The position numbers were made by a program, and so were the translations under genes. From NCBI RefSeq assembly GCF_000427665.1, contig NZ_KE386572.1:4092373-4156372 (forward strand): 64,000 nt of DNA, written 5' to 3'. Shown here piece after piece: positions 1 to 64,000 of the stretch; the first letter of the stretch is position 1; each line of letters opens with the position of its first letter. The stretch comes from Geminicoccus roseus DSM 18922. GTDB lineage: Bacteria > Pseudomonadota > Alphaproteobacteria > Geminicoccales > Geminicoccaceae. The notes beneath the pieces were generated by a model, which was not told the DNA's origin, made no database searches, and worked only from the letters and a program-made list of their open reading frames with translations.

Positions 1-398
1 TCCAGGTCCAGCGGGTTGCGGGTCACCGAGGCCAGCGCCGCCTCGGCGCGGCGGCGCCGCTCCGCCCGGTCGATCCGGTAGCGGAACAGGCCGTCATAGC
101 CCATGAACACGTTCTCCAGCACGCTGCGCGCCGGGGCCAGCAGGACCTCCTGGAACACGGTCGCGATGCCCAGGCGCTGGGCGTCGGCGGGACGGGCGAG
201 CTCGATCGGCCGGTCGTCCAGGCGGATGGTGCCGGCGCTCGGCCGGACCACCCCGGAGAGCAGCTTCACCAGGGTGCTCTTGCCCGAGCCGTTCTCGCCC
301 AGGATGGTGTGGACATGGCCGCGATCGAAGGTGACGTGGGCATCGGCCAGCGCCACGGTCTCGCCATAGCGCTTGGTGACGCCGGACATGGTCAGCAT
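1..398 (-). CDS. Sugar-type ABC transporter ATP-binding protein (C-terminal part outside window)
   Basis: The first about 132 residues of an ABC ATPase, reading off the left edge of the window. Seen: Walker A GENGSGKST near residue 33, followed by a Q-loop region TVFQEVLLAPARSV. The wording of this region is typical of the RbsA/MglA/XylG family, whose members carry two ATPase domains and energise import of monosaccharides. The start is the ATG at 398; a second in-frame ATG at 389 (MSGVTKRYG) is equally possible. It is divergent from the periplasmic binding protein that begins at 554, so the two probably form one sugar transporter driven from the 155-base gap between them. Substrate unknown; the permease is not in the window. 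Confidence 0.85.
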   Translation of the reverse strand, partial: MLTMSGVTKRYGETVALADAHVTFDRGHVHTILGENGSGKSTLVKLLSGVVRPSAGTIRLDDRPIELARPADAQRLGIATVFQEVLLAPARSVLENVFMGYDGLFRYRIDRAERRRRAEAALASVTRNPLDL

Positions 399-553
399 CG
401 CCTGCGCCCCCCTTCGGCCACCGCGATTATTCCGTTTTCACAGCACCGCGGTTAAGGCTTTGCACTGGTCCGCGCAAGTCCGCGCTGGTATCGTTTTCAT
501 GATCAACATGTCAGTGCAGCAAAGATGCTGGCAATCGGGGGGTAAATAGAATC

Positions 554-1741
554 ATGACGAGATCTCTGTTGCGGCGCGCCTGGCTTCCGGCGCTTGGGAT
601 CGCGGCTTTCGCCATGGGCGCCGCGGGCAAGGCCTCGGCGGAGGGCCTGAGCGATCTGCCGGAGAACCTGCAGTCTCTCTACACGGACAGCATCCCGGTG
701 GGCCCGTCGGCCTATGACGACTTCCAGATGCCGGCCAAGCCCTGGAAGTGGTGCCATTCCGAATCCTACATGGGCAATCCCTGGCGGGTGAACGCCGCCA
801 ACGAGCTGAAGCGCCTGGTCGGCAATGCCCAGGAGCAGGGGCTGGTCGAGAGCTTCGAGATGTCGGATTCCAACGGCGACGTCACCCAGCAGATCGCCCA
901 GATCCGCGCCTTCATCGACAAGGACTGCAGCGTCATCACCATGATCGCCGGCTCGTCGACCGCGCTGAACGACGTGATCAAGGCCGCCTACGACGCCGGC
1001 ATCCCGGTGGTGACCACCGCCAGCGCCGTGACCAGCCCCTATGCCCTGAACATCCAGCACAACCACAATGTCTGGGGCTACAACATGGGCAAGGGCGTCG
1101 CCGCCTACCTGGACGGCGGCGGCAACGTGCTGGAGGTCGAGGGGATTCCCGGCAGCCCGATCGTCGCCCAGGAGAATGCCGGCGGCGAGCGCGCCTTCGC
1201 CGAGCATCCCGACATCAACGTGCTGGGCCGGGTCAGCGGCAACTGGACCGCCAACGTCACCAAGAGCGTGGTGCTGCAGTTCCTGGCGACCAGCCCCCAG
1301 CCGATCGACGCGGTCTGGACCACCGGCAGCGAGACCCGGGTGATCGCCGAGGCGTTCGAGGAGGCCGGCCGGCCGGTGCCGCTGATCACCGGCTCGATGT
1401 CCGGCGACGCGCTGGGCTACTGGAAGGAGCACCCCGACACCTTCAAGTTCTATGGCGGCGCCATCCTGCCGACGGTCGCCTCGCACAACACCTACCGGGC
1501 GGCGGTGCGGCTCCTGGAAGGCCAGCAGCCGATCGTGAACACGATCATCGTGCCGGTGCCGGAGATCAAGCAGGAGGACCTGGACAAGTGGGCCGCCCCC
1601 TGCATGACCGTGGAATCGGGCTCGATCTTTCCGGTGCCGCCGGCCGATCCGATCAGCGAGGAGATGATGGACGGCTACTTCAAGAACGGTGCCGGCACGC
1701 CCGGCTATGACTTCGCCACCACGCCGGATCCCTGCGGCTGA
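554..1741 (+). CDS. Periplasmic sugar-binding protein of an ABC transporter
   Basis: A 395-residue substrate-binding protein of the type I periplasmic fold (Peripla_BP_4/RbsB-like). Seen: an N-terminal signal peptide with RR, a hydrophobic stretch and an ASA cleavage site near residue 29. The motifs DSNGDVTQQIAQIRAFI, IAGSSTALNDVIKAAYDAGI and VWTTGSETRV are the usual alternating strand/helix blocks of ribose-type binding proteins. Known: such proteins deliver sugars or similar small molecules to an inner-membrane permease. It lies divergent from an RbsA-like ATPase, which is its likely partner. It is followed by a strong GC hairpin at 1748-1775, a common way to give the binding protein more transcript than the genes downstream. 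The ligand cannot be named. Confidence 0.85.
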   Translation: MTRSLLRRAWLPALGIAAFAMGAAGKASAEGLSDLPENLQSLYTDSIPVGPSAYDDFQMPAKPWKWCHSESYMGNPWRVNAANELKRLVGNAQEQGLVESFEMSDSNGDVTQQIAQIRAFIDKDCSVITMIAGSSTALNDVIKAAYDAGIPVVTTASAVTSPYALNIQHNHNVWGYNMGKGVAAYLDGGGNVLEVEGIPGSPIVAQENAGGERAFAEHPDINVLGRVSGNWTANVTKSVVLQFLATSPQPIDAVWTTGSETRVIAEAFEEAGRPVPLITGSMSGDALGYWKEHPDTFKFYGGAILPTVASHNTYRAAVRLLEGQQPIVNTIIVPVPEIKQEDLDKWAAPCMTVESGSIFPVPPADPISEEMMDGYFKNGAGTPGYDFATTPDPCG

Positions 1742-1747
1742 GGCGAG

Positions 1748-1775
1748 GGCGGAGGCGGCCACCGCCGCCTCCGCC
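1748..1775 (+). terminator. GC-rich hairpin between binding protein and peptidase
   Basis: Perfect 12-bp stem (GGCGGAGGCGGC pairing with GCCGCCTCCGCC) around a 4-base CACC loop, starting 6 bases after the stop codon. There is no T-run, so it is more likely an mRNA-stabilising or attenuating stem than a full terminator. Confidence 0.55.
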
Positions 1776-1798
1776 TGGATGATTCTTCGGAGGCGATC

Positions 1799-2923
1799 AT
1801 GGACGAGCGACTGGAACGGACGGCACGGGCGGTACGGGAGGCCGGCGCCGACTGGGCGGTCCTGACCAGCCCGGACACGGTGGCCTATGCCACTGGCCAT
1901 GTGGTGCCGATCGAGGCGGGCCCGTCGCCGTTCGCCGGCGGGCCGACCCTGGCGCTGGTCGGCAGGGACGGTGCGGCGGGCCTGGTGGCGGCCAATGTGG
2001 AGGCCGGGGCCGCGGCGCTGGCCTGGGTGGGCGAGCGGGTGATCTATGAGGGGTTCGGCTTCGAGCAGGCAGCACCCTATGCCGCCAACTACCGCGACGC
2101 GGTGGCGACCCTGGTCCGCCGCCTGGGGGCTGGCGGGAAGGTCGCAGCCGAGCCGCGCAGCTTCCCGGCCTGGCTGTCGGACCTGCTGCCCGCCGACGCG
2201 TCGCTCGATCTCGGCCGGAGCCTGGATGAGGCGCGCGCCACCAAGACCCCCCTGGAACTGCAGGCGCTGCAGCGCTGCGCCGAGGCGGCAGCCCGGGGGC
2301 ACGCGGCGTTCCTGGAGGCGCTGCGGCCGGGGCGGACCGAGCTTGCCGTGTTCGCCGACATCCGCCGGACGGTCGAGGAGTTCGCCGGCGAGCGGGTCCC
2401 GTTCACCGGCGACTTCATCTCCGGTGTCGAGCGCACCGCCGGGTTCACCGGCTGGCCGACCGACCGGCGCATCCTGGAGGGCGACCCGGTGATGGCCGAC
2501 CTGGCGCCCAGGATCGGCGGCTACTGGGGCGACAGCTGCGCGGTCACCGTGGCGGGCCAGCCCCGGCCGGGCCACGAGCGGCTGTTCCGCGCCTCCAAGG
2601 ATGCCTTGAGCCTGGCGATCGAGCTGATCCGGCCGGGCCTCGCGATCCAGGAGTTCGACGCGCAGATCCGCGCCTTCGTGGCCAAGGCCGGCTATGCCTA
2701 CCCGCACCATAGCGGCCATTCGATCGGCACCGCCGTGCACGAGTTCCCGCGCCTGGTGCCCTACGAGACCACGGCGTTCCGCGAGGACATGGTCGTGCTG
2801 GTGGAGCCTGGCGCCTATGACCCGGAGATCGGCGGGGTGCGCTCGGAATACATGCTGCGGGTCACCGCCACCGGCTGCGTGCCGATGGCGCCCTTCGAAC
2901 ATGTGATGGCGGTCGCCGGATAA
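1799..2923 (+). CDS. M24 family metallopeptidase (Xaa-Pro aminopeptidase/creatinase-like)
   Basis: A 374-residue protein with an N-terminal creatinase-like domain (about residues 1-135) and a C-terminal pita-bread M24 domain. All five metal ligands of the family can be placed: two Asp eleven residues apart (ADLAPRIGGYWGDS), His in HHSGHSIGTAVHE, Glu in VLVEPGAY and Glu in GGVRSEYML. Known: the family removes N-terminal residues before proline or hydrolyses related C-N bonds with a dinuclear metal centre in the cytoplasm. The start ATG follows a TTCGGAGG ribosome site. It sits 57 bases behind the sugar-type binding protein, so it may act on a product of that transporter, or simply share transcription. 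Substrate unknown. Confidence 0.88.
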   Translation: MDERLERTARAVREAGADWAVLTSPDTVAYATGHVVPIEAGPSPFAGGPTLALVGRDGAAGLVAANVEAGAAALAWVGERVIYEGFGFEQAAPYAANYRDAVATLVRRLGAGGKVAAEPRSFPAWLSDLLPADASLDLGRSLDEARATKTPLELQALQRCAEAAARGHAAFLEALRPGRTELAVFADIRRTVEEFAGERVPFTGDFISGVERTAGFTGWPTDRRILEGDPVMADLAPRIGGYWGDSCAVTVAGQPRPGHERLFRASKDALSLAIELIRPGLAIQEFDAQIRAFVAKAGYAYPHHSGHSIGTAVHEFPRLVPYETTAFREDMVVLVEPGAYDPEIGGVRSEYMLRVTATGCVPMAPFEHVMAVAG

Positions 2924-2978
2924 AGCCGCTAGATCCGCCCGCGACGGGTGCGGCGCTTCGGTAGCAGCCGCATACTAT

Positions 2979-2998
2979 AGTTGTTCTAAAGAACAACT
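2979..2998. promoter_or_regulatory. 20-bp palindrome upstream of the sensor kinase
   Basis: AGTTGTTCTAAAGAACAACT: two perfect 9-bp inverted arms around AA, in an A+T-rich pocket within G+C-rich DNA. A TACTATAG sequence just before it (2973-2980) could be a -10 element. It lies about 110 bases before the TTG start of the histidine kinase. It may be an operator; an unusual terminator of the peptidase gene is the alternative, because TTTT follows. Confidence 0.45.
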
Positions 2999-3105
2999 TT
3001 TAGCACGATCATGGCTTCTTCCCCTGGAACTTGAACGGTGAGCGCCAGATATAGCATGCCGGCCAGACGGCAGCGGCCCTGGCCCAGGAAAGCGAGGAGG
3101 ACGCG

Positions 3106-4917
3106 TTGAACGTCGAGCTTTCGGAGGGCGGCGCGCGGGAATGGGCGGCCCAGGCGCTGCAGACATCGCCGCGGATGCTCGACGTGCTGCCGGTGGCTGC
3201 CTATGCCTGCGATTCCGAGGGGCGGATCCGCTGGTTCAACCGGCGGGCGGCGGAACTCTGGGGGCGCGAACCGGAGGTCGACGCCGACGAGGAGCGGTTC
3301 TGCGGCGCTCATCGGCTGCTGGACGACGAGAACCGGCCGGTCGCCCATGCCGCGACGCCGATGGCATTCTCCCTGCGGACCGGGCGGGAGACGCACGGCA
3401 CCGAGATCACGATCGTGCGGCCGGACGGCTCCAGCACGGTGGTCGAGGTGCACACCGCGGCCATCACCGACCAGGATGGGCAGGTGGTCGGGGCGATCAA
3501 CTGCTTCCACGAGATCACCCGCCAGCGCGAGGCCGAGCGAAAATTCCGGGCGGTGGAGCGACATGCCCGCGACCTGCTGGAGGCGCTCCCGGCGGCCATT
3601 TACACGACCGATGCCGAGGGCCGGATCGTCTCCTTCAACCAGGCGTCGGTGCGCCTGTGGGGGATCGAGCCCGAGATCGGCGCGACGCGCTGGTGCGGGT
3701 CGCAGGCGCTGTTCTGGCCGGACGGCCGGTCGATGGCCTTCGACGAATGCCCGATGGCGGTGGCGATCCAGACCCGCCAGGCGATCCAGGGCGCCGAGGC
3801 GGCGCTCGGGCGGCCGGATGGGCGGCGGGTGCCGTTTTTGGCTTATCCGATGCCGCTGTTCGACGATGCCGGCCAACTGTCGGGCGCGGTGAACATGCTG
3901 GTCGACATCACCGAGCTGAAGGCAGGCGAGGCGGCGCTGGCCGAGAGCGAGGCACGCCAGCGCGCGATCCTGCAGACCACGCCCGAGTGCGTGAAGATCG
4001 TCGGGCCGAACGGCCACCTGCGCTACATGAACGCCGCCGGCCTGGAGATGATCGGGGCGGACGACTATGCGCAGGTCGAGGGCGTGCGGGTGATCGACCT
4101 GGTGGCGCCGGAACACCGCGCGGCCTGGCAGGAACACCATGACCGGGTCTGCAGCGGCGAGCAGCTGGCCTGGGAGTTCGACCTGATCGGGCTGCGGGGC
4201 GAGCGGCGCTCGATGGAGACCCATGGCGCGGCGCTCGCGCTGGCGGATGGCCGCCTCGCGCAGCTTGCGGTCTCGCGCGACGTCACCGCCCGCAAGCGCG
4301 CGTTCGAGCACCAGCAGTTCCTGATCAACGAGCTCAATCACCGCGTGAAGAACACGCTGGCGATCGTGCAGGGGCTGGCGCAGCAATCCTTCCGCGACCT
4401 GCCGCGCGACCTGCGCGAGGGCTTTTCCGGGCGGCTGGGCGCCCTGGCCGTGGCGCACGACCTGTTGACCCGGGAGCAATGGCAGGGCGCCGCCCTCCAG
4501 GACGTGGTGCACGGGGTTCTGGCCGGCCATGGGGGATGGGACCCGGCCCGCCTGCGCACGGAGGGACCGAACCTCGCGGTGGCGCCGCAGCGGGCGGTGT
4601 CGCTCGCGATGGCGCTGCACGAGCTTTGCACCAACGCGATCAAGTACGGGGCCCTGTCCAACCGGACCGGCCAAGTCGATCTCTGCTGGGCGGTAGAGGC
4701 GGACCGACTCCTTCGCCTGCGCTGGGAGGAGCGGGGCGGGCCACCGGTGGGCGAGCCGGCCCGGCGCGGGTTCGGGACGCGGATGATCGAGCATGGTCTT
4801 GCCCGCGAGCTTGGCGGGAGCGCCTCGATCAGCTTCCGGCCGGAGGGGCTGGTCTGCGTGATCGAGACGCCACTGGACGGGCCGGCCAGGACAGCGCCGG
4901 GATCCGGAACCGCATGA
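3106..4917 (+). CDS. PAS-domain sensor histidine kinase, HWE/HisKA_2 type
   Basis: A 603-residue cytoplasmic sensor kinase with no membrane segments. Three PAS-like domains occupy roughly residues 24-135, 150-270 and 280-400. The phosphoacceptor is His412 in NELNHRVKNTLAIVQ. The ATPase domain has HELCTNAIKYGALS (from about 505) and the Trp-Glu of RLRWEERGGP, which mark the HWE kinase family common in alphaproteobacteria. Known: these kinases read light, redox or small ligands through PAS domains and phosphorylate small regulators. The start is TTG 3106, supported by GAGGAGG at 3094-3100 and by the lack of any better ATG. It overlaps the response regulator by 4 bases (ATGA), so the two are translated together and form a pair. 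Confidence 0.9.
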   Translation: MNVELSEGGAREWAAQALQTSPRMLDVLPVAAYACDSEGRIRWFNRRAAELWGREPEVDADEERFCGAHRLLDDENRPVAHAATPMAFSLRTGRETHGTEITIVRPDGSSTVVEVHTAAITDQDGQVVGAINCFHEITRQREAERKFRAVERHARDLLEALPAAIYTTDAEGRIVSFNQASVRLWGIEPEIGATRWCGSQALFWPDGRSMAFDECPMAVAIQTRQAIQGAEAALGRPDGRRVPFLAYPMPLFDDAGQLSGAVNMLVDITELKAGEAALAESEARQRAILQTTPECVKIVGPNGHLRYMNAAGLEMIGADDYAQVEGVRVIDLVAPEHRAAWQEHHDRVCSGEQLAWEFDLIGLRGERRSMETHGAALALADGRLAQLAVSRDVTARKRAFEHQQFLINELNHRVKNTLAIVQGLAQQSFRDLPRDLREGFSGRLGALAVAHDLLTREQWQGAALQDVVHGVLAGHGGWDPARLRTEGPNLAVAPQRAVSLAMALHELCTNAIKYGALSNRTGQVDLCWAVEADRLLRLRWEERGGPPVGEPARRGFGTRMIEHGLARELGGSASISFRPEGLVCVIETPLDGPARTAPGSGTA

Positions 4918-5279
4918 TCCTGCCGACCCCCATCGTCCTGATCGCCGAAGACGAGCCGGTGGTGGCACTCTTCCTCGAGGACCTTCTGCTCGAGCTCGGC
5001 TGCCGGGTCGTGGTGACCACCGGCCTGGCCCAGGCGGTCCAGGCCGCACGGAGCGAGACGATCGACGTCGCGATCCTCGACATCAATCTGAACGGCGAAC
5101 AAAGCTATCCGGCGGCGGCGGCGCTGCTGGCGCGCGGCATCCCGTTCGGTTTCGCCAGCGGCTACGGGCCGGAGGGGCGCGATCCGTCCTTTGCGGACGT
5201 GCCGGTTCTGGCCAAGCCGTATCGCGAGAGCCAGGTCGACCAGCTGCTGCGGCAACTGCTGCCTAGCTTGCGCGGCTGA
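4914..5279 (+). CDS. Single-domain response regulator
   Basis: A 121-residue receiver domain with no output domain. Seen: acidic pair in IAEDEP, phosphoacceptor Asp in VAILDINLNGE, the Ser of GFASGYG in the switch position and the invariant Lys in LAKPY. Its ATG overlaps the stop of the HWE kinase (ATGA), so it is almost certainly that kinase's partner. Known: such stand-alone receivers act by protein-protein contact, as phosphate sinks or as intermediates in phosphorelays, rather than by binding DNA. Homologues beside HWE kinases are common in Rhizobiales and Rhodospirillales. Confidence 0.9.
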   Translation: MILPTPIVLIAEDEPVVALFLEDLLLELGCRVVVTTGLAQAVQAARSETIDVAILDINLNGEQSYPAAAALLARGIPFGFASGYGPEGRDPSFADVPVLAKPYRESQVDQLLRQLLPSLRG

Positions 5280-5289
5280 CCGGCTGAGC

Positions 5290-5511
5290 TCAGTCGTTCG
5301 ATTCCAGCCATTCCTTGAAGGTGACGCGGCGCTCGTCGGGGACGGAACGCTGGATCACCGCGCGCAGGTCCTCGGCGACGTCGTCGTCACGGACCAGGAC
5401 CTTGGCAATGGCGCGGACGAGCTCGGCGTCGCTTTCGGGCAGGGCAAGCTCCACCCGCTTGAAGCCGCGCGCGGCGAGGCGGCGGCGATGCTCTTGAACA
5501 GACTGACTCAT
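5290..5511 (-). CDS. Small RHH/antitoxin-like protein
   Basis: A 73-residue charged protein. Residues 14-28 (GFKRVELALPESDAE) look like the short basic beta strand and turn of ribbon-helix-helix DNA-binding proteins, followed by a helix AELVRAIAKVL. The C-terminal RRVTFKEWLESND resembles the tails of plasmid-stability or antitoxin-type proteins. No toxin partner is visible on either side. It converges with the response regulator, whose stop lies 10 bases away, and has a 266-base A+T-richer leader. Function not known; DNA binding is an inference from the strand-helix pattern. Confidence 0.55.
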   Translation of the reverse strand: MSQSVQEHRRRLAARGFKRVELALPESDAELVRAIAKVLVRDDDVAEDLRAVIQRSVPDERRVTFKEWLESND

Positions 5512-5734
5512 CTAAAGGGTCTCCGGGAAATTGCCCTGGCGCCGGATGGCACGCCAGCCACGCAATGGCCTGCGTATAAACTACCGGTGCAGCTCAGTAG
5601 AATAGTTAAATCATCGGTTCCAGTGGTATTACGCATCTCCGGATACACCGGTTACAGGCATGGATCATCTCACATTCGCGCGGGTCCACGATCAAAAGAT
5701 TTCCGGAGGCTCCAAGGTTCCTCACGAAAAATAT

Positions 5735-5750
5735 TACTATATATACAGTA
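5735..5750. repeat. A+T-rich 16-bp dyad in the leader of the small RHH-like gene
   Basis: TACTATATATACAGTA is a near-perfect inverted repeat (7 of 8 pairs). It sits in the most A+T-rich part of the 5512-5777 gap, which lies upstream of the RHH-like gene and downstream of the DUF1622 gene. No gene was seen in that gap. Confidence 0.35.
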
Positions 5751-5777
5751 GGGATTCTCGGGCGGCTTCCTGCCCCG

Positions 5778-6311
5778 TCAGGCCTTCTCGGCGGCCTCAC
5801 TGCCGCGGCGGCCGCGGTGGCGCTGCCAGGGCCAGCGCCCCTCGATCTCCACCTCCAGGGAGAAGCTGAGGAAGGTACGGATCGCCACCACCACCGCTAG
5901 CACGCCCAGGTTGTAAAGGGTCGGATCGATAGCAACCGTACCTATAATATCGGCCGCCACCAGGAACTCCAGGCCCAGCAGGATCGCCCGGCCGAGATCG
6001 GCGCGATAAGCCTCATAGGCCCCGGTGCGGGTGCCCTGCTGCGCCAGCCGGTGCAGGAACCGGCTGGTCGAGAACACCGCGCCCACTGCGATCACCCCGA
6101 TACCGATCACTTCGCCCACCCGGGCGGTCAGGTGCAGCCAGTGGTCGAGCCAGTCCGGAGCGCCCCCCAGAAAACTGTCGTCTCCGCCACCCTCCTGGGC
6201 CAGTCCGGTCGCAGGCGCCAGCAGGCCGGCCAGGAGCAGCCAGCCGGCCAGGAGCAGCCAGGTCCGGCCGGACAGGATGGCTGCGAGCCGGGTGGGACGG
6301 GTACGGCACAT
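5778..6311 (-). CDS. DUF1622 family membrane protein
   Basis: About 177 residues from ATG 6311, which has GGAGG nine bases upstream; an upstream in-frame ATG at 6404 gives an arginine-rich extension that is probably not translated. Seen: signal-like segment LLLAGWLLLAGLLAPATGLA, then three membrane spans, with LEFLVAADIIGTVA as the family hallmark, and a basic C-terminal tail (WPWQRHRGRRG). Known: DUF1622 proteins are small integral membrane proteins of unknown function. The divergent neighbour is the RraA-like operon, 227 bases away. Confidence 0.8.
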   Translation of the reverse strand: MCRTRPTRLAAILSGRTWLLLAGWLLLAGLLAPATGLAQEGGGDDSFLGGAPDWLDHWLHLTARVGEVIGIGVIAVGAVFSTSRFLHRLAQQGTRTGAYEAYRADLGRAILLGLEFLVAADIIGTVAIDPTLYNLGVLAVVVAIRTFLSFSLEVEIEGRWPWQRHRGRRGSEAAEKA

Positions 6312-6408
6312 GGGCAGGGGCCTCCGCTGGGGGACAGGATCGTCCCCCCAACCTGGGCGGGCCGATCGCCCGGCATCAAGGCGGCGCTGGCCGAAACCTG
6401 GCATGGTA

Positions 6409-6423
6409 TTTCATGGGATGAAA
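6409..6423. promoter_or_regulatory. Dyad in the divergent DUF1622/RraA promoter region
   Basis: TTTCATGGGATGAAA is a perfect 6-bp inverted repeat around GGG, about 115 bases upstream of the RraA-like start and about 100 bases upstream of the DUF1622 start. It could be the operator of the FadR-type regulator encoded in the same operon, although it is not the classical TGGTNNNACCA pattern. Confidence 0.3.
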
Positions 6424-6538
6424 AATCTTTCTAATCCCATCAAGCGGTGGTAGCCCTGCCGCCAGCAACGATCCGCCCGCATCCCCGGCCGCCCGGCAGG
6501 CGCCCGGGCGGCGGCGCGTCCGGACAGGGAGCACCCGC

Positions 6539-7186
6539 ATGACCAACCTCACCGAACGGCTGGAAGCCTGCTATTCCGGCGCCATCTACGATGTCCTGCG
6601 CGAGATGGGCCGGCCCAATTGCGTGCTGCCGTCGGAGATCCGCGCGATCGACCCGGACACCCGCCTGTCCGGCAAGGTGTTCACCGTGCGCGGCCGCGCC
6701 GACGACCGGATCGGCGCCCATGACAGCCTGGTCGCGTGGACCGAGTTGTTGAGCGTGGCGCCGTCCGGCCACGTGCTGGTCTGCCAGCCGCAGGACAAGA
6801 ACCGGGCGCTGATGGGCGAACTCTCGGCGGAGACCCTGCAGTATCGCGGCGTGCGCGGCTACATCGTCGACGGCGGCAGCCGCGACAACGCCTTCATCCG
6901 CAAGTTCGGCTTCCCGGTGTTCGCCAGCTTCCAGAGCCCGCGCGACATCGTCGGCGCCTGGCGGCCGGAAGCGTTCGGCGAGCCGATCGCGATCGGCGGC
7001 GTGACCATCGCCACCGGCGACTACATCCTGGCCGACATCGACGGGATCGTGGTGATCCCGGCGGACGTCGCCGAGGAGGTGGTGAGCAAGGTCGAGACGG
7101 TGATGCAGACCGAGAACAAGGTCCGCAAGGCCATCCTGGAAGGCGTCGACCCCAAGGAAGCCTATCTGCGCTATGGGAAGTTCTGA
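6539..7186 (+). CDS. RraA-like / HMG-aldolase family protein
   Basis: A 215-residue protein of the RraA-like fold. Seen: GELSAETLQYRGVRGYIVDGGSRD, the conserved metal/substrate-binding block, abbreviated here as GELSAET near 92 and DGGSRD near 115. Known: apart from the E. coli RNase E regulator, most members with this motif are divalent-metal aldolases or decarboxylases acting on 4-hydroxy-4-methyl-2-oxoglutarate or oxaloacetate. Its position before a FadR-type regulator and a sugar-acid dehydratase, with a 14-base overlap to the regulator, favours a catabolic lyase role rather than RNase E control. A GACAGGGAGC ribosome site precedes the ATG. Confidence 0.82.
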   Translation: MTNLTERLEACYSGAIYDVLREMGRPNCVLPSEIRAIDPDTRLSGKVFTVRGRADDRIGAHDSLVAWTELLSVAPSGHVLVCQPQDKNRALMGELSAETLQYRGVRGYIVDGGSRDNAFIRKFGFPVFASFQSPRDIVGAWRPEAFGEPIAIGGVTIATGDYILADIDGIVVIPADVAEEVVSKVETVMQTENKVRKAILEGVDPKEAYLRYGKF

Positions 7187-7925
7187 GCCCGGCCAGGCTC
7201 CGGAAAGCCTGACCGGCCGGGTCACCCGGGAGATCGGCACCGCGATCGTGCGCGGCGACCATCCGCCCGAGACGACCCTGCCGGTCGAGGCGGCGATCGC
7301 CGCGAAGCTGGGGGTGGGCCGCAACGCCGTGCGCGAGGCGGTCAAGACCCTGGCCGGCAAGGGGCTGCTGCGCACCGGCCGGCGGGCCGGCACCATCGTG
7401 CAGCCGCCCGCCGCCTGGAACCTGCTCGACCCCGACGTGCTGGCCTGGACCCTGTCGGTGGACGCCCTGCGCGACGACCTCCTGCGCGAGATCGCCCAGC
7501 TGCGGCTGATGATCGAGCCCGAGGTGGCGGCCCTGGCCGCCACCCATGGCAGCACCGCGGAGATCCTCCGGCTGTTCCTGGCGCTGGAGGACATGGAGCG
7601 GCACCGGCAGGACCCGGTCCTGGCGGTCGAGGCGGACATCCGCTTCCACCGCTGCCTGTTCGCCGCCTCCCGCCATAAGCTGGTCGGCAGCCTGCTGCGT
7701 GCCTTCACCGTGCTGCTGCAGGCCAATTTCGACCTGGCGGTCCACGCGCCGGGCGGCTTCCAGCGCAACCTGGAGGTGCACCGGGCGGTGGCCGAGGCGG
7801 TGCACGCCCGCGACCCCGACACTGCCCGCTCGGCGATGCGCCGCCTGCTCGCCAACAACGAGAACGACCTCGCCCGGATCATGGCCCAGCGCCAGGCGGG
7901 CCTGGCAACGACGGAGGCATCATGA
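7173..7925 (+). CDS. FadR-subfamily GntR transcriptional regulator
   Basis: A 250-residue repressor. Residues 13-82 form the winged helix-turn-helix (LPVEAAIAAKLGVGRNAVRE, then a LLRTGRRAGTIV wing). Residues 100-235 are an all-helical FCD ligand domain with the metal-binding pattern around EADIRFHRCLF and LEVHRAVAEAV. Known: such regulators respond to sugar acids such as gluconate, galactonate or arabonate. It overlaps the RraA-like gene by 14 bases and the dehydratase by 4 (ATGA), so it is very probably the local regulator of this sugar-acid operon and autoregulatory. Confidence 0.9.
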   Translation: MGSSEPGQAPESLTGRVTREIGTAIVRGDHPPETTLPVEAAIAAKLGVGRNAVREAVKTLAGKGLLRTGRRAGTIVQPPAAWNLLDPDVLAWTLSVDALRDDLLREIAQLRLMIEPEVAALAATHGSTAEILRLFLALEDMERHRQDPVLAVEADIRFHRCLFAASRHKLVGSLLRAFTVLLQANFDLAVHAPGGFQRNLEVHRAVAEAVHARDPDTARSAMRRLLANNENDLARIMAQRQAGLATTEAS

Positions 7926-9637
7926 CCAAGAAGCTGCGCTCGCACGCCTGGTTCGGCGGGCTGGACAAGGACGGCTTCATCCACCGCAGCTGGATGAAGA
8001 ACCAGGGTCACCCGGACGAGATGTTCGACGGCCGCCCGGTGATCGGCATCTGCAACACCGCCTCCGACCTGACTCCGTGCAACACCCATTTCCGGGGCCT
8101 GGTCGAGCACGTGAAGCGCGGCGTCTACGAGGCCGGCGGCTTCCCGGTCGAGTTTCCGGTGTTCTCCTGCGGCGAATCCAACCTGCGCCCGACCGCGATG
8201 CTGTTCCGCAACCTCGCTTCCATGGATGTCGAGGAGGCGATCCGCGCCAATCCGATCGACGGGGTGGTGCTCCTGGCCGGCTGCGACAAGACCACGCCCG
8301 CGCTGCTGATGGGGGCCGCCAGCTGCGACCTGCCGACCATCCTGCTCTCCGGCGGGCCGATGCTGAACGGGCATCACCGCGGCCGCACGATCGGCTCAGG
8401 GACCGATGTCTGGAAGCTGTCCGAGGACGTGCGCGGCGGGGTGATCTCGCTGGCCGACTTCCTGGACGCCGAGAGCGCCATGTCGCGCTCGCCCGGACAC
8501 TGCATGACCATGGGCACCGCCTCGACCATGGCGACCATGGCCGAATCGCTGGGGGTGACGCTCACCGACAACGCCGCCTATCCGGCGGTGGACGCGCGCC
8601 GGGTCCGGCTGGCGCACCTGACCGGACGACGGGCGGTGCAGATGGTGGTGGACGACCTGCGCCTGTCCAAGGTGCTCACCCCCGCCGCCTTCGCCAACGC
8701 CATCCGGGTCAACGGCGCGGTCGGCGGCTCCACCAACGCGGTGGTGCATCTGCTCGCCATTGCCGGGCGGATCGGGGTCGATCTGACCCTGGAGGACTGG
8801 GACCGGCTCGGCCAGGACGTGCCCTGCCTGCTCGACCTGATGCCGTCCGGGCGCTTCCTGATGGAGGACTTCTGCTATGCGGGCGGGGTGCCGGCCCTGA
8901 TGACCCGGATCGCCGACCTGCTCGACCTGGACGCCCTGACCGTGACCGGCCGCACGCTCGGCGAGAACATCCAGGGCGCGCAGGTGTTCGACGAGGAGGT
9001 GATCCGCCCGCGCGACCGGCCGCTGGCGGCCCAGGGGGGCATGGCGGTGCTGCGCGGCAACCTTGCCCCGGGTGGCGCCATCATCAAGCCGTCGGCGGCG
9101 AGCCCGGCTTTGATGCAGCATCGCGGCCGGGCGGTCGTGTTCCAGGACATCGACGACTACAAGGCGCGGGTCGACGACCCGGACCTCGACATCGACGCGT
9201 CCTGCATCATGGTGCTGAAGAACTGCGGGCCCAAGGGCTACCCGGGCATGGCCGAGGTCGGCAACATGGCGCTGCCGGCCAAGCTCCTGCAGCAGGGCGT
9301 GCGCGACATGGTGCGGATCTCGGACGCCCGGATGAGCGGCACCGCCTACGGCACCGTCGTGCTGCACACCGCCCCGGAGGCCGCGGCCGGCGGACCGCTG
9401 GCGCTGGTGCGCGACGGCGACATGATCGAGCTCGACGTGGCCGGGCGCCGGCTGCACCTGGAGGTCGACCCGGCCGAGCTGGAACTCCGCCGCGCCGCCT
9501 GGACGCCGCCCGAGCCGGCGATGGGCTCCGGCTACCAGAAGCTTTATGTCGACCATGTCCTGCAGGCCGACCGGGGTGCCGACCTCGACTTCCTGGTCGG
9601 CTGCCGGGGTGCTGCGGTGCCGCGCGAGAGCCACTGA
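7922..9637 (+). CDS. IlvD/Edd family dehydratase, probably a sugar-acid dehydratase
   Basis: A 571-residue dihydroxy-acid/6-phosphogluconate dehydratase family enzyme of full length. Seen: cysteines expected to bind the iron-sulfur cluster in NTASDLTPCNTHF, LLAGCDKTTPA and MVLKNCGPKGYPGM, plus the RISDARMSGTAYG substrate block near the C-terminus. Known: the members nearest in wording (SGGPMLNG, SRSPGHCMTMGTASTM) dehydrate L-arabonate, D-xylonate or related aldonic acids to 2-keto-3-deoxy acids. The RraA-like lyase and FadR-type regulator in the same operon fit sugar-acid breakdown rather than branched-chain amino acid synthesis. Exact substrate open. Confidence 0.9.
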   Translation: MTKKLRSHAWFGGLDKDGFIHRSWMKNQGHPDEMFDGRPVIGICNTASDLTPCNTHFRGLVEHVKRGVYEAGGFPVEFPVFSCGESNLRPTAMLFRNLASMDVEEAIRANPIDGVVLLAGCDKTTPALLMGAASCDLPTILLSGGPMLNGHHRGRTIGSGTDVWKLSEDVRGGVISLADFLDAESAMSRSPGHCMTMGTASTMATMAESLGVTLTDNAAYPAVDARRVRLAHLTGRRAVQMVVDDLRLSKVLTPAAFANAIRVNGAVGGSTNAVVHLLAIAGRIGVDLTLEDWDRLGQDVPCLLDLMPSGRFLMEDFCYAGGVPALMTRIADLLDLDALTVTGRTLGENIQGAQVFDEEVIRPRDRPLAAQGGMAVLRGNLAPGGAIIKPSAASPALMQHRGRAVVFQDIDDYKARVDDPDLDIDASCIMVLKNCGPKGYPGMAEVGNMALPAKLLQQGVRDMVRISDARMSGTAYGTVVLHTAPEAAAGGPLALVRDGDMIELDVAGRRLHLEVDPAELELRRAAWTPPEPAMGSGYQKLYVDHVLQADRGADLDFLVGCRGAAVPRESH

Positions 9638-9643
9638 CGGGAA

Positions 9644-9673
9644 CCGGCGGCGGGACGGTCGCCCCGCCGCCGG
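9644..9673. terminator. Bidirectional hairpin between dehydratase and glutamate dehydrogenase
   Basis: Perfect 11-bp stem CCGGCGGCGGG / CCCGCCGCCGG with an 8-base loop, placed between two convergent genes (stops at 9637 and 9686). No T-run. Confidence 0.6.
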
Positions 9674-9685
9674 ACCGGGTTCAGC

Positions 9686-10960
9686 TCAGCCCGCGGCGAA
9701 GAACTGCTGGGTGCCGTGCGCCTCGATGGCGGCGGCCAGGCGGCGCAGCGCATGGACATAGGCGCCGGTCCGCACGGTGATCCCGGCTTCCTTGGACGTG
9801 GTCCAGATCGCGCGCCCCTCCCGCTCCATGATGGTGCGCAGGCGCTCGTGCACTTCCTCCAGGGTCCAGTAATAGCCCTGGCGGTTCTGCACCCACTCGA
9901 AATAGGACACCGTCACCCCGCCGCCATTGGCGAGGATGTCGGGCAGGACGACCACGCCGTTCCTGGCCAGGATCCCGTCGGCCTCGGGCGTGACCGGCCC
10001 GTTGGCCAACTCCAGGATCACCCTGGCCTGCACGCTCGCGGCGTTGCGGCCATGGATCATGTTCTCCAGTGCGGCCGGGACCAGCAGGTCGCAGTCGGTG
10101 GCGATCAGGTCCTCGGCGGAGCAGGCATGGTGCCGGTCGCCGTCGGCGGTGGAGAGCACCGAGCGGCCGGCGTTCTTGGCGGCTTCCAGCCGCTCCAGGT
10201 CCAGCCCGCCATGGGCGAACACCGCACCTTCGGAATCCGACACCGCCACGATCCGGTGCCCGTCGGCGGCGAGCAGGCGGGCGATGTGCCGCCCGGCATT
10301 GCCGAAGCCCTGGATGGCGACCCGCATCGGCGCGCCAAGGCCGGCATCGGCGGCCAGGTGGCGGACCAGGTAGTAGCCGCCCCTGGCGGTGGCATCGTCC
10401 CGGCCGAGCGAGCCGCCCAGGGCCAGAGGCTTGCCGGTGATCACCGCCGGCACCGATTCGCCGACGATCTGGCCATATTCGTCGGCCATCCAGCCCATGA
10501 TCATCGAGTTGGTGTAGACGTCGGGGGCAGGGATGTCGCGATCGGGGCCCAGGATCCGCGCGAAGGCCTGGATATAGGCGCGCGATAGCCGCTCCAGCTC
10601 GGCCCGGGACAGGCTGCGCGGGTCGACGCGGACGGCGCCCTTGCCGCCGCCATAGGGCAGGTTCATCACCGCGCACTTGAAGGTCATCCAGAAGGCCAGC
10701 GCCTCGGCTTCCTCGCCATTGGCCTGCGGATGGAAGCGGATGCCGCCCTTGGTCGGGCCGCGCGTGTCGTCGTAGCGGCAGCGCCAGGCCATGAAGGATT
10801 TCCGCGAGCCGTCATCCATGCGGATCATCAGCCGCGCCTTGGTGGTCTCCCGCGGATATTTCAGCTTCTCGATGACGTCGGGATCGATCGAGAGATGCCG
10901 TGCTGCTTCATCGAGACGTACCAGCGCCAGGGCAAGAAGGTCGTCATCCGGCATCGGCAT
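9686..10960 (-). CDS. gdhA: Glu/Leu/Phe/Val dehydrogenase family (glutamate dehydrogenase)
   Basis: A 424-residue hexameric-type glutamate dehydrogenase. Seen: glycine-rich catalytic motif NLPYGGGKGAVRVDP with the active-site Lys near residue 105, the catalytic Asp region DIPAPDVYTNS, and a Rossmann motif VAIQGFGNAGRHIARLL near 210. An acidic residue after the next strand (VAVSDSEGAVF) suggests preference for NAD. Known: the enzyme interconverts glutamate with 2-oxoglutarate plus ammonia in the cytoplasm. A tail-to-tail hairpin separates it from the dehydratase, and a 274-base gap separates it from the superoxide dismutase on the other strand. The symbol is by family only. Confidence 0.88.
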   Translation of the reverse strand: MPMPDDDLLALALVRLDEAARHLSIDPDVIEKLKYPRETTKARLMIRMDDGSRKSFMAWRCRYDDTRGPTKGGIRFHPQANGEEAEALAFWMTFKCAVMNLPYGGGKGAVRVDPRSLSRAELERLSRAYIQAFARILGPDRDIPAPDVYTNSMIMGWMADEYGQIVGESVPAVITGKPLALGGSLGRDDATARGGYYLVRHLAADAGLGAPMRVAIQGFGNAGRHIARLLAADGHRIVAVSDSEGAVFAHGGLDLERLEAAKNAGRSVLSTADGDRHHACSAEDLIATDCDLLVPAALENMIHGRNAASVQARVILELANGPVTPEADGILARNGVVVLPDILANGGGVTVSYFEWVQNRQGYYWTLEEVHERLRTIMEREGRAIWTTSKEAGITVRTGAYVHALRRLAAAIEAHGTQQFFAAG

Positions 10961-11234
10961 GTCTTCGCTCTCATGTGGGAAATTTGGTGTTTCTGCGCAA
11001 AAATCCGCGTTTGCACGGAAAGTGGGCAGAGATCAACATCCAGCTGCCGTAAATGCAGTCATGCCTGCTGCCATGTCGGGCATCGTTGTCCGGCTTGCCG
11101 CACGGGAGCGGACGGAGGCCGGTTTTGTTTGGAGCGGCGAGCACGCTTGCCGGTTGTCTGCAGGATGAACTGAGAACCGGCTGATCCCACCCAGCCTCGC
11201 CGCACGGGCGGCCGGGCGATCAAGGAGAACGAGC

Positions 11235-11966
<732 letters not shown>

Positions 11967-11993
11967 GGACGGACGCGCCGGCGTGCCGCCTGC

Positions 11994-13325
11994 TTAGTCG
12001 AGCGGCACCCGGCGGGTCTCCACGTCGATGGCGAAGGTGGCGCCCACGGCCAGGAGCAGGAGCACGGCGAACAGGCCGATCGCGGCCTCGAAGCTGATTG
12101 CCATGATCGGCGCCATCACGGTCGGCGCCAGGAGGCCGCCGAAGCGCGCCATCGCCCCGGCAGCACCCATGCCCGTCGCGCGCGAGCGGGTCGGGTAGAG
12201 TTCCGGGGTGAAGGCGTAGAGGGCGCCCCAGGTGCCGAGCAGGGCGAAGCTCATCACCAGGATTGCGGTCGCGATCAGCGCCACCGAGGTGGCGACGGTG
12301 AACAAAAAGCAGCCTGCCGCGCTCAGCAGCAGGAAGCCGATCAGGGTCGGCCTTCGGCCCAGCCGCTCCACGCCCCAGGCAGCCAGCGCGTAGCCCGGGA
12401 TCTGCGCCAGCGCCACCACCACCAGGAAGCCGTAGCCGCGCACGAAGCCGAAGCCCTCGCCGGCGAGCCGGCCGGGCAGCCAGACGAACACGCCGTAATA
12501 GGCGGCGGAGACCAAGAGCCAGACCGCCAGGATCAGGATGGTCCGGCGCAGCAGGGGGCTGGTGAAGATCCCGCCCTTGTCGCGGCCGGGCGAGGTTGGC
12601 CCGGCGGAGATCCGGATCTGGGTGGCGGGCTTGCCGTTGGCGGTCAGCACCCGGTTGAGGACGGTGCGCGCTTCCTCGGGCCGGTTCGACTTCAGCAGGT
12701 AGAGCGGCGATTCCGGGATCCAGAAGCGCAGCCAAATCCCGACCAGGGCCGGGGCGGCGGTGCAGGCGAAGATCCAGCGCCAGGCATCGGCGACGCCGGC
12801 GGAACTCGCCACCCAGGCGACGATCGCCACCGCCACCGTGCCGACCGCCCAGAAGCCCTCCAGCGCCACCAGCCAGCGGCCGCGCTGCCGGGCGGGCAGG
12901 AACTCCGCCATCATCGCATAGTCGACCGGCAGGGTGCCGCCCACCGCGAGGCCGGTGAGGAAGCGCAGCGCCAGCAGGATCTCGAAGCTGGGCGCGAACA
13001 CCGAGAGCAGGCCGAACACCGCGTCCAGCGCCACCGTGCCCAGCAGGATCCGGCGGCGGCCGTAGCGGTCGGCCAGGCGGCCGAACACGGCAGCGCCGAC
13101 CAGCATGCCCAGGAAGAACAGGGTGCCGGTCTGCAGGGCGTCCGGGATGGACAGGCCGAAGGTCGTGGCGATCGAGGGGGCGGTGAATCCCACCGCCAGG
13201 ACCTGCATGGCGTCGGCGGTCCAGACCAGGCCGAACACGCCGAGCAGGCGGCGCTGGAACGGCCCGGTGCCCGCCTCCGACAAGACGGCCTCGACGGTGG
13301 TCTCCCGCGGCTTCTTCCTGGCCAA
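11994..13325 (-). CDS. MFS transporter, sugar/aromatic-acid porter (SV2/NiaP-like) type
   Basis: A 443-residue, twelve-span major facilitator. Seen: the loop 2-3 motif GRLADRYGRRRILLG, a PESPLYLL sequence after span six that marks the sugar-porter/SV2-like branch, and a second GxxxxRxGRRP motif (ERLGRRPTLIG) in the C-half. Known: relatives import nicotinate, aromatic acids or sugars by proton symport. It is the last gene of a leftward group after an LLM-class monooxygenase, so a carboxylic or sulfur-containing substrate of that enzyme is possible. Substrate not known. Confidence 0.85.
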   Translation of the reverse strand: MARKKPRETTVEAVLSEAGTGPFQRRLLGVFGLVWTADAMQVLAVGFTAPSIATTFGLSIPDALQTGTLFFLGMLVGAAVFGRLADRYGRRRILLGTVALDAVFGLLSVFAPSFEILLALRFLTGLAVGGTLPVDYAMMAEFLPARQRGRWLVALEGFWAVGTVAVAIVAWVASSAGVADAWRWIFACTAAPALVGIWLRFWIPESPLYLLKSNRPEEARTVLNRVLTANGKPATQIRISAGPTSPGRDKGGIFTSPLLRRTILILAVWLLVSAAYYGVFVWLPGRLAGEGFGFVRGYGFLVVVALAQIPGYALAAWGVERLGRRPTLIGFLLLSAAGCFLFTVATSVALIATAILVMSFALLGTWGALYAFTPELYPTRSRATGMGAAGAMARFGGLLAPTVMAPIMAISFEAAIGLFAVLLLLAVGATFAIDVETRRVPLD

Positions 13326-13450
13326 CGTTGCTGCCCCCCTGGTTGCACGGCTCCCGTTCGGCGGGCGACATGCTCATCGTCGCCCGCCATCCGCAAGCGC
13401 CGACCCTCGGCTTTTCCCTGTCCGGCCGGTGGAGAGGGGCGGCGTTGTGG

Positions 13451-14785
13451 TCAGCCGGAAACGGTCGGGAAGAACCGGTTGGCCGGGCGGGGCAGGCCCA
13501 GGTTCTCGCGCAGGGTGCGGCCCTCGTACTCGGTGCGGAACAATCCCCGGCGCTGCAGCTCCGGCACCACCCGGTCGACCACGTCGTCCAGCCCGGCCGG
13601 CAGGTAGGGGAACATCACGTTGAAGCCGTCGCAGGCCTCGCCCGTCAGCCATTCCTCCATCTGGTCGGCGATGGTCTCAGGCGTGCCGATCATCTCCAGC
13701 GTGCCGAAGGCGCCGCCGACATACTGGGCCAGCTCGCGCACCGTCATCCGCTCGCGCGCCGCCATGTCGATCAGCTTCTGCCTGGCACTCTTGCTGGCGT
13801 TGCTCTCCGGGATCTCGGGCAAAGGACCGTCCAGGTCGAACCTCGACGCATCGGTTCCGAGCTGCACCGACAATGACGCGATGCCGCTGGCCGGGTGCAC
13901 CAGCGAATCCAGGTGGCGCTTCTTGGCGCGCGCCTCCTCGACCGTGTCGCCCACCACGACGAAGGCGCCGGGCAGCACCTTGAGGTGGTCCGGGTCGCGG
14001 CCGATGGCGCGCATCCGGTTCTTCACGTCGGCGTAGTAGCGCTGGCCGTCGGCCAGGTTGTTGGCGCTGCCGAACACCACCTCGGCGGTCTCCGCGGCAA
14101 GCTGGCGGCCGGCCTCCGAGGCGCCGGCCTGCACCACCACCGGCCAGCCCTGCACCGGGCGGGCGATGTTGAGCGGGCCCTTCACCTTCAGATGCTCGCC
14201 CTGGTGGTTCAGGACGTGCATCCGCGCAGGATCAAAGAACACGCCGCTCTCGACGTCGCGCAGGAAGGCGTCGTCGGCGAAGCTGTCCCAAAGCCCGGTG
14301 ACCACGTCGAAGAACTCGCGGGCGCGGCGATAACGCAGGCTGTGGTCGACATGCTCGTCGCGGCCGAAGTTCATCGCCTCGTGCGGGTTGCCGGAGGTGA
14401 CCAGGTTCCAGCCGGCGCGGCCCTGGCTGATATGGTCCAGCGAGGCGAACCGGCGCGCCACGTGGAACGGCTCGTTGTAGGTGGTGGAGGCGGTGGCGAT
14501 CAGGCCCAGCCGCTCGGTGACCATGGCCAGCGCCGAGAGGAGGGTCAGCGGCTCGAACGAGGTCACGGTGGCGCTGCGCCGGAGCGCCTCGGCCGGCATG
14601 TTCAGGACCGCCAGGTGGTCGGCCATGAAGAAGGCGTCGAACCGGCCGCGCTCCAGGGCCTGCGCGTAGCGCACGATCGCTGGCAGGTCGAAATTGGCGT
14701 TCGGGTTGCCGCCGGGATAGCGCCAGGCGGCGGTATGGATGCTGATCGGGCGCATGAACGCGCCGAGGCGCAGGCGACGTGCCAT
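13451..14785 (-). CDS. FMN-dependent monooxygenase, NtaA/SnaA/DszA family
   Basis: About 444 residues from ATG 14785, preceded by GGAG eight bases upstream; an upstream in-frame ATG at 14830 lacks this support. It is a bacterial luciferase-like (LLM) monooxygenase of the nitrilotriacetate/DszA branch. Seen: AAWRYPGGNPNANFDLP at the N-terminus, the GRAGWNLVTSGNPHEAMNFG block and VVQAGASEAGRQLA near 230, all standard for the branch. Known: these enzymes use reduced FMN from a separate reductase to attack C-N or C-S bonds of chelators, sulfones or related compounds. No flavin reductase is seen nearby. Two MFS transporters and an HxlR regulator flank it, suggesting an uptake-and-degradation operon. 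Confidence 0.88.
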   Translation of the reverse strand: MARRLRLGAFMRPISIHTAAWRYPGGNPNANFDLPAIVRYAQALERGRFDAFFMADHLAVLNMPAEALRRSATVTSFEPLTLLSALAMVTERLGLIATASTTYNEPFHVARRFASLDHISQGRAGWNLVTSGNPHEAMNFGRDEHVDHSLRYRRAREFFDVVTGLWDSFADDAFLRDVESGVFFDPARMHVLNHQGEHLKVKGPLNIARPVQGWPVVVQAGASEAGRQLAAETAEVVFGSANNLADGQRYYADVKNRMRAIGRDPDHLKVLPGAFVVVGDTVEEARAKKRHLDSLVHPASGIASLSVQLGTDASRFDLDGPLPEIPESNASKSARQKLIDMAARERMTVRELAQYVGGAFGTLEMIGTPETIADQMEEWLTGEACDGFNVMFPYLPAGLDDVVDRVVPELQRRGLFRTEYEGRTLRENLGLPRPANRFFPTVSG

Positions 14786-14843
14786 GATCGATGCTCCAGG
14801 GATGGCTTGGTGCCGGGGGGATCCGGCCAAGGGCCGGGCCGGG

Positions 14844-16034
14844 TCAAACGCCCGGCCCGGCCGGACAGGAAACGGGTCGGCCGCGCTGCAGGAAGCCCAC
14901 CGCCGCCAGGGTCAGCAGGGATAGGAGCGTCAGGCTGGCGGCGGCGGGACCCAGCAGGTCGTAGCCGGAGCGCGCGATCACCTGGCCGCCCACCGCGGAA
15001 CCGATCGAGGTGCCGACATAGATCGCCGAGGCGTTCAGGGCGAGCAGCACCGGCGCCCGCTTCGGATCCAGGGCGGCGAGCCTGGCCTGCTGGGCGACGT
15101 TCGCGGACCAGCCCAGCACGCTCCAGACCAGGACCATCACGGCCATGGCGAGCGGCGGCCAGTGCAGCAGGGTGAGGAACGGCACCAGGGCCACCACCGC
15201 CATCCCCAGGGTCACCAGGGTGCGCGACGCGCCGATCCGGTCGGTGAACAGGCCGCCCAGCGCGTTGCCGATCACCCCGCCGATCCCGAAGATCACCAGC
15301 ATGGCGGTGATCCCGGCAGCGCCCAGCCCGTGCCGCTCCTCCAGGAACGGCGCCAGGTAGGTGTAGACGGTGAAGGCGCCGGCCATGAAGCAGGCGGTGA
15401 ACAGCACCGCCAGCAGCAGCGCCGGGGTCGCCAGCACGCCGGCCAGGGTCGCAAGCGAGGTCGGCTGCACCGCGATCGCCTTGGGCACCAGACGGCGCAG
15501 CACCAGCGTGACCAGCACCGCCAGGCTCGCCACGATCACGAAGGTCAGCCGCCAGCCGAACTGGTAGCCCAGCCACACCCCGGCCGGCACGCCGAAGGTC
15601 TGGGCGATGGTGAAGCCGCCGAACACGGTGGCCAGCGCCCGGCCGCGATGCTCGGGCGCCACGGTGGCGACCGCGATGGCGGTGGTCACCGGGGTGACCA
15701 GGCCAGCACCCCCCGCCATCACCGCCCGCCCGGCCAGGACCAGCTGGTAGCTGGGCGCGAGCGCGCAGAGCAGGGCGCCCAGCGCCAGGACGCCCAGGCC
15801 CAGCGTGAGCACCGCGCGGCGGTCGAACCGTCCGGTGGCGGAGACCAGGACCGGGGAGGTCAGGGCATAGACCACGGCGTAGATGGTCATCATCCAGCCG
15901 GCCTCCCAGTGCGGGATGGCGAAGTCGCCGGCGATCGGCGAGAGCATCCCGATCACCATGAAGGCCGCGACGCCGACCGCGAAGTTGGCAAGCGCCAGGA
16001 GGAGGTGAAGGGTGCGGGCCTGGGCGGCAGACAT
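14844..16034 (-). CDS. MFS transporter, drug/arabinose-efflux (DHA1) type
   Basis: A 396-residue twelve-span major facilitator of the DHA1 branch. Seen: ATGRFDRRAVLTLG in loop 2-3, and GFTIAQTFGVPAGVWLG in span five, the antiporter motif C (GxxxGPxxGG-like) region of exporters. Known: these export drugs, sugars or metabolites by proton antiport. Its ATG is 3 bases after the stop of the HxlR regulator, so the two are cotranscribed; HxlR proteins often control such pumps. The monooxygenase follows 58 bases downstream. Confidence 0.85.
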   Translation of the reverse strand: MSAAQARTLHLLLALANFAVGVAAFMVIGMLSPIAGDFAIPHWEAGWMMTIYAVVYALTSPVLVSATGRFDRRAVLTLGLGVLALGALLCALAPSYQLVLAGRAVMAGGAGLVTPVTTAIAVATVAPEHRGRALATVFGGFTIAQTFGVPAGVWLGYQFGWRLTFVIVASLAVLVTLVLRRLVPKAIAVQPTSLATLAGVLATPALLLAVLFTACFMAGAFTVYTYLAPFLEERHGLGAAGITAMLVIFGIGGVIGNALGGLFTDRIGASRTLVTLGMAVVALVPFLTLLHWPPLAMAVMVLVWSVLGWSANVAQQARLAALDPKRAPVLLALNASAIYVGTSIGSAVGGQVIARSGYDLLGPAAASLTLLSLLTLAAVGFLQRGRPVSCPAGPGV

Positions 16035-16037
16035 GGG

Positions 16038-16517
16038 CTAGGTCTCGCGGGGCGGCGGAGATCCGTCCGGCCCCTCTTGGGTGGCCCGGGTGCGCACGAA
16101 GACCGGGTCGGTCAGCGGGCGGCCGGAGAGGCGGTCGATCATCAAGGGCTCGGCGATCTCGCCGGTCTCGCTGTTGCGGATCACCACCCGGCTGTCGGCC
16201 GGGGCGAAGTGCCGGTTGCCCCAGTCCAGCAGCGCCAGGACCACCGGGGCGAAGTCCCGGCCGCAGGGGGTGAGCAGGTATTCGTGGCGGGGCGGGCGCT
16301 CCTGGTAGGGGCGGCGCTCCAGCAGCCCGTCCTCGACCAGGGCGTTCAGGCGGCGGGTCAGCATGTTCGGTGCTATCCCCAGGCTCTTCTGGAAGGCGTC
16401 GAACCGGCTGATGCCGCGCAGCGCATCGCGCATGATCAGGATGCTCCACCATTCGCCGACCCGCTCCAGGCTCTGGGCGACCGGGCACGGCATGGGGGCG
16501 AGGCTCTTGCGTTGCAT
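16038..16517 (-). CDS. HxlR family transcriptional regulator
   Basis: A 159-residue regulator beginning at ATG 16517 (MQRKSLAPMPCPV). Seen: CPVAQSLERVGEWWSILIMRDA at the start of the winged helix, shortened here to the key Cys-Pro and WWSILIMRDA, then SLGIAPNMLTRRLNALVEDG as recognition helix and ERPPRHEYLLTPCGRDF as the wing. The N-terminal Cys is the redox or aldehyde-sensing residue in some HxlR proteins; whether it senses here is unknown. It is the first gene of a leftward operon with an MFS pump. The promoter gap of about 80 bases to the divergent MaoC-like gene holds an ATCATGAT palindrome at 16542-16549. Confidence 0.88.
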   Translation of the reverse strand: MQRKSLAPMPCPVAQSLERVGEWWSILIMRDALRGISRFDAFQKSLGIAPNMLTRRLNALVEDGLLERRPYQERPPRHEYLLTPCGRDFAPVVLALLDWGNRHFAPADSRVVIRNSETGEIAEPLMIDRLSGRPLTDPVFVRTRATQEGPDGSPPPRET

Positions 16518-16597
16518 GGGCCGGTTCGTACAGAAGTAACTATCATGATGCAAGTGACCAGATGATGACCACCGCCCCGCCCGCAGGAGAACCCCCC

Positions 16598-17041
16598 TTG
16601 CCGCCGTACTTTCTTGACGACCTCGCACCCGGCCAGCGCTTCACCAGCGGCACCAGCCGGGTGGAGCCGGACGAGATCAAGGCATTCGCCGCCAGCTACG
16701 ACCCGCAGCCCTTCCACCTGGACGAGCAGGCGGCGGCGGCCAGCCTGTTCGGCGGGCTGGCCGCCAGCGGCTGGCATACCGCCGCGATCACCATGCGCCT
16801 CCTGGTGGAGGGCGGGGCGCCCCTGGCCGGCGGTCTGATCGGGGCGGGCTGCGAGCTGGCCTGGCCGCGTCCGGTCCGACCGGGCGACGAACTGACCGTG
16901 GTGAGCGAGGTCCTGGAGGTCCGCCCGTCGCGGTCACGGCCGGACCGCGGCATGGTCACGGTGCGCTCGGAGACGCTGAACCAGCAGGGCGAGGTGGTGC
17001 AAACCATGGTGGCGAAGCTGGTGGTGCCGCGCCGGGCCTGA
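16598..17041 (+). CDS. MaoC-like acyl dehydratase
   Basis: A single hot-dog domain protein of about 147 residues. Seen: YDPQPFHLDEQAAAA followed by GLAASGWHTAAITMRL, the hydratase-2 motif with the catalytic Asp/His pair (D-x-x-P-x-H). Known: such proteins hydrate enoyl-CoA (R-specific) or act in dicarboxylic acid and polyhydroxyalkanoate metabolism. Start: TTG 16598 has AGGAG eight bases upstream and gives the usual family N-terminus; an upstream in-frame ATG at 16562 has no ribosome site and would overlap the HxlR promoter. It is divergent from the HxlR operon and may be under the same control. Confidence 0.82.
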   Translation: MPPYFLDDLAPGQRFTSGTSRVEPDEIKAFAASYDPQPFHLDEQAAAASLFGGLAASGWHTAAITMRLLVEGGAPLAGGLIGAGCELAWPRPVRPGDELTVVSEVLEVRPSRSRPDRGMVTVRSETLNQQGEVVQTMVAKLVVPRRA

Positions 17042-17062
17042 GGCCCGACGCCGCCCCTGGGG

Positions 17063-17422
17063 TCAGGTGCAGGTGGAAAGCGCCAGGATCGGCAGGCCCA
17101 TCCAGAAGGTCGCGGCCGCCGCCGAGATGCTGGCAGCCGCGGACAGCCACACACCGAAGCGCACCAGCTTCGGCGCTTCCGGATCGGACTGCCGCCACCA
17201 AGTCCAGCTCTGCCAGCTGAGCAGCACCAGCACCGCGACACTGGCGATCCACAGCGCCAGCAGCACCGCCCGCTGCAGGCTGAGCGGGCCTAGCGCCATG
17301 TCCTGCCAGCCGAATTCGCAACCGACCGACAGGGCGCCATAGAGCGCCCCCAGGGCAACGCTCCAGATCGTGTAGCCGGCCGCGATCACCAGGAAGATGG
17401 CGGGGCGGGTCGCGAGGCTCAT
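17063..17422 (-). CDS. Small three-span membrane protein at the end of the oxidase operon
   Basis: A 119-residue protein with three predicted membrane spans (about residues 8-34, 52-73 and 86-115) and a hydrophilic link QSWTWWRQSDPEAP. Its ATG overlaps the stop of the subunit I+III gene (ATGA), so it is translated with it. I do not recognise a named family. From position it may be a small subunit or an assembly factor of the oxidase. Confidence 0.7.
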   Translation of the reverse strand: MSLATRPAIFLVIAAGYTIWSVALGALYGALSVGCEFGWQDMALGPLSLQRAVLLALWIASVAVLVLLSWQSWTWWRQSDPEAPKLVRFGVWLSAAASISAAAATFWMGLPILALSTCT

Positions 17423-19968
17423 CGCCCAGCTCCGTCCAGGCCCATGACCCAGGCCATCCCGGCCACCGCCAGCATCCCGACGATGCCGGTGACCGCCGCG
17501 TAGTCGTGCCAGAGCCGGCCGATCATCAGGTCGAGCCTGCGCCGCCCGCCGACCAAGCCGCGCCGGCAGGCGTTCCAGCCATGCAGCGCCATGATCAGCC
17601 CGATCGTGGCGTGGACCAGGACATAGACCAGCACCGCGGCGGTGATCGCGGCATAGGCGTGTTCGGTCGGGTCCGGGGCCACGGTGAGCACGCCCGCCAC
17701 CGACAGGATCGCGCCGACATGGCCAAGGGCGGCAAAGCGCATCCAGCGGCGCGGCTTGCCCTGCGGGTCACGGCGCAGCGCGGCCAGGCCGCGCCGTCCG
17801 CAAAAGGCCGCCGCCAGCAGGGCGGCGCCGCCGGTCGCCAGGAAGGTCAGGTTCTCGGACAGGATCGCCGGCGGCGGCCAGTTCGGCGCCACCACCCAGA
17901 GGAACAGCATCCCGAACAGCAGCGAGCCGAACAGGGTCGCGTCGGCCAGCTGCAGGAACACCACCGCCCACCAGCTGGGCGCGTGGCCGCTCTCGGTATG
18001 GACGGGCAGGCTGCTGCCGTCGCCGAGCGGCAAGGGCCCCAGATCCTCCCGGCGGGCGGAGTGGCGGGTCCACTGCCAGAACATGATCACCGTCGCGATG
18101 ATGCCAACGATCGCCAGCGGGTAGACCTTGAACAGCATGCCCAGGAAGAACAGGCCGGTCGCCAGCGCGGTGTACAGGGGCAGGAAGGTGGAGCCGGGCA
18201 GGAGCACGATCTGCCGCGCCTTGCCGCTGACCATGTCGACCGCGATGGTCTCCAGCCAGCCATGGCGCACGAAGCCCAGATAGCCCTCGCCGGCAGCCAG
18301 CTTGCGCGGCAGGTCGGGATCGTCGGCGAGCGGCCGGTAGCTGTTGACGTGGGGCAGGGAGGCGAAGCCGTAATTGCCGGGCGGCAGCGGCGTCGCCCAT
18401 TCCAGGGTCTCCGCCTTCCAGGGATTGCGCGGGATCTTCGGGCCGAAGCGGACATGCAGGAGCACGTCCAGCACGAACAGGCCGAAGCCCATGGTCATGA
18501 TGAAGCCGCCGATGGACGAGAGCAGGTTGAGCCCGTCCCAGCCAAAGCTCTCCGGATAGGTCCAGATGCGCCGCGGCATGCCGAGCAGGCCGGTCAGGTG
18601 CATCAGGAAGAAGGTCATGTTGAAGCCGATGAACACCAGCCAGAACACGGCATGGCCCAGGCGGTAGACGGCTTCCCGGCCGGTGAAGTGCGGCAGCCAG
18701 TAATAGGCGGCGGCCAGCATCGGAAACACGAAGCCGCCGAACAGGACGTAGTGCAGGTGCGCCACCACGAAATAGGTGTCGTGGACCTGCCAGTCGAACG
18801 GCACCACCGCCACCATCACCCCGGTGAGCCCGCCCAGCACGAACACGAAGAAGAACCCCAGCAGGAACAGCATCGGCAACTCGAGCCGCGGCCGTCCTGC
18901 CATCAGCGTGCCGATCCAGGCGAAGATCTGCACGCCGGTCGGGATCGCCACCAGCATGCTGGCAGCCGAGAAGAAGGCGGTGGCCAGGTGCGGGATGCCC
19001 ACCGTGAACATGTGGTGGACCCACAGGCCGAAGCTCAGGAAGCCCACCGAGATCGCCGCCAGGATCACCCAGCGGTAGCCGATCAGGGGGTGGCGCGCCA
19101 TCACCGGGATGATCGTCGAGATCACCCCGGCGGCGGGCAGGAAGATGATGTAGACCTCGGGATGGCCGAACAGCCAGAACAGGTGCTGCCAGAGCAGGCT
19201 GTCGCCGCCCCGGGTGGCATCGAAGAACGCCCAGCCGAACGCGCGCTCGGCCTCCAGCAGGATGCTGCCCAGGATCAGCGGCGGGAAGCCCACCAGGATC
19301 ATCACCGCCACCACCAGCATGTACCAGGCGAACACCGGCAGGCGGTTCATGGACATGCCGGGCGCCCGCACCATCAGAATGCTGACCAGGATCTCGGTGG
19401 CGGCGCCGATCGCCGAGATCTCGACGAAGGTGATGCCGAGCAGCCAGACATCCGAATTGATGCCGGGGGAATAGGGCTGGGAGGTCAGCGGCACGTACAT
19501 GAACCAGCCGCCGTCCGGGGCGGCTCCCACCGCCAGAGCCAGCAGCAGGATCGAGCCGCCGAACAGGTAGCACCAGTAGCCGTAGGCGCCAAAGCGCGGG
19601 AAGGCCAGGTCGCGCGCGCCCAGCATCTTGGGCAGGAGATAGATCGCCAGGCCCTCGAACATCGGGATGGCGAACAGGAACATCATCACCGTGCCATGCA
19701 TGGTGAAGATCTGGTTGTAGATCTCCGGGCCGACGAAGGCGCTGTGCGAGGTGGCGATCTGCGCGCGCACCAGCATCGCCAGGATGCCGCCCACCGCGAA
19801 GAACAGGAAGGCGGTGACGATGAAGCGGCGGCCGAGAATGGTGTGGTTGACCGCGGAGAGCCGGCCGATGCCGGGCGAGGTGCCCCAGACCTGCTCCAGC
19901 TCGTGATGGAGCCGGACCGGCGAGCCCGGATCGGCCACCGGCGAGGGCTCCTGGCTGGACGCGGTCAT
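17419..19968 (-). CDS. coxAC: Cytochrome c oxidase subunit I fused to subunit III
   Basis: A fusion of 849 residues starting at ATG 19968 (GGGAGAGG site). Residues 1 to about 545 are haem-copper oxidase subunit I: haem ligand His in IFTMHGTVMMF, CuB His and cross-linked Tyr in FGHPEVYIIF, the pair in WVHHMFTVG and the haem ligands in VVAHLHYVLFGG. After a soluble stretch of about 100 residues, residues 660-849 form the membrane part of subunit III (SWWAVVFLQLADATLFGSLL, HGWN). Known: I+III fusions occur in a branch of A-type oxidases in proteobacteria, where they reduce oxygen and pump protons in the inner membrane. Odd: the usual RLNN after the D-channel Asp reads RFGAYG. Overlaps of 4 bases with coxB before and the small gene after show one operon. 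Confidence 0.93.
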   Translation of the reverse strand: MTASSQEPSPVADPGSPVRLHHELEQVWGTSPGIGRLSAVNHTILGRRFIVTAFLFFAVGGILAMLVRAQIATSHSAFVGPEIYNQIFTMHGTVMMFLFAIPMFEGLAIYLLPKMLGARDLAFPRFGAYGYWCYLFGGSILLLALAVGAAPDGGWFMYVPLTSQPYSPGINSDVWLLGITFVEISAIGAATEILVSILMVRAPGMSMNRLPVFAWYMLVVAVMILVGFPPLILGSILLEAERAFGWAFFDATRGGDSLLWQHLFWLFGHPEVYIIFLPAAGVISTIIPVMARHPLIGYRWVILAAISVGFLSFGLWVHHMFTVGIPHLATAFFSAASMLVAIPTGVQIFAWIGTLMAGRPRLELPMLFLLGFFFVFVLGGLTGVMVAVVPFDWQVHDTYFVVAHLHYVLFGGFVFPMLAAAYYWLPHFTGREAVYRLGHAVFWLVFIGFNMTFFLMHLTGLLGMPRRIWTYPESFGWDGLNLLSSIGGFIMTMGFGLFVLDVLLHVRFGPKIPRNPWKAETLEWATPLPPGNYGFASLPHVNSYRPLADDPDLPRKLAAGEGYLGFVRHGWLETIAVDMVSGKARQIVLLPGSTFLPLYTALATGLFFLGMLFKVYPLAIVGIIATVIMFWQWTRHSARREDLGPLPLGDGSSLPVHTESGHAPSWWAVVFLQLADATLFGSLLFGMLFLWVVAPNWPPPAILSENLTFLATGGAALLAAAFCGRRGLAALRRDPQGKPRRWMRFAALGHVGAILSVAGVLTVAPDPTEHAYAAITAAVLVYVLVHATIGLIMALHGWNACRRGLVGGRRRLDLMIGRLWHDYAAVTGIVGMLAVAGMAWVMGLDGAGR

Positions 19969-20663
19969 GGTGCCTCTCCCGACAAGGCGGCGAACTCCTG
20001 GGCGGGAACCGCGTCCACCCAGAAGAACATCGCGGCATGGCCCTGGCCGCAGAATTCCGAGCACTGGGCGCCAAAGCGGCCGGGCTCGTCGGCCAGGAGG
20101 CGCACCACGTTCACGTGGCCGGGAAGGGCGTCGATCTTGCCGCCGAGCCTTGGGATCCAGAAGGCATGGATGACGTCCTCGCTGGTGACATGGATGTCGA
20201 CCGGTCGGCCGACCGGGATCACCAGCGGCCCGCCATCGGCGATGTCCGGGCCGCCTTCGGGAAACTCGAAGCTCCAGAACCATTGCCTGGCGGTGGCGTC
20301 GATCCGCACCACCCCGGGCTGGCCCGGATGGGGCAGCACCCGCTCGCCGGTGACCAGCGCATAGACCAGGAGCGCGCTCAAGGTGACGCTCGGGAACACC
20401 AGGCCCAGCCCGACCACCCAGAAGCCCACCGAGCCGCGGCCGGGGCGCTTGCGCAGGAAGGCCAGCAGCAGGCAGCCGAGCGTGAACGCGGCGATCAACC
20501 CGGCGCCGGCCAGCATCACCCACCAGAGCCGCGCCACCGAGGCGGCCACCGGGCCGGCCGGGTCGAGAGTCGAGAGCGGCCCTGTGCAACCGGCCAGGAG
20601 CGCCATAACTGAGAGTGCAACCACCGACCGCAGCCGACGGAGCCACCGCAGACGATGGAACAA
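19965..20663 (-). CDS. coxB: Cytochrome c oxidase subunit II (lipoprotein type)
   Basis: About 232 residues. The N-terminus is arginine-rich, then VVALSVMALLAGC, a lipobox, so the mature protein is probably lipid-anchored. Two membrane spans follow (about 40-62 and 80-105), then the cupredoxin domain. All CuA ligands are present: His in DVIHAFWIP and the set in CSEFCGQGHAAM. Known: subunit II takes electrons from cytochrome c. No haem c motif is fused. The start is uncertain: no ATG fits, so TTG 20663 is chosen, and a GTG closer to the lipobox would leave too short a signal. The start overlaps the divergent DUF2231 gene by 9 bases. The stop overlaps the next gene (ATGA). Confidence 0.88.
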   Translation of the reverse strand: MFHRLRWLRRLRSVVALSVMALLAGCTGPLSTLDPAGPVAASVARLWWVMLAGAGLIAAFTLGCLLLAFLRKRPGRGSVGFWVVGLGLVFPSVTLSALLVYALVTGERVLPHPGQPGVVRIDATARQWFWSFEFPEGGPDIADGGPLVIPVGRPVDIHVTSEDVIHAFWIPRLGGKIDALPGHVNVVRLLADEPGRFGAQCSEFCGQGHAAMFFWVDAVPAQEFAALSGEAP

Positions 20664-21155
20664 GCCGAATTCACCAATCCGGTCGTCGAGGAGATCCGCA
20701 AGCACGACGTCAGCTCGCAGGTTCATGTCGCGGGACATCCGATCCATGCCATGACGGTGTCCTTCCCGATCGCGCTGGTGATCTCGACGCTCGGCGCCGA
20801 CCTGTTGTTCTGGTGGTCGGGCGACCCGTTCTGGGCGCGCGCCGCCTTGTGGTCGAGCTTCTTCGCCTTCGCGATGGGCGTCCTGGCCGCTCTGTCCGGC
20901 ACCGCGGAACTCCTTCTGGTCAAGGGCATCCGCACCCGCTCGGCCAGCTGGAGCCATGCGGTGGCGGCGATGACGCTGATCGCGATCGCCGGGGCGAACT
21001 GGGGCTTCCGGGTCGGCGATCACGAGGCGGCGGTGCTGCCGCTGGGCCTGTTCCTGTCGGTGATCGCCAGCATCTTCGTCGGCGTGGCCGGCTGGCATGG
21101 CGGCAAGCTGGTGTTCGATCATGGGATCGGGATGCGGATATCGAACAGGGACTGA
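20655..21155 (+). CDS. DUF2231 family membrane protein
   Basis: A 166-residue membrane protein with GHPIHAMTVSFPIAL, the family hallmark, and four predicted spans. Histidines in GHPIH and WSHAVAAM could bind haem or metal; this is speculative. It lies on the strand opposite to the oxidase operon: its start overlaps the start of coxB and its last 37 bases overlap the end of the CopD-like gene. Known: DUF2231 proteins are often found beside cytochromes and are of unknown function. A role in the oxidase or its assembly is inferred from position only. Confidence 0.85.
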   Translation: MEQAEFTNPVVEEIRKHDVSSQVHVAGHPIHAMTVSFPIALVISTLGADLLFWWSGDPFWARAALWSSFFAFAMGVLAALSGTAELLLVKGIRTRSASWSHAVAAMTLIAIAGANWGFRVGDHEAAVLPLGLFLSVIASIFVGVAGWHGGKLVFDHGIGMRISNRD

Positions 21156-21616
21156 AGGCCGCCCGGGCGGGTCATCCAGTCCGGCAGGAAGTCGAAGGTC
21201 AGGGCGGGCTTGGCCAGGACCAGCCACAGGATCGCCCCGATCGCCGCCAGGGTGCCGCCCAGGGTCAGGGCCGCCCGCCAGGTGGCGAAGCGGATGTCGC
21301 GGTCGAACAGCCGGACCATGATGTAGCCGGCCTGCATGTGCAGCAGCACCATGCCGCCCACCGCGGCCAGCTTGAGCGCCATCCAGGGGGCATAGACCTC
21401 GTTGGCGAAGATCAGGGCGATGCCGCTGCCGACCGCCACGAACGCGGCGGGGCTGATCACCCGCACATAGGCGAACCGGGCGAAGCGGTGGAGGCGGAAC
21501 AGGCGATTGTCGTTCTTCAGCCCGGTGCGCTGCAGGAAGATCCCGGGCAGCGCCATCAGCCCGGCCGCCCAGATCGACAGCATCGCGATATGGACGAATT
21601 TCAGCCAGGGGATCAT
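21119..21616 (-). CDS. CopD/HemJ-like integral membrane protein
   Basis: A 165-residue protein with four membrane spans. Seen: WLKFVHIAMLSIWAAGLMALP at the N-terminus (key residues His and Trp-x-Ala-Gly), LHRFARFAYVRVISPAAF and MALKLAAVGGMVLLHM, which recall the CopD/HemJ membrane fold with conserved His and Lys. Known: relatives handle copper or oxidise protoporphyrinogen. Its ATG at 21616 overlaps the ctaG stop (ATGA). Being between ctaG and coxB suggests a job in copper or haem supply to the oxidase. Confidence 0.75.
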   Translation of the reverse strand: MIPWLKFVHIAMLSIWAAGLMALPGIFLQRTGLKNDNRLFRLHRFARFAYVRVISPAAFVAVGSGIALIFANEVYAPWMALKLAAVGGMVLLHMQAGYIMVRLFDRDIRFATWRAALTLGGTLAAIGAILWLVLAKPALTFDFLPDWMTRPGGLQSLFDIRIPIP

Positions 21617-22362
21617 CGCCGTCCGCCGCCCGCACCCGCCTGGCTGCCCAGGAGCCTGGCCGCCAGGGCCAGGGCCACCGCCAGATAGGGCAGGATCGAG
21701 GGCACCCACATGATCAGCCCGGCCAGCTGCTGGTCCTCGAGCGCGCTCAGGCCGAACGGGGCCGTGGTCAGGAAGTGGGGCGGGTAGAGCGGGGCGGGGG
21801 CAAAGGTGATCAGGGCGCCCAGCAGGCCCATCTGCACAACGGTGCCGAGCAGGGCCATGAGCACGGCGGTGGGAGCGGAGCGGGCGGAGAACACGCCCTG
21901 CCAGAACAGCCAGGCGCTGGCGACCAGGCTGAGCTGCATCACCCAGAACAGCAGGTCGCTGCCCAAAGCGGCGGTGTAGGGCATCGGCGCATGCCAGAAC
22001 CACACCACCACGGCATGGAGCAGGGCCGCCGCACCCACGGGCAGCAGGGGAGAGCGGGGCCGCAGGCTCAGCACCAGGAGCGGGACGGCCACGCCGATCA
22101 GGACGACGTGGTGGGCGACCCGGGCGGCGAACAGCGCCGAGGTCAAGGCGCAGAGCGGGCTGACGAAGATCGCGACCAGCATGACCCAGCCCGAAACGAA
22201 CAGCCGGAGCTGCCCGCGGTCTGCCCGGCGGCCGTCGCCCAGGGCATAGGCGCCTGCCACCACCGCCAGGGCCAGCAGGAGCCAGGGATCGAGATTCCAC
22301 CTGGCCAACAGCTCGGCGGGATGGGGGGCAGCCCCGCAATAGGGGATGCTCGCCTGCGGCAC
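21613..22362 (-). CDS. ctaG: Cytochrome c oxidase assembly factor CtaG (caa3 type)
   Basis: A 249-residue protein with about seven spans. Seen: PLCALTSALFAARVAHHVVLIG, where the His pair is conserved, VVWFWHAPMPYTAAL and QQLAGLIMWVPSILPYL, all typical of the CtaG_caa3 family. Known: in Bacillus this membrane protein is needed for assembly of the caa3 oxidase; it is unrelated to the Cox11-type CtaG of mitochondria. It is the first gene of the leftward oxidase operon and overlaps the CopD-like gene by 4 bases. Confidence 0.9.
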   Translation of the reverse strand: MPQASIPYCGAAPHPAELLARWNLDPWLLLALAVVAGAYALGDGRRADRGQLRLFVSGWVMLVAIFVSPLCALTSALFAARVAHHVVLIGVAVPLLVLSLRPRSPLLPVGAAALLHAVVVWFWHAPMPYTAALGSDLLFWVMQLSLVASAWLFWQGVFSARSAPTAVLMALLGTVVQMGLLGALITFAPAPLYPPHFLTTAPFGLSALEDQQLAGLIMWVPSILPYLAVALALAARLLGSQAGAGGGRR

Positions 22363-22533
22363 CTTCCAGTCCTTTCAGCGACGATCGTCCTGAAGCAAAC
22401 TGGTTTCCAGCCCTCCGCTCGGCAACCGGGGCAGCCCGGGCATTTCACTGCCGGGTGCTCCGGGCGGGTCGGCTGCAAGCGGGGCGAGGTGCCGGCGTCG
22501 CGCCGCCGGCTGCCTGCCTGTTGCGCCTGCGGC

Positions 22534-22977
22534 TTACTGGACGACCGCCGCGTCGTCCGTGGTGGCCGAGGCGGCCGAAGCCTGCGGCAGCGGCACCTCC
22601 ATCTCGACCAGCTTCTCGGCGCACAGGGCCGCGGCGTTCCTGATCGGCTTGTCCATGCCGCCGAGCGTGGTCCAGCCGCCATCCTCGATGACGTTGTCGC
22701 GCTGGTAGGAACGCTCCTGCTTCAGCGCGGCGAGCTGCGGCCCGAAATCCGGGCTGCGCATGAACCGCTCGACGCAGACGTCGGAGGCGAGCTCGACACG
22801 CGAACGTTCGGCCGCATCCTCGGCCATTGCCGTGGCGGAGCCGCCGGTCACCCAGCCGCCGAACCCGAAGCCGACCACGATGGTGGCGATCACGGTGCCG
22901 ACGCACGACCAGAACCACATGGTCTTGGAAGGCGTGAACTCGTTCCAGCGCTGGCTGACACTCTTGCTGTCGGACAT
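22534..22977 (-). CDS. Membrane-anchored protein of unknown function
   Basis: A 147-residue protein: a short cytoplasmic segment (NEFTPSKTMWFWSCVG), one membrane span with an alternating Gly pattern (VVGFGFGGWVTGG, about residues 21-46), then a soluble helical domain with two cysteines (ASDVCVERF, AALCAEKLV) and an Ala/Thr-rich end. Similar proteins of this size are common as hypothetical proteins in alphaproteobacteria. It is 171 bases upstream of ctaG, and divergent from ku. No function known. A GGAGAACCTC ribosome site precedes the ATG. Confidence 0.72.
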   Translation of the reverse strand: MSDSKSVSQRWNEFTPSKTMWFWSCVGTVIATIVVGFGFGGWVTGGSATAMAEDAAERSRVELASDVCVERFMRSPDFGPQLAALKQERSYQRDNVIEDGGWTTLGGMDKPIRNAAALCAEKLVEMEVPLPQASAASATTDDAAVVQ

Positions 22978-23003
22978 GAGGTTCTCCTGGGAAAGGATCT
23001 CTC

Positions 23004-23031
23004 ACCCTAGCCTATTATGAATTTTGGTCAA
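23004..23031 (-). promoter_or_regulatory. Candidate promoter of the membrane-anchored protein, in an A+T-rich gap
   Basis: On the minus strand TTGACC (23031-23026), 16 bases, then TAGGGT (23009-23004), about 25 bases before the start at 22977. It lies in a markedly A+T-rich island (about 23008-23056) that also contains the dyad TGAATT-N9-AATTCA (23018-23038), a possible operator shared with ku. Confidence 0.4.
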
Positions 23032-23149
23032 TAATTCATTAATTTTTTATTTAGATTCGGCCGGGCTGCGGCCCCTGGGAACCCGGCGATCCTGCCGGGC
23101 GTTGCCGTTTCGGATCGGCCTTTTCGCCGGTGCCGGCATGGGGATCGCC

Positions 23150-24052
23150 ATGGCTTCGCGTCCGACCTGGAAGGGTTATCTGAAACTGGCGCTGGTGACC
23201 TGCCCGGTGGCGCTGTTCACCGCGACCAGCACCGCCCACCGGATCTCGTTCCACACCTACAACCGCGAGACCGGCCATCGCGTGCGCCGCCAGTACATCG
23301 ACGCCGAGACCGGCGAGGTGGTCGAGGACGACGAGCAGGTCCGCGGCTACGAGGTGAAGGACGAGGGCTATGTCGAGATCGAGGACGAGGAATATGCCTC
23401 GGTCGCCCTGGAAAGCACCCACACGATCGAGATCGACAGCTTCGTGCCCCGCTCGCAGGTCGACGAGATCTATGTCGACACGCCCTACTACCTGGCGCCC
23501 ACCGACAAGGTCGGCGAGGAGGCGTTCGCGGTGATCCGCGAGGCGATGCGCAGCCGCAAGATGGTGGGGCTGGCCCGGCTGGTGCTGTACCGGCGCGAGC
23601 GGGTGGTGATGCTGGAGCCGCGCGAGAAGGGCATGCTGCTCACCACGCTGCATTACGTCGGCGAGGTGCGCGACGACGCGGAGTATTTCGAGGACATCGG
23701 CGACACCCGGATCGGCAAGGACATGCTCGACCTGGCCGGGCACATCATCGACACCAAGATGAGCCGGTTCGACCCGTCCCGGTTCAAGGACCGCTACGAG
23801 GAGGCCCTGGCCGAGCTGGTCAAGGCGAAGGCCAAGGGCAAGCAGCCCAAGCCCGCGAAGGCGCCGCGCAAGCCCGGCAACGTGGTCAACCTGATGGACG
23901 CGCTCAAGGCCAGCCTCGGCTCCAACGACAACAGCAGCGACGAGGACGAGCCCAAGCCCCGCAAGGGCAGCGCCTCGTCCGGCAGGTCGAAGAGTTCCGG
24001 CACGGCGAAGAAGAAGCCCGCCGCCAAGCCGGCCAGGCGCAAGGCCGGGTAG
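23150..24052 (+). CDS. ku: Bacterial Ku, non-homologous end-joining protein
   Basis: About 300 residues. Starts at ATG 23150 (MASRPTWKGYLKLALV) by comparison with the usual N-terminus; ATG 23138 is possible. Seen: core Ku domain with ISFHTYNRETGHRVRR, VRGYEVKDEGYVEIEDEE and the dimer region IDSFVPRSQVDEIYVDTPYY, then a Lys/Ala/Pro-rich tail from about residue 225 (KPAKAPRKPG, AKKKPAAKPARR). Known: Ku homodimers ring double-strand ends and recruit LigD; basic tails add DNA binding. ligD follows 9 bases later, so the pair forms a two-gene NHEJ operon. Confidence 0.95.
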   Translation: MASRPTWKGYLKLALVTCPVALFTATSTAHRISFHTYNRETGHRVRRQYIDAETGEVVEDDEQVRGYEVKDEGYVEIEDEEYASVALESTHTIEIDSFVPRSQVDEIYVDTPYYLAPTDKVGEEAFAVIREAMRSRKMVGLARLVLYRRERVVMLEPREKGMLLTTLHYVGEVRDDAEYFEDIGDTRIGKDMLDLAGHIIDTKMSRFDPSRFKDRYEEALAELVKAKAKGKQPKPAKAPRKPGNVVNLMDALKASLGSNDNSSDEDEPKPRKGSASSGRSKSSGTAKKKPAAKPARRKAG

Positions 24053-24061
24053 TCGCCGCCC

Positions 24062-26647
24062 ATGGCGCTGGACGAATACGCCGCCAGGCGCGACTTCACC
24101 CGGACCGGCGAGCCCAAGGGCGGCAAGGCCCGCTCCGGCGGGAACAGCTTCGTGGTCCAGAAGCACGATGCCCGCCGCCTCCATTACGACCTGCGCCTGG
24201 AGATGGACGGCGTCCTCAAGAGCTGGGCAGTGACCCGGGGCCCGAGCCTGGTGGCCGGGGACAAGCGGCTGGCGGTGCAGGTCGAGGACCATCCGCTGGA
24301 CTACGGGACCTTCGAGGGAAACATCCCGCCCGGCGAGTATGGCGCCGGCTCGGTGATCGTCTGGGACCGCGGGAGCTGGCGGCCCGAGGGCGATCCGCAG
24401 GCCGGGCTGAGCAAGGGCCACCTGTCGTTCACCCTGGATGGCGAGAAGCTCGCCGGCGGCTGGCACCTGGTCCGGATGCACCGCAGGCGCGGCGAGAAGC
24501 GCGACAACTGGCTGCTGATCAAGCAGGACGACGAGGTCGCCCGATCGGAAGGGGCCCCGGACATCCTGGACGAGGCGCCGGATTCGGTGGCGAGCGGCCG
24601 GTCCAACGACGAGGTCGCCGCCGGCGCCGGACCATCCGAGAAGAAGCCCGCTGCGCGCAAGACGGCGTCGAAGGCCAAGCCCCGAAAGAAGGCGAAGCCC
24701 CCCAAGGTCCAGCCCCTGCCGGACTTCATCCCGCCCTGCCTGGCCAGGCTGGAGGCGGCGCCGCCCGCCGGCGATCGCTGGCTGCACGAGATCAAGTTCG
24801 ACGGCTACCGGATCCAGGCCCGGGTGCTGGACGGCCAGGTCACCCTCTTGACCCGCTCCGGCCTGGACTGGAGCAACCGGTTCGGCACGGCGATCCCAAA
24901 GGCGCTGGCGGGGCTGGACGCGCACAGCCTGGTGCTGGATGGCGAGATCGTGGTCGAGAACGAGGCAGGCGCCTCGGACTATGTGGCGCTGCGCACCGCC
25001 CTGTCCGAAGGCCACGCCGGGCAGTTCCGCTGCTACCTGTTCGACCTTCTGCACCTGGACGGCCAGGACCTGCGCGGCCAGCCGCTCTGGCAGCGCAAGC
25101 AGACGCTGCGCCAGCTGCTGCACGGTTTGGGCGACGACCAGCCGCTGCGGTTCAGCGAGAGCTTTCCCGAGCAGGGCGACCTCGTGCTGCAGCATGCCTG
25201 CCGGCTCAGCCTGGAGGGCATCGTCTCCAAGCGCAAGGACGCCCCCTACCGCTCCGGGCGCAGCGGCGACTGGATCAAGTCGAAATGCACCGACCGCCAG
25301 GAATTCGTGGTGGCCGGCTGGGTTCCGTCCAGCACGTCGTCCAAGGCGGTGGGCTCGCTGGTGCTGGCCTATCACGAGGATGGGGAGTTGGTGCATGCCG
25401 GCCGGGTCGGCACCGGCTTTGGCCGGGCCATCGCCAGGGAGCTGTGGGCGCGGCTGCAGGAGCTGGGCAAGGGCCGGATGCCGTTCCGGCAGCGCCCGGA
25501 GCGCAGCGACCGCGACGTGCGCTGGGTGCCGCCGGAGCTGGTGGCCGAGGTCGAGTTCCGCGGCTGGACCGGCGACCGCCTGCTGCGGCATGCCTCGTTC
25601 CGGGGGCTGCGCGACGACAAGCCGGCCACCGAGATCGTGCGCGAGGTTCCCGAGCAGGCGGAGCCCGCGGAACAGCCGGAGCCCGCGCCGCCTGCGAAGA
25701 AGCGCCAGGCCGCCCGCAAGCCGCCCACCAACGCCCGCCTCACCCATCCCGACCGGGTCTACTGGCCGGATGCCGGGATCACCAAGGAGGCCCTTGCCAG
25801 CTATTACGCGGAAGTCTGGCCGGCGATGGCGCCGCACGTGGTGGCAAGGCCGCTGTCCCTGCTGCGCTGCCCGGACGGCATCGGCGGCAAGTGCTTCTTC
25901 CAGAAATCGCCCTGGCGCGGGATCGGCCAGGCCGTCTCGGTGCTGGAGAACCCGGGCGACGGCGGCGATACCGTGCTGGCGATCGAAAACCTGGACGGGA
26001 TGATCGCGCTGGTCCAGGGCGGCGTGCTGGAGGTCCATCCCTGGGGGGTGCGGGTCGACGACCTGGGCCATCCCGACCAGCTCACCTTCGACCTGGACCC
26101 GGATCCGGGGATCGGCTGGGAGGCGCTGAAGCAGGCGGCGCTGGAGGTGCGCGCGCGGCTGGCGGAGAGCGGGCTCCAGAGCTTCCTGAAGACCACCGGC
26201 GGCAAGGGCCTGCATGTCGTGGTGCCGCTGAAGCCCAGGGCGGACTGGACGGCCGCCAAGGCGTTCGCGAAGGATCTTGCCGGCGCCATGGCCAAGGACA
26301 GCCCCGGCCTCTACACCGCCACCATGTCGAAAAAGGCGCGGGCCGGGCGGATCTTCGTCGACTGGCTGCGCAACGGTCGCGGCAACACAGCCGTCGCCGC
26401 CTTCTCGACCCGGGCCCGTCCGGGGGCGCCGGTCTCCACGCCGCTTGGCTGGGATGAGCTGGGCCCGGACCTGCGCGGCACGCAGTTCAGCCTGGGCAGC
26501 GTGCCCGCGCGGCTCGGCCACCTGACGGCCGATCCCTGGAAGGGCTTCTTCAGGACCGGGCAGGTGCTTCCGGCAGGGAGCGGGAGCAAGCGAAAGTCCC
26601 CTGGAAAGCCGAAGGAATCCAGGGCGAAGGAGCGAGATGCCCATTGA
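24062..26647 (+). CDS. ligD: Multidomain ATP-dependent DNA ligase LigD
   Basis: An 861-residue protein with three domains in the order phosphoesterase, ligase, polymerase. Residues 1-165: 3'-phosphoesterase with FVVQKHDARRLHYDLRLEMD (His and Asp of the active site). Residues 165-215: Lys/Ala-rich linker. Residues 216-545: ATP-dependent ligase with nucleotidyl Lys at about 245 in HEIKFDGYRI and the EGIVSKRKDAPYRSG motif. Residues 555-850: primase-type polymerase with FDLDPDPG as metal site and TTGGKGLHVVVPL. Known: the protein trims, fills and seals double-strand breaks with Ku. The domain order matches the Pseudomonas type and differs from Mycobacterium, where the polymerase comes first. Confidence 0.95.
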   Translation: MALDEYAARRDFTRTGEPKGGKARSGGNSFVVQKHDARRLHYDLRLEMDGVLKSWAVTRGPSLVAGDKRLAVQVEDHPLDYGTFEGNIPPGEYGAGSVIVWDRGSWRPEGDPQAGLSKGHLSFTLDGEKLAGGWHLVRMHRRRGEKRDNWLLIKQDDEVARSEGAPDILDEAPDSVASGRSNDEVAAGAGPSEKKPAARKTASKAKPRKKAKPPKVQPLPDFIPPCLARLEAAPPAGDRWLHEIKFDGYRIQARVLDGQVTLLTRSGLDWSNRFGTAIPKALAGLDAHSLVLDGEIVVENEAGASDYVALRTALSEGHAGQFRCYLFDLLHLDGQDLRGQPLWQRKQTLRQLLHGLGDDQPLRFSESFPEQGDLVLQHACRLSLEGIVSKRKDAPYRSGRSGDWIKSKCTDRQEFVVAGWVPSSTSSKAVGSLVLAYHEDGELVHAGRVGTGFGRAIARELWARLQELGKGRMPFRQRPERSDRDVRWVPPELVAEVEFRGWTGDRLLRHASFRGLRDDKPATEIVREVPEQAEPAEQPEPAPPAKKRQAARKPPTNARLTHPDRVYWPDAGITKEALASYYAEVWPAMAPHVVARPLSLLRCPDGIGGKCFFQKSPWRGIGQAVSVLENPGDGGDTVLAIENLDGMIALVQGGVLEVHPWGVRVDDLGHPDQLTFDLDPDPGIGWEALKQAALEVRARLAESGLQSFLKTTGGKGLHVVVPLKPRADWTAAKAFAKDLAGAMAKDSPGLYTATMSKKARAGRIFVDWLRNGRGNTAVAAFSTRARPGAPVSTPLGWDELGPDLRGTQFSLGSVPARLGHLTADPWKGFFRTGQVLPAGSGSKRKSPGKPKESRAKERDAH

Positions 26648-26878
26648 AAGTGATCGGATGCCATCGCAATGCCGTACCCAGTCTTCAGTTGCGACGCCGG
26701 GACAGTCGCTTCATCTACATGGATGGCGGAGTAGTTGCTAATGTGGCCCTGGGGCAAGTGACATCATTTGCCGTTGGCCGGTGGTGAAAGCGCGCCGATC
26801 CAAATTGGATTTCTTCGAGTTTCCGCCTATCTGTAATTCGCATTCTGCCATGCGCTCGGATTGGCCGCGCGTGTCCGG

Positions 26879-27964
26879 ATGCATGGACAGGAACGATCGT
26901 TGACCGCGAGCACGCCTCTTGACGTTTCCCGGGCCCATGCCGCCCGGGACTGGATGAAGAAACTCAGCCCGTACCGGGAAGCCAGCACCAGGCGCAGCCT
27001 GTTCGAGCTCGCCGTCACCGTGGTGCCGTTCCTGGCCGCGTGGATCGCCATGGCGGCCGCGGTGAACTTCGGCCAGTACTGGCTCTATGCGCTGCTGCTG
27101 GCCCCGGCCGCGGGCCTGGTGGTCCGCCTGTTCATGATCCAGCACGATTGCGGCCACGGCTCGTTCTTCCCGCGCCGCGGCCCCAACGACTGGACCGGGA
27201 GGGTGATCGGCATCCTGACCCTGACCCCCTACGACTACTGGCGGCACAGCCACGCGATCCATCACGCCAATTCCGGCAAGCTGGAGGGCCGCGGGATCGG
27301 CGACGTCGACACGCTGACGGTCGAGGAATATCTCGGCCGCTCCCGGCTCGGCCGGATCCGCTACTGGCTGTACCGCCACCCGGTCGTGATGTTCGGGATC
27401 GGCCCGGCCTATCTGTTCGTGCTGCAGTACCGCCTGCCGCTGGGCTTCATGGGCAAGGGCCGGCCCTGGCTCAGCACGATGCTGACCAACCTCGCGATCG
27501 CCGCCATGGCCGCCGTCCTGATCTGGCAGGTCGGGCTCGCCACCTTCCTCCTGGTCCATGTGCCGGTGGTGCTGCTGGCCGCCGCCGCCGGGGTCTGGCT
27601 GTTCTACGTCCAGCACCAGTTCGAGGAGACCCACTGGGCGCCGGATGTCGACTGGAGCATGCCGGAGGCTGCCCTGCACGGCAGCTCGCACTACGACCTG
27701 CCGGCGGTGCTGCGCTGGTTCACCGCCAACATCGGCATCCACCATGTCCACCACCTGGTCAGCCGGATCCCCTACTACCGCCTGCCCGAGGTCCTGCGCG
27801 ACCATCCCGAGCTGCGCGAGGTCGGCCGATTGACCCTGCGCGAAAGCCTGGGCTGCGTGCGCCTGGTGCTGTGGGACGAGACCAGGAAGCGGCTGGTGTC
27901 GTTCCGGGAAGTGCGCCGCCAGCGCCGCCTGGACCTGGAAGCCGGCGCCCTGCCGGCCACCTGA
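26879..27964 (+). CDS. Membrane fatty acid desaturase (DesA/acyl-lipid type)
   Basis: About 361 residues with all three di-iron histidine boxes: HDCGHGSFF, HSHAIHH and HHVHH, and paired membrane spans between. Known: such enzymes insert a double bond into acyl chains of membrane lipids with oxygen and electrons from ferredoxin; the wording IQHDCGHGSFFPRR is typical of delta-12 or similar acyl-lipid desaturases. Start: ATG 26879 is given; TTG 26900 has AGGA seven bases upstream and is a good alternative. It is 230 bases from ligD with no operon link, and ends in a strong hairpin. Confidence 0.88.
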   Translation: MHGQERSLTASTPLDVSRAHAARDWMKKLSPYREASTRRSLFELAVTVVPFLAAWIAMAAAVNFGQYWLYALLLAPAAGLVVRLFMIQHDCGHGSFFPRRGPNDWTGRVIGILTLTPYDYWRHSHAIHHANSGKLEGRGIGDVDTLTVEEYLGRSRLGRIRYWLYRHPVVMFGIGPAYLFVLQYRLPLGFMGKGRPWLSTMLTNLAIAAMAAVLIWQVGLATFLLVHVPVVLLAAAAGVWLFYVQHQFEETHWAPDVDWSMPEAALHGSSHYDLPAVLRWFTANIGIHHVHHLVSRIPYYRLPEVLRDHPELREVGRLTLRESLGCVRLVLWDETRKRLVSFREVRRQRRLDLEAGALPAT

Positions 27965-27967
27965 GCC

Positions 27968-28003
27968 GGCACCCGCGCGCTCGCTCAGGAGCGCGCGGGT
28001 GCC
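27968..28003 (+). terminator. Strong terminator-type hairpin after the desaturase
   Basis: Perfect 15-bp stem GGCACCCGCGCGCTC / GAGCGCGCGGGTGCC with a 6-base loop, beginning 4 bases after the TGA of the desaturase. Confidence 0.7.
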
Positions 28004-28398
28004 CGAAAGCCCCGCCCACCGCCAGCGCGTCGCGGACCTGAGGCAGATCGGGCGGGCGGCGAGCCCGGGCGTGAAGCCGCGTCGGCGCGGGCAGGGCGTG
28101 AGGCCATGCTGAACCCCGTCGCCAAGCCCCTTGCCGGCCTGCAGCCTGTCCGGCTGCTTTGCCGGCCTGCCGAGGCACGGCGGTACCGGCGGCACCGCCT
28201 CGATCGGGGGCGCCCCTGGCTTGCCGGTCCCCGCAGCCTTTGCCGGCGCTCGGCTGGCAACCCGGGGAATGCTGATCCGCTCGGCTGGACGCGCCGCGCC
28301 CCGGCGCTCGGCAGGTTCCACGACGGGATTCCGGCCGGGCTTAAGCGCGCCCGCGCCCAACCCATTTGACTCCGGGGCCCGGCGGCCCCACGTTTCGC
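28004..28398. other. Gene-free stretch before the TPP riboswitch
   Basis: Extremely G+C-rich DNA with open frames on both strands but no recognisable protein, ribosome site or RNA. It should hold the promoter of the thi operon; I could not pick one out with confidence. Confidence 0.5.
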
Positions 28399-28518
28399 TC
28401 ACCTAGGGGAGCCCCGCGAGGGGGCTGAGAGGCCATCGGCATCCGGGCAGCCGCCCGTCGGATGCGGCATGGCGACCCTTCGAACCTGATCCAGTTCATG
28501 CTGGCGTAGGGATGGGTG
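28399..28518 (+). promoter_or_regulatory. TPP riboswitch (THI box) of the thi operon
   Basis: The conserved blocks are clear: GGGGAGCC at 28407, GGCTGAGAGG at 28423-28432 and the 3' core ACCCTTCGAACCTGATC (28475-28491), then CAGTTCATGCTGGCGTAGGG with a closing GGGTG (28514-28518) that pairs with CACC near 28400. Known: thiamine pyrophosphate binding shuts off the downstream genes, in alpha- and other proteobacteria mostly by hiding the ribosome site. The thiO start follows about 60 bases later, so translational control of the whole overlapping operon is likely. Confidence 0.95.
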
Positions 28519-28576
28519 ACCGCTGCAATCCGGCAGAGATCGACCCCCCATCGCCGGGATGGGGAGTTGCCGCCGC

Positions 28577-29578
28577 ATGCGCGTTGCCGTCATCGGAGCC
28601 GGGGTCGCCGGCCTGACCGCCGCCCTGGCCTTTGCCCGGCGCGGCTGCGAGGTGCGCGTCTACGAGCGGGGACCATCGCTCGGCGCCACCTCCTGCTCGC
28701 GCTATGCCGGGGGCATGCTGGCACCCTGGTGCGAGCGCGAGAGCGCCGAGCCGCAGGTCGTCGAGCTGGGCCGGGAGGCGCTGGCCTACTGGCCGAAGGT
28801 CCATCCCGGTACCCTGCAGCATGGCAGCCTGGTGCTGGCGCCCAGGCGCGACGAGCGCGAGCTGGACCGCTTCGCCAGGCGCACCAGCCGCTACCAGACC
28901 CTCGACGCTGACGGACTGGCCGAACTGGAGCCGGACTTGGCCGGGCGGTTCGGCCGGGGCCTGTTCTTTGCCGACGAAGCCCATCTCGACCCGCGCGCCG
29001 CCCTGCCGTCGCTGGCCGACCGCCTGGCGGAGCAGGGAGTCCCGATCCGCTTTGGCGTCGACGCGCTGGCCGAGCCGCCCAAGGCCGACCTGCGGGTCGA
29101 CTGCCGAGGCCTTGCCGCCCGCGACCGGCTGGCCGACCTGCGCGGCGTGAAGGGCGAGATGCTGATCCTGCGCTGCCGGGACGTGACCCTGAACCGGCCG
29201 GTCCGCCTGCTGCACCCGCGCTTCCCGCTCTACATCGTGCCGCGCCCGGACAATCTGTTCATGGTCGGCGCCACCATGATCGAGAGCGACGAGCGCAGCC
29301 GGGTGACCGCCCGCTCCATGGTCGAGCTGCTGAACGCCGCCTATGCGCTGCACCCGGCGTTCGGCGAGGCCGAGATCGTGGAGATCGGCGCCGATGTCCG
29401 CCCGGCCTTTGCCGACAACCTGCCGCGGGTCCGCCGGGACGGCGACAACCTGTACCTGAACGGCCTGTTCCGGCACGGCTTCCTCTTGTCGCCGGCCCTG
29501 GCGCGGATCGCCACGGAGCTGGTCCTGGATAATCAACAGATCCAGGGCATTACCGAGATAACCGGAGGTCATAAATGA
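28577..29578 (+). CDS. thiO: Glycine oxidase ThiO (FAD-dependent)
   Basis: A 333-residue DAO-family oxidase. Seen: FAD motif VAVIGAGVAGLTAALAFARR at the N-terminus, SLGATSCSRYAGGMLAPWCE in the flavin region (typical for ThiO), and C-terminal NLYLNGLFRHGFLLSPALA. Known: ThiO makes dehydroglycine from glycine for thiazole synthesis in aerobes. The start ATG 28577 gives the normal N-terminus; GGGGAG lies ten bases upstream. It overlaps thiS by 4 bases. The use of ThiO rather than ThiH fits an aerobic organism. Confidence 0.92.
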   Translation: MRVAVIGAGVAGLTAALAFARRGCEVRVYERGPSLGATSCSRYAGGMLAPWCERESAEPQVVELGREALAYWPKVHPGTLQHGSLVLAPRRDERELDRFARRTSRYQTLDADGLAELEPDLAGRFGRGLFFADEAHLDPRAALPSLADRLAEQGVPIRFGVDALAEPPKADLRVDCRGLAARDRLADLRGVKGEMLILRCRDVTLNRPVRLLHPRFPLYIVPRPDNLFMVGATMIESDERSRVTARSMVELLNAAYALHPAFGEAEIVEIGADVRPAFADNLPRVRRDGDNLYLNGLFRHGFLLSPALARIATELVLDNQQIQGITEITGGHK

Positions 29579-29772
29579 AGATCGTGGTCAATGGCGAGCC
29601 GGTGGAGACTGCCGCGACCTCGCTGGCGGCCCTGCTGGAGGAACTGGGCTATGGCGCCACGGTGGTGGCGACCGCGGTGAACGGCAGCTTCACCCCGGCG
29701 CCCCGGCGGCCGGAGACCGGGCTGAACGAGGGCGACCAGGTCGAGATCCTGGCGCCGATGCAGGGAGGCTGA
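29575..29772 (+). CDS. thiS: Thiamine biosynthesis sulfur carrier ThiS
   Basis: A 65-residue ubiquitin-like protein ending in MQGG, the Gly-Gly tail that is adenylated by ThiF and then loaded with sulfur. Seen: MKIVVNGEPVE start and TAVNGSFTP core. It delivers sulfur to the thiazole synthase ThiG. ATGA overlap with thiO; thiG follows 6 bases later. Confidence 0.95.
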   Translation: MKIVVNGEPVETAATSLAALLEELGYGATVVATAVNGSFTPAPRRPETGLNEGDQVEILAPMQGG

Positions 29773-29778
29773 GCAATC

Positions 29779-30549
29779 ATGGAGGTTTACGGGACGATCC
29801 TGAACTCGCGTCTCCTGCTCGGCACCTCGCAATATCCTTCGCCGGCGATCCTGGCCGATTCGGTGAAGGCGGCCGGGTCGGAGCTGGTGACCGTGTCGCT
29901 GCGCCGGGAATCCGGGGTCGAGCGGGCCGGGCAGGGCTTCTGGTCGCTGATCCGCTCGCTGGGGGTGCGGGTGCTGCCCAACACCGCCGGCTGCCACACG
30001 GTCAAGGAAGCGGTCGCCACCGCGCAGATGGCGCGCGAGGTGTTCGGCACGCCCTGGATCAAGCTGGAGGTGATCGGCAACCACGACACCCTGCAGCCGG
30101 ACGTGTTCGCCCTGGTCGAGGCGGCACGGATCCTCAGCGCCGACGGCTTCCAGGTCTTTCCCTACACCACCGACGACCTGATCGTCGGGGAGAAGCTGCT
30201 GGAGGCGGGCTGCCAGGTCCTGATGCCCTGGGGAGCGCCGATCGGCTCGGGCAAAGGCCTGAACAACCTGTTCGCCCTGCGCAGCATGCGCGCGCACTTC
30301 CCCGACACGCCGCTGGTGGTCGATGCCGGGATCGGGCTGCCCTCCCATGCCGCCCAAGCGATGGAGCTGGGCTACGACGCGATCCTGCTCAACACCGCGG
30401 TGGCCAAGGCCGGCGACCCGGTGCGGATGGCCCATGCGTTCAAGCTGGCGGTCGAGGCCGGCCGGGCCGCGTTCGAGGCCGATCCGATGGAGCCGCGCGA
30501 CATGGCGGCCCCGTCCACCCCGGTGCTGGGCACCGCGTTCCGGAGCTGA
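29779..30549 (+). CDS. thiG: Thiazole synthase ThiG
   Basis: A 256-residue TIM-barrel enzyme of full length. Seen: [20 protein letters not shown], the Schiff-base Lys in [10 protein letters not shown] (about residue 94), and phosphate-binding blocks [15 protein letters not shown] and [18 protein letters not shown]. Known: it joins 1-deoxyxylulose 5-phosphate, dehydroglycine and ThiS-thiocarboxylate into the thiazole phosphate. Middle gene of the thi operon. Confidence 0.96.
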
Positions 30550-30553
30550 AGCG

Positions 30554-31156
30554 ATGCTCGATCCCTTCTACCTGATCGTCGATCATCCGCGCTGGATGGA
30601 GCGGCTCTTGCCGGTGGGGGTGCGCCTGGTGCAGCTGCGCGCCAAGGACCATCCCGAGCCGGAGCTGCGCCGGATGGTCCGGCAAAGCCGCGACCTGGCC
30701 GTAGCCGCCGGGGCGCAGCTGGTGGTCAACGACCATTGGCGGCTGGCGATCGAGGAGGGCTGCGACTTCGTTCATCTGGGCCAGGGCGACCTGGACAGCG
30801 CCGACCTGGGCGCCATCCGCGCCGCCAACATCCGGCTGGGCGTCAGCACCCATGACGATGCCGAGCTGGAGCGCGCCCTGGCGCTGCGCCCGGACTACCT
30901 GGCGCTGGGACCGATCTACCCCACCATCCTGAAGAAGATGCCCTGGGCGCCGCAGGGGCTGGAGCGGATCGGCAGCTGGAAGGTGCGGACCGGCGGGATC
31001 CCGCTGGTCGCGATCGGCGGGCTGACCCCGGAGCGGGCGCCGGGCGTGCTGGCGGCCGGCGCCGACAGCGCCGCGGTGGTGACCGACATCCTGCTCCATC
31101 CCGACCCGGAGGCGCGGACGCGCAAGTGGCTGGCGGTCACCCGGAGGCAGGCATGA
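30554..31156 (+). CDS. thiE: Thiamine phosphate synthase ThiE
   Basis: A 200-residue TIM barrel. Seen: VQLRAKDHPEPE (substrate Arg/Lys), QLVVNDHWRLAIEEGCDFVH (metal Asp), GVSTHDDAELERAL, LGPIYPTILKKMPWAPQG and the phosphate loop VAIGGLTPE. Known: it couples the pyrimidine pyrophosphate with thiazole phosphate to give thiamine phosphate. Starts at ATG 30554, 5 bases after thiG; overlaps thiF by 4. Confidence 0.93.
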   Translation: MLDPFYLIVDHPRWMERLLPVGVRLVQLRAKDHPEPELRRMVRQSRDLAVAAGAQLVVNDHWRLAIEEGCDFVHLGQGDLDSADLGAIRAANIRLGVSTHDDAELERALALRPDYLALGPIYPTILKKMPWAPQGLERIGSWKVRTGGIPLVAIGGLTPERAPGVLAAGADSAAVVTDILLHPDPEARTRKWLAVTRRQA

Positions 31157-32124
31157 CCACCGACCGCTATGCCCGCCAGAAGGTCCTGGCCGAGGTCGGC
31201 GACGCCGGCCAGGAACGCCTGGCCGCGGCCCGGGTCCTGGTAGTCGGTGCCGGCGGCCTGGGCTCGCCGGTGCTGGCCAACCTGGCAGGAGCCGGGATCG
31301 GCCGGCTTGCCGTGGTCGACCATGACCGGGTCGAGACCTCCAACCTGCACCGCCAGCCCTTGTTCCGGCAGGTTGATGTCGGGCGGCCGAAGGCGGAGGC
31401 CGCCCGCGACGCGCTTCTTGCCTATAATTCAGAGATTTGCGTGGATGCGCTCGTCCTGAAGCTCAAGGCCGGCAACGCCGCAGGCCTGGTGGCCGCCGCT
31501 GACATCGTGGTGGACGCGGCCGACAGCCTGGCGGTCACCTACATCCTGAGCGATGCGTGCCGGGAGGCCGGCAAGCCCCTGGTGTCGGCCGCGGTGCTGG
31601 GCCTTGGCGGCTATGTCGGCACGTTCTGCGGCAGCGCCCCCAGCTACCGGGCGGTGTTCCCCGACATGCCTACCCAGGTTGGCTCCTGCGCCGCCAACGG
31701 CGTGCTCGGCCCGGTGGTGGCCACCATGGGCTCGCTGCAGGCGCACATGGTCCTTCAGCTGGTCCTGGGCCTCGACCCCTCGCCGGCCGGGCGGCTGGTG
31801 TCGGTCGACCTGCGTCGTTTGTCGTTCGGCGGCTTCTCCTTCCTGGGCACGCCGGAGCCCGACGGCCCGGCCCTGCCGTTCATCGACCTGGACGGGCTGC
31901 AGCCCTCCGACCTGGTGGTCGACCTGCGCGACCCGCAGGAGGCCCCGGCCACGGTGACCGACGCCGCCCGGCGGATCCTGCCGGCCGAGATCGCCCAGGC
32001 GCAGCTTCCCCGCGACCGCCGGATCGTGCTGGCCTGTCCCGGCGGCATCCGCGCCCATCGCGCCGCCCGCGTCCTGGCCGGGCGCGACTACCAGGACCTG
32101 GCGGTGGTCGCGATCGGCAGCTGA
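31153..32124 (+). CDS. thiF: ThiF/MoeB-type adenylyltransferase with C-terminal rhodanese-like part
   Basis: A 323-residue E1-like enzyme. Residues 1-240: adenylation domain with ATP motif VVGAGGLGSPVLANLAGAGI, VDHDRVETSNLHRQ and DAADSLAVTYILSDACREAG. Residues 250-323: a short rhodanese-like domain with LVVDLRDP and an active-site loop ACPGGIRAHRAA. Known: ThiF adenylates ThiS; the rhodanese part would hand over sulfur. Odd: the usual zinc CxxC pairs are absent (the site reads SYRAVFP, and there is no C-terminal CxxC), leaving only Cys in VGSCAANGVLG. Last gene of the thi operon; thiC and thiD are not in the window. Confidence 0.88.
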   Translation: MTTDRYARQKVLAEVGDAGQERLAAARVLVVGAGGLGSPVLANLAGAGIGRLAVVDHDRVETSNLHRQPLFRQVDVGRPKAEAARDALLAYNSEICVDALVLKLKAGNAAGLVAAADIVVDAADSLAVTYILSDACREAGKPLVSAAVLGLGGYVGTFCGSAPSYRAVFPDMPTQVGSCAANGVLGPVVATMGSLQAHMVLQLVLGLDPSPAGRLVSVDLRRLSFGGFSFLGTPEPDGPALPFIDLDGLQPSDLVVDLRDPQEAPATVTDAARRILPAEIAQAQLPRDRRIVLACPGGIRAHRAARVLAGRDYQDLAVVAIGS

Positions 32125-32472
32125 CGCCGCGGTGCGGGACTCGGCCCCGGCACCCCACAGCCCGCCGCTCGCCACCCGCCAGGCCTCCTGGCTTGGCCGG
32201 CGCGGGCCGGCGCCGGCGGCGGCCGTGGGCTGCCGGCCGCACCGGCTCCGGTCCGCCATGCCGCTCCTGCGCCCGTCCCCCGGCCAGGGTCCGCCTTGCC
32301 CAAGAACCCGTGTGCTTGCCCAGGGTCCCGGCAAAAGGACCGGCCCCGCGCGGGAGCCGGCGATCCTTCCTCCGACTGCCGCCCTGCCCGGGCCGGGCAT
32401 CCGGCCGGCTCGACCCAGTTCGGCCCCATCCGGCCCGGCGGCTTCCACCGGCGGCCTGCCGCAAGCGCGCCG
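32125..32472. other. Gene-free stretch after the thi operon
   Basis: About 350 bases of G+C-rich DNA between convergent thiF and the pilin gene. Open frames occur on both strands but none looks like a protein. No clear terminator was found. Confidence 0.5.
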
Positions 32473-32667
32473 TCAGCCCGGCGGGCGCGGCTCGGCGGGT
32501 GCGGCAATGGCGGTTCCCATCAGCTTGGCGAGCTCGGCCCGGAGCTGGTCACCGAAGGTCGAGAGGGTGCCGACCACGGCCACGGTGGCGAGCACCGCCA
32601 CTAGGCCATATTCCAGGGTGCTGGCGCCGCGCCGGCTGGCCGGCGGGCGGGGAGGCGGCTTGGCCAT
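32473..32667 (-). CDS. Flp/Fap-type pilin
   Basis: A 64-residue protein starting at ATG 32667 with CGGAG six bases upstream. Seen: basic Pro-rich leader MAKPPPRPPASRRG, then ASTLEYGLVAVLATVAVVG with the Glu-Tyr pair of Flp pilins at the usual place after the Gly cleavage site, and an amphipathic end. Known: Flp pilins are processed by a TadV-type prepilin peptidase and assembled by the Tad system. No tad genes are in the window, so this is an orphan pilin here. Confidence 0.85.
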   Translation of the reverse strand: MAKPPPRPPASRRGASTLEYGLVAVLATVAVVGTLSTFGDQLRAELAKLMGTAIAAPAEPRPPG

Positions 32668-32766
32668 CGGGATCTCCGGGGCAGGGGGAAGGGGTATCTG
32701 CGCCCGATCCTGCCAGCCCCGGGTTAACGCCGCGTTACCGCCGGCACGATTGTTCGCCGGGCGCAC

Positions 32767-33390
32767 TCAGGGCTGCGCCTTCGCCAGCCGGTCGATCAGC
32801 CCGTCCAGCCCGTCCTGCTCGATCACCGCGGCGAACTCGTTGCGCCAGGTCAGCACCATGCTGACCCCCTCCACCGAGGCGTCGATGATCTGCCAGCGGT
32901 CGCCCTCGTCGCGGACCCGCCAGACCACCTCGATCGGCTGGCCGCCTTGCGCGCTGACGCGGCTGGCGACCAGCACGTCGTCGCCGGCGGGCTTCTGCCC
33001 GGCCACCTCCAGCCGCTCGCCGGCATAGCTGTCGAACCGGCGGCTGTAGGTGCCGATTAGGTGCTGCTCGAACACTTCGGTGAAGCGGGCGCGCTGGTCG
33101 GGATCGGCGCTCCGCCAGGCCCGGCCCAGCACCAGCGCCGCGATCTTCGGCATGTCGACATCGCTGCGCATCAGCTCGGCGAAGCGGTCGCGGCGGGCGG
33201 CGGGATCGTCGCGGGTGGCGTCCAGCGCGGCCACGGCGCGCTCGCCGAACGCCGTGATGAACGCGTCGGGCCCGATCGCGGGTGCGGCCTCGGCGCGGCC
33301 ACCTGCACCGAACAGGGCGCCGCTCCCCAGGGCCAGGAGGAGGGCCGTCCGGGCGATCAGGCTGGACAGGCGCCGGCGGGTCTGCGGCAT
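32767..33390 (-). CDS. MlaC/Ttg2D-like ABC transporter auxiliary protein
   Basis: A 207-residue exported protein: signal peptide TALLLALGSGALFGAGGRAEA, then the MlaC (toluene tolerance Ttg2) fold with KIAALVLGRAWRSADPDQRARFTEVFEQHLIGTYSRRF as the conserved core (shown here by AALVLGRAWR and TYSRRF) and VVWRVRDEGDRWQIIDASVEG near the end. Known: MlaC carries phospholipid between the outer membrane and the MlaFEDB complex. The other mla genes are not here. Starts at ATG 33390. Confidence 0.88.
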   Translation of the reverse strand: MPQTRRRLSSLIARTALLLALGSGALFGAGGRAEAAPAIGPDAFITAFGERAVAALDATRDDPAARRDRFAELMRSDVDMPKIAALVLGRAWRSADPDQRARFTEVFEQHLIGTYSRRFDSYAGERLEVAGQKPAGDDVLVASRVSAQGGQPIEVVWRVRDEGDRWQIIDASVEGVSMVLTWRNEFAAVIEQDGLDGLIDRLAKAQP

Positions 33391-33535
33391 GGCTCGAACT
33401 CCATCAAGGCCCATGAGATCTGCGGCCCTTCATGACGGAGCCCGGTTAAGAAGATCTTGCATGTTCTGGCGGTGATCTTGGTCACTGCGATGGCAGGCGC
33501 CCCGAGCAGGCACCCGCCTACGCATCGACCGTGGC

Positions 33536-35134
33536 TCAGCGGTGGGCCAGCACCTGCGGATGCAGCTGGTAGAGCCAGGTCTCGGTGATCTGCTCGTCGC
33601 CCAGGGTGAGGAAGCAGCGCAACTCCACCGGCTCCTCGCCCTCGAACTTCAGGTCGAACTCCGAGCGCCAGCGGTCGGTGTACCAGATCGGCTCGGCGCG
33701 CTGCAGGCTGAGCTCGCCGCGGGACGCCGAGGCCACCACCCTGGGGCGCTCGCCCCAGGGGATCGACTTCAGGACCGGGCCGTCCCACTCGACCACCATC
33801 TTGACGACGTCGGCCGGGCGCTCCTTGCCCGGCTCGCCGCCCCGGCCGATCCGGGTCGCCACCGCCTTGGCGAAGTTGGCGACGGGGTAGAACGGCTCGT
33901 CCTTCAGCCAGTGCATCCGGTAGCGGTAGGTGAGCGCGTCGCCAGCCTTGGCCGGCTGGTCGGACAGCCAGAACGCCACGATGTTGTCGTAGATCTCGTC
34001 GTCGGTCGGGATTTCGACCAGCTGCACCACGCCCTGGCCCCAGTCGCCCATCGGCTCGATCCAGCAGGAGGGCCGCTTGTCGTAGGAGACGCCGTCCAGA
34101 TAGTGGTCGTAGTTGCGGTCGCGCTGGGAGATGCCGTAGCCGCGCGGGTCCTGGTCGGCGAAGCTGGAGGCGACGATCCGGGGCGGGTTGATGAGCGGCC
34201 GCCAGAGCCGCTCGCCGGCACCGTTCCACATGGCCAGGCCATCGGAATCATGGACTTCCGGCCGCCAGTCGTGGCTGTGGGTCGAGGGGTGCTCGCCGTA
34301 CCAGTACATCGAGGTCAAGGGTGCGATCCCCAGGCGCTCGACGTCGGCGCGCAGGAACAGGTGCTTCTCCACCTCGATCACCACGCCCACGCCGCGATGC
34401 ATGCGGAAGCGGTAGGCGCCGGTCAGGCTCGGGCTGTCCAGCAGCGCCGAGAACACGAAGGGCTCGCCCTCGCTCTGGGTGGGCTCCAGGTAGAACTCGG
34501 TGAAGTCCGGGAACTCCTCCGGCCCCGAGCCGCCGCTGTTCAGGGCGATGCCGCGCGCCGACATGCCCACCTGGCCGAGCTCGCCCACGGTGCGAAAATA
34601 GGAGGCGCCGACAAAGGTCGCCCAGGGCTCCCGCTCCGCCCAGTCGCCGGCACGGTTGCTTTCGCGCACCCAGAAGCCCGCGAACGCCGAGGCATCGGTC
34701 GGGATCTGCCGGGCGACATGGTCCTCGGGCATGGTGAAGTAATCGGGATCGTAGAGGATCTCGCGCGCCTGGCCGTCGTTGCCGACCGCGCTGATCCGGA
34801 CGCTCTTCTGGAAGTAGCGGCCCAGATGCACGAAGGTGACCGGATAGACCCCCTCGCCATGCGCCCAGAGCGCGTGCTCGGGCTTGTAGCGCAGCTTGCC
34901 GTGGGCGTCGTAGTCGATCTGCTCGGTGACCTCGGGGGCAGGACGGGGCGGCGGCTGGTACTCGGTTCCGGCCAGCTCCCGCGCCCGGTCGACCAGGCCG
35001 GCGAAGCTGAACGGCTCCGCCTCGCCAAAACGCAGGCCGGCTTCCTCGGCGGCGCGCAGGCCGGCCGGCGAGGCCAGGAACGCGGCGAGAACGGTGAACG
35101 AGGCAAGGGTGTCGCGGCGCGAGAGCGTGGGCAT
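33536..35134 (-). CDS. opgD: Periplasmic glucan biosynthesis protein OpgD/MdoG family
   Basis: A 532-residue exported protein. The N-terminus MPTLSRRDTLASFTVLAAFLA is a twin-arginine signal, which favours OpgD over OpgG. Seen: FSFAGLVDRARELAG, YRFRMHRGVGVVIEVEKHLF, SSFADQDPRGYGISQRDRNY and SCWIEPMGDWGQGVVQLVEI, all family blocks (each shortened). Known: OpgG/OpgD act in the periplasm on the backbone of osmoregulated periplasmic glucans. No opgH is in the window. The promoter region is shared with the divergent betI operon, which fits an osmotic-stress theme. Confidence 0.88.
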   Translation of the reverse strand: MPTLSRRDTLASFTVLAAFLASPAGLRAAEEAGLRFGEAEPFSFAGLVDRARELAGTEYQPPPRPAPEVTEQIDYDAHGKLRYKPEHALWAHGEGVYPVTFVHLGRYFQKSVRISAVGNDGQAREILYDPDYFTMPEDHVARQIPTDASAFAGFWVRESNRAGDWAEREPWATFVGASYFRTVGELGQVGMSARGIALNSGGSGPEEFPDFTEFYLEPTQSEGEPFVFSALLDSPSLTGAYRFRMHRGVGVVIEVEKHLFLRADVERLGIAPLTSMYWYGEHPSTHSHDWRPEVHDSDGLAMWNGAGERLWRPLINPPRIVASSFADQDPRGYGISQRDRNYDHYLDGVSYDKRPSCWIEPMGDWGQGVVQLVEIPTDDEIYDNIVAFWLSDQPAKAGDALTYRYRMHWLKDEPFYPVANFAKAVATRIGRGGEPGKERPADVVKMVVEWDGPVLKSIPWGERPRVVASASRGELSLQRAEPIWYTDRWRSEFDLKFEGEEPVELRCFLTLGDEQITETWLYQLHPQVLAHR

Positions 35135-35243
35135 GGGCTACTTCATGTCGTCGGCGATTGTGGCTGGAAATGGCGGGCCGCCGGTGGAGCGTCAAGCCAG
35201 CGGCGCGCCGAGAGATCCTTTTCTACAGTGCGGCATGGATTTT

Positions 35244-35261
35244 TGATTGAACGTCCAACCA
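35244..35261. promoter_or_regulatory. BetI-type operator
   Basis: TGATTGAACGTCCAACCA is an imperfect 18-bp palindrome with core TTGAACGTCCAA. Known: the E. coli BetI site upstream of betI/betT has the same core (TTGGACGTTCAA on one strand). It lies 28 bases before the betI start and about 110 bases from the divergent opgD, in an A+T-richer spot with TTGATT as a possible -35. Repression relieved by choline is the expected logic. Confidence 0.75.
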
Positions 35262-35288
35262 GGAATAGGCAGGCTGGATGGAACAAGC

Positions 35289-35903
35289 ATGGGGAGCGCC
35301 TTGCCGAAGCTGGGCATGGAGCCGGTACGCCGGGGCCAGCTGATCGATGCCGCGATCGAGACGCTGCGCCGGCATGGCTGGCAGGACACCACCGTGGTCC
35401 GGATCGCCCGGGAGGCCGGGCTGTCGCCGGGCATCATCCACCACTATTTCGCCGGCAAGGACGACCTGCTGGCGGCGGCGATGCGCCGGATCCTGGTGGA
35501 GTTCCGGACCGAGGTGACCAGGCGGCTGGGCCGGGCCGACTCGCCGCGCGACCGCCTGCAGGCGATCATCGACGGCTGCTTCGACCCCTCGCAGTTCCGC
35601 CCGGAGATCTGCGCGGCCTGGCTGGCGTTCTGGGCGCAGGCGCCGTTCGCCCCGGCCCTGGACCGGCTGCGGCGGATCTACCTGGCGCGGATGCGCTCCG
35701 GCCTGCTCGCCGACCTGCGCCGGCTGCTGCCGCCTGAGCGGACCGAGGCGGCCGCCCTGTCGCTCGGCGGGCTGATCGACGGCCTGTTCCTGCGCGCCGC
35801 TTCCGGCGATGCCAGCGTCACGCCGCAGATCGCCCGGGCCCTCGCCACCGACACCCTGGACCGTTACCTGGCGGACGCCCCCCGCCAGCGGGAGCTTTGC
35901 TGA
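35289..35903 (+). CDS. betI: Choline-responsive TetR repressor BetI
   Basis: A 204-residue TetR-family repressor. Seen: KLGMEPVRRGQLIDAAIE, helix-turn-helix VVRIAREAGLSPGIIHHYFAGKDDLL (positions about 37-60) and SLGGLIDGLFLRAASG near the C-terminus, all close to BetI. Known: BetI represses choline oxidation genes until choline is present. Start: ATG 35289; TTG 35301 with GGGGAG just before it would give the commonest N-terminus (MPKLGMEPVRR) and is a real alternative. It overlaps betA (TGATG) and has a BetI-type site directly upstream. Confidence 0.92.
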   Translation: MGSALPKLGMEPVRRGQLIDAAIETLRRHGWQDTTVVRIAREAGLSPGIIHHYFAGKDDLLAAAMRRILVEFRTEVTRRLGRADSPRDRLQAIIDGCFDPSQFRPEICAAWLAFWAQAPFAPALDRLRRIYLARMRSGLLADLRRLLPPERTEAAALSLGGLIDGLFLRAASGDASVTPQIARALATDTLDRYLADAPRQRELC

Positions 35904-37570
35904 TGCCGGCCTCGTCAGGCTTCGACTACGTGATCGTGGGGGCGGGTTCCGCCGGCTGTGTGATGGCCGCGCGCCTGTCCGAGGATCCGGACGTCCGGGT
36001 GCTGCTGCTGGAGGCGGGACCGCCCGGGCGGACCTGGAAGATCGCGATGCCGGCGGCGCTCACCTACAACCTGATGGATGACCGCTACAACTGGTACTAC
36101 CAGACCGAGCCGCAGCCCCACATGGACGGCCGGCGCCTGTACTGGCCGCGCGGCCGGGTCCTGGGCGGCAGCTCCTCACTGAACGCGATGGTCTATATCC
36201 GCGGCCATGCGAGGGACTATGACCGCTGGGCGGAGCAGGAGGGCTGCGCCGGCTGGGCCTATGCCGACGTGCTGCCCTATTTCCGCAAGGCCGAGAGCTT
36301 CTCGCTGGGCCCCGACGACTACCGGGGCGGCGACGGGCCGCTCTCGGTCTGGCGCGGCACCTCGACCAACCCGCTGTTCGACGCCTGGCTGAAGGCCGGG
36401 CAGGAGGCCGGCTACCCGTTCACCCCCGACATGAACGGCTACCAGCAGGAAGGGGTCGGGCGGATGGACATGACCATCCGCAACGGCCGGCGCTGCTCCA
36501 CGGCGCTGGCCTACCTGAGGCCGGCGATGCGCCGCCCGAACCTGACCGTGGTCACCGGGGCGCTCACCCGGCGGATCCGGGTGGAGCGCGGCCGGGCCAC
36601 CGGGGTCGACTATGTCGAGAACGGCCTGCCCAAGAGCGTGCGGGCGGAGCGGGAGGTGATCTCCTGCGGCGGGGCGATCAACTCGCCGCAGCTCCTGCTC
36701 CTGTCCGGGATCGGCCCGGCCGACGAGCTGCGCGCGCTGGGCATCGAAGTGGCGCACGACCTGCCGGGCGTCGGCGGCAACCTCCAGGACCATCTGGAAC
36801 TCTATGTCCAGCAGGCCTGCACCCAGCCGGTCACCCTGCTCGAGACCATGAAGCCGCACAACATGGTGCTGGCCGGCCTGCGCTGGTTCGCCTTCCAGGA
36901 CGGGCCGGCCGCCTCGTCGCACCTGGAGGCCGGCGGCTTCGTGCGCACCGAGGCGGGGGTGGAGCATCCCGACATCCAGTTCCACTTCCTGCCGGCCCTG
37001 GTCAGCGACCATGGCCGCTCGGCCGGCAAGCAGCATGCCTTCCAGGCCCATGTCGGCCCGATGCGGCCGCAGAGCCGGGGCCGGCTCACCCTGCGCTCGA
37101 CCGACCCCAGGGAGCATCCGCGGATCGAGCCGAACTATCTCGCCGAGGAGCGCGACCGCTGGGAGCTGCGCCGCTCGGTCGAGATCACAAGGGAGATCTT
37201 CGCGCAGAAGGCCTTCGAGCCGTTCCGCGGCGAGGAGATCCTGCCGGGCAGCCAGGTCCGCACCGCCGCCGAGATCGACGCCTTCGTCCGCGCCAAGGCG
37301 GATTCCGCCTACCATCCGTGCGGCACCTGCAGGATGGGCGACCCGGCCGACCCGGCCACCGTGGTCGACCCCGCCTGCCGCGTGGTCGGGCTGGACGGCC
37401 TGCGGGTGATCGATTCCTCGATCATGCCCTCGGAGCCGTCCGGCAACCTGAACGCGCCCACCATCATGATCGCCGAGAAGGCCGCCGACATCCTGCGCGG
37501 GCGGGATCCGCTGCCGCGCTCGAACGCCCCGGTCTACCTGGCCCCCGACTGGCAGACCCGGCAGCGCTGA
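35903..37570 (+). CDS. betA: Choline dehydrogenase BetA (GMC oxidoreductase)
   Basis: A 555-residue GMC-family flavoprotein of standard length. Seen: FAD motif YVIVGAGSAGCVMAARLSED, GRVLGGSSSLNAMVYIRGH, GAINSPQLLLLSGIG and the catalytic His in SAYHPCGTCRMG, then the C-terminal block SIMPSEPSGNLNAPTIMIAE. Known: oxidises choline to betaine aldehyde at the membrane, for osmoprotection or as carbon source. betB (aldehyde dehydrogenase) is not in the window. It begins inside the betI stop codon and is followed by the choline ABC transporter. Confidence 0.93.
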   Translation: MPASSGFDYVIVGAGSAGCVMAARLSEDPDVRVLLLEAGPPGRTWKIAMPAALTYNLMDDRYNWYYQTEPQPHMDGRRLYWPRGRVLGGSSSLNAMVYIRGHARDYDRWAEQEGCAGWAYADVLPYFRKAESFSLGPDDYRGGDGPLSVWRGTSTNPLFDAWLKAGQEAGYPFTPDMNGYQQEGVGRMDMTIRNGRRCSTALAYLRPAMRRPNLTVVTGALTRRIRVERGRATGVDYVENGLPKSVRAEREVISCGGAINSPQLLLLSGIGPADELRALGIEVAHDLPGVGGNLQDHLELYVQQACTQPVTLLETMKPHNMVLAGLRWFAFQDGPAASSHLEAGGFVRTEAGVEHPDIQFHFLPALVSDHGRSAGKQHAFQAHVGPMRPQSRGRLTLRSTDPREHPRIEPNYLAEERDRWELRRSVEITREIFAQKAFEPFRGEEILPGSQVRTAAEIDAFVRAKADSAYHPCGTCRMGDPADPATVVDPACRVVGLDGLRVIDSSIMPSEPSGNLNAPTIMIAEKAADILRGRDPLPRSNAPVYLAPDWQTRQR

Positions 37571-37597
37571 ACCGACCCCCACCGCGAGGAGCCTCCG

Positions 37598-38539
37598 ATG
37601 TCGAGAACCCACCTGGCCGCCGCCACCGCCGCCGCCATCCTCCTGGCCGGCAGCGCGCAGGCCGCCGATTCGGAATCCTGCAAGACCGTGCGCTTCTCCG
37701 ATGTCGGCTGGACCGACATCACCGCCACCACGGCGCTCACCTCGGTGGTGCTGGAGGGGCTGGGCTATGATCCCACCGCCACGATCCTGTCGGTGCCGGT
37801 GACCTACCAGTCGCTGGCGAACAGCGACATCGACGTGTTCCTCGGCAACTGGATGCCGACCATGGAGGCCGACATCCGGCCCTATCTGGACGCCGGCACC
37901 GTGGAGAGCGTGCGCGCCAACCTGCAGGGCGCCAAGTACACCCTGGCGGTGCCGACCTACCTGGCCGAGCAGGGGCTGAAGGACTTCGCCGACATCGCGA
38001 CGTTCGAGGACGAGCTGGACGGCAAGATCGTCGGGATCGAGCCCGGCAACGACGGCAACCGGCTGATCCAGTCGATGATCGACCAAAACCAGTTCGGCCT
38101 GGGCGACTTCCAGCTGGTGGAGAGCTCCGAGCAGGGGATGCTGGCCGAGGTCAACCGGGCCAGCCGGCGCAAGCAGCCGATCGTGTTCCTGGGCTGGGAG
38201 CCGCATCCCATGAACGTCAACTACGAGCTGACCTACCTCACCGGTGGCGACGAGGTGTTCGGCCCCGATTTCGGCGGCGCCACCGTCCATACCAACGTGC
38301 GCACCGGCTATCTCCAGGAATGCCCGAATGTCGGCCGGCTGCTGGAGAACCTGACCTTCACCCTGCCCATGGAGAGCGAGGTGATGGGCGCCATCCTGGA
38401 CGAGGGCGAGGAGGCCGAGGATGCCGCCGCCGACTACCTGAAGGCCAATGCGGACGTGCTGGAGCCCTGGCTGGACGGCGTGACGACGCTGGACGGCGAG
38501 GACGGGCTGGCAGCGGTCCGCACGCATCTGGGCCTGTGA
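37598..38539 (+). CDS. choX: Choline-binding periplasmic protein ChoX
   Basis: A 313-residue exported binding protein of the glycine betaine/choline family (OpuAC). Signal peptide ends at AAD (about residue 23). The aromatic cage residues expected to hold the quaternary amine are visible: Trp in DVGWTDI, Trp in LGNWMPT, Tyr in AKYTLAVPTYL and Trp in LGWEPHPMN. Known: ChoX of Sinorhizobium binds choline with high affinity. It lies 27 bases after betA with AGGAGCC before the ATG. Confidence 0.93.
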   Translation: MSRTHLAAATAAAILLAGSAQAADSESCKTVRFSDVGWTDITATTALTSVVLEGLGYDPTATILSVPVTYQSLANSDIDVFLGNWMPTMEADIRPYLDAGTVESVRANLQGAKYTLAVPTYLAEQGLKDFADIATFEDELDGKIVGIEPGNDGNRLIQSMIDQNQFGLGDFQLVESSEQGMLAEVNRASRRKQPIVFLGWEPHPMNVNYELTYLTGGDEVFGPDFGGATVHTNVRTGYLQECPNVGRLLENLTFTLPMESEVMGAILDEGEEAEDAAADYLKANADVLEPWLDGVTTLDGEDGLAAVRTHLGL

Positions 38540-38629
38540 CCGGCATCCACTGAGCGGCACGCGGGACGGGGCCGGCCGCCGTCGTTCCGCGCCGCGTTCG
38601 TTGCCGCGGCCGTCGCTGGGAGGACGCCC

Positions 38630-39484
38630 ATGGAATGGCTGACCGAACACAAGATCCCGCTCGGATCCTGGATCTCGGCAGGGGTGGATCTCCTGAACGA
38701 GCATGCCTGGTGGATCTTCGACTTCATCTCGATGGTGCTGGGCACCGCGATCGAATCGCTGATCGACCTGATGAAGGCCTGCCCGCCGCTTTTGCTGATC
38801 GCCCTGTTCGGCCTGCTCGCCTGGGTCCTGCACCGCTCCTGGCAGCTGGTGGCGCTGGTGGTGCTGTCCTTTCTGCTGATCGCCAATCTCGGCTACTGGA
38901 CCGAGACGATCGAGACCCTGGCGCTGGTGGTTTTCGCCACCGTGGTGTGCCTGGTGATCGGGATCCCGCTCGGGATCGTGGCGGCGCACCGGCCCTGGGT
39001 GATGACCGTGCTGCGGCCGATCCTGGACCTGATGCAGACGATCCCGACCTTCGTCTACCTGATCCCGACCCTGATCCTGTTCGGCCTGGGCGTGGTGCCG
39101 GGCCTGATCTCCACGGTGATCTTCGCCCTGCCGGCGCCGATCCGGCTGACCCATCTGGGCATCTCCTCGGTTCCGAAGCCCTTGCTGGAGGCCGGCGAGG
39201 CGTTCGGCGCCACCCGCTGGCAGCGCCTGGTCAAGGTCGAGCTGCCCTCGGCCGCCCCGCAGATCATGGCCGGGCTCACCCAGTGCATCATGCTGGCCTT
39301 GTCCATGGTGGTGATCGCGGCCCTGGTGGGCGCGGACGGGCTGGGCAAGCCGGTGGTGCGCGCCTTGAACCAGGTCAACGTCGCGCGCGGCTTCGAGGCG
39401 GGCCTCGCGATCGTGCTGGTCGCGATCGTGCTGGACCGGCTGTGCAAGCAGCCCGGGCCGCGCGGCCCTGGAGGCCGCTCTTGA
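38630..39484 (+). CDS. choW: Choline ABC transporter permease ChoW
   Basis: A 284-residue permease of the ProW/ChoW type with about six spans. Seen: IESLIDLMKACPPLLLIALF at the N-half and the EAA loop LEAGEAFGATRWQRLVKVELP, which contacts the ATPase. Its stop overlaps the TTG start of choV (TTGA). Works with ChoX and ChoV to import choline for betA. Confidence 0.93.
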   Translation: MEWLTEHKIPLGSWISAGVDLLNEHAWWIFDFISMVLGTAIESLIDLMKACPPLLLIALFGLLAWVLHRSWQLVALVVLSFLLIANLGYWTETIETLALVVFATVVCLVIGIPLGIVAAHRPWVMTVLRPILDLMQTIPTFVYLIPTLILFGLGVVPGLISTVIFALPAPIRLTHLGISSVPKPLLEAGEAFGATRWQRLVKVELPSAAPQIMAGLTQCIMLALSMVVIAALVGADGLGKPVVRALNQVNVARGFEAGLAIVLVAIVLDRLCKQPGPRGPGGRS

Positions 39485-40668
39485 ACGCCGTCCTGTTCGA
39501 CCGGGTCGACATCCTGTTCGGCAGCCGGCCCGAAACCGCCCTGCCGCTGGTCGACCAGGGCGCCAGCCGCGAGCGGATCCTGGCCGAGACCGGCCAGGTG
39601 CTGGGGGTGGCCGGCGCCTCGCTCGCCATCGAGAAGGGCCAGATCTGCGTGCTGATGGGCCTGTCCGGCTCGGGCAAGTCGACCCTGCTGCGCGCGGTCA
39701 ACCGGCTGAACCGCACCACCCGCGGCCGGGTCCTGATCGAGGACGAGGGCGGCCAGGTCGACGTGCAGAGCTGCGACCCGACGACCCTGCGCCGCCTGCG
39801 CACCCGGCGGATCGCCATGGTGTTCCAGCAGTTCGCGCTGCTGCCCTGGCGCACGGTCGAGGAGAATGTCGGCTTTGGCCTGGAACTGCGCGGCGTTCCG
39901 GCACCGGAGCGCCGGCGGATCACCCAGGAGAAGCTGGCGCTGGTCGGGCTGGAGCCCTGGGCCGGCAAGTACGCCCACGAGCTGTCGGGGGGCATGCAGC
40001 AGCGGGTGGGCCTGGCGCGCGCGTTCGCCACCGACGCCGACATCCTGCTGATGGACGAGCCGTTTTCCGCCCTGGACCCGCTGATCCGGATGCGGCTGCA
40101 GGACGAGCTCCTGGAGCTGCAGCGCCGGCTGAACAAGACCATCATCTTCGTCAGCCATGACCTGGACGAGGCGCTGAAGCTGGGCTCGACCATCGCGATC
40201 ATGGAGGACGCCCGGATCATCCAGGCCGGCCATCCCGAGGAGATCGTGGCCAGGCCCGCCACCGACTATGTCCGCGACTTCGTGGCCAACGTGAACCCCC
40301 TGAACGTGCTGACCGCCTGCAACCTGATGCGCGAGCGCCGGGAGCTGGAGCCCTGCCCGGACGGCTGGCTGTGGCTGGACCGGCGGCGCACCGTGGCGGT
40401 GCTGCTGGACGAGGACGGCGTGCTGGTGCGCGCCCGCCAGGGCGAGCGGGAGCTGGCGCCCCGGCCGATCGGCGAAGCCGGGGCCGCGGCCGATGCCGCC
40501 CGGCTGGCGGTGGGCGGCGCCAGCACGCCGATGCGCGAGGTCATCCAGGTCATGAACGCCAGCGGCGGGCCGGTGCCGCTGGTGGACGGCACCAACCGGC
40601 TGGTGGGCTCGGTGGGCATGCGCGACGTGCTGGGCGCGATCCTGCGCCGGAGCGAGAACGGCGGTTGA
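39481..40668 (+). CDS. choV: Choline ABC transporter ATPase ChoV
   Basis: A 395-residue ProV-type ATPase starting at TTG 39481, inside the choW stop. Seen: Walker A GLSGSGKST, Q-loop VFQQFALLPWRTV, signature ELSGGMQQRVGLARA, Walker B ILLMDEPFSALDP and switch His in VSHDLDEA. Residues 285-395 form a C-terminal CBS-like region (LVGSVGMRDVLGAI), which in osmoprotectant importers senses ionic strength. Known partner of ChoX and ChoW. After it comes a 223-base A+T-richer gap. Confidence 0.92.
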   Translation: MNAVLFDRVDILFGSRPETALPLVDQGASRERILAETGQVLGVAGASLAIEKGQICVLMGLSGSGKSTLLRAVNRLNRTTRGRVLIEDEGGQVDVQSCDPTTLRRLRTRRIAMVFQQFALLPWRTVEENVGFGLELRGVPAPERRRITQEKLALVGLEPWAGKYAHELSGGMQQRVGLARAFATDADILLMDEPFSALDPLIRMRLQDELLELQRRLNKTIIFVSHDLDEALKLGSTIAIMEDARIIQAGHPEEIVARPATDYVRDFVANVNPLNVLTACNLMRERRELEPCPDGWLWLDRRRTVAVLLDEDGVLVRARQGERELAPRPIGEAGAAADAARLAVGGASTPMREVIQVMNASGGPVPLVDGTNRLVGSVGMRDVLGAILRRSENGG

Positions 40669-40891
40669 GGCGGTCGGGCAAGGTCGCGCCATTTCAATTA
40701 TTTGGCGACGACTTCTCCAGCTATTGTTCATTTCGTCTTGCTGGCGACTTGCGGGTTCACGTCGAATGTAACCACAGGTAGAAAAATCCTTTGTAATTAA
40801 AGTGCTGCCCAACTAACCTGCAGGTAGATTGGTATTCACGGGCAGTCGCTGTCTCCGCGCGGTATTCCGCCGGCACAGCGGGAGAATGGCC

Positions 40892-43048
40892 ATGTCTCTC
40901 CAGGCGACGGGCGGGGTGGAGCAGGGCGGCGTGGCCGCGGGCGCGCTGCAGCTGGAGGACGAGCGCAAGCCGCGTCCGGACAACAAGGCGGCCGAGCGCC
41001 GCCGCCGCGCCGACCCGGCAGCGCTTGGAATGCCGCTGGGGGCGGCGTTCGTCGGCCTGCTGATGGCCCAGGGCCACCAGGCCTTCGCGGCCGATGCCCG
41101 GGCCGGCCAGGGCGAGGCCGGCCAGGCCGGGCGGCTGGGCGATCGCGGCCTGGCGCCGGCGCGGGGCGAGGCGTCGTCCGGCGGCGCCGGCCAGGCGCCG
41201 GGCGCCCTGGCGGCCGGGGCTGCCGTGCCGGTGCTGGATCCTTCCGGCTCGATGCTGGCGGCGACGACCGGGATCCTGTCCGGCGGGCAGGGCTCGCCGG
41301 CGCTGGCCGGGTCGGCCGGCGGCGACGAGCTGCAGGCGCGCGACGACCTGTCGGGCCTCGGCGGGATCAGCACCTCCCTGACCGTGAGCCGGCCGGCTTC
41401 CACCGAGGTGCCGCCGGTCGAGATCGACGATTCCGACCGGGGCGGCGAGGGCCTGGGCCCGATCGGCAAGGTGGTCCGGGGCGGCAGCGGCGACGACACC
41501 ATCATCGGCACTGACCGCGACGACGTCATCAAGGGCGGCGACGGCGACGACTATATCGACGGGCGCGACGGCAATGACGACCTGGACGGCGAGGCCGGCG
41601 ACGACGTCGTGCTGGGCGGCCGGGGCAACGACATCATCCAGGGCGGCTCCGGCAACGACCTGGTCGACGGCCAGGACGGCGACGACATCGTGGATGGCGG
41701 CACCGGCGGCGACACGGCCCTTGGCGGCTCCGGCAACGACCTGGTCGGCGGCGGGGCCGGCGACGACGTGGTCGACGGCGGCACCGGCACCGACGTGGTG
41801 ACCGGCGACGGCGGCAATGACCGGATCTTCATCGGCAGCGTGCGCGACTTCGCCATCGAGAACCAGGAAGGCTTCGACAAGGGCGGCATCGACACCGTCG
41901 CGGTCCGCGACACCTATGCCACCAGCCTGCGTACCGAGCTGCCCCATCTCTCGCCCGACGGCTTGGCGACGTTCGTCCTGGGCGACCAGGTCGGCGTGCC
42001 GCTGCCGGCCGGCTTCAACCCGTTCGTCCAGCAGATCCACCCGGCGATCGAGAACATCGACCTTCTGGGCTCGATCGCCCAGGACGTGGTCGGCGGCAGC
42101 GGCGCCAACCGCATCCAGGGCAATGCCGGCGACAACATGCTGGCCGGGCGGGGCGGCGACGACTGGATCGACGGCGGCGACGGCCGCGACGTGGTCTGGG
42201 GCGGCACCGGCGCCGATCAGCTCTACGGCGGCGCCGGCGACGACCGCCTCTACGGCGAGGCCGGCGAGGACCGCCTCTACGGCGGTGCCGGGGACGACGT
42301 GCTGGATGGCGGGGCCGGGGCCGACCTGCTCTATGGCGGTGCCGGCTCGGACAGCTACGTGTTCGGCCTGTCCGAGGCGAAGCCCGACCGGATCTTCGAT
42401 TTCGACGGGCAGAACAGCATCAGCCTGCTCGACGCCGAGGCCGGCGACGTCCAGGCGATCGTGTCCGGCCCGGACCTGTTCATCCGGGTCGGCGGCCAGG
42501 ACGTCGCGATCATCGACCAGTACATGACCCACCAGTCGAACTGGACGGGCGTGCTCACCAAGAACGGCCTGAAGGGCATCTCGGAGCTGATCGGCGACGG
42601 CCAGGTGGTGACCGACCCGACCCTGCCGCAGCCCTCGCCGGACGTGATCGGCTCGGCCGGCAACGACATCCTGCGGGCCCCCTCCGATGCCGGCCACCAC
42701 CTGCGCGGCATGGCCGGCGACGACCAGCTGTTCGGCGGGGCCGGCGCCGACCGGCTGGACGGGGGCAAGGGCACCGACACGCTCCACGGCGGTGCCGGCA
42801 ACGACACCTATGTCCTGCGCCACGGCGATGGCGGCATCGACCGGATCGTCGACCACCAGGGCAAGTCGACCATCGAGATCCAGGGCATCGACTTCAAGGA
42901 CCTGGCGGCCTGGAAGGTCGGCGACGATCTGTGGCTGGCGGTCGACACCACCCCGCTCGGCATGGTGGAGGACTGGCAGTCCGGCCATGCCGACTGGTCG
43001 GTCAGGGTCGGCGACCGGACCGTGGCCGCCGACGACCTGTTCAGCTGA
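40892..43048 (+). CDS. RTX-type calcium-binding repeat protein, probably type I secreted
   Basis: A 718-residue protein from ATG 40892 (GGAG seven bases upstream). It has three clusters of the nonapeptide GGxGxDxLx at residues 197-310, 399-490 and 587-640 (for example GGSGDDTIIG, GGAGDDRLYG, GGAGNDTYVL). They would form calcium-filled parallel beta rolls. The N-terminus has no normal signal peptide: a basic stretch (AAERRRRADP) then a hydrophobic segment near 47-60, and a Gly/Ala-rich linker to residue 180. Known: RTX proteins leave by type I secretion using a C-terminal signal. No transporter genes are nearby. No catalytic domain is recognised, so adhesin or surface-layer roles are as likely as enzyme roles. 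It overlaps xylB tail-to-tail by 8 bases. Confidence 0.88.
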   Translation: MSLQATGGVEQGGVAAGALQLEDERKPRPDNKAAERRRRADPAALGMPLGAAFVGLLMAQGHQAFAADARAGQGEAGQAGRLGDRGLAPARGEASSGGAGQAPGALAAGAAVPVLDPSGSMLAATTGILSGGQGSPALAGSAGGDELQARDDLSGLGGISTSLTVSRPASTEVPPVEIDDSDRGGEGLGPIGKVVRGGSGDDTIIGTDRDDVIKGGDGDDYIDGRDGNDDLDGEAGDDVVLGGRGNDIIQGGSGNDLVDGQDGDDIVDGGTGGDTALGGSGNDLVGGGAGDDVVDGGTGTDVVTGDGGNDRIFIGSVRDFAIENQEGFDKGGIDTVAVRDTYATSLRTELPHLSPDGLATFVLGDQVGVPLPAGFNPFVQQIHPAIENIDLLGSIAQDVVGGSGANRIQGNAGDNMLAGRGGDDWIDGGDGRDVVWGGTGADQLYGGAGDDRLYGEAGEDRLYGGAGDDVLDGGAGADLLYGGAGSDSYVFGLSEAKPDRIFDFDGQNSISLLDAEAGDVQAIVSGPDLFIRVGGQDVAIIDQYMTHQSNWTGVLTKNGLKGISELIGDGQVVTDPTLPQPSPDVIGSAGNDILRAPSDAGHHLRGMAGDDQLFGGAGADRLDGGKGTDTLHGGAGNDTYVLRHGDGGIDRIVDHQGKSTIEIQGIDFKDLAAWKVGDDLWLAVDTTPLGMVEDWQSGHADWSVRVGDRTVAADDLFS

Positions 43049-44552
43049 CCGAAAGGCCGCGCAGCGCCGGGTAGAGGGCCGCGTAGTGCTCGTGCAGGGC
43101 CGCATAGCGGGCGGCGCGCTCCGGGTCCGGCTCGGTGCGCTTCGCCGGCGGCCGGATCATCGCCGCCACCGCATGCTCGACATCGGGATGAACCCCGCCC
43201 GCCACGCTCGCCAGGATCGCCCCGCCCATGGCCGGGCCCTCCTCGGCGGCCGGCACCACCAGCGGCAGGCCCAGCTGGTCGGCCAGCATCTGCCGCCAGG
43301 CCGGGCTCTTCGCGCCGCCGCCCACCGCGACCAGCTCGTCGAAGCTGGCCCCCTCGGCGCGCATCCGCACCAGGCAGTCGCGGAACGCGAAGCCCACGCC
43401 CTCCAGCAGGGCGCGCACCATGTGGCGCCGGTCATGGGACAGGGTCAGCCCGATCCACGCACCGCGCGCGGCAGCGTCCATGTGCGGCGAGCGCTCGCCC
43501 GACAGGTAGGGCAGGAAGAACAGCCCGTCGGCGCCGGGCTCGATCTCGGCCGCCTCGGCCAGCAGCAGGTCGTAGACGTCCTTGTTGTCCTGGCCTGCCT
43601 GCCTTCGCTCGTCGAACGCCACCGCGTCGCGATACCAGCGCAGCGCCCCTCCGGCCGCCAGGATCACCCCCATCAGGTGCCAGCCGCCCGGCACGGCAGC
43701 GCAAAAGCCGTTCAGCGCGCCGTTCGGGTCGCGCATCGCCTGGTCGGCATGGACGAAGATCGTGCCGGACGTGCCGATCGACAGGACGCCCTGGCCGGGC
43801 CGCACCACCCCGGCGCCCAGCGCCGCCCCGGCATTGTCGCCGGCCCCGGCCGCCACCGGCAGCCCGGCCGGCAGCCCGGTCGCCCGGGCCGCCTCGTCGG
43901 TGAGGTTGCCGGCATGGTCCGGGCTCTCGACGACGTCCGGCAGCCAGGCCGGCGGAATGTCCAGGGCCGCCAGCAATTCCTCCGACCAGCTGCGCGCGGC
44001 CAGGTCGAACAGCAGCGTGCCCGACGCGTCGGCGGCGTCCGCCACATACTCGCCGGTCAGCCGCAGCCGCACGAAGTCCTTGGGCAGCAGCACCTTGGCC
44101 AGCCGCGCATAGGCGTCCGGCTCGTGGTCGCGCAGCCACAGGATCTTGGGCGCCTGCATCCCCGCCGAGGCGGCGTTGCCGGTGATCTCGATCAGCCGCT
44201 CGCGGCCGACTGTGCGCTCGATCTGCAGGACCTGCTGGCCGGTCCGCCCGTCGTTCCAGAGCAGGGCCGGGCGGATCACCTGGTCCTGTCCGTCCAGGAA
44301 CACCGAGCCGTGCATCTGCCCGGCCAGGCCCAGCCCGACCAGCTCGGCGTCGTGGCCGGCCAGTTCCCGCAGCACGGCGACGGTGGCCTGCCACCAGGCC
44401 TCCGGGTCCTGCTCGGTCCAGCCGGGTGCGGGGGTGAGCAGGGGATAGTCCCGGAACGCGCTGGCCAGGACCCGGCCGTCCGTGGCGACCAGCAGCCCTT
44501 TGACCGCCGACGTTCCGACATCGATTCCGATCGTGGCGCGGGTGCGCGTCAT
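43041..44552 (-). CDS. xylB: Xylulokinase (FGGY carbohydrate kinase)
   Basis: A 503-residue FGGY kinase from ATG 44552, with AGGAGG ten bases upstream. Seen: ATP/phosphate motif GIDVGTSAVKGLLVATDG, xylulokinase signature GLAGQMHGSVFLD and WNDGRT, catalytic Asp in AAGAGDNAGAALGAG and GVLSIGTSGTIFVHAD. Known: phosphorylates D-xylulose to the 5-phosphate, feeding the pentose phosphate pathway. xylA and a xylose transporter are not in the window; the sugar ABC genes at the left edge are over 40 kb away. Its divergent neighbour is flagellin. Confidence 0.93.
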   Translation of the reverse strand: MTRTRATIGIDVGTSAVKGLLVATDGRVLASAFRDYPLLTPAPGWTEQDPEAWWQATVAVLRELAGHDAELVGLGLAGQMHGSVFLDGQDQVIRPALLWNDGRTGQQVLQIERTVGRERLIEITGNAASAGMQAPKILWLRDHEPDAYARLAKVLLPKDFVRLRLTGEYVADAADASGTLLFDLAARSWSEELLAALDIPPAWLPDVVESPDHAGNLTDEAARATGLPAGLPVAAGAGDNAGAALGAGVVRPGQGVLSIGTSGTIFVHADQAMRDPNGALNGFCAAVPGGWHLMGVILAAGGALRWYRDAVAFDERRQAGQDNKDVYDLLLAEAAEIEPGADGLFFLPYLSGERSPHMDAAARGAWIGLTLSHDRRHMVRALLEGVGFAFRDCLVRMRAEGASFDELVAVGGGAKSPAWRQMLADQLGLPLVVPAAEEGPAMGGAILASVAGGVHPDVEHAVAAMIRPPAKRTEPDPERAARYAALHEHYAALYPALRGLSVS

Positions 44553-44639
44553 CGCGGGTGCTCCTCCTGATCCGTCGGCCGCATCCGTGGCGCGGCCAGG
44601 CGCGGCGCGCAACCGCTTAAGGCAGGGACGTGCCCCCCG

Positions 44640-44658
44640 CCCGGCAATTCCTGCCGGG
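44640..44658. promoter_or_regulatory. ftr-like enhancer palindrome, copy 1
   Basis: CCCGGCAATTCCTGCCGGG: 7-bp inverted arms around a 5-base centre, 19 bases in all. It lies about 100 bases upstream of the sigma-54 promoter of flagellin. Known: Caulobacter FlbD binds G+C-rich ftr palindromes of this general form at this distance from sigma-54 flagellar promoters. Confidence 0.6.
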
Positions 44659-44671
44659 TAGATTGTGCCGG

Positions 44672-44690
44672 GTGGGCAGGAACTGCCGGG
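44672..44690. promoter_or_regulatory. ftr-like enhancer element, copy 2 (inverted)
   Basis: On the minus strand CCCGGCAGTTCCTGCCCAC, matching copy 1 at 16 of 19 positions. Its centre is 32 bases from that of copy 1, about three helical turns, so two activator dimers could sit on the same face of the DNA. Confidence 0.55.
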
Positions 44691-44754
44691 TGGCAGGGTT
44701 GGCTTGGCCGCTTTTGGCCGGGCTGGCGCCGGTCTCGGCCGGGCGGCGGGGCTC

Positions 44755-44770
44755 TGGCACGGCGTGTGCT
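44755..44770 (+). promoter_or_regulatory. Sigma-54 promoter of the flagellin gene
   Basis: TGGCACGGCGTGTGCT matches the -24/-12 consensus TGGCACG-N4-TTGCW at all fixed positions but one (G for the first T of TTGC). Spacing of GG and GC is correct. The transcript would start near 44782, giving a leader of about 105 bases before the flagellin ATG. Confidence 0.75.
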
Positions 44771-44886
44771 TGAAGGATCGGGGCCGGCCGGGGAGGGATC
44801 CTCGGTTTGGCGGGTCCGGCAGGTAGCCGGGCCTGGGCTCCCGGGAGGTCCGGGAGGCTCGCTTCAGGTAGAAGGAGTTTCGCTCG

Positions 44887-46062
44887 ATGGTCCTGACCGC
44901 CACCACCAATGTCTCGGCCAACACCGCGCTGCGCTATCTGTCGCAGAACTCGGCGGCCGCCTCCTCCTCGCTGGCCAAGCTGTCCAGCGGCTCGCGGATC
45001 GTGAAGGGCTCCGACGACGCCGCCTCGCTGGCGGTGGGCACAAGGCTGAAGGCCGACGTCACCGCGCTCAAGCAGGCCGCCTCCAACACCGCGCAGGGCC
45101 AGAGCCTCCTGCAGGTCGCCGACGGCGGCATGTCCAAGGTCGCCGACATCCTGCAGCGGATGAAGGCGCTCGCGGTGCAGTCGCAGTCCGGCTCGCTCAC
45201 CGACAACGAGCGGCAGTTCCTCAACCAGGAATACAGCCAGCTCAACACCCAGGTCGGCGACATCGCCAGCCAGACCAAGTTCAACGGCGCCCAGCTGCTC
45301 AACGGCTCGGCCGGCAAGACCCTGACCGTGTCGACCAGCGGCGCGTTCGCCAAGTTCGAGGGCGACGGCGACCTCAACGCCAACTTCCGCGGGGTGACCC
45401 TCAACCTCAACGGTGCCGCCACCGGCAATGTCAGCTTCGCCTATGTCGGCGCCGACAGCGCCACCGGCACCCATGCCACCGACGCCACGATCGGCACCTT
45501 CACGCTCACCTACGGCAACGTCACCGACACCATCCAGCTGGAGTTCGCCACCGACCAGCGGGTGGTCGAGGGCCAGCTGAACTTCCGCAACGCCGGGGTG
45601 TCGATCTCCCTGTCCAACTTCGACTTCTCCACCGAGCTGACCGCGGAGAGCTTCACCGTGGGCGGCGGCGGCGATCTGACCTTCCAGGTCGGTGCGCAGT
45701 CGGCCGACACGGTGGTGGTCAACATCGACGACATGACCACCACGGCGCTGGGCACCGCCGGCACCGACATCTCGACCTCGGCGGGGGCGGTCACCGCCGG
45801 CGACGCGATCGACCAGGCGATCGCCCAGGTCAACGGCTCCCGGGCCGAGCTTGGGGCGATGATGTCGCGCTTCGAGTTCTCCGCCGCCAACCTCGCCACC
45901 TCGATCGAGAACCTGGACGCCGCCCGCTCCACCCTGATGGACGTCGACATGGCCGCCGAGATGAGCCGGTTCACCTCGGCCAACATCCTCACCCAGGCCA
46001 GCGTCTCCATGCTCGCCCAGGCCAACCAGATGCCCCAGACCATGCTCCAGCTCCTGCGCTGA
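44887..46062 (+). CDS. fliC: Flagellin
   Basis: A 391-residue flagellin. Seen: conserved D0/D1 N-terminus (NTALRYLSQNSAAASSSLAK, LSSGSRIVKGSDDAASLAVG) and the C-terminal helix ending in MLAQANQMPQTMLQLLR, with a variable Thr/Gly-rich middle (residues 140-300). It is exported by the flagellar type III apparatus and forms the filament. AAGGAG lies nine bases before the ATG. Expression is predicted to be late and sigma-54 dependent from the upstream promoter and paired ftr-like sites. A strong hairpin ends the transcript, so it is a single-gene unit. No other flagellar genes are in the window. Confidence 0.95.
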   Translation: MVLTATTNVSANTALRYLSQNSAAASSSLAKLSSGSRIVKGSDDAASLAVGTRLKADVTALKQAASNTAQGQSLLQVADGGMSKVADILQRMKALAVQSQSGSLTDNERQFLNQEYSQLNTQVGDIASQTKFNGAQLLNGSAGKTLTVSTSGAFAKFEGDGDLNANFRGVTLNLNGAATGNVSFAYVGADSATGTHATDATIGTFTLTYGNVTDTIQLEFATDQRVVEGQLNFRNAGVSISLSNFDFSTELTAESFTVGGGGDLTFQVGAQSADTVVVNIDDMTTTALGTAGTDISTSAGAVTAGDAIDQAIAQVNGSRAELGAMMSRFEFSAANLATSIENLDAARSTLMDVDMAAEMSRFTSANILTQASVSMLAQANQMPQTMLQLLR

Positions 46063-46074
46063 GCCAAAGCGCCG

Positions 46075-46116
46075 GCCCCGCCCCCGCCGCCCCTGGCTAA
46101 GCGGCGGGGGCGGGGC
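46075..46116 (+). terminator. Terminator hairpin after flagellin
   Basis: Perfect 16-bp stem GCCCCGCCCCCGCCGC / GCGGCGGGGGCGGGGC with a 10-base loop, 12 bases after the flagellin stop. No T-run follows. Confidence 0.75.
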
Positions 46117-46200
46117 GGTCGCGGGAGGGCGGCGGGATGGTGGAACCGTTCCGCCGTCGGCCGGTTCGGATGCTCGAATCGGCCAACACAGAGGCGGCAC

Positions 46201-46692
46201 ATGAGCAAGGGCAACTCGCTCCAGGACCTGTTCCTGGAGACGCTCAAGGACATCTACTACGCCGAGAAGAAGATCCTGCGTTCCTTGCCGAAGATGGCCA
46301 AGGCCGCGGAATCCGACGAGGTGAAGGAAAGCTTCCGCCTTCATCGCGAGCAGACCGAAGGCCAGATCCAGCGCCTGGAGCAGGTGTTCGAGCAGCTGGG
46401 CAAGACCGCGCGCGGCAAGACCTGCGACGCCATCCTGGGGATCCTCGCCGAGGGCGAGGATGCGATGGAGAGCTACGAGGGCGCCCCGGCGCTGGACGCG
46501 GCGCTGATCGCCTCGGCCCAGGCGGTCGAGCATTACGAGATCGCCCGCTACGGCACGCTGAAGAACTGGGCGACCCAGCTCGGCATGACCGAGGCCGCCG
46601 CCCTCCTGCAGGAGAACCTCCAGGAGGAGGAGGCGACCGACAAGCTGCTGAGCAAGATGTCCAAGGCCGCCAACAAGAAGGCGGCCGCCTGA
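46201..46692 (+). CDS. DUF892 (YciF-like) ferritin-like protein
   Basis: A 163-residue four-helix protein. Seen: LQDLFLETLKDIYYAEKKIL at the start, EQTEGQIQRLEQVFEQLG, AVEHYEIARYGTLKNWA and EEEATDKLLSKM, which place the Glu/His pairs of a ferritin-like di-metal site. The tail is Lys/Ala-rich. Known: YciE/YciF-type proteins are induced by osmotic and other stresses; function unclear. Single gene between two hairpins. Confidence 0.9.
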   Translation: MSKGNSLQDLFLETLKDIYYAEKKILRSLPKMAKAAESDEVKESFRLHREQTEGQIQRLEQVFEQLGKTARGKTCDAILGILAEGEDAMESYEGAPALDAALIASAQAVEHYEIARYGTLKNWATQLGMTEAAALLQENLQEEEATDKLLSKMSKAANKKAAA

Positions 46693-46772
46693 CCGGCCTG
46701 GTCCAGGGCCTCAGGCGGATCGGCGGGCGGCGTGCCGGATGGTGCGCCGCCCGTCGGCTGTCATCGGGCCGC

Positions 46773-46800
46773 GCCGGCCGTCAGCCGGCCGGCTTCTTTC
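46773..46800 (+). terminator. Rho-independent terminator after the DUF892 gene
   Basis: 8-bp stem GCCGGCCG / CGGCCGGC with a 5-base loop, followed by TTCTTTC. A second weaker stem (CGGGCGGCG / CGCCGCCCG, 46724-46753) lies just upstream. Both sit between convergent genes. Confidence 0.65.
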
Positions 46801-46813
46801 GGGATGCCCGGCG

Positions 46814-47764
46814 TCAGTGCTGCCGCTCGATCGCGTCGTTGACCGCGATCCGCCAGTGCTCCTTCAGCTCCGCCGCCGGGGCGACCGGCTCGACATGGCC
46901 CTCCTTCTTGGCGAACAGGTCGGGATAGAGCCAGTACAGCGCGGCGGTATCGTCCCAGATATAGCCGTCGGCGACCGAGGTCGGGTTGATCTGCATCATG
47001 ACCCCCACCGTCGCCGGCAGGCCGGTGGTGGCCAGGCCGCGGAACATGTCCGGGCCGGGCACGTAGCTCTGGTCGGCGGTCTCGGGCAGCGCCACCCAGG
47101 TGATCCTGGGCGTCAGGTCCTCGTTGTCCATCATGTCACGGCAGGTCTGCAGGTCGTAGCTGCAGTTGAAGCCGAGCGGACCGTCGCCGGTGGGCGGCAG
47201 CCCCTGGGCGATCACCCGCTCGATCCGGTCGCCGATCTCGGGCCCGTACACCGCGAACGAGCTCCAGGGCGCCAGGAGCAGCACGTCCACGCTCTCGCAG
47301 CTGCGCAGGGCGAGGTCGACCTCGTGGGCCAGATAGGTCTCCGGCGGGTCGAGCGGCACGGTGGTGGCCAGGAAGTAGCCCAGCCGCTCGGCGCTCTCGC
47401 GGGAGCGTGCCAGCCATTCCGGCCGGGTCGGCGCCGGCGAGGGCTGGCCCACCAGGATCCGGACCGGCTTGCGGCTGGTGGACACCAGGTGCGCCGCGGC
47501 CGAGGCGCCGTATTCCGGCCGGGTCACCCCGCCGGTCGCGACGATCACCTTGACCTTCTCGGTCGGCACCATCGCCGCCACCGCCCGGGCGTCGTCCAGG
47601 GCCATGTCGGTGTCGATCAGCACGCAGGCCGCCGCGGCGGCATTGGCGCCTGGCGCCGGCCGGCCCGGCTTGAAGATCTCCAGGGACGGCATCTTCCCGC
47701 AGCCCCCGAGCACGGCCGTCGCCGCCACCAGGGCCGCCAGCCGCCCCGCATTCCTCACCCGCAT
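46814..47764 (-). CDS. Inosine-uridine nucleoside hydrolase-like lipoprotein
   Basis: A 316-residue protein with a lipoprotein signal (ALVAATAVLGGC) and a nucleoside hydrolase domain beginning LIDTDMALDDARAVAAM. The calcium-binding Asp cluster DTDxxxDD is kept, although the usual Gly between reads Ala. Later blocks are looser than in classical hydrolases: VDVLLLAPWSSFAVYGPEI where the family has LAxGPLTNxA. Known: these enzymes split N-glycosidic bonds of ribonucleosides. Being lipid-anchored outside the cytoplasm, it would act on periplasmic nucleosides or another N-riboside. Divergent from the his operon. Confidence 0.8.
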   Translation of the reverse strand: MRVRNAGRLAALVAATAVLGGCGKMPSLEIFKPGRPAPGANAAAAACVLIDTDMALDDARAVAAMVPTEKVKVIVATGGVTRPEYGASAAAHLVSTSRKPVRILVGQPSPAPTRPEWLARSRESAERLGYFLATTVPLDPPETYLAHEVDLALRSCESVDVLLLAPWSSFAVYGPEIGDRIERVIAQGLPPTGDGPLGFNCSYDLQTCRDMMDNEDLTPRITWVALPETADQSYVPGPDMFRGLATTGLPATVGVMMQINPTSVADGYIWDDTAALYWLYPDLFAKKEGHVEPVAPAAELKEHWRIAVNDAIERQH

Positions 47765-47806
47765 CGTCTTTCCCTGCCGAAACCAGCCTGCCGATGTCCC
47801 CGGTGT

Positions 47807-47836
47807 TTGCGCAGACCGGGCCTAAGCGTCTATAGC
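47807..47836 (+). promoter_or_regulatory. Candidate promoter of the his operon
   Basis: TTGCGC, 18 bases, TATAGC, ending 48 bases before the hisG start. It is the best sigma-70-like match in the 120-base divergent gap. Confidence 0.5.
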
Positions 47837-47884
47837 CGAGCGCGCTCGCCTTGAAGCGGGCCGACCACTTCCGGATCTCGCACC

Positions 47885-48763
47885 TTGCCCGACCAGACCG
47901 CCGCCCCGGCCGTTGTCCATCTCGCCCTGCCCAAGGGCCGGATGCAGGAGAACGTCCAGAAACTCCTGGGCGAAGCCGGGATCCGGCTGACCTTCGACCG
48001 GCGCGGCTACCGCCCGATCCTGTCGCTGGACGGCTTCGAGACCAAGCTGCTCAAGCCGCAGAACATCGTCGAGATGCTGCATGTCGGCTCGCGCGACATC
48101 GGCTTCGCCGGCGCCGACTGGGTGGCCGAGAAGGAGGTCGAGCTCCTGGAGCTGTTCGACACCGGGCTGGACCCGGTGCGGATCGTCGGCGCCTGCGAGC
48201 CGTCCTTCCTGGAGAACGGCCGGCCGCGTCCCGGACCGTTCCTGGTCGCCACCGAGTACGAGCGGCTGACCAGGCGCTGGCTGGAGCGGGAGAAGCTGGA
48301 GGGCAGGGTGGTGCGCACCTATGGCGCCACCGAGGTGTTCCCCCCCGAGGACGCCGACTGCATCGTCGACAACACCTCCACCGGCGCCACGCTGAAAGCC
48401 AACGGCCTGACCATCTTCGCCGAGCTTCTGCGCAGTTCCACCCGCATGTACGCCCACCCGCGCTCGATGGACGATCCGGCCAAGCGCGACGTGATCGAGC
48501 ACCTGGTGCTGCTGGTCCGCTCGGTCACCGACGCGCGCCGCCGGGTGATGGTCGAGATCAACGTGCCGACCGACCGGCTGGAGGAGCTGGTGGGCATCCT
48601 GCCCTGCATGCGCTACCCGACGGTCTCGCCGCTGCATGCCGGCAGCGGCTTCGCGGTCAAGGCCGCGGTGCCGCGCGAGGGCCTCCCGGTCCTGATCGCC
48701 CGCATCAAGGCGGCCGGCGGCACCGACATCGTGGTGTCCGACATCGCCCAGATCGTACCCTGA
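47885..48763 (+). CDS. hisG: ATP phosphoribosyltransferase, long form with regulatory domain
   Basis: A 292-residue HisG from TTG 47885. Residues 10-205 are the catalytic part (ALPKGRMQENVQKLL, DIGFAGADWVAEKEV, DNTSTGATLKANGLTIF with the phosphate-binding turn). Residues 210-292 are the ACT-like HisG_C domain (RVMVEINVPTDRLEELVGIL, KAAGGTDIVVSDI). Known: first step of histidine synthesis; the long form is feedback-inhibited through its own C-terminal domain, while most alphaproteobacteria use a short HisG with HisZ. It heads a tight his operon. Confidence 0.93.
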   Translation: MPDQTAAPAVVHLALPKGRMQENVQKLLGEAGIRLTFDRRGYRPILSLDGFETKLLKPQNIVEMLHVGSRDIGFAGADWVAEKEVELLELFDTGLDPVRIVGACEPSFLENGRPRPGPFLVATEYERLTRRWLEREKLEGRVVRTYGATEVFPPEDADCIVDNTSTGATLKANGLTIFAELLRSSTRMYAHPRSMDDPAKRDVIEHLVLLVRSVTDARRRVMVEINVPTDRLEELVGILPCMRYPTVSPLHAGSGFAVKAAVPREGLPVLIARIKAAGGTDIVVSDIAQIVP

Positions 48764-48803
48764 CCCTGTTGCCGCGAGCGCGCGCCCCATCCGGAGTCCG
48801 TCG

Positions 48804-49394
48804 TTGACCGAGCCCCGCATCGCCTCCGTCGACCGCTCGACCAGCGAGACCGAGATCAAGCTGACCCTGAACCTGGACGGCAGCGGCCGCGCCAGCCTTG
48901 CCACCGGGATCGGCTTTCTCGACCACATGCTGACCGCGCTCGCCAAGCATGGACGGTTCGACCTGGAACTGCAGGTCAACGGCGACCTGGACGTCGACGA
49001 CCACCACACCACCGAGGACACCGCCCTGGCGCTTGGCGCCGCCCTGGACCAGGCCTTGGGCGAGCGGCGCGGCATCGAACGGTTCGCCCATGCCTATGCG
49101 CCGCTGGACGAGGCGCTGGCGCGGGTGGTGGTCGACCTGTCCGGCCGGCCGTTCGCCCGGGTCGACATCCCGTTCCGGCGCGAGGTGATCGGCGACGTCG
49201 CCACCGAGAACCTCGCCCATTTCTTCCAGTCGCTCGCGATGACCGCCCGCATGGCGCTGCATGTCGACGTGCTGGAGGGCGAGAACGACCACCACAAGGC
49301 GGAAGCCGCCTTCAAGGCGCTGGCGATCGCGCTGCGCCGCGCGGTGGCGCGCACCGGCGACGACGCGATCCCGAGCACGAAGGGCAGTCTATGA
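48804..49394 (+). CDS. hisB: Imidazoleglycerol-phosphate dehydratase
   Basis: A 196-residue HisB without the phosphatase domain. Starts at TTG 48804 with GGAG eight bases upstream. Seen: the two manganese motifs DVDDHHTTEDTALALG and DHHKAEAAFKALA and the internal half repeat FLDHMLTALAKHG / HFFQSLAMTARMALH. Catalyses the dehydration to imidazole acetol phosphate. Ends in an ATGA overlap with hisH. Confidence 0.95.
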   Translation: MTEPRIASVDRSTSETEIKLTLNLDGSGRASLATGIGFLDHMLTALAKHGRFDLELQVNGDLDVDDHHTTEDTALALGAALDQALGERRGIERFAHAYAPLDEALARVVVDLSGRPFARVDIPFRREVIGDVATENLAHFFQSLAMTARMALHVDVLEGENDHHKAEAAFKALAIALRRAVARTGDDAIPSTKGSL

Positions 49395-49984
49395 CGAAGC
49401 AGGTCGTCATCGTCCCGACCGGGGTCGCCAACATCGCCTCGGTCAAGGCAGCCTGGGCGAGGCTGGACGCGGAGCCGGTGGTGAGCGACGACCCGCGCAC
49501 CGTGCGCGACGCCGCCTACGCGATGCTGCCGGGTGTCGGCTCGTTCGGCCCGGCCATGCAGGCCCTGGCGAGCAACGGCCTGGACGAGGCGCTGCAGGCG
49601 CGCATCGAGGCGGACCGGCCGACCATCTGCATCTGCGTCGGCCACCAGCTCCTGTTCAAGAGCTCGGAGGAAAGCCCGGGCGTGCGCGGCCTGGCCGTGA
49701 TCGACGCCCATATCGGCCGGTTCTCCGACGAGGTCCGGGTGCCGCAGTTCGGCTGGAACGCGGTGGAGGCGCAGCCGGACTGCACCCTCCTGCAAAGCGG
49801 CCACGCCTATTTCGCCAACAGCTACCGCGCCCTGGCCGCCCCCGGCTGCGCGGTGGCCCTGGCCGACCATGACGGCCTGTTCGTGGCCGGGCTGGAGCAT
49901 GGCAACCTGCTCGGCTGCCAGTTCCACCCGGAACTGTCCGGCGCCTATGGCCGGGCCCTCCTGTCCCGCTTCCTGGAGCGCTGA
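49391..49984 (+). CDS. hisH: Imidazole glycerol phosphate synthase glutaminase subunit
   Basis: A 197-residue class I glutamine amidotransferase. Seen: LPGVGSFGPAMQAL (oxyanion strand region), nucleophile Cys in ICICVGHQLLF, and His-x-Glu in GCQFHPELSG. It supplies ammonia to HisF. Odd: the nucleophile elbow has HQ where bacteria usually have MQ. hisF begins 2 bases after its stop, so the pair is almost fused, as it is in the fungal HIS7 protein. Confidence 0.94.
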   Translation: MTKQVVIVPTGVANIASVKAAWARLDAEPVVSDDPRTVRDAAYAMLPGVGSFGPAMQALASNGLDEALQARIEADRPTICICVGHQLLFKSSEESPGVRGLAVIDAHIGRFSDEVRVPQFGWNAVEAQPDCTLLQSGHAYFANSYRALAAPGCAVALADHDGLFVAGLEHGNLLGCQFHPELSGAYGRALLSRFLER

Positions 49985-49986
49985 GC

Positions 49987-50739
49987 ATGCTCACGAAGCG
50001 CATCATTCCCTGCCTCGACGTCGCCGACGGCCGGGTGGTCAAGGGCATCCGCTTCCAGGGCCTGCGCGACGCCGGCGATCCCGCCGAGCGCGCCGCCCTC
50101 TACGAGGCGCAGGGCGCGGACGAGATCGTGATCCTGGACGTGGCCGCCACCCCGGCCGGCCGCGGCCACCAGCACGAGACGGTGCGCCGGGTCCGCTCGG
50201 TCCTGTCGATCCCGCTCACCATCGGCGGCGGCGTGCGCACCGCCGAGGATGCGGCGGCCCTGCTGGAAGCCGGTGCCGACAAGGTCAGCGTCAACACCGC
50301 CGCCGTCGAGCGGCCGGAACTCCTGGCGGAGATATCCTCCCGCTTCGGCGCGCAGTGCTGCGTGCTGGCGATCGACGCCAGGCAGAACGGCCAGATCTTC
50401 GAGGTGCTGGTCAAGGGCGGCCGCGAGGGGACCGGCAAGGACGCCCTGGCCTGGGCGCTCCAGGCGCAGTCGCTTGGCACCGGCGAGATCCTGCTCACCT
50501 CCTGGGACCGCGACGGCACCCGCTCGGGCTACGACCTCCAGTTGACCGGGGCGGTTGCCCGGCATGTCCACCTGCCGGTGATCGCCAGCGGCGGCGCCAA
50601 TTCGGCCGAGCATATCCGCGAGGCGTTCGAGGCCGGGGCCGACGCGGTGCTGGCCGCCTCGATCTTCCATGACGGCGACACCACGGTGGGCGACGTGAAA
50701 TCCTATCTGGCGGCCAAGGACGTGGTGGTGCGGCGATGA
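49987..50739 (+). CDS. hisF: Imidazole glycerol phosphate synthase cyclase subunit
   Basis: A 250-residue TIM barrel. Seen: catalytic Asp in IIPCLDVADGRVVKG (Asp11), second catalytic Asp in LLTSWDRDGTRSGYDL, and phosphate loops TIGGGVRTAEDA and VIASGGANSAEHI. It makes imidazole glycerol phosphate and AICAR from PRFAR and the ammonia of HisH. Overlaps the next gene by 4 bases. Confidence 0.95.
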   Translation: MLTKRIIPCLDVADGRVVKGIRFQGLRDAGDPAERAALYEAQGADEIVILDVAATPAGRGHQHETVRRVRSVLSIPLTIGGGVRTAEDAAALLEAGADKVSVNTAAVERPELLAEISSRFGAQCCVLAIDARQNGQIFEVLVKGGREGTGKDALAWALQAQSLGTGEILLTSWDRDGTRSGYDLQLTGAVARHVHLPVIASGGANSAEHIREAFEAGADAVLAASIFHDGDTTVGDVKSYLAAKDVVVRR

Positions 50740-51980
50740 TCGTTCCCTCGATCGACCTTCAGGGCGGCCACGCCGTCCAGCTCATCGGCGGCGAGACCAA
50801 GGCCATCGACGCGGGCGATCCAGCTCCCATCATGGAGCGATTCCGCCTGGCCGGCGACGTCGCGGTGATCGACCTCGACCGGGCGCTGTCCATCGGCGAC
50901 AACGACGCGGTGATCGAGCGGCTGATCGCCATGGGCAACGTGCGGGTCGGCGGCGGCATCCGCTCGGTGGAGCGGGCGCTGCACTGGCTGAACAAGGGTG
51001 CGGCCAAGATCATCCTGGGCACCGCCGCCACCCCGGAACTTTTGTCCCAGCTGCCCAAGGACCGGCTGATCGCGGCGCTGGACGCCCGCAACGGCGAGGT
51101 CGTGGTCGAGGGCTGGACCAAGAACACCGGGGCCGGCGTGCTCGACCGGATCGCCGCGCTGAAGGAGCATGTCGGCGGCTTCCTGGTCACCTTCGTCGAG
51201 CGCGAGGGGCGGATGCAGGGCACCGACCTGGCGTTCGCCAAGGCGATCGTCGAGGCGGCCGCACCCGCCAAGGTCACCATCGCCGGCGGCGTCACCACGC
51301 TGGAGGAGCTGGTCGAGCTCGACCGGATCGGCGCGGATGCCCAGGTCGGCATGGCGCTCTATTCCGGCCGGATGGACTTAGGCGACGCCATCGCGGCACC
51401 GCTGGTCTCCGACCGGCCGGACGGGCTGATCCCGACCGTGGTCGCCGACGAGCAGGGCGTGGCGCTGGGCCTGGTCTATTCCTCGCACGAATCGATCCGC
51501 CACGCGGTGGCCGAACGGCGCGGGATCTACTGGTCGCGCTCCCGCAACAGCCTGTGGCGCAAGGGCGAGAGCTCCGGCCATGTCCAGGAACTCCTGGCGG
51601 TCACCCCCGACTGCGACCGCGACGCCCTGCGCTTCACCGTCCGCCAGCACGGCGCCGGCTTCTGCCACCTGGGCTGCCGGACCTGCTTTGGCGAGGACGG
51701 GGGCCTTGGCAGCCTGTCCCGCCTGCTCCTGGACCGGCGCGACCACGCCCCGGAAGGCAGCTACACCGCGCGGCTGTTCCAGGATCCGGGCCTGCTCGCC
51801 GCCAAGCTGCGCGAGGAATGCGAGGAACTGGTCGAGGCCAAGGACCGCGACCACGTGATCCACGAGGCGGCCGACGTGCTCTACTTCACCCTGGCCAGGC
51901 TGGCGCGCGAGGGCATCGGCCTGGAGGAGGTCGAGGCGCATCTGCGCCGGCGCGGCCGCCGGGTGACTCGGCGCGACTGA
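50736..51980 (+). CDS. hisAIE: HisA-HisI-HisE triple fusion protein
   Basis: A single 414-residue frame carrying three enzymes. Residues 1-225: HisA, PRFAR isomerase barrel, with the catalytic Asp7 (VPSIDLQGG) and Asp116 (AALDARNGE), RVGGGIRSVE and TIAGGVTTLEEL. Residues 226-320: HisI cyclohydrolase with YWSRSRNSLWRKGESSGH, DCDRDALRF and the metal cysteines FCHLGCRTCFGE. Residues 325-414: HisE pyrophosphatase with EECEELVEAKD and HEAADVLYFTLARL. Together they do steps two, three and four of histidine synthesis. The HisI-HisE wording (DRPDGL, GLVYSS, GFCHL, APEGSYTARLF, VTRR at the end) is that of fungal HIS4 rather than of usual bacterial HisIE. No frameshift; all key residues kept. Last gene of the his operon. 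Confidence 0.93.
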   Translation: MIVPSIDLQGGHAVQLIGGETKAIDAGDPAPIMERFRLAGDVAVIDLDRALSIGDNDAVIERLIAMGNVRVGGGIRSVERALHWLNKGAAKIILGTAATPELLSQLPKDRLIAALDARNGEVVVEGWTKNTGAGVLDRIAALKEHVGGFLVTFVEREGRMQGTDLAFAKAIVEAAAPAKVTIAGGVTTLEELVELDRIGADAQVGMALYSGRMDLGDAIAAPLVSDRPDGLIPTVVADEQGVALGLVYSSHESIRHAVAERRGIYWSRSRNSLWRKGESSGHVQELLAVTPDCDRDALRFTVRQHGAGFCHLGCRTCFGEDGGLGSLSRLLLDRRDHAPEGSYTARLFQDPGLLAAKLREECEELVEAKDRDHVIHEAADVLYFTLARLAREGIGLEEVEAHLRRRGRRVTRRD

Positions 51981-52075
51981 GCGGGGAGCTGGGGGCAGGG
52001 CAGCCCTGAGCCGCTTTAACGCTTCGTTAGGGATTGGCTGCGATGATCGGCCTCGTCCCCGAACCGAGGCCCGCC

Positions 52076-52387
52076 ATGCAAGCCGCCGCCACCGTGGTCC
52101 TGTCCGCCCTTGCCAGCGCCGCCAGCTTCCTGGCGGCGTTCGGCCTGCTCCTGCCGCTCTTGTTTCTGTGGGACCGCCGCAACGGGGCGCGCCCGGCGCG
52201 CGAGCCCGGGCCCATGCGCCTGCGCGTGATCGGCGCCGACGGCACGGTGCGCCGGCTCGAGATTGCCCGCGACGTCGACGAGCTGATGGAAGCCGCCCGT
52301 CGCCGGGAGCTTGCCCGGGAGGGCGAGGTCACCCTGCGCCTCCATCCCCGGGCCGGCCCCGCCGTCCGGATGCCCTTTGCCGGCTGA
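52076..52387 (+). CDS. Small single-span membrane protein
   Basis: About 103 residues from ATG 52076, which has GAGG seven bases upstream; an earlier ATG at 52043 is in frame. Seen: one hydrophobic segment (ASFLAAFGLLLPLLFLW, about 14-30) and a charged cytoplasmic domain RLRVIGADGTVRRLEIARDV. No family recognised. It follows the his operon by about 95 bases. Confidence 0.5.
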   Translation: MQAAATVVLSALASAASFLAAFGLLLPLLFLWDRRNGARPAREPGPMRLRVIGADGTVRRLEIARDVDELMEAARRRELAREGEVTLRLHPRAGPAVRMPFAG

Positions 52388-52436
52388 GGCCGCCCGTGCA
52401 AGGGGCGGCCCGGGTCCGGTGCGGCGGAGGATCGCC

Positions 52437-54059
52437 CTAGAAGATGTCCTCGGCGCCGGCGCGGATCTCCGCCAGCCGCGCCCCGGCCAGGGGCAGGACC
52501 CGCGTCGCCCAGTAGCGGGCGAGCCGGCCATGCTCGCCTCCGGACAGGGCGGCACATTCCGCCAGCAGCCAGCCGCCGATCAGGTCGCCCATCAACCGCA
52601 GATAGGCCACCGCCGCGGCGGCCTGGTCGTCGGCGCCCGCCTCCAGCAGATGGCCGGTCGCCTGCTCCGCCTGGTCCAGGGCCAGGCCCAGTTCGGTACC
52701 GGTCGCCAGCGCCGGCAGGCGGGCGCGGATCCGGGCGAACAGCCGGTGGGCGACCTTGCCATCCTCCAGCGGCAGCTTACGCAGCACCAGGTCCTGGGCC
52801 TGGATGCCGTTGGTGCCCTCGTAGATCGGCAGGATCCGGGCATCGCGGTAGAGCTGGGCGACCCCGGTCTCCTCGATGAAGCCCATCCCGCCATGGACCT
52901 GCACGGCGTCCGAGGCCAGCTCGACCGCGCGGTCGGTGCACCAGGCCTTGGCGATCGGGGTGAGCAGGCTGGTCAGAGCCTGGTCGCCCCGGTCCAGCTC
53001 GAACGCGGTCAGGTAGCAGATCCCGCGCGCCGCCGCGGTGGTGGCGCGGATCCGGGTCAGGGTCGCCGCCACGTCCGGATGGGCCGCGATCGGCACCAGC
53101 TCGCCGCCGCGCCGGCCCTGCCTGCGCTCGGCCGCATAGGCGTCGGCGGCCTGCAGCGCCCGCTCGGCGATCCCCAGCCCCTCGACCGCCACGCCCAGCC
53201 GGGCATTGTTCATCATGGTGAACATGCATTTCAGCCCGGCATGGGGCGCGCCCACCAGCCAGCCGGTGGCGCCGCCGCTGTCGCCATAGGCGATCACGCA
53301 GGTGGGCGAGCCGTGGATGCCGAGCTTGTGCTCCAGCCCGGCCACCCGCCAGTCGTTGCGGCTGCCGTCGGGCAGGAATTTCGGCACCAGGAACAGGGAG
53401 ATCCCGCGGCTGCCGGCGGGCGCATCCGGCAGGCGCGCCAGCACCAGGTGGACCACCTGCTTGGTGAAGTCATGGTCGCCGAAGGTGATGTAGATCTTCT
53501 GGCCGGTGATCTTGTAGGAGCCGTCCGCCTGCGGCTCCGCGCGGGCGCGCAGCGCGCCCAGGTCGGAGCCGGCCTGCGGCTCGGTCAGGCACATCGCGCC
53601 GGTGGCGGCGCCGCTCACCATGTCGTGGAGATAGCGCTCCTTCAGCTCGTCGGAGGCATGGTGCAGCATGGCCTCGATGGCGGCCTGGGTCAGCAGCGGG
53701 GCGAGGTACCAGGTGAGGCTGGCGGCGTTGAAGCTGTCGGCCAGCACCGTCGCCACCGTCCAGGGCAGGCCCTGGCCGCCGCTATCCTCGGGAAACGGCA
53801 GGCCCAGCCAGCCGGCGTCGGCGAACTGCCGCCAGGCCTCGGCATAGCCGGTCGCGGTGCGCACCACACCGTTGTCGAGCCGGACACCCTCCCGGTCGCC
53901 CACCGGGTTCAGCGGCGCCAGCACGTTCTCGGCAAAGCGGCCGCCTTCGCGCAGCACCTGCTCGACCAGGTCAGGATCCAGGCCTGGCAGGCCCGCCTCG
54001 CCGGCAACGGCGCGAAGGGTCAGGAGCTGGTCCTGGACGGGTGCGCTGAACGGAATCAA
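52437..54059 (-). CDS. Acyl-CoA dehydrogenase
   Basis: About 540 residues from TTG 54059, which has GGAGG seven bases upstream and overlaps the macrodomain stop (TTGA). Seen: MCLTEPQAGSDLGALR (flavin-binding), GQKIYITFGDHDFT, catalytic Glu region LPIYEGTNGIQAQDLVLRK and QVHGGMGFIEETGVAQLYRD (shown by key parts). The extra C-terminal domain of about 120 residues is that of the longer branch of the family. Known: oxidises acyl-CoA at C2-C3 with electrons to ETF. The substrate chain is unknown. Transcribed after the FAD oxidase and macrodomain genes. Confidence 0.9.
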   Translation of the reverse strand: MIPFSAPVQDQLLTLRAVAGEAGLPGLDPDLVEQVLREGGRFAENVLAPLNPVGDREGVRLDNGVVRTATGYAEAWRQFADAGWLGLPFPEDSGGQGLPWTVATVLADSFNAASLTWYLAPLLTQAAIEAMLHHASDELKERYLHDMVSGAATGAMCLTEPQAGSDLGALRARAEPQADGSYKITGQKIYITFGDHDFTKQVVHLVLARLPDAPAGSRGISLFLVPKFLPDGSRNDWRVAGLEHKLGIHGSPTCVIAYGDSGGATGWLVGAPHAGLKCMFTMMNNARLGVAVEGLGIAERALQAADAYAAERRQGRRGGELVPIAAHPDVAATLTRIRATTAAARGICYLTAFELDRGDQALTSLLTPIAKAWCTDRAVELASDAVQVHGGMGFIEETGVAQLYRDARILPIYEGTNGIQAQDLVLRKLPLEDGKVAHRLFARIRARLPALATGTELGLALDQAEQATGHLLEAGADDQAAAAVAYLRLMGDLIGGWLLAECAALSGGEHGRLARYWATRVLPLAGARLAEIRAGAEDIF

Positions 54060-54568
54060 TAGGGGACCTCCAGGGCTTGGCGGTGCAGGCGCGCGGATGC
54101 GTCGCCAAAGCAGGCGAACACGATCCGGTCCATGTCGGGATGGGCATGGGCGGCGGTCCGGGCGGCGGCCACCGCGATCGGGGCGGCGCGCTCGGGCGGA
54201 AAGCCGTAGATGCCGGTCGAGATGGCCGGAAACGCGATCGAGCGGCAGCCGAGTTCCTCGGCAAGCTCGATGGCGCCACGGTAGCAGGCCGCCAGGAGCT
54301 CGTCCTCCCGCTCGGCGCCGCCCTGCCAGACCGGCCCCACCGCATGGAGCACGAAGCGGGCCGGCAGGCGGAAGCCCGGGGTGCTGCGGACCCCGCCGGC
54401 GGGGCAGGGGCCCAGCGCCGCGCAGGCCGCCGCCAGCTCCGGCCCGGCCGCCCGGTGGATGGCGCCGCACACCCCGCCGCCCGGCGCCAGCTGGGCGTTG
54501 GCGGCATTCACCACCGCGTCCACCTCGAGGGTGGTGATGTCCGCCTCCAGCACCTGGAACAGGGTCAT
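54056..54568 (-). CDS. Macrodomain protein, O-acetyl-ADP-ribose deacetylase-like
   Basis: A 170-residue single macrodomain. Seen: VVNAANAQLAPGGGVCGAIH, with the Asn and Gly-rich loop that bind ADP-ribose, and AISTGIYGFPPE, the second loop. Known: YmdB-type enzymes remove O-acetyl or ADP-ribose groups in the cytoplasm. Its ATG overlaps the stop of the FAD oxidase gene and its stop overlaps the start of the acyl-CoA dehydrogenase, so translation is coupled on both sides. A link to NAD-derived signalling is possible but not shown. Confidence 0.93.
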   Translation of the reverse strand: MTLFQVLEADITTLEVDAVVNAANAQLAPGGGVCGAIHRAAGPELAAACAALGPCPAGGVRSTPGFRLPARFVLHAVGPVWQGGAEREDELLAACYRGAIELAEELGCRSIAFPAISTGIYGFPPERAAPIAVAAARTAAHAHPDMDRIVFACFGDASARLHRQALEVPY

Positions 54569-56001
54569 GGCCGTGGCTCCGGCTCGGCGATCACGCCGGG
54601 ATTGAGGATGTTGGCGGGATCCAGGGCCTGCTTCAGCCGCGCCATCAGCCGCCGCTCCACCGGGTCCTTCAGCCGCTCCAGCGCACCGCGCTTCCAGCGG
54701 CCGATGCCGTGCTCGGCGGAGAACGAGCCGCCCATGCCCGCCACGATGTCGAACAGCGCGTCCTGGATGCGGCTGCGGTCCTCCGGCGAAAGGCGGTCGG
54801 GCGAGGCGGCCAGCACGTTCACGTGCAGGTTGCCATCGCCCAGATGGCCGAACGGGAACACCACGATGCCTGGCCGGACGGCGGGCAGCACCTCGTCGCA
54901 GCGCCGGACCAGCTCCGGAACCCGGTCGGTCGCCACCGCCACGTCGGAGCGCCAGACCGAGCCCTTGCGGGTCATCGCCTCGGACTGGCCCTCGCGCAGC
55001 TTCCACATCACCGCCCGCTGCGCGTCGTTCTGGGCGATGGTGCCGTCCAGGACCAGGCCCGCCTCCATCGCCTCCTCCAGCACCGCCTCCAGATGCGCCA
55101 TCAGCCCGTCGGCGAAGCTCCAGGCGACCGTCACCAGCAGGTGCCAGGGATGGCGCTCCTCGACCACTCTTGCGCCGAACGCCTGCTCGGCCGCCTCGAC
55201 CCCGGCATCGGCGATCAGCTCGAAGGCCGAGATCGTCTCGCCCAGCCGGCTGCGGAACAGCCGAAGCAGCTCGACGCCCGCCTCGGGGCTCTCGATCGCC
55301 AGCCAGAGGTCGTGGCGCTCGCGCGGGCGCGGTGCCAGCGCCAGGGTCGCCGCGGTGATCACGCCGAGCGTGCCCTCCGAGCCGATGAACACCTGCTTCA
55401 TGTCGTAGCCGGTATTGTCCTTGGGCAATGCCCGCAGGCCGTTCCACAAGGTCCCGTCGGCCAGCACCACCTCCAGGCCCAGCACCAGCCGCCGGGTCAT
55501 CCCGTAGCGCAGCACGTTGATCCCGCCGGCATTGGTGGCGATGTTGCCGCCGATCCGGCAGCTGCCCTCCGCACCCAGCGAGAGCGGGAACAGCCGGTCG
55601 GCCGCCGCGGCGGCCTCCTGCACGTCCTGGAGCACGCAGCCGGCCTCGGCCACCAGATGCTCGCCGGACGGCGCCAGCTCGCGGATCCGGTTCAGCCGCT
55701 CCAGGTTGAGCACCACCTGGCGGCCGCTGCTGTCGGGGATGTTGCCGCCGACCAGCCCGGTATTGCCGGACTGGGTGACCAGCGGGACCTGGTGCGCCGA
55801 GGCGGCGCGCAGCACCGCCTGCACGCCGGCCGTGTCCTTGGGCCGCACCACCAGCCGGCTGGCGCCGGTGGAGAGATGCCAGAAATCGGTGAGATAGGGC
55901 GCCATTGCCGCCGGCTCGTCGACCATGGCCGCATCGTCCAGCGCCAGGGCCAGCTCCTCGACGAAGCCCCGAAATGCTTCTCCCTCGACGCCCGCCACCA
56001 T
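54565..56001 (-). CDS. FAD-linked oxidase (D-2-hydroxyacid dehydrogenase type)
   Basis: A 478-residue flavoprotein of the GlcD/D-2-hydroxyglutarate dehydrogenase family. Residues 45-225: FAD_binding_4 domain with VTQSGNTGLVGGNIPD, GGNIATNAGGINVLRYG and IGSEGTLGVITAATL. Residues 235-475: C-terminal FAD-linked oxidase domain with the metal-binding HLGDGNLHVNV and SAEHGIGRWKR. Known: family members oxidise D-lactate, glycolate or D-2-hydroxyglutarate and pass electrons to ETF or quinones. First of three leftward overlapping genes; divergent from dapD. Confidence 0.9.
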   Translation of the reverse strand: MVAGVEGEAFRGFVEELALALDDAAMVDEPAAMAPYLTDFWHLSTGASRLVVRPKDTAGVQAVLRAASAHQVPLVTQSGNTGLVGGNIPDSSGRQVVLNLERLNRIRELAPSGEHLVAEAGCVLQDVQEAAAAADRLFPLSLGAEGSCRIGGNIATNAGGINVLRYGMTRRLVLGLEVVLADGTLWNGLRALPKDNTGYDMKQVFIGSEGTLGVITAATLALAPRPRERHDLWLAIESPEAGVELLRLFRSRLGETISAFELIADAGVEAAEQAFGARVVEERHPWHLLVTVAWSFADGLMAHLEAVLEEAMEAGLVLDGTIAQNDAQRAVMWKLREGQSEAMTRKGSVWRSDVAVATDRVPELVRRCDEVLPAVRPGIVVFPFGHLGDGNLHVNVLAASPDRLSPEDRSRIQDALFDIVAGMGGSFSAEHGIGRWKRGALERLKDPVERRLMARLKQALDPANILNPGVIAEPEPRP

Positions 56002-56075
56002 TCCATCCTTCCCCGATCACCCAGACTTGACCCGGCATGGCCATACCCGGCGGCCATGTGCCGGCCAGCCCCGCA

Positions 56076-56103
56076 TTGACGCTGCATCCGCCGCCACTAG
56101 TCT
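56076..56103 (+). promoter_or_regulatory. Candidate promoter of dapD-dapE
   Basis: TTGACG, 16 bases, TAGTCT. The transcript would begin near 56110, only about 12-24 bases before the possible dapD ATGs, which argues against the GTG at 56116 as start. Confidence 0.45.
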
Positions 56104-56121
56104 ACGGCCGCGCTCGTGAAG

Positions 56122-56976
56122 ATGGGAATGATGATGGATATCGAGGCCCTGCGCCGCCAGGTCGAGGATGCTTTCAACCGTGCCGGCGAGATCGGCCCGC
56201 ACACGACCGGTGCCGATCGCGAGGCCGTCGACGCCACGCTGGACCTCCTGGACAGCGGCCGGCTGCGCGTCGCCGAGAAGATCGACGGGCAGTGGCAGGT
56301 CCACCAGTGGGCGAAGAAGGCGGTGCTGCTCTCGTTCCGCCTGAACGCGATGAGCCGGATCGAGGGCGGCCCCGGCGGCTCGGGCTGGTGGGACAAGGTC
56401 CCCTCCAAGTTCCAGGACCGCGACGCCGGCTGGTTCGAGCAGCAGGGCTTTAGGGCAGTGCCGAACGCGGTGGTGCGCCGCTCCGCCTATATCGCGCCGG
56501 GCGTGGTGCTGATGCCGTCCTTCGTCAATCTCGGCGCGTTCGTCGACAAGGGCACCATGGTCGACACCTGGGCGACCATCGGGTCCTGCGCCCAGATCGG
56601 CAAGAACTGCCACATCTCCGGCGGCGCCGGGATCGGCGGGGTGCTGGAGCCCTTACAGGCCGGCCCGGTGATCATCGAGGACGACTGCTTCATCGGCGCG
56701 CGCTCCGAGGTTGCCGAGGGCGTGCTGGTGGAGACCGGCTCGGTGCTGTCGATGGGCGTCTATCTGGGCGCGTCGACCAGGATCGTCGATCGCGCCACCG
56801 GCGAGGTGTTCAAGGGCCGGGTTCCGCCCTATTCGGTGGTGGTGCCGGGCACCATGCCGGGCAAGCCGCTGCTCGACGGCTCGCCCGGGCCCGGCCTGTA
56901 CTGCGCCGTGATCGTCAAGCGCGTCGACGCGCAGACCCGCTCCAAGACCTCGATCAACGAACTGCTGCGCGACTGA
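56122..56976 (+). CDS. dapD: Tetrahydrodipicolinate N-succinyltransferase
   Basis: About 284 residues. Seen: N-terminal helical part ([20 protein letters not shown]), then a left-handed beta helix of hexapeptide repeats (about 110-245), with [15 protein letters not shown] and [19 protein letters not shown]. Known: the succinylase branch of lysine and diaminopimelate synthesis. The start is open among ATGs at 56122, 56128, 56131 and 56134; GGGA before 56134 is the best ribosome site. It overlaps dapE (TGATG). Confidence 0.95.
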
Positions 56977-58142
56977 TGGCCACCATCGACCCCGTCGACC
57001 TCACCTCCGCCCTGGTGCGCTGCCGCACGATCACCCCGGCCGAGGCCGGGGCGCTCGACCTGCTCGGCCGCGAGCTCGAGAAGATCGGCTTCACCGTGCA
57101 CCGGGTGCCGTTCCAGGCGGAGGGCACGGCGCGGGTCGACAATTTGTTCGCCCGGCTGGGCGACACGTCCCCGCATCTGGCGTTCGCCGGCCATGTCGAC
57201 GTGGTGCCGCCCGGCGATACCGAGGCCTGGACCCGGGACCCGTTCGGCGGCGAGGTGGTCGACGGCATGCTCTACGGCCGCGGCTCGGCCGACATGAAGA
57301 GCGGGATCGCCTGCTTCGTGGCCGCGGCCGCCGCCTACCTCGCCGAGAAGGGCGCCCCGGCCAGAGGCTCGATCTCGCTGGTGATCACCGGCGACGAGGA
57401 GGGACCGTCGATCAACGGCACCCAGCCGCTCCTGCGCTGGATGGACGAGAACGGCCACCGCCCCGATGCCTGCCTGGTGGGCGAGCCGACCTCGGTGGAG
57501 CGCAACGGCGACATGATGAAGGTCGGCCGGCGCGGCTCCGCCAACGGGGTATTGGTGGTGGAGGGCCGCCAGGGCCACACCGCCTACCCGCACCGCGCCG
57601 ACAACCCCGCGCACCGGATCGTGCGGATGCTGGAGCGGATCCTGGCCGAGCCGATCGACCAGGGCACCGAGTTTTTCGCGCCCACCGACCTGCAGGTCAC
57701 CTCGATCGACATCGGCAACCCGTCCAGCAACGTGATCCCGGCCGAGGCCAGCGCCCGCTTCAACATCCGCTACAGCGACCTGCAGGACCGCGACCGGCTG
57801 GAGGCCTGGCTGCGGGCGCGCTGCGACGCGGTGGGCGGCAGCTACCGGCTGGAGCTGGCCTCCAGCGGCGACGCGTTTTTGACCAAGCCCGGCATGTTCA
57901 CCGATCTGGTGGCGGGCGCGGTGGAGAGCGTCACCGGAGCCCCGCCCGAGGCCTCCACCAGCGGCGGCACCTCGGACGCAAGGTTCGTGAAGAACTACTG
58001 CCCGGTGGTGGAGCTGGGCCTGGTCGGCCAGACCATGCACCAGGTCGACGAGCGGGTGCAGACCGCCGACATCGTTTCCCTGACCCGGTGCTACCAGACG
58101 ATCCTGGATCGCTGGTTCGCCCGGCCGCAGAACGGCGCCTGA
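56976..58142 (+). CDS. dapE: Succinyl-diaminopimelate desuccinylase
   Basis: A 388-residue M20 di-zinc peptidase of standard length. Metal and catalytic residues: His and Asp in FAGHVDVVPPGD, Asp in GRGSADMKSGIA, Glu pair in ITGDEEGPSINGT, Glu in VGEPTSVER. The small dimer domain runs about 180-295. Known: releases succinate from N-succinyl-LL-diaminopimelate. Starts inside the dapD stop codon. Confidence 0.95.
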   Translation: MATIDPVDLTSALVRCRTITPAEAGALDLLGRELEKIGFTVHRVPFQAEGTARVDNLFARLGDTSPHLAFAGHVDVVPPGDTEAWTRDPFGGEVVDGMLYGRGSADMKSGIACFVAAAAAYLAEKGAPARGSISLVITGDEEGPSINGTQPLLRWMDENGHRPDACLVGEPTSVERNGDMMKVGRRGSANGVLVVEGRQGHTAYPHRADNPAHRIVRMLERILAEPIDQGTEFFAPTDLQVTSIDIGNPSSNVIPAEASARFNIRYSDLQDRDRLEAWLRARCDAVGGSYRLELASSGDAFLTKPGMFTDLVAGAVESVTGAPPEASTSGGTSDARFVKNYCPVVELGLVGQTMHQVDERVQTADIVSLTRCYQTILDRWFARPQNGA

Positions 58143-58146
58143 CCGG

Positions 58147-58707
58147 GTGGCCCTGGCCGACGCCGTCCGCGGCTTCACCGCGGCATCGATCCTGGCCCGC
58201 GGCGACGCGCGCGGCATCGACGTGCTCGACCTGTCGGTGGGCGGGTTCTGGCGCTCGTTCCAGGCGGTGCTCTGGCTGGTGCCGCTCCACGCGCTGCTGC
58301 TGCTGGTGCTGACCCGTTCCGCCGAGGGCGACGCGGTCGCGATCGACTGGACTGCCGAGTACGTCTCCCTGTTCGCCCGCTTCGCCCTGTTCCCGCTCGT
58401 AGCCCTGCTGCTGACCCGGCTGATGGGCCTGACCGCCCGCTTCGTGCCGCTGGTCACCGCCGCGAACTGGGCCTCGGTGCTGCAGGGCGGCTTTTTGGTG
58501 ACCGCCCTCCTGCTGATCTCCCTGCTGCCCCCCGACAGCCGGCCGATGCTGCAGTTCTTCGCGTTCGCCGCCACCATGGTCTACGGCTGGTTCGTCGCCC
58601 GCTCGGCCCTGCAGACCAGCGGCGCCATCGCGTTCGGCTTCGTCCTGGCCGACTTCCTGAGCTCCCTGGTCCTGGACCAGATGCTCGACCGCCTGTTCCT
58701 GGCCTGA
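58147..58707 (+). CDS. Integral membrane protein of unknown function
   Basis: A 186-residue protein with about five spans starting at GTG 58147, 4 bases after dapE, so cotranscribed. Seen: soluble N-terminal helix (LADAVRGFTAASILARGDAR), then AVLWLVPLHALLLLVL, FALFPLVALLLTRLMG and other hydrophobic segments. No motif recognised. Similar membrane proteins follow dapE in some alphaproteobacteria, but function is unknown. Confidence 0.72.
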   Translation: MALADAVRGFTAASILARGDARGIDVLDLSVGGFWRSFQAVLWLVPLHALLLLVLTRSAEGDAVAIDWTAEYVSLFARFALFPLVALLLTRLMGLTARFVPLVTAANWASVLQGGFLVTALLLISLLPPDSRPMLQFFAFAATMVYGWFVARSALQTSGAIAFGFVLADFLSSLVLDQMLDRLFLA

Positions 58708-58774
58708 GGCGCAGCCGGCAAAACGCCGCCGCCCACCCAAGCCAGGGAGCCGACACGCGCTTCCAAAAAGGTTG

Positions 58775-58833
58775 TTCAGCCTCCGCCAAGGACAGAGCAG
58801 AGCGATGCCTGAGTGACGTCGGCGGAGGTTGAA
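58775..58833. repeat. Inverted repeat downstream of the dapE operon
   Basis: Arms TTCAGCCTCCGCC and GGCGGAGGTTGAA (12 of 13 pairs) 33 bases apart. It may be a terminator of the dap operon or an old insertion sequence end, as it borders the IS remnants. Confidence 0.4.
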
Positions 58834-58922
58834 GCGGTCGATCCAGGATCAATCGCGCTTTGCCGGGGATGAGGAGCCGCAGCGCCTGACGCCAAGCGCA
58901 TGTCGCAGGCTGGCCTGGATGA

Positions 58923-59048
58923 AGCGTTCGGCCTTCAATCGAGGCGATACCGTCGGTCCGCCCGTGCATTGGGCGACCGAGGAAGCGCCCGGCCAAGCTA
59001 CACGCTGACAAGGGCTGCGAGTTCGAGCACTGCCCTACAGTTGACTGA
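58923..59048 (+). pseudogene. IS5-type transposase remnant
   Basis: An open segment of about 41 codons, bounded upstream by an in-frame TGA, reads IGRPRKRPAKLHADKGCEFE in its second half. This is the stretch of IS5/IS427-type transposases around the second catalytic Asp (GRPRRRPDKLHADKGYD in typical copies). The rest of the gene is missing on both sides. The fragment ends exactly where the next insertion element begins (59045), so that element probably landed in it. Confidence 0.65.
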
Positions 59049-59086
59049 GACACCCTGTTAGCGGACGCGATCCGCGGAGGGTGACG

Positions 59087-59428
59087 ATGACGATAGAGAC
59101 GACGGACGCCGCTGAACTTGGCCGTGGCGGCCGGATGTCCCGGCAGCGCAAGCGGGACGCGGTGCTGCGTCTGCTGCGGGGCGAGGACCTGGAGACGGTT
59201 TCGCGTTCGCTGGGGGTGACCGCGGCGACGCTGAGTGGCTGGCGCGACGCCTTCCTGGCTGCCGGCGAGGCGAGCCTGACGATCCGGCCCGAGGATGGCG
59301 CGTCGCTGGAGAGTGCGCGGCTCAAAGCGCGCCTGGGTGAGATGTTGCTCGAGCGGGAACTGCTGGAGGCCAGAATCGCGGCCCTGGAGGGCAAGCACCC
59401 TTTGGCCCGGCGGAGATTGAGATCATGA
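59087..59428 (+). CDS. IS3-like transposase OrfA
   Basis: A 113-residue protein with a helix-turn-helix (ETVSRSLGVTAATLSGWRDA) and a C-terminal leucine-rich coiled segment (LKARLGEMLLERELLEARI), the plan of IS3-family OrfA proteins that bind the element ends. Starts at ATG 59087 with GGAGG six bases upstream. Overlaps orfB by 4 bases (ATGA). Seems intact, although orfB is broken. Confidence 0.8.
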   Translation: MTIETTDAAELGRGGRMSRQRKRDAVLRLLRGEDLETVSRSLGVTAATLSGWRDAFLAAGEASLTIRPEDGASLESARLKARLGEMLLERELLEARIAALEGKHPLARRRLRS

Positions 59429-60312
59429 GCCGCACCCTCTCGCCCAGCAGCGGCAGGCCCTATGGTCTCGCCCAGGTCTGCCGGACCTGGCGCATGGCCC
59501 GGGCCACGGTCTACCGTCATCGCCTGCCGCTGAAGGCAGATCCGCCGCGGCGTCCTGGTCCGACCGGGCCGAAGCCGGATGCTGCCCTGGTAGCAGCGAT
59601 TTGTGCCGTGCTTGTCCAGAGCCCCTTCCACGGCGAGGGCCATCGCAAGATCTGGGCAAGGCTACGCCTGAGCGGCATCCGGACCTCGCTCCGTCGGGTG
59701 CTGCGCTTGATGCGCGAAAACGACCTGCTGGCGCCAGGCCGGGTCGGTAGACCCCGAGGTCCATGCAACCCGAAGGCACCATCATCCCGGATGCGGTGGA
59801 CACCATGTGTGGCACTGACATGACCAGCACCTGGACCCGCTAGGGCCAGGCCGCCGTGTTCATCGCCGTCGACCACCACAGCGCCGAGTGCGTCGGCATT
59901 CATGCTGCCCGTCGCGGCACCCGCTTCGAAGCGTTGGAGCCGATCCGCCAGGGCGTACGACACCACTTCGGCAGCTTCGCAAAGAACGTCGCTCCTGGCC
60001 TCGCCGTCCGCCACGACCACGGAAGCCAGTACGTGTTCGACCCCTTCCAAGGCGAACTGCGCTTCCTCGGCATGAGGAACTCGCCGCCTTCATTCGGGCG
60101 CCGGAGGGAAACGGCTGCGCCGAGCGCTTCATCCGCACGCTGACGGAGAACCTCCTCTGGTGCGGACCTTCGACACCATCGAAGAGTTGCGTTTGGCGCT
60201 GCTGGCATTCCGGGAAACCTACAATACCACTTGGCTGATCGAGCGGCACGGCTTCCAACCACCCGCCGCCATCCGCCAGCAGCAGCTTCAACCTGCAGCC
60301 TTGGCCGCGTAG
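59425..60312 (+). pseudogene. IS3-like transposase OrfB, broken
   Basis: The transposase can be followed through several frames. From 59425 it is intact to about 59755 (HGEGHRKIWARLRLSGIRTS, LRLMRENDLLAPGR). A frameshift near 59755-59775 then leads to TIIPDAVDTMCGTDMTSTW with the first catalytic Asp, a TAG stop at 59841-59843, the block DHGSQYVFDPFQGELRFLG with the second Asp, another frameshift near 60075, GNGCAERFIRTLTENL with the catalytic Glu, a third near 60160, and the end LLAFRETYNTTWLIERHGF to TAG 60310-60312. All three DDE residues are recognisable but the gene is dead. Confidence 0.88.
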
Positions 60313-60332
60313 GCTTCAGACCGGTGTCTCAG

Positions 60333-61022
60333 AAACCGCAGGCGGGACACATCTTCGGCTGGCCCCGGGACCGAGACGTTGCGCTGGCAGCCATGCGCCC
60401 GTGGATCATCGAGGCTGCGCGGTCGGCCTTGCCTGCCCTGCCGGAGAACGGTGGCGTGGTGGGCCGCTGGCGCACAGGACATCCGATGGGGAAAGCGCCC
60501 GCCTTTCCCGGATCGTGGCGCCTGCCGCCTTCGGGTGCCGCCAGAATGGCCGGCTCCTGGCACGTGGCTGGATGCGGCTGCACTCGGTCGAGAAACAGCA
60601 ATGCTGGCGGCGAAGGATCAGCCTTTCCCCCGGCACAGCCCTCCCGGCCGCCGTTCGAGGCCATGGCGCGATGCCAGCAATCGCGCCGCACCAAAGGATG
60701 CGCAGATCATGACGGTCGGTGGCCCGTGGCGTCGTGCTGCGGCAGCAACCGCGCGGCTTCCGATCGCCATCGTGCAAGCAGGAACATGGTGGTCGGGGCG
60801 CGATCGGGTCGCCGTGCCGGCCAACCTGCATGGGCCAGCCGGCACGCATCCCGGCTTCCTTGGAAACCGAACGGACCACACCCGTTCCATGAAGGCAGCG
60901 TTTTCGGAGAAGATATCCGTCCGGTAGGCCATGCGCGGTTCCCAGGACCTGCCGGCGACGGAGTCACGCGCTGGACAACCCCGGTGGGCCGCCCGGGGAT
61001 GGCCACAGGCCCGCTCGCTGGT
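60333..61022. other. Gene-free stretch between the IS element and queF
   Basis: About 690 bases with open frames on both strands but no protein, RNA, repeat or promoter that I can recognise. It may be decayed coding DNA or another IS scar. Confidence 0.45.
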
Positions 61023-61487
61023 TCAGCCGCGGCCGCGATAGGGCGGCACGCCCTGGTCCGGCAGCCACACCCCCTCCGGAGCCGGGCCGGTCTGGTAGAA
61101 CACGTCGATCGGGATGCCGCCGCGCGGGTACCAGTAGCCGCCGATGCGCAGCCAGACCGGCGCCAGGACCTCCACCAGGCGCCGCGCGATCCCCACCGTG
61201 CAGGCCTCGTGGAACCCGGCATGGCCGCGAAACGCGTGCAGGTAGAGCTTCAGGCTCTTGCTCTCCACCAGCAGCCGGTCGGGCACGTAGTCGATCACCA
61301 GATGGGCGAAATCCGGCTGGCCGGTCACCGGGCAGAGCGAGGTGAATTCCGGGCAGGTGAAGCGCACCAGGTAGGGATGGCCCGCCTGCGGGTTGGGCAC
61401 CGCCTCCAGGATTGCCTCATCGGGTGAGGCCGGCCGGGGGCTGGCATGGCCGAGCTGGGTCAGCCCGGCATAGGTTTCGGCTGTCAT
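61023..61487 (-). CDS. queF: NADPH-dependent 7-cyano-7-deazaguanine reductase
   Basis: A 154-residue single-domain (type I) QueF. Seen: active-site Cys in [13 protein letters not shown], the QueF motif [13 protein letters not shown] and substrate Glu in [10 protein letters not shown]. Known: reduces preQ0 to preQ1 for queuosine in tRNA. Starts at ATG 61487 with GGAGGAGG five bases upstream. It lies 80 bases after truA, so possibly cotranscribed with other RNA-modification genes. Confidence 0.95.
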
Positions 61488-61567
61488 TGGATCCTCCTCC
61501 GCCCTGGCCGCTGCAGGGCGGTCGGGGGCGGCATGGTCATGCGAGGGAACGGTGCCGGCCTTGCGGC

Positions 61568-62332
61568 TCAGCGATGCTCCCGGCTGTTCCAGCCGGGGTA
61601 GCCGATTTCCATCAGGGTCAGGCCGTCGGGCGGGGCGGTCGGGCCGGCTTGGGTGCGGTCGCGGGCCTCCAGGACCTCCTGGATCCAGCCATGCGGCCGC
61701 TTGCCGCTGCCGACCAGCGCCAGGGAGCCCACGATGTTGCGGACCTGGTGGTGGAGAAAGGAGCGCGCGCGCACGTTCACCTCGACCACATCGCCCAGGC
61801 GGCGGACATGCAGCAGGTCCAGGGACTTGCGCGGCGAGCGCGCCTGGCAGGCGACCGCGCGGAAGCTGGTGAAGTCGTGCACGCCCACCAGCGTCTGGCC
61901 GGCGTCGTGCATCACTTCCGCGTCCAGCCGGTTCGGGTGGTGCCAGACTAGGCCGCGCTCGGTGGTGGGCGGCGCGCGCCGGGTCAGGATCCGGTAGCGG
62001 TAGGCCCGGCTGACCGCGCCGAAGCGGGCATGGAAATCCTCCGGCATCGGCCGCACCGCCAAAACCGCCACCGGGGCCGGGCGCAGGTGATGGTTGAGCG
62101 CGTCGCGCATCCGCCCGGGATCGACCGCCCGGTCCAGGTCCAGATGGGCGACCTGGGCCGCCGCGTGCACGCCGGTATCGGTGCGCCCCGCCCCCACCAG
62201 CACGGGCTGCTCGCCGCAAAAGCGCCGGACCGCCTCCTCCAGGGCCGCCTGCACCGTCGGGCCGTTGTCCTGGCGCTGCCAGCCGACGAACGGACGGCCG
62301 TCATACTCGACGACCAGGGCCAGCCGCGTCAT
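61568..62332 (-). CDS. truA: tRNA pseudouridine synthase A
   Basis: A 254-residue TruA. Seen: [16 protein letters not shown], catalytic Asp in [31 protein letters not shown]. Known: isomerises uridines 38-40 in tRNA anticodon stems. Overlaps fmt by 4 bases (ATGA). Confidence 0.96.
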
Positions 62333-63318
62333 CCGATGGGATCGAACCGAGTGCCGACCGGCAGCTTCCAGCCGCGCAGCAGGTCCGCCGCGGCCATGGC
62401 CTTCTTGCCGGGGCGCTGCAGCACCTCCAGCCGCAAGGCGCCGCTGCCGCACGCCACCACCAGGGGCGCGGCCACGACCTCGCCCGGCTGCCCGCCCGCC
62501 GGCCGGTCCGCGTCCGCCACCACGCTCGCCCGGCGCACCGTGATCCGCTCGCCGTTCAGCACCGCGAACGCGCCGGGCCTGGGCTCCAGCGCCCGCACCA
62601 TCCGCTCCAGCTCCGCCGCCGGGCAGGAGAAATCCAGCCGGCCGGTGTCCTTGTGCAGCTTCTCGGCATAGGTGACGCCCTCCTCGGGCTGCGCCACCGG
62701 AAGGAGCGCGCCGCTGGCGATCCCGGCCAGGGTCGGCAGCAGCAGGTCGGCCGCCAGCAGGGCCAGGTCGCGATGCAGGTCGGCGGCCGTGGTGTCGGGC
62801 CCGATCGGCAGCCTGCCTTCCGCATAGACCGGGCCGGTGTCCAGGCCCGGCTCCATCTGGAACAAACAGACCCCGGTCTCGCGGTCGCCGGCCATGATCG
62901 CCCGCTCGATCGGCGCCGCACCCCGCCAGCGCGGCAGGAGCGAGGCGTGCAGGTTGATGCAGCAAAGGCGCGGCACGTCGAGGACCGCCCTGGGCAGGAT
63001 CAGCCCGTAGGCGCCGGTGACGATCAGGTCCGGCCGATAGCCGGCCAGGCGCTCGACCGCACCTTCCTCCTTGAACCGCGCCGGGGTCTCCACCGGGATC
63101 CCGGCCTCCATGGCGCGCTCGTGCACGTCGGTGCGCCGCAGCTGCTGGCCGCGCCCCTTGGCCGCCGGCGGCCGGGTATAGACCGCCACCACCTCGTGGT
63201 CCGCCGAGGCCAGCAGCCGCTCCAGGCTCGGCAGGACGAACCCGGTCGAGCCCATCACCACGACCCGCAGCGGGCCGTCCGTCCCGGAGGTTTTCGGGGA
63301 GCCCGGGTCAGCCGGCAC
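62329..63318 (-). CDS. fmt: Methionyl-tRNA formyltransferase
   Basis: A 329-residue Fmt. Seen: VVMGSTGFVLPSLERLL near residue 20, the catalytic Asn-His-Asp region CINLHASLLPRWRGAAPIE and GLDTGPVYAE, and a C-terminal OB-like domain from about 215. The annotated ATG 63318 gives a 16-residue extension before the usual start (PLRVVVMG); a closer GTG is possible. It overlaps def by 11 bases. Formylates initiator tRNA. Confidence 0.95.
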   Translation of the reverse strand: MPADPGSPKTSGTDGPLRVVVMGSTGFVLPSLERLLASADHEVVAVYTRPPAAKGRGQQLRRTDVHERAMEAGIPVETPARFKEEGAVERLAGYRPDLIVTGAYGLILPRAVLDVPRLCCINLHASLLPRWRGAAPIERAIMAGDRETGVCLFQMEPGLDTGPVYAEGRLPIGPDTTAADLHRDLALLAADLLLPTLAGIASGALLPVAQPEEGVTYAEKLHKDTGRLDFSCPAAELERMVRALEPRPGAFAVLNGERITVRRASVVADADRPAGGQPGEVVAAPLVVACGSGALRLEVLQRPGKKAMAAADLLRGWKLPVGTRFDPIG

Positions 63319-63823
63319 GCTGGCGCCGCTGCTTGTCGAGCTTCTTCATCAGCATCTCGCGCTTGAGCCGGCTTAGATGGTCGGTGAACAGGATCCCGTC
63401 CAGATGGTCGATCTCGTGCAGCAGGCAGCGGGCCAAGAGCCCGTCCGCCTCGATCCGCTGCTCCCGGCCGGCCTCGTCCAGGAAGCGGACGGTGACCTGG
63501 CTCGGCCGCTTCACCGGCGCGAACTGGTTGGGCAGGCTCAGGCAGCCCTCCTCGGCCTCGACCGGCTCGCCGGAGGTTTCCACCACTTCCGGGTTGATCA
63601 GCCGGATCGGGTTGGGCTCCTCCTCCTTGGCCGCCACGTCCACCACCACGATCCGCTCGTCCACGCCGATCTGCGGGGCGGCCAGGCCGATGCCCGGGGC
63701 GGCGTACATCGTTTCCAGCATGTCCTCGAGCAGGGCGGCGACGCGGGCGTCGACCGCCGCCACCGGCCTGGCCTTCTGGCGCAGGCGCGGATCGGGAACT
63801 TCCAGGATGGGCAGCAAGGCCAT
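63308..63823 (-). CDS. def: Peptide deformylase
   Basis: A 171-residue Def with all three motifs: GIGLAAPQIG, EGCLSLP (metal Cys) and HEIDHLDG (metal His pair and catalytic Glu). Removes the formyl group from new proteins. First gene of the leftward def-fmt-truA group, an arrangement that is widely conserved. Confidence 0.97.
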   Translation of the reverse strand: MALLPILEVPDPRLRQKARPVAAVDARVAALLEDMLETMYAAPGIGLAAPQIGVDERIVVVDVAAKEEEPNPIRLINPEVVETSGEPVEAEEGCLSLPNQFAPVKRPSQVTVRFLDEAGREQRIEADGLLARCLLHEIDHLDGILFTDHLSRLKREMLMKKLDKQRRQRAG

Positions 63824-63941
63824 GCGCGATATTCTTCGGCGAAGGGAGGGTGACGGGCAGGTCAGGTAGGCAGTAGCGCCAGATCGGTCAACCGACCGGC
63901 CGGCATCCCGGCCTCCAGCACCAGCACCGCAAGGACGCCCG

Positions 63942-64000
63942 ATGGCCATCTTTGCCTGGTTCGGCGGGCACGGCCGACCCATCTCGCCCGTTCCAGGGAC
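63942..64000 (+). CDS. Possible start of a gene running off the right edge
   Basis: ATG 63942 has AAGGA about seven bases upstream and an open frame (MAIFAWFGGHGRP) to the window end. It is divergent from def with a gap of 118 bases. Too short to identify; may be chance. Confidence 0.3.
   Translation, partial: MAIFAWFGGHGRPISPVPG

Follow-up and report, generated by a model that had tools for sequence, protein, structure and literature searches.

The window (the whole 64-kb stretch of DNA that was analysed) contains an intact flagellin gene preceded by a leader, a sigma-54 promoter element and, further upstream, two related near-palindromic sites (Table 1). An FGGY-type sugar kinase gene lies divergently upstream, and the genes immediately downstream do not seem to be flagellar, so that we regard this gene as an orphan flagellin. 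By its sequence, the region looks like a compact transcription unit of the late flagellar class. Elsewhere in the window, 40829–43048 encodes a large protein built of repeats, which by eye are of the haemolysin-type calcium-binding kind (GGxGxD).

Table 1. Features of the flagellin region (window coordinates) and related features elsewhere in the genome (C5 and L190 coordinates)
Feature	Position	Strand	Remarks
Distal enhancer site (FlbD/ftr-like, predicted) CCCGGCAATTCCTGCCGGG	44640–44658	+	Centre 44649, ~ −132
Proximal enhancer site (predicted) CCCGGCAGTTCCTGCCCAC	44672–44690	−	Centre 44681, ~ −100
Middle core, candidate third site CCGGGTAGATTGTGCCGGG	44654–44672 (core 44657–44669)	+	One core mismatch; weak
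Sigma-54 −24/−12 element TGGCACGGCGTGTGCT	44755–44770	+	7/8 scored positions beyond the fixed GG and GC
Predicted leader, ~105 nt	44781–44886	+	Start inferred from the −12 GC; good ribosome site AGAAGGAG at 44870–44877
Flagellin gene	44887–46062	+	391 aa, intact; Pfam Flagellin_N and Flagellin_C
GC-rich inverted repeat 3′ of the stop codon, likely terminator	46076–46115	+	From sequence; without a T run
Duplicated cassette (enhancer pair, promoter, leader, flagellin, part of the terminator hairpin)	44632–46113	+	Second copy C5:198438–199921 (−)
Sites and sigma-54 element before flgI	C5:12787–12913		flgK just downstream of flgI
Sites and sigma-54 element before fliK-flgD	C5:2503166–2503345		Sites overlapping, at 14 bp
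Fourth strict pair in the genome, within a lytic transglycosylase gene (SLT domain)	C5:3970361–3970403 (L190:6362–6404)		Codons 32–45

The near-consensus promoter element reported in the preliminary description is borne out, with its GG and GC correctly spaced. Counted from the predicted start at 44781, the centres of the two enhancer sites fall at −132 and −100; they are 32 bp apart, as had been described. Both of the related 19-bp sites are present, but they are identical at 15 of 19 positions and not at the 16 claimed. The opposite orientation given to them agrees with the strands as read, yet carries little meaning because the sites are near-palindromes. They presumably resemble the ftr sequence of Caulobacter. 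The distal 19-mer occurs without a mismatch three times in the genome, namely at the window flagellin, at a second flagellin copy (C5:199895) and upstream of flgI (C5:12805).

The flagellin cassettes and the third flagellin

The second flagellin copy belongs to a duplicated cassette located far away on the same contig. The two copies are 99.46% identical across 1484 bp and encode identical proteins. All of the in-block differences fall at 44662–44712, either in the interval separating the enhancer sites or immediately past them, whilst the two copies agree fully in the sites, the promoter, the leader and the coding sequence; under uniform change the probability of such clustering is ~8 × 10^−8, a crude bound. 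This pattern would fit either gene conversion of the part comprising promoter and gene, or a recent duplication followed by local change.

A third flagellin (C5:21505) is 62% identical, and neither the enhancer sites nor a sigma-54 element were found upstream of it or of its apparent counterpart in a congener (G001). The flagellins are thus controlled in at least two ways. Upstream of the third gene (L091:350–505, equivalent to C5:21349–21504) there are TTAACCTTAACG-type boxes in the place of FlbD sites; as regards a CtrA reading, the TTAACC boxes there are without the TTAA-N7-TTAA spacing.

Sigma-54 machinery and further predicted targets

The preliminary description had proposed a search for flbD, fliX and rpoN, and all three were found in the source genome (5.7 Mb, 99% complete). 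There is a single copy of rpoN (PF04552, E = 6.2 × 10^−64), and FliX is encoded (PF10768, E = 1.9 × 10^−21, above cut-off). The search for sigma-54 activators gave three strong matches and no more. Curated models identify two of them as NtrC (651.6 bits against a cut-off of 558.6) and NtrX (677.7 bits against 600). The third, at C5:2494 kb, scores 673 bits with the NCBIfam FlbD model, below that model's cut-off of 750, the next family scoring 364. It has Sigma54_activat and HTH_8 (Fis-type HTH) domains with an intact GAFTGA motif, and its gene lies in a fliF-fliG-(fliH-like)-...-flbD-flhA cluster. FliA, searched for with a sigma-28 flagellin promoter in mind, gave no match above cut-off in the genome, and no FlbT was found by a search that did match in Caulobacter (positive control).

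A scan of other flagellar promoters, also proposed at the outset, showed that the sites together with a sigma-54 element recur upstream of the second flagellin, flgI and fliK-flgD, as well as at the window gene. The sigma-54 pattern alone gives no signal genome-wide: it matches 195 times, and its reversed control 174 times. At C5:518710–518760 (L037 ~8711–8761), the palindrome occurs in overlapping copies between dehydrogenase-type and DeoR-type reading frames; this position was rejected as a flagellar target, being without a nearby sigma-54 promoter and, as far as seen, not flagellar. The core at C5:4739749 and other single cores, mostly within long reading frames and without a partner, were set aside.

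The strict pair in the lytic transglycosylase gene has an unusual position. A sigma-54 element, TGGCCCGGCGATTGCA, lies just 5′ of the ATG, which places the site centres downstream at +100 and +130, and the congener has this gene too, with a sigma-54 element and with the pair in exactly these positions (L191:9128–9170). Four codons that are rare in the source genome occur in the sites: AGA accounts for 1.0% of its Arg codons, ACT for 1.9% of the Thr codons, GCA for 3.4% of the Ala codons and CGT for 3.7% of the Arg codons. All four are kept in the congener. We infer that FlbD may act at this pair. A Caulobacter flagellar promoter with a 3′ enhancer is already known, going by the title of a paper cited in PMC3096577, so the downstream enhancer is not a new kind. 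Together with the near-identical flagellin cassettes, the enhancer within the transglycosylase gene offers clean natural experiments.

Recurrence and spacing of the paired sites in relatives

A pattern search found core pairs 18–48 bp apart in 22 of 31 genomes of the same family, compared with none for the reversed control. The same pair lies upstream of flagellin genes in this family, and at the flagellin and flgI promoters the proximal centres are at −80 to −126. A sigma-54 element matching at least 6 of 8 positions follows the pair at all 11 flgI genes and at 10 of 14 flagellin genes; the 4 of 14 flagellin pairs without a good element count against the FlbD reading. Since the cores were defined as GGCA-N5-TGCC, only the positions outside them give independent support: in 54 sites, these show C/G at −7/+7 in 81%, R/Y at −2/+2 in 93% and a central A or T in 78%.

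Across the class, the core pair is present in 69 of 192 alphaproteobacterial genomes. FliX and the pair occur together in 60 genomes, the pair only in 9, FliX only in 46 and neither in 77, which gives an odds ratio of 11 (p = 7 × 10^−12) with shared ancestry ignored. On the same terms, the reversed pattern is weakly associated with FliX (odds ratio 2.9, p = 0.02, 192 genomes, shared ancestry ignored), an association that may come from differences in GC content or genome size. The paired-site rule can be used in searches, where it picks out flagellar promoters throughout the Alphaproteobacteria with little background.

Two further arrangements were observed amongst the relatives. In several (L168, L193, L154, L167), flgI and fliX are divergent genes with the pair between them, and there FlbD may control its own regulator FliX; fliX of the source genome is elsewhere. 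In another genome (G023, L204:1805–1837), a pair with centres at −108 and −88 and a perfect sigma-54 element, TGGCACGAGAATTGCT, apparently precedes a gene with a PilZ-like product (by eye), a possible further FlbD target.

The distances between paired sites in the family fall into two clusters, 18–23 bp (n = 19) and 30–32 bp (n = 16), with none at 24–29 bp and two above 40 bp. Two clusters separated by a gap are the expectation for helically phased binding on the same face of the DNA. The clusters divide by gene: the spacing is 30–32 bp, mostly ~31–32 bp, in 13 of 14 flagellin pairs and 19–23 bp in 11 of 11 flgI pairs (13:1 versus 0:11, Fisher p = 2.7 × 10^−6, the sites being non-independent). 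The flagellin sample includes the two duplicated copies of the source genome and two pairs from one relative. As a universal for the class the spacing rule was rejected, because flgI pairs at 30 bp and flagellin pairs at 21 bp occur outside the family.

Should the spacing difference be functional, it would provide a direct test of how enhancer geometry orders flagellar gene expression. We are doubtful of the larger proposal that in this family the spacing is a code, with three turns for flagellin and two for flgI setting FlbD thresholds and hence expression order, and that the pairs work equally well inside coding sequence, for instance in the transglycosylase gene, where they would constrain the codons. 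We found no report of the phased two-spacing rule, of the contrast between flagellin and flgI or of the conserved intragenic pair in a literature search that covers few of the original Caulobacter papers. The spacing rule and the intragenic pair are the notable parts of this analysis, although priority cannot be claimed for them.

Interpretation and comparison with known systems

The DNA itself shows the sites, how they are phased and conserved, the promoter, and the genes for FlbD, FliX and RpoN. We consider it highly probable that the window holds an enhancer pair and sigma-54 promoter of a late flagellar gene, activated by looping under the control of FlbD and FliX. The FlbD-type enhancer proposed in the preliminary description is thus supported, both by the regulators encoded in the genome and by the recurrence of motif and sigma-54 element at other flagellar operons. 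FlbD dimers bound to both palindromes would lie on the same side of the helix and so favour assembly of the active AAA+ ring, which a DNA loop would carry to sigma-54 RNA polymerase poised at 44755–44770. ATP hydrolysis would then open the promoter and allow flagellin to be transcribed. The timing would be set by FliX, gating FlbD so that activation occurs only when basal body and export apparatus have been completed; in Caulobacter, FliX couples FlbD activation to basal body completion (PMC3096577, PMC3930126, PMC7064773).

Chance occurrence of such palindromes in GC-rich DNA might account for single cores, of which 400 dinucleotide-preserving shuffles of the window give a mean of 3.5 where 4 are seen, but it is extremely unlikely to account for the arrangement. 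Of the 400 shuffled windows, 4 contained any core pair at 14–48 bp and not one combined such a pair with a suitably placed sigma-54 element, whilst the relaxed 19-mer has 4 matches in the window where 0.82 are expected. Moreover, the pair is kept across genera at fixed spacing, and its sites are identical in both gene copies though the stretch that separates them from the promoter has changed.

Another protein, either NtrC or a dimeric regulator that is not a bEBP, could in principle bind the palindromes and serve the sigma-54 element, as NtrC and NtrX are encoded and many dimeric regulators use palindromic sites. We judge this unlikely: the best match at the promoter to the NtrC consensus, GCACYNNNNTGGTGC, has 4 mismatches, so that no NtrC-type sites are seen there, and in many genera the motif accompanies flagellar genes (flagellin, flgI, fliK); it also tracks FliX. 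It is more unlikely still that FlbD binds here mainly to repress, with flagellin driven from elsewhere. FlbD of Caulobacter is indeed a dual regulator (PMC3930126), reported to repress the fliF promoter, but the sites here do not cover a promoter; a good sigma-54 element follows them 100–132 bp downstream, and their positions match those of activating enhancers.

Activation by FlbD places the locus among systems already described. The same layout recurs in related bacteria, so that we regard it as a well-supported member of the known FlbD system and not as a new kind. The statement that such control is known mainly from Caulobacter was too narrow; FlbD and FliX homologues are reported from dozens of polarly flagellated Alphaproteobacteria (PMC3096577). 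FlbD outside Caulobacter being established, its predicted sites here are largely expected.

The Caulobacter FlbD/FliX/ftr regulon shares with this genome RpoN, FlbD and FliX, an flbD gene clustered with fliF and fliG, and palindromes ~100 bp from the −24/−12 elements of flagellin, ring and hook genes. It differs in having FlbT, which acts in post-transcriptional flagellin control, and an IHF consensus at the promoter, both treated here as accessory features and not as defining FlbD control; between enhancer and promoter the best match here to WATCAANNNNTTR has 3 mismatches, in a spacer of 78% GC. Particular to the present system are a fixed site pair at two or three helix turns and one flagellin of three without the element.

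At glnAp2, the same 32-bp distance separates the NtrC sites, whose centres are near −140 and −108. Like the enhancer described here, that of glnAp2 consists of a pair of activator sites that share a face of the helix and precede a sigma-54 promoter (for the tandem layout, see PMC4740811), whereas the recognition sequence and the activator differ, FlbD being controlled by FliX and not by a kinase (PMC7064773).

Rhodospirillum centenum and Azospirillum are further Alphaproteobacteria outside Caulobacter in which flbD has a flagellar role and lies within fli-flh clusters (PMC2890560, PMC3169532) comparable to the cluster found here; there are mutant data for R. centenum (PMC2890560) and, as cited in PMC3169532, for A. 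brasilense. The accounts consulted deal with gene content and phenotype rather than binding sites. The present analysis extends the description of the FlbD enhancer at the cis level well beyond Caulobacter.
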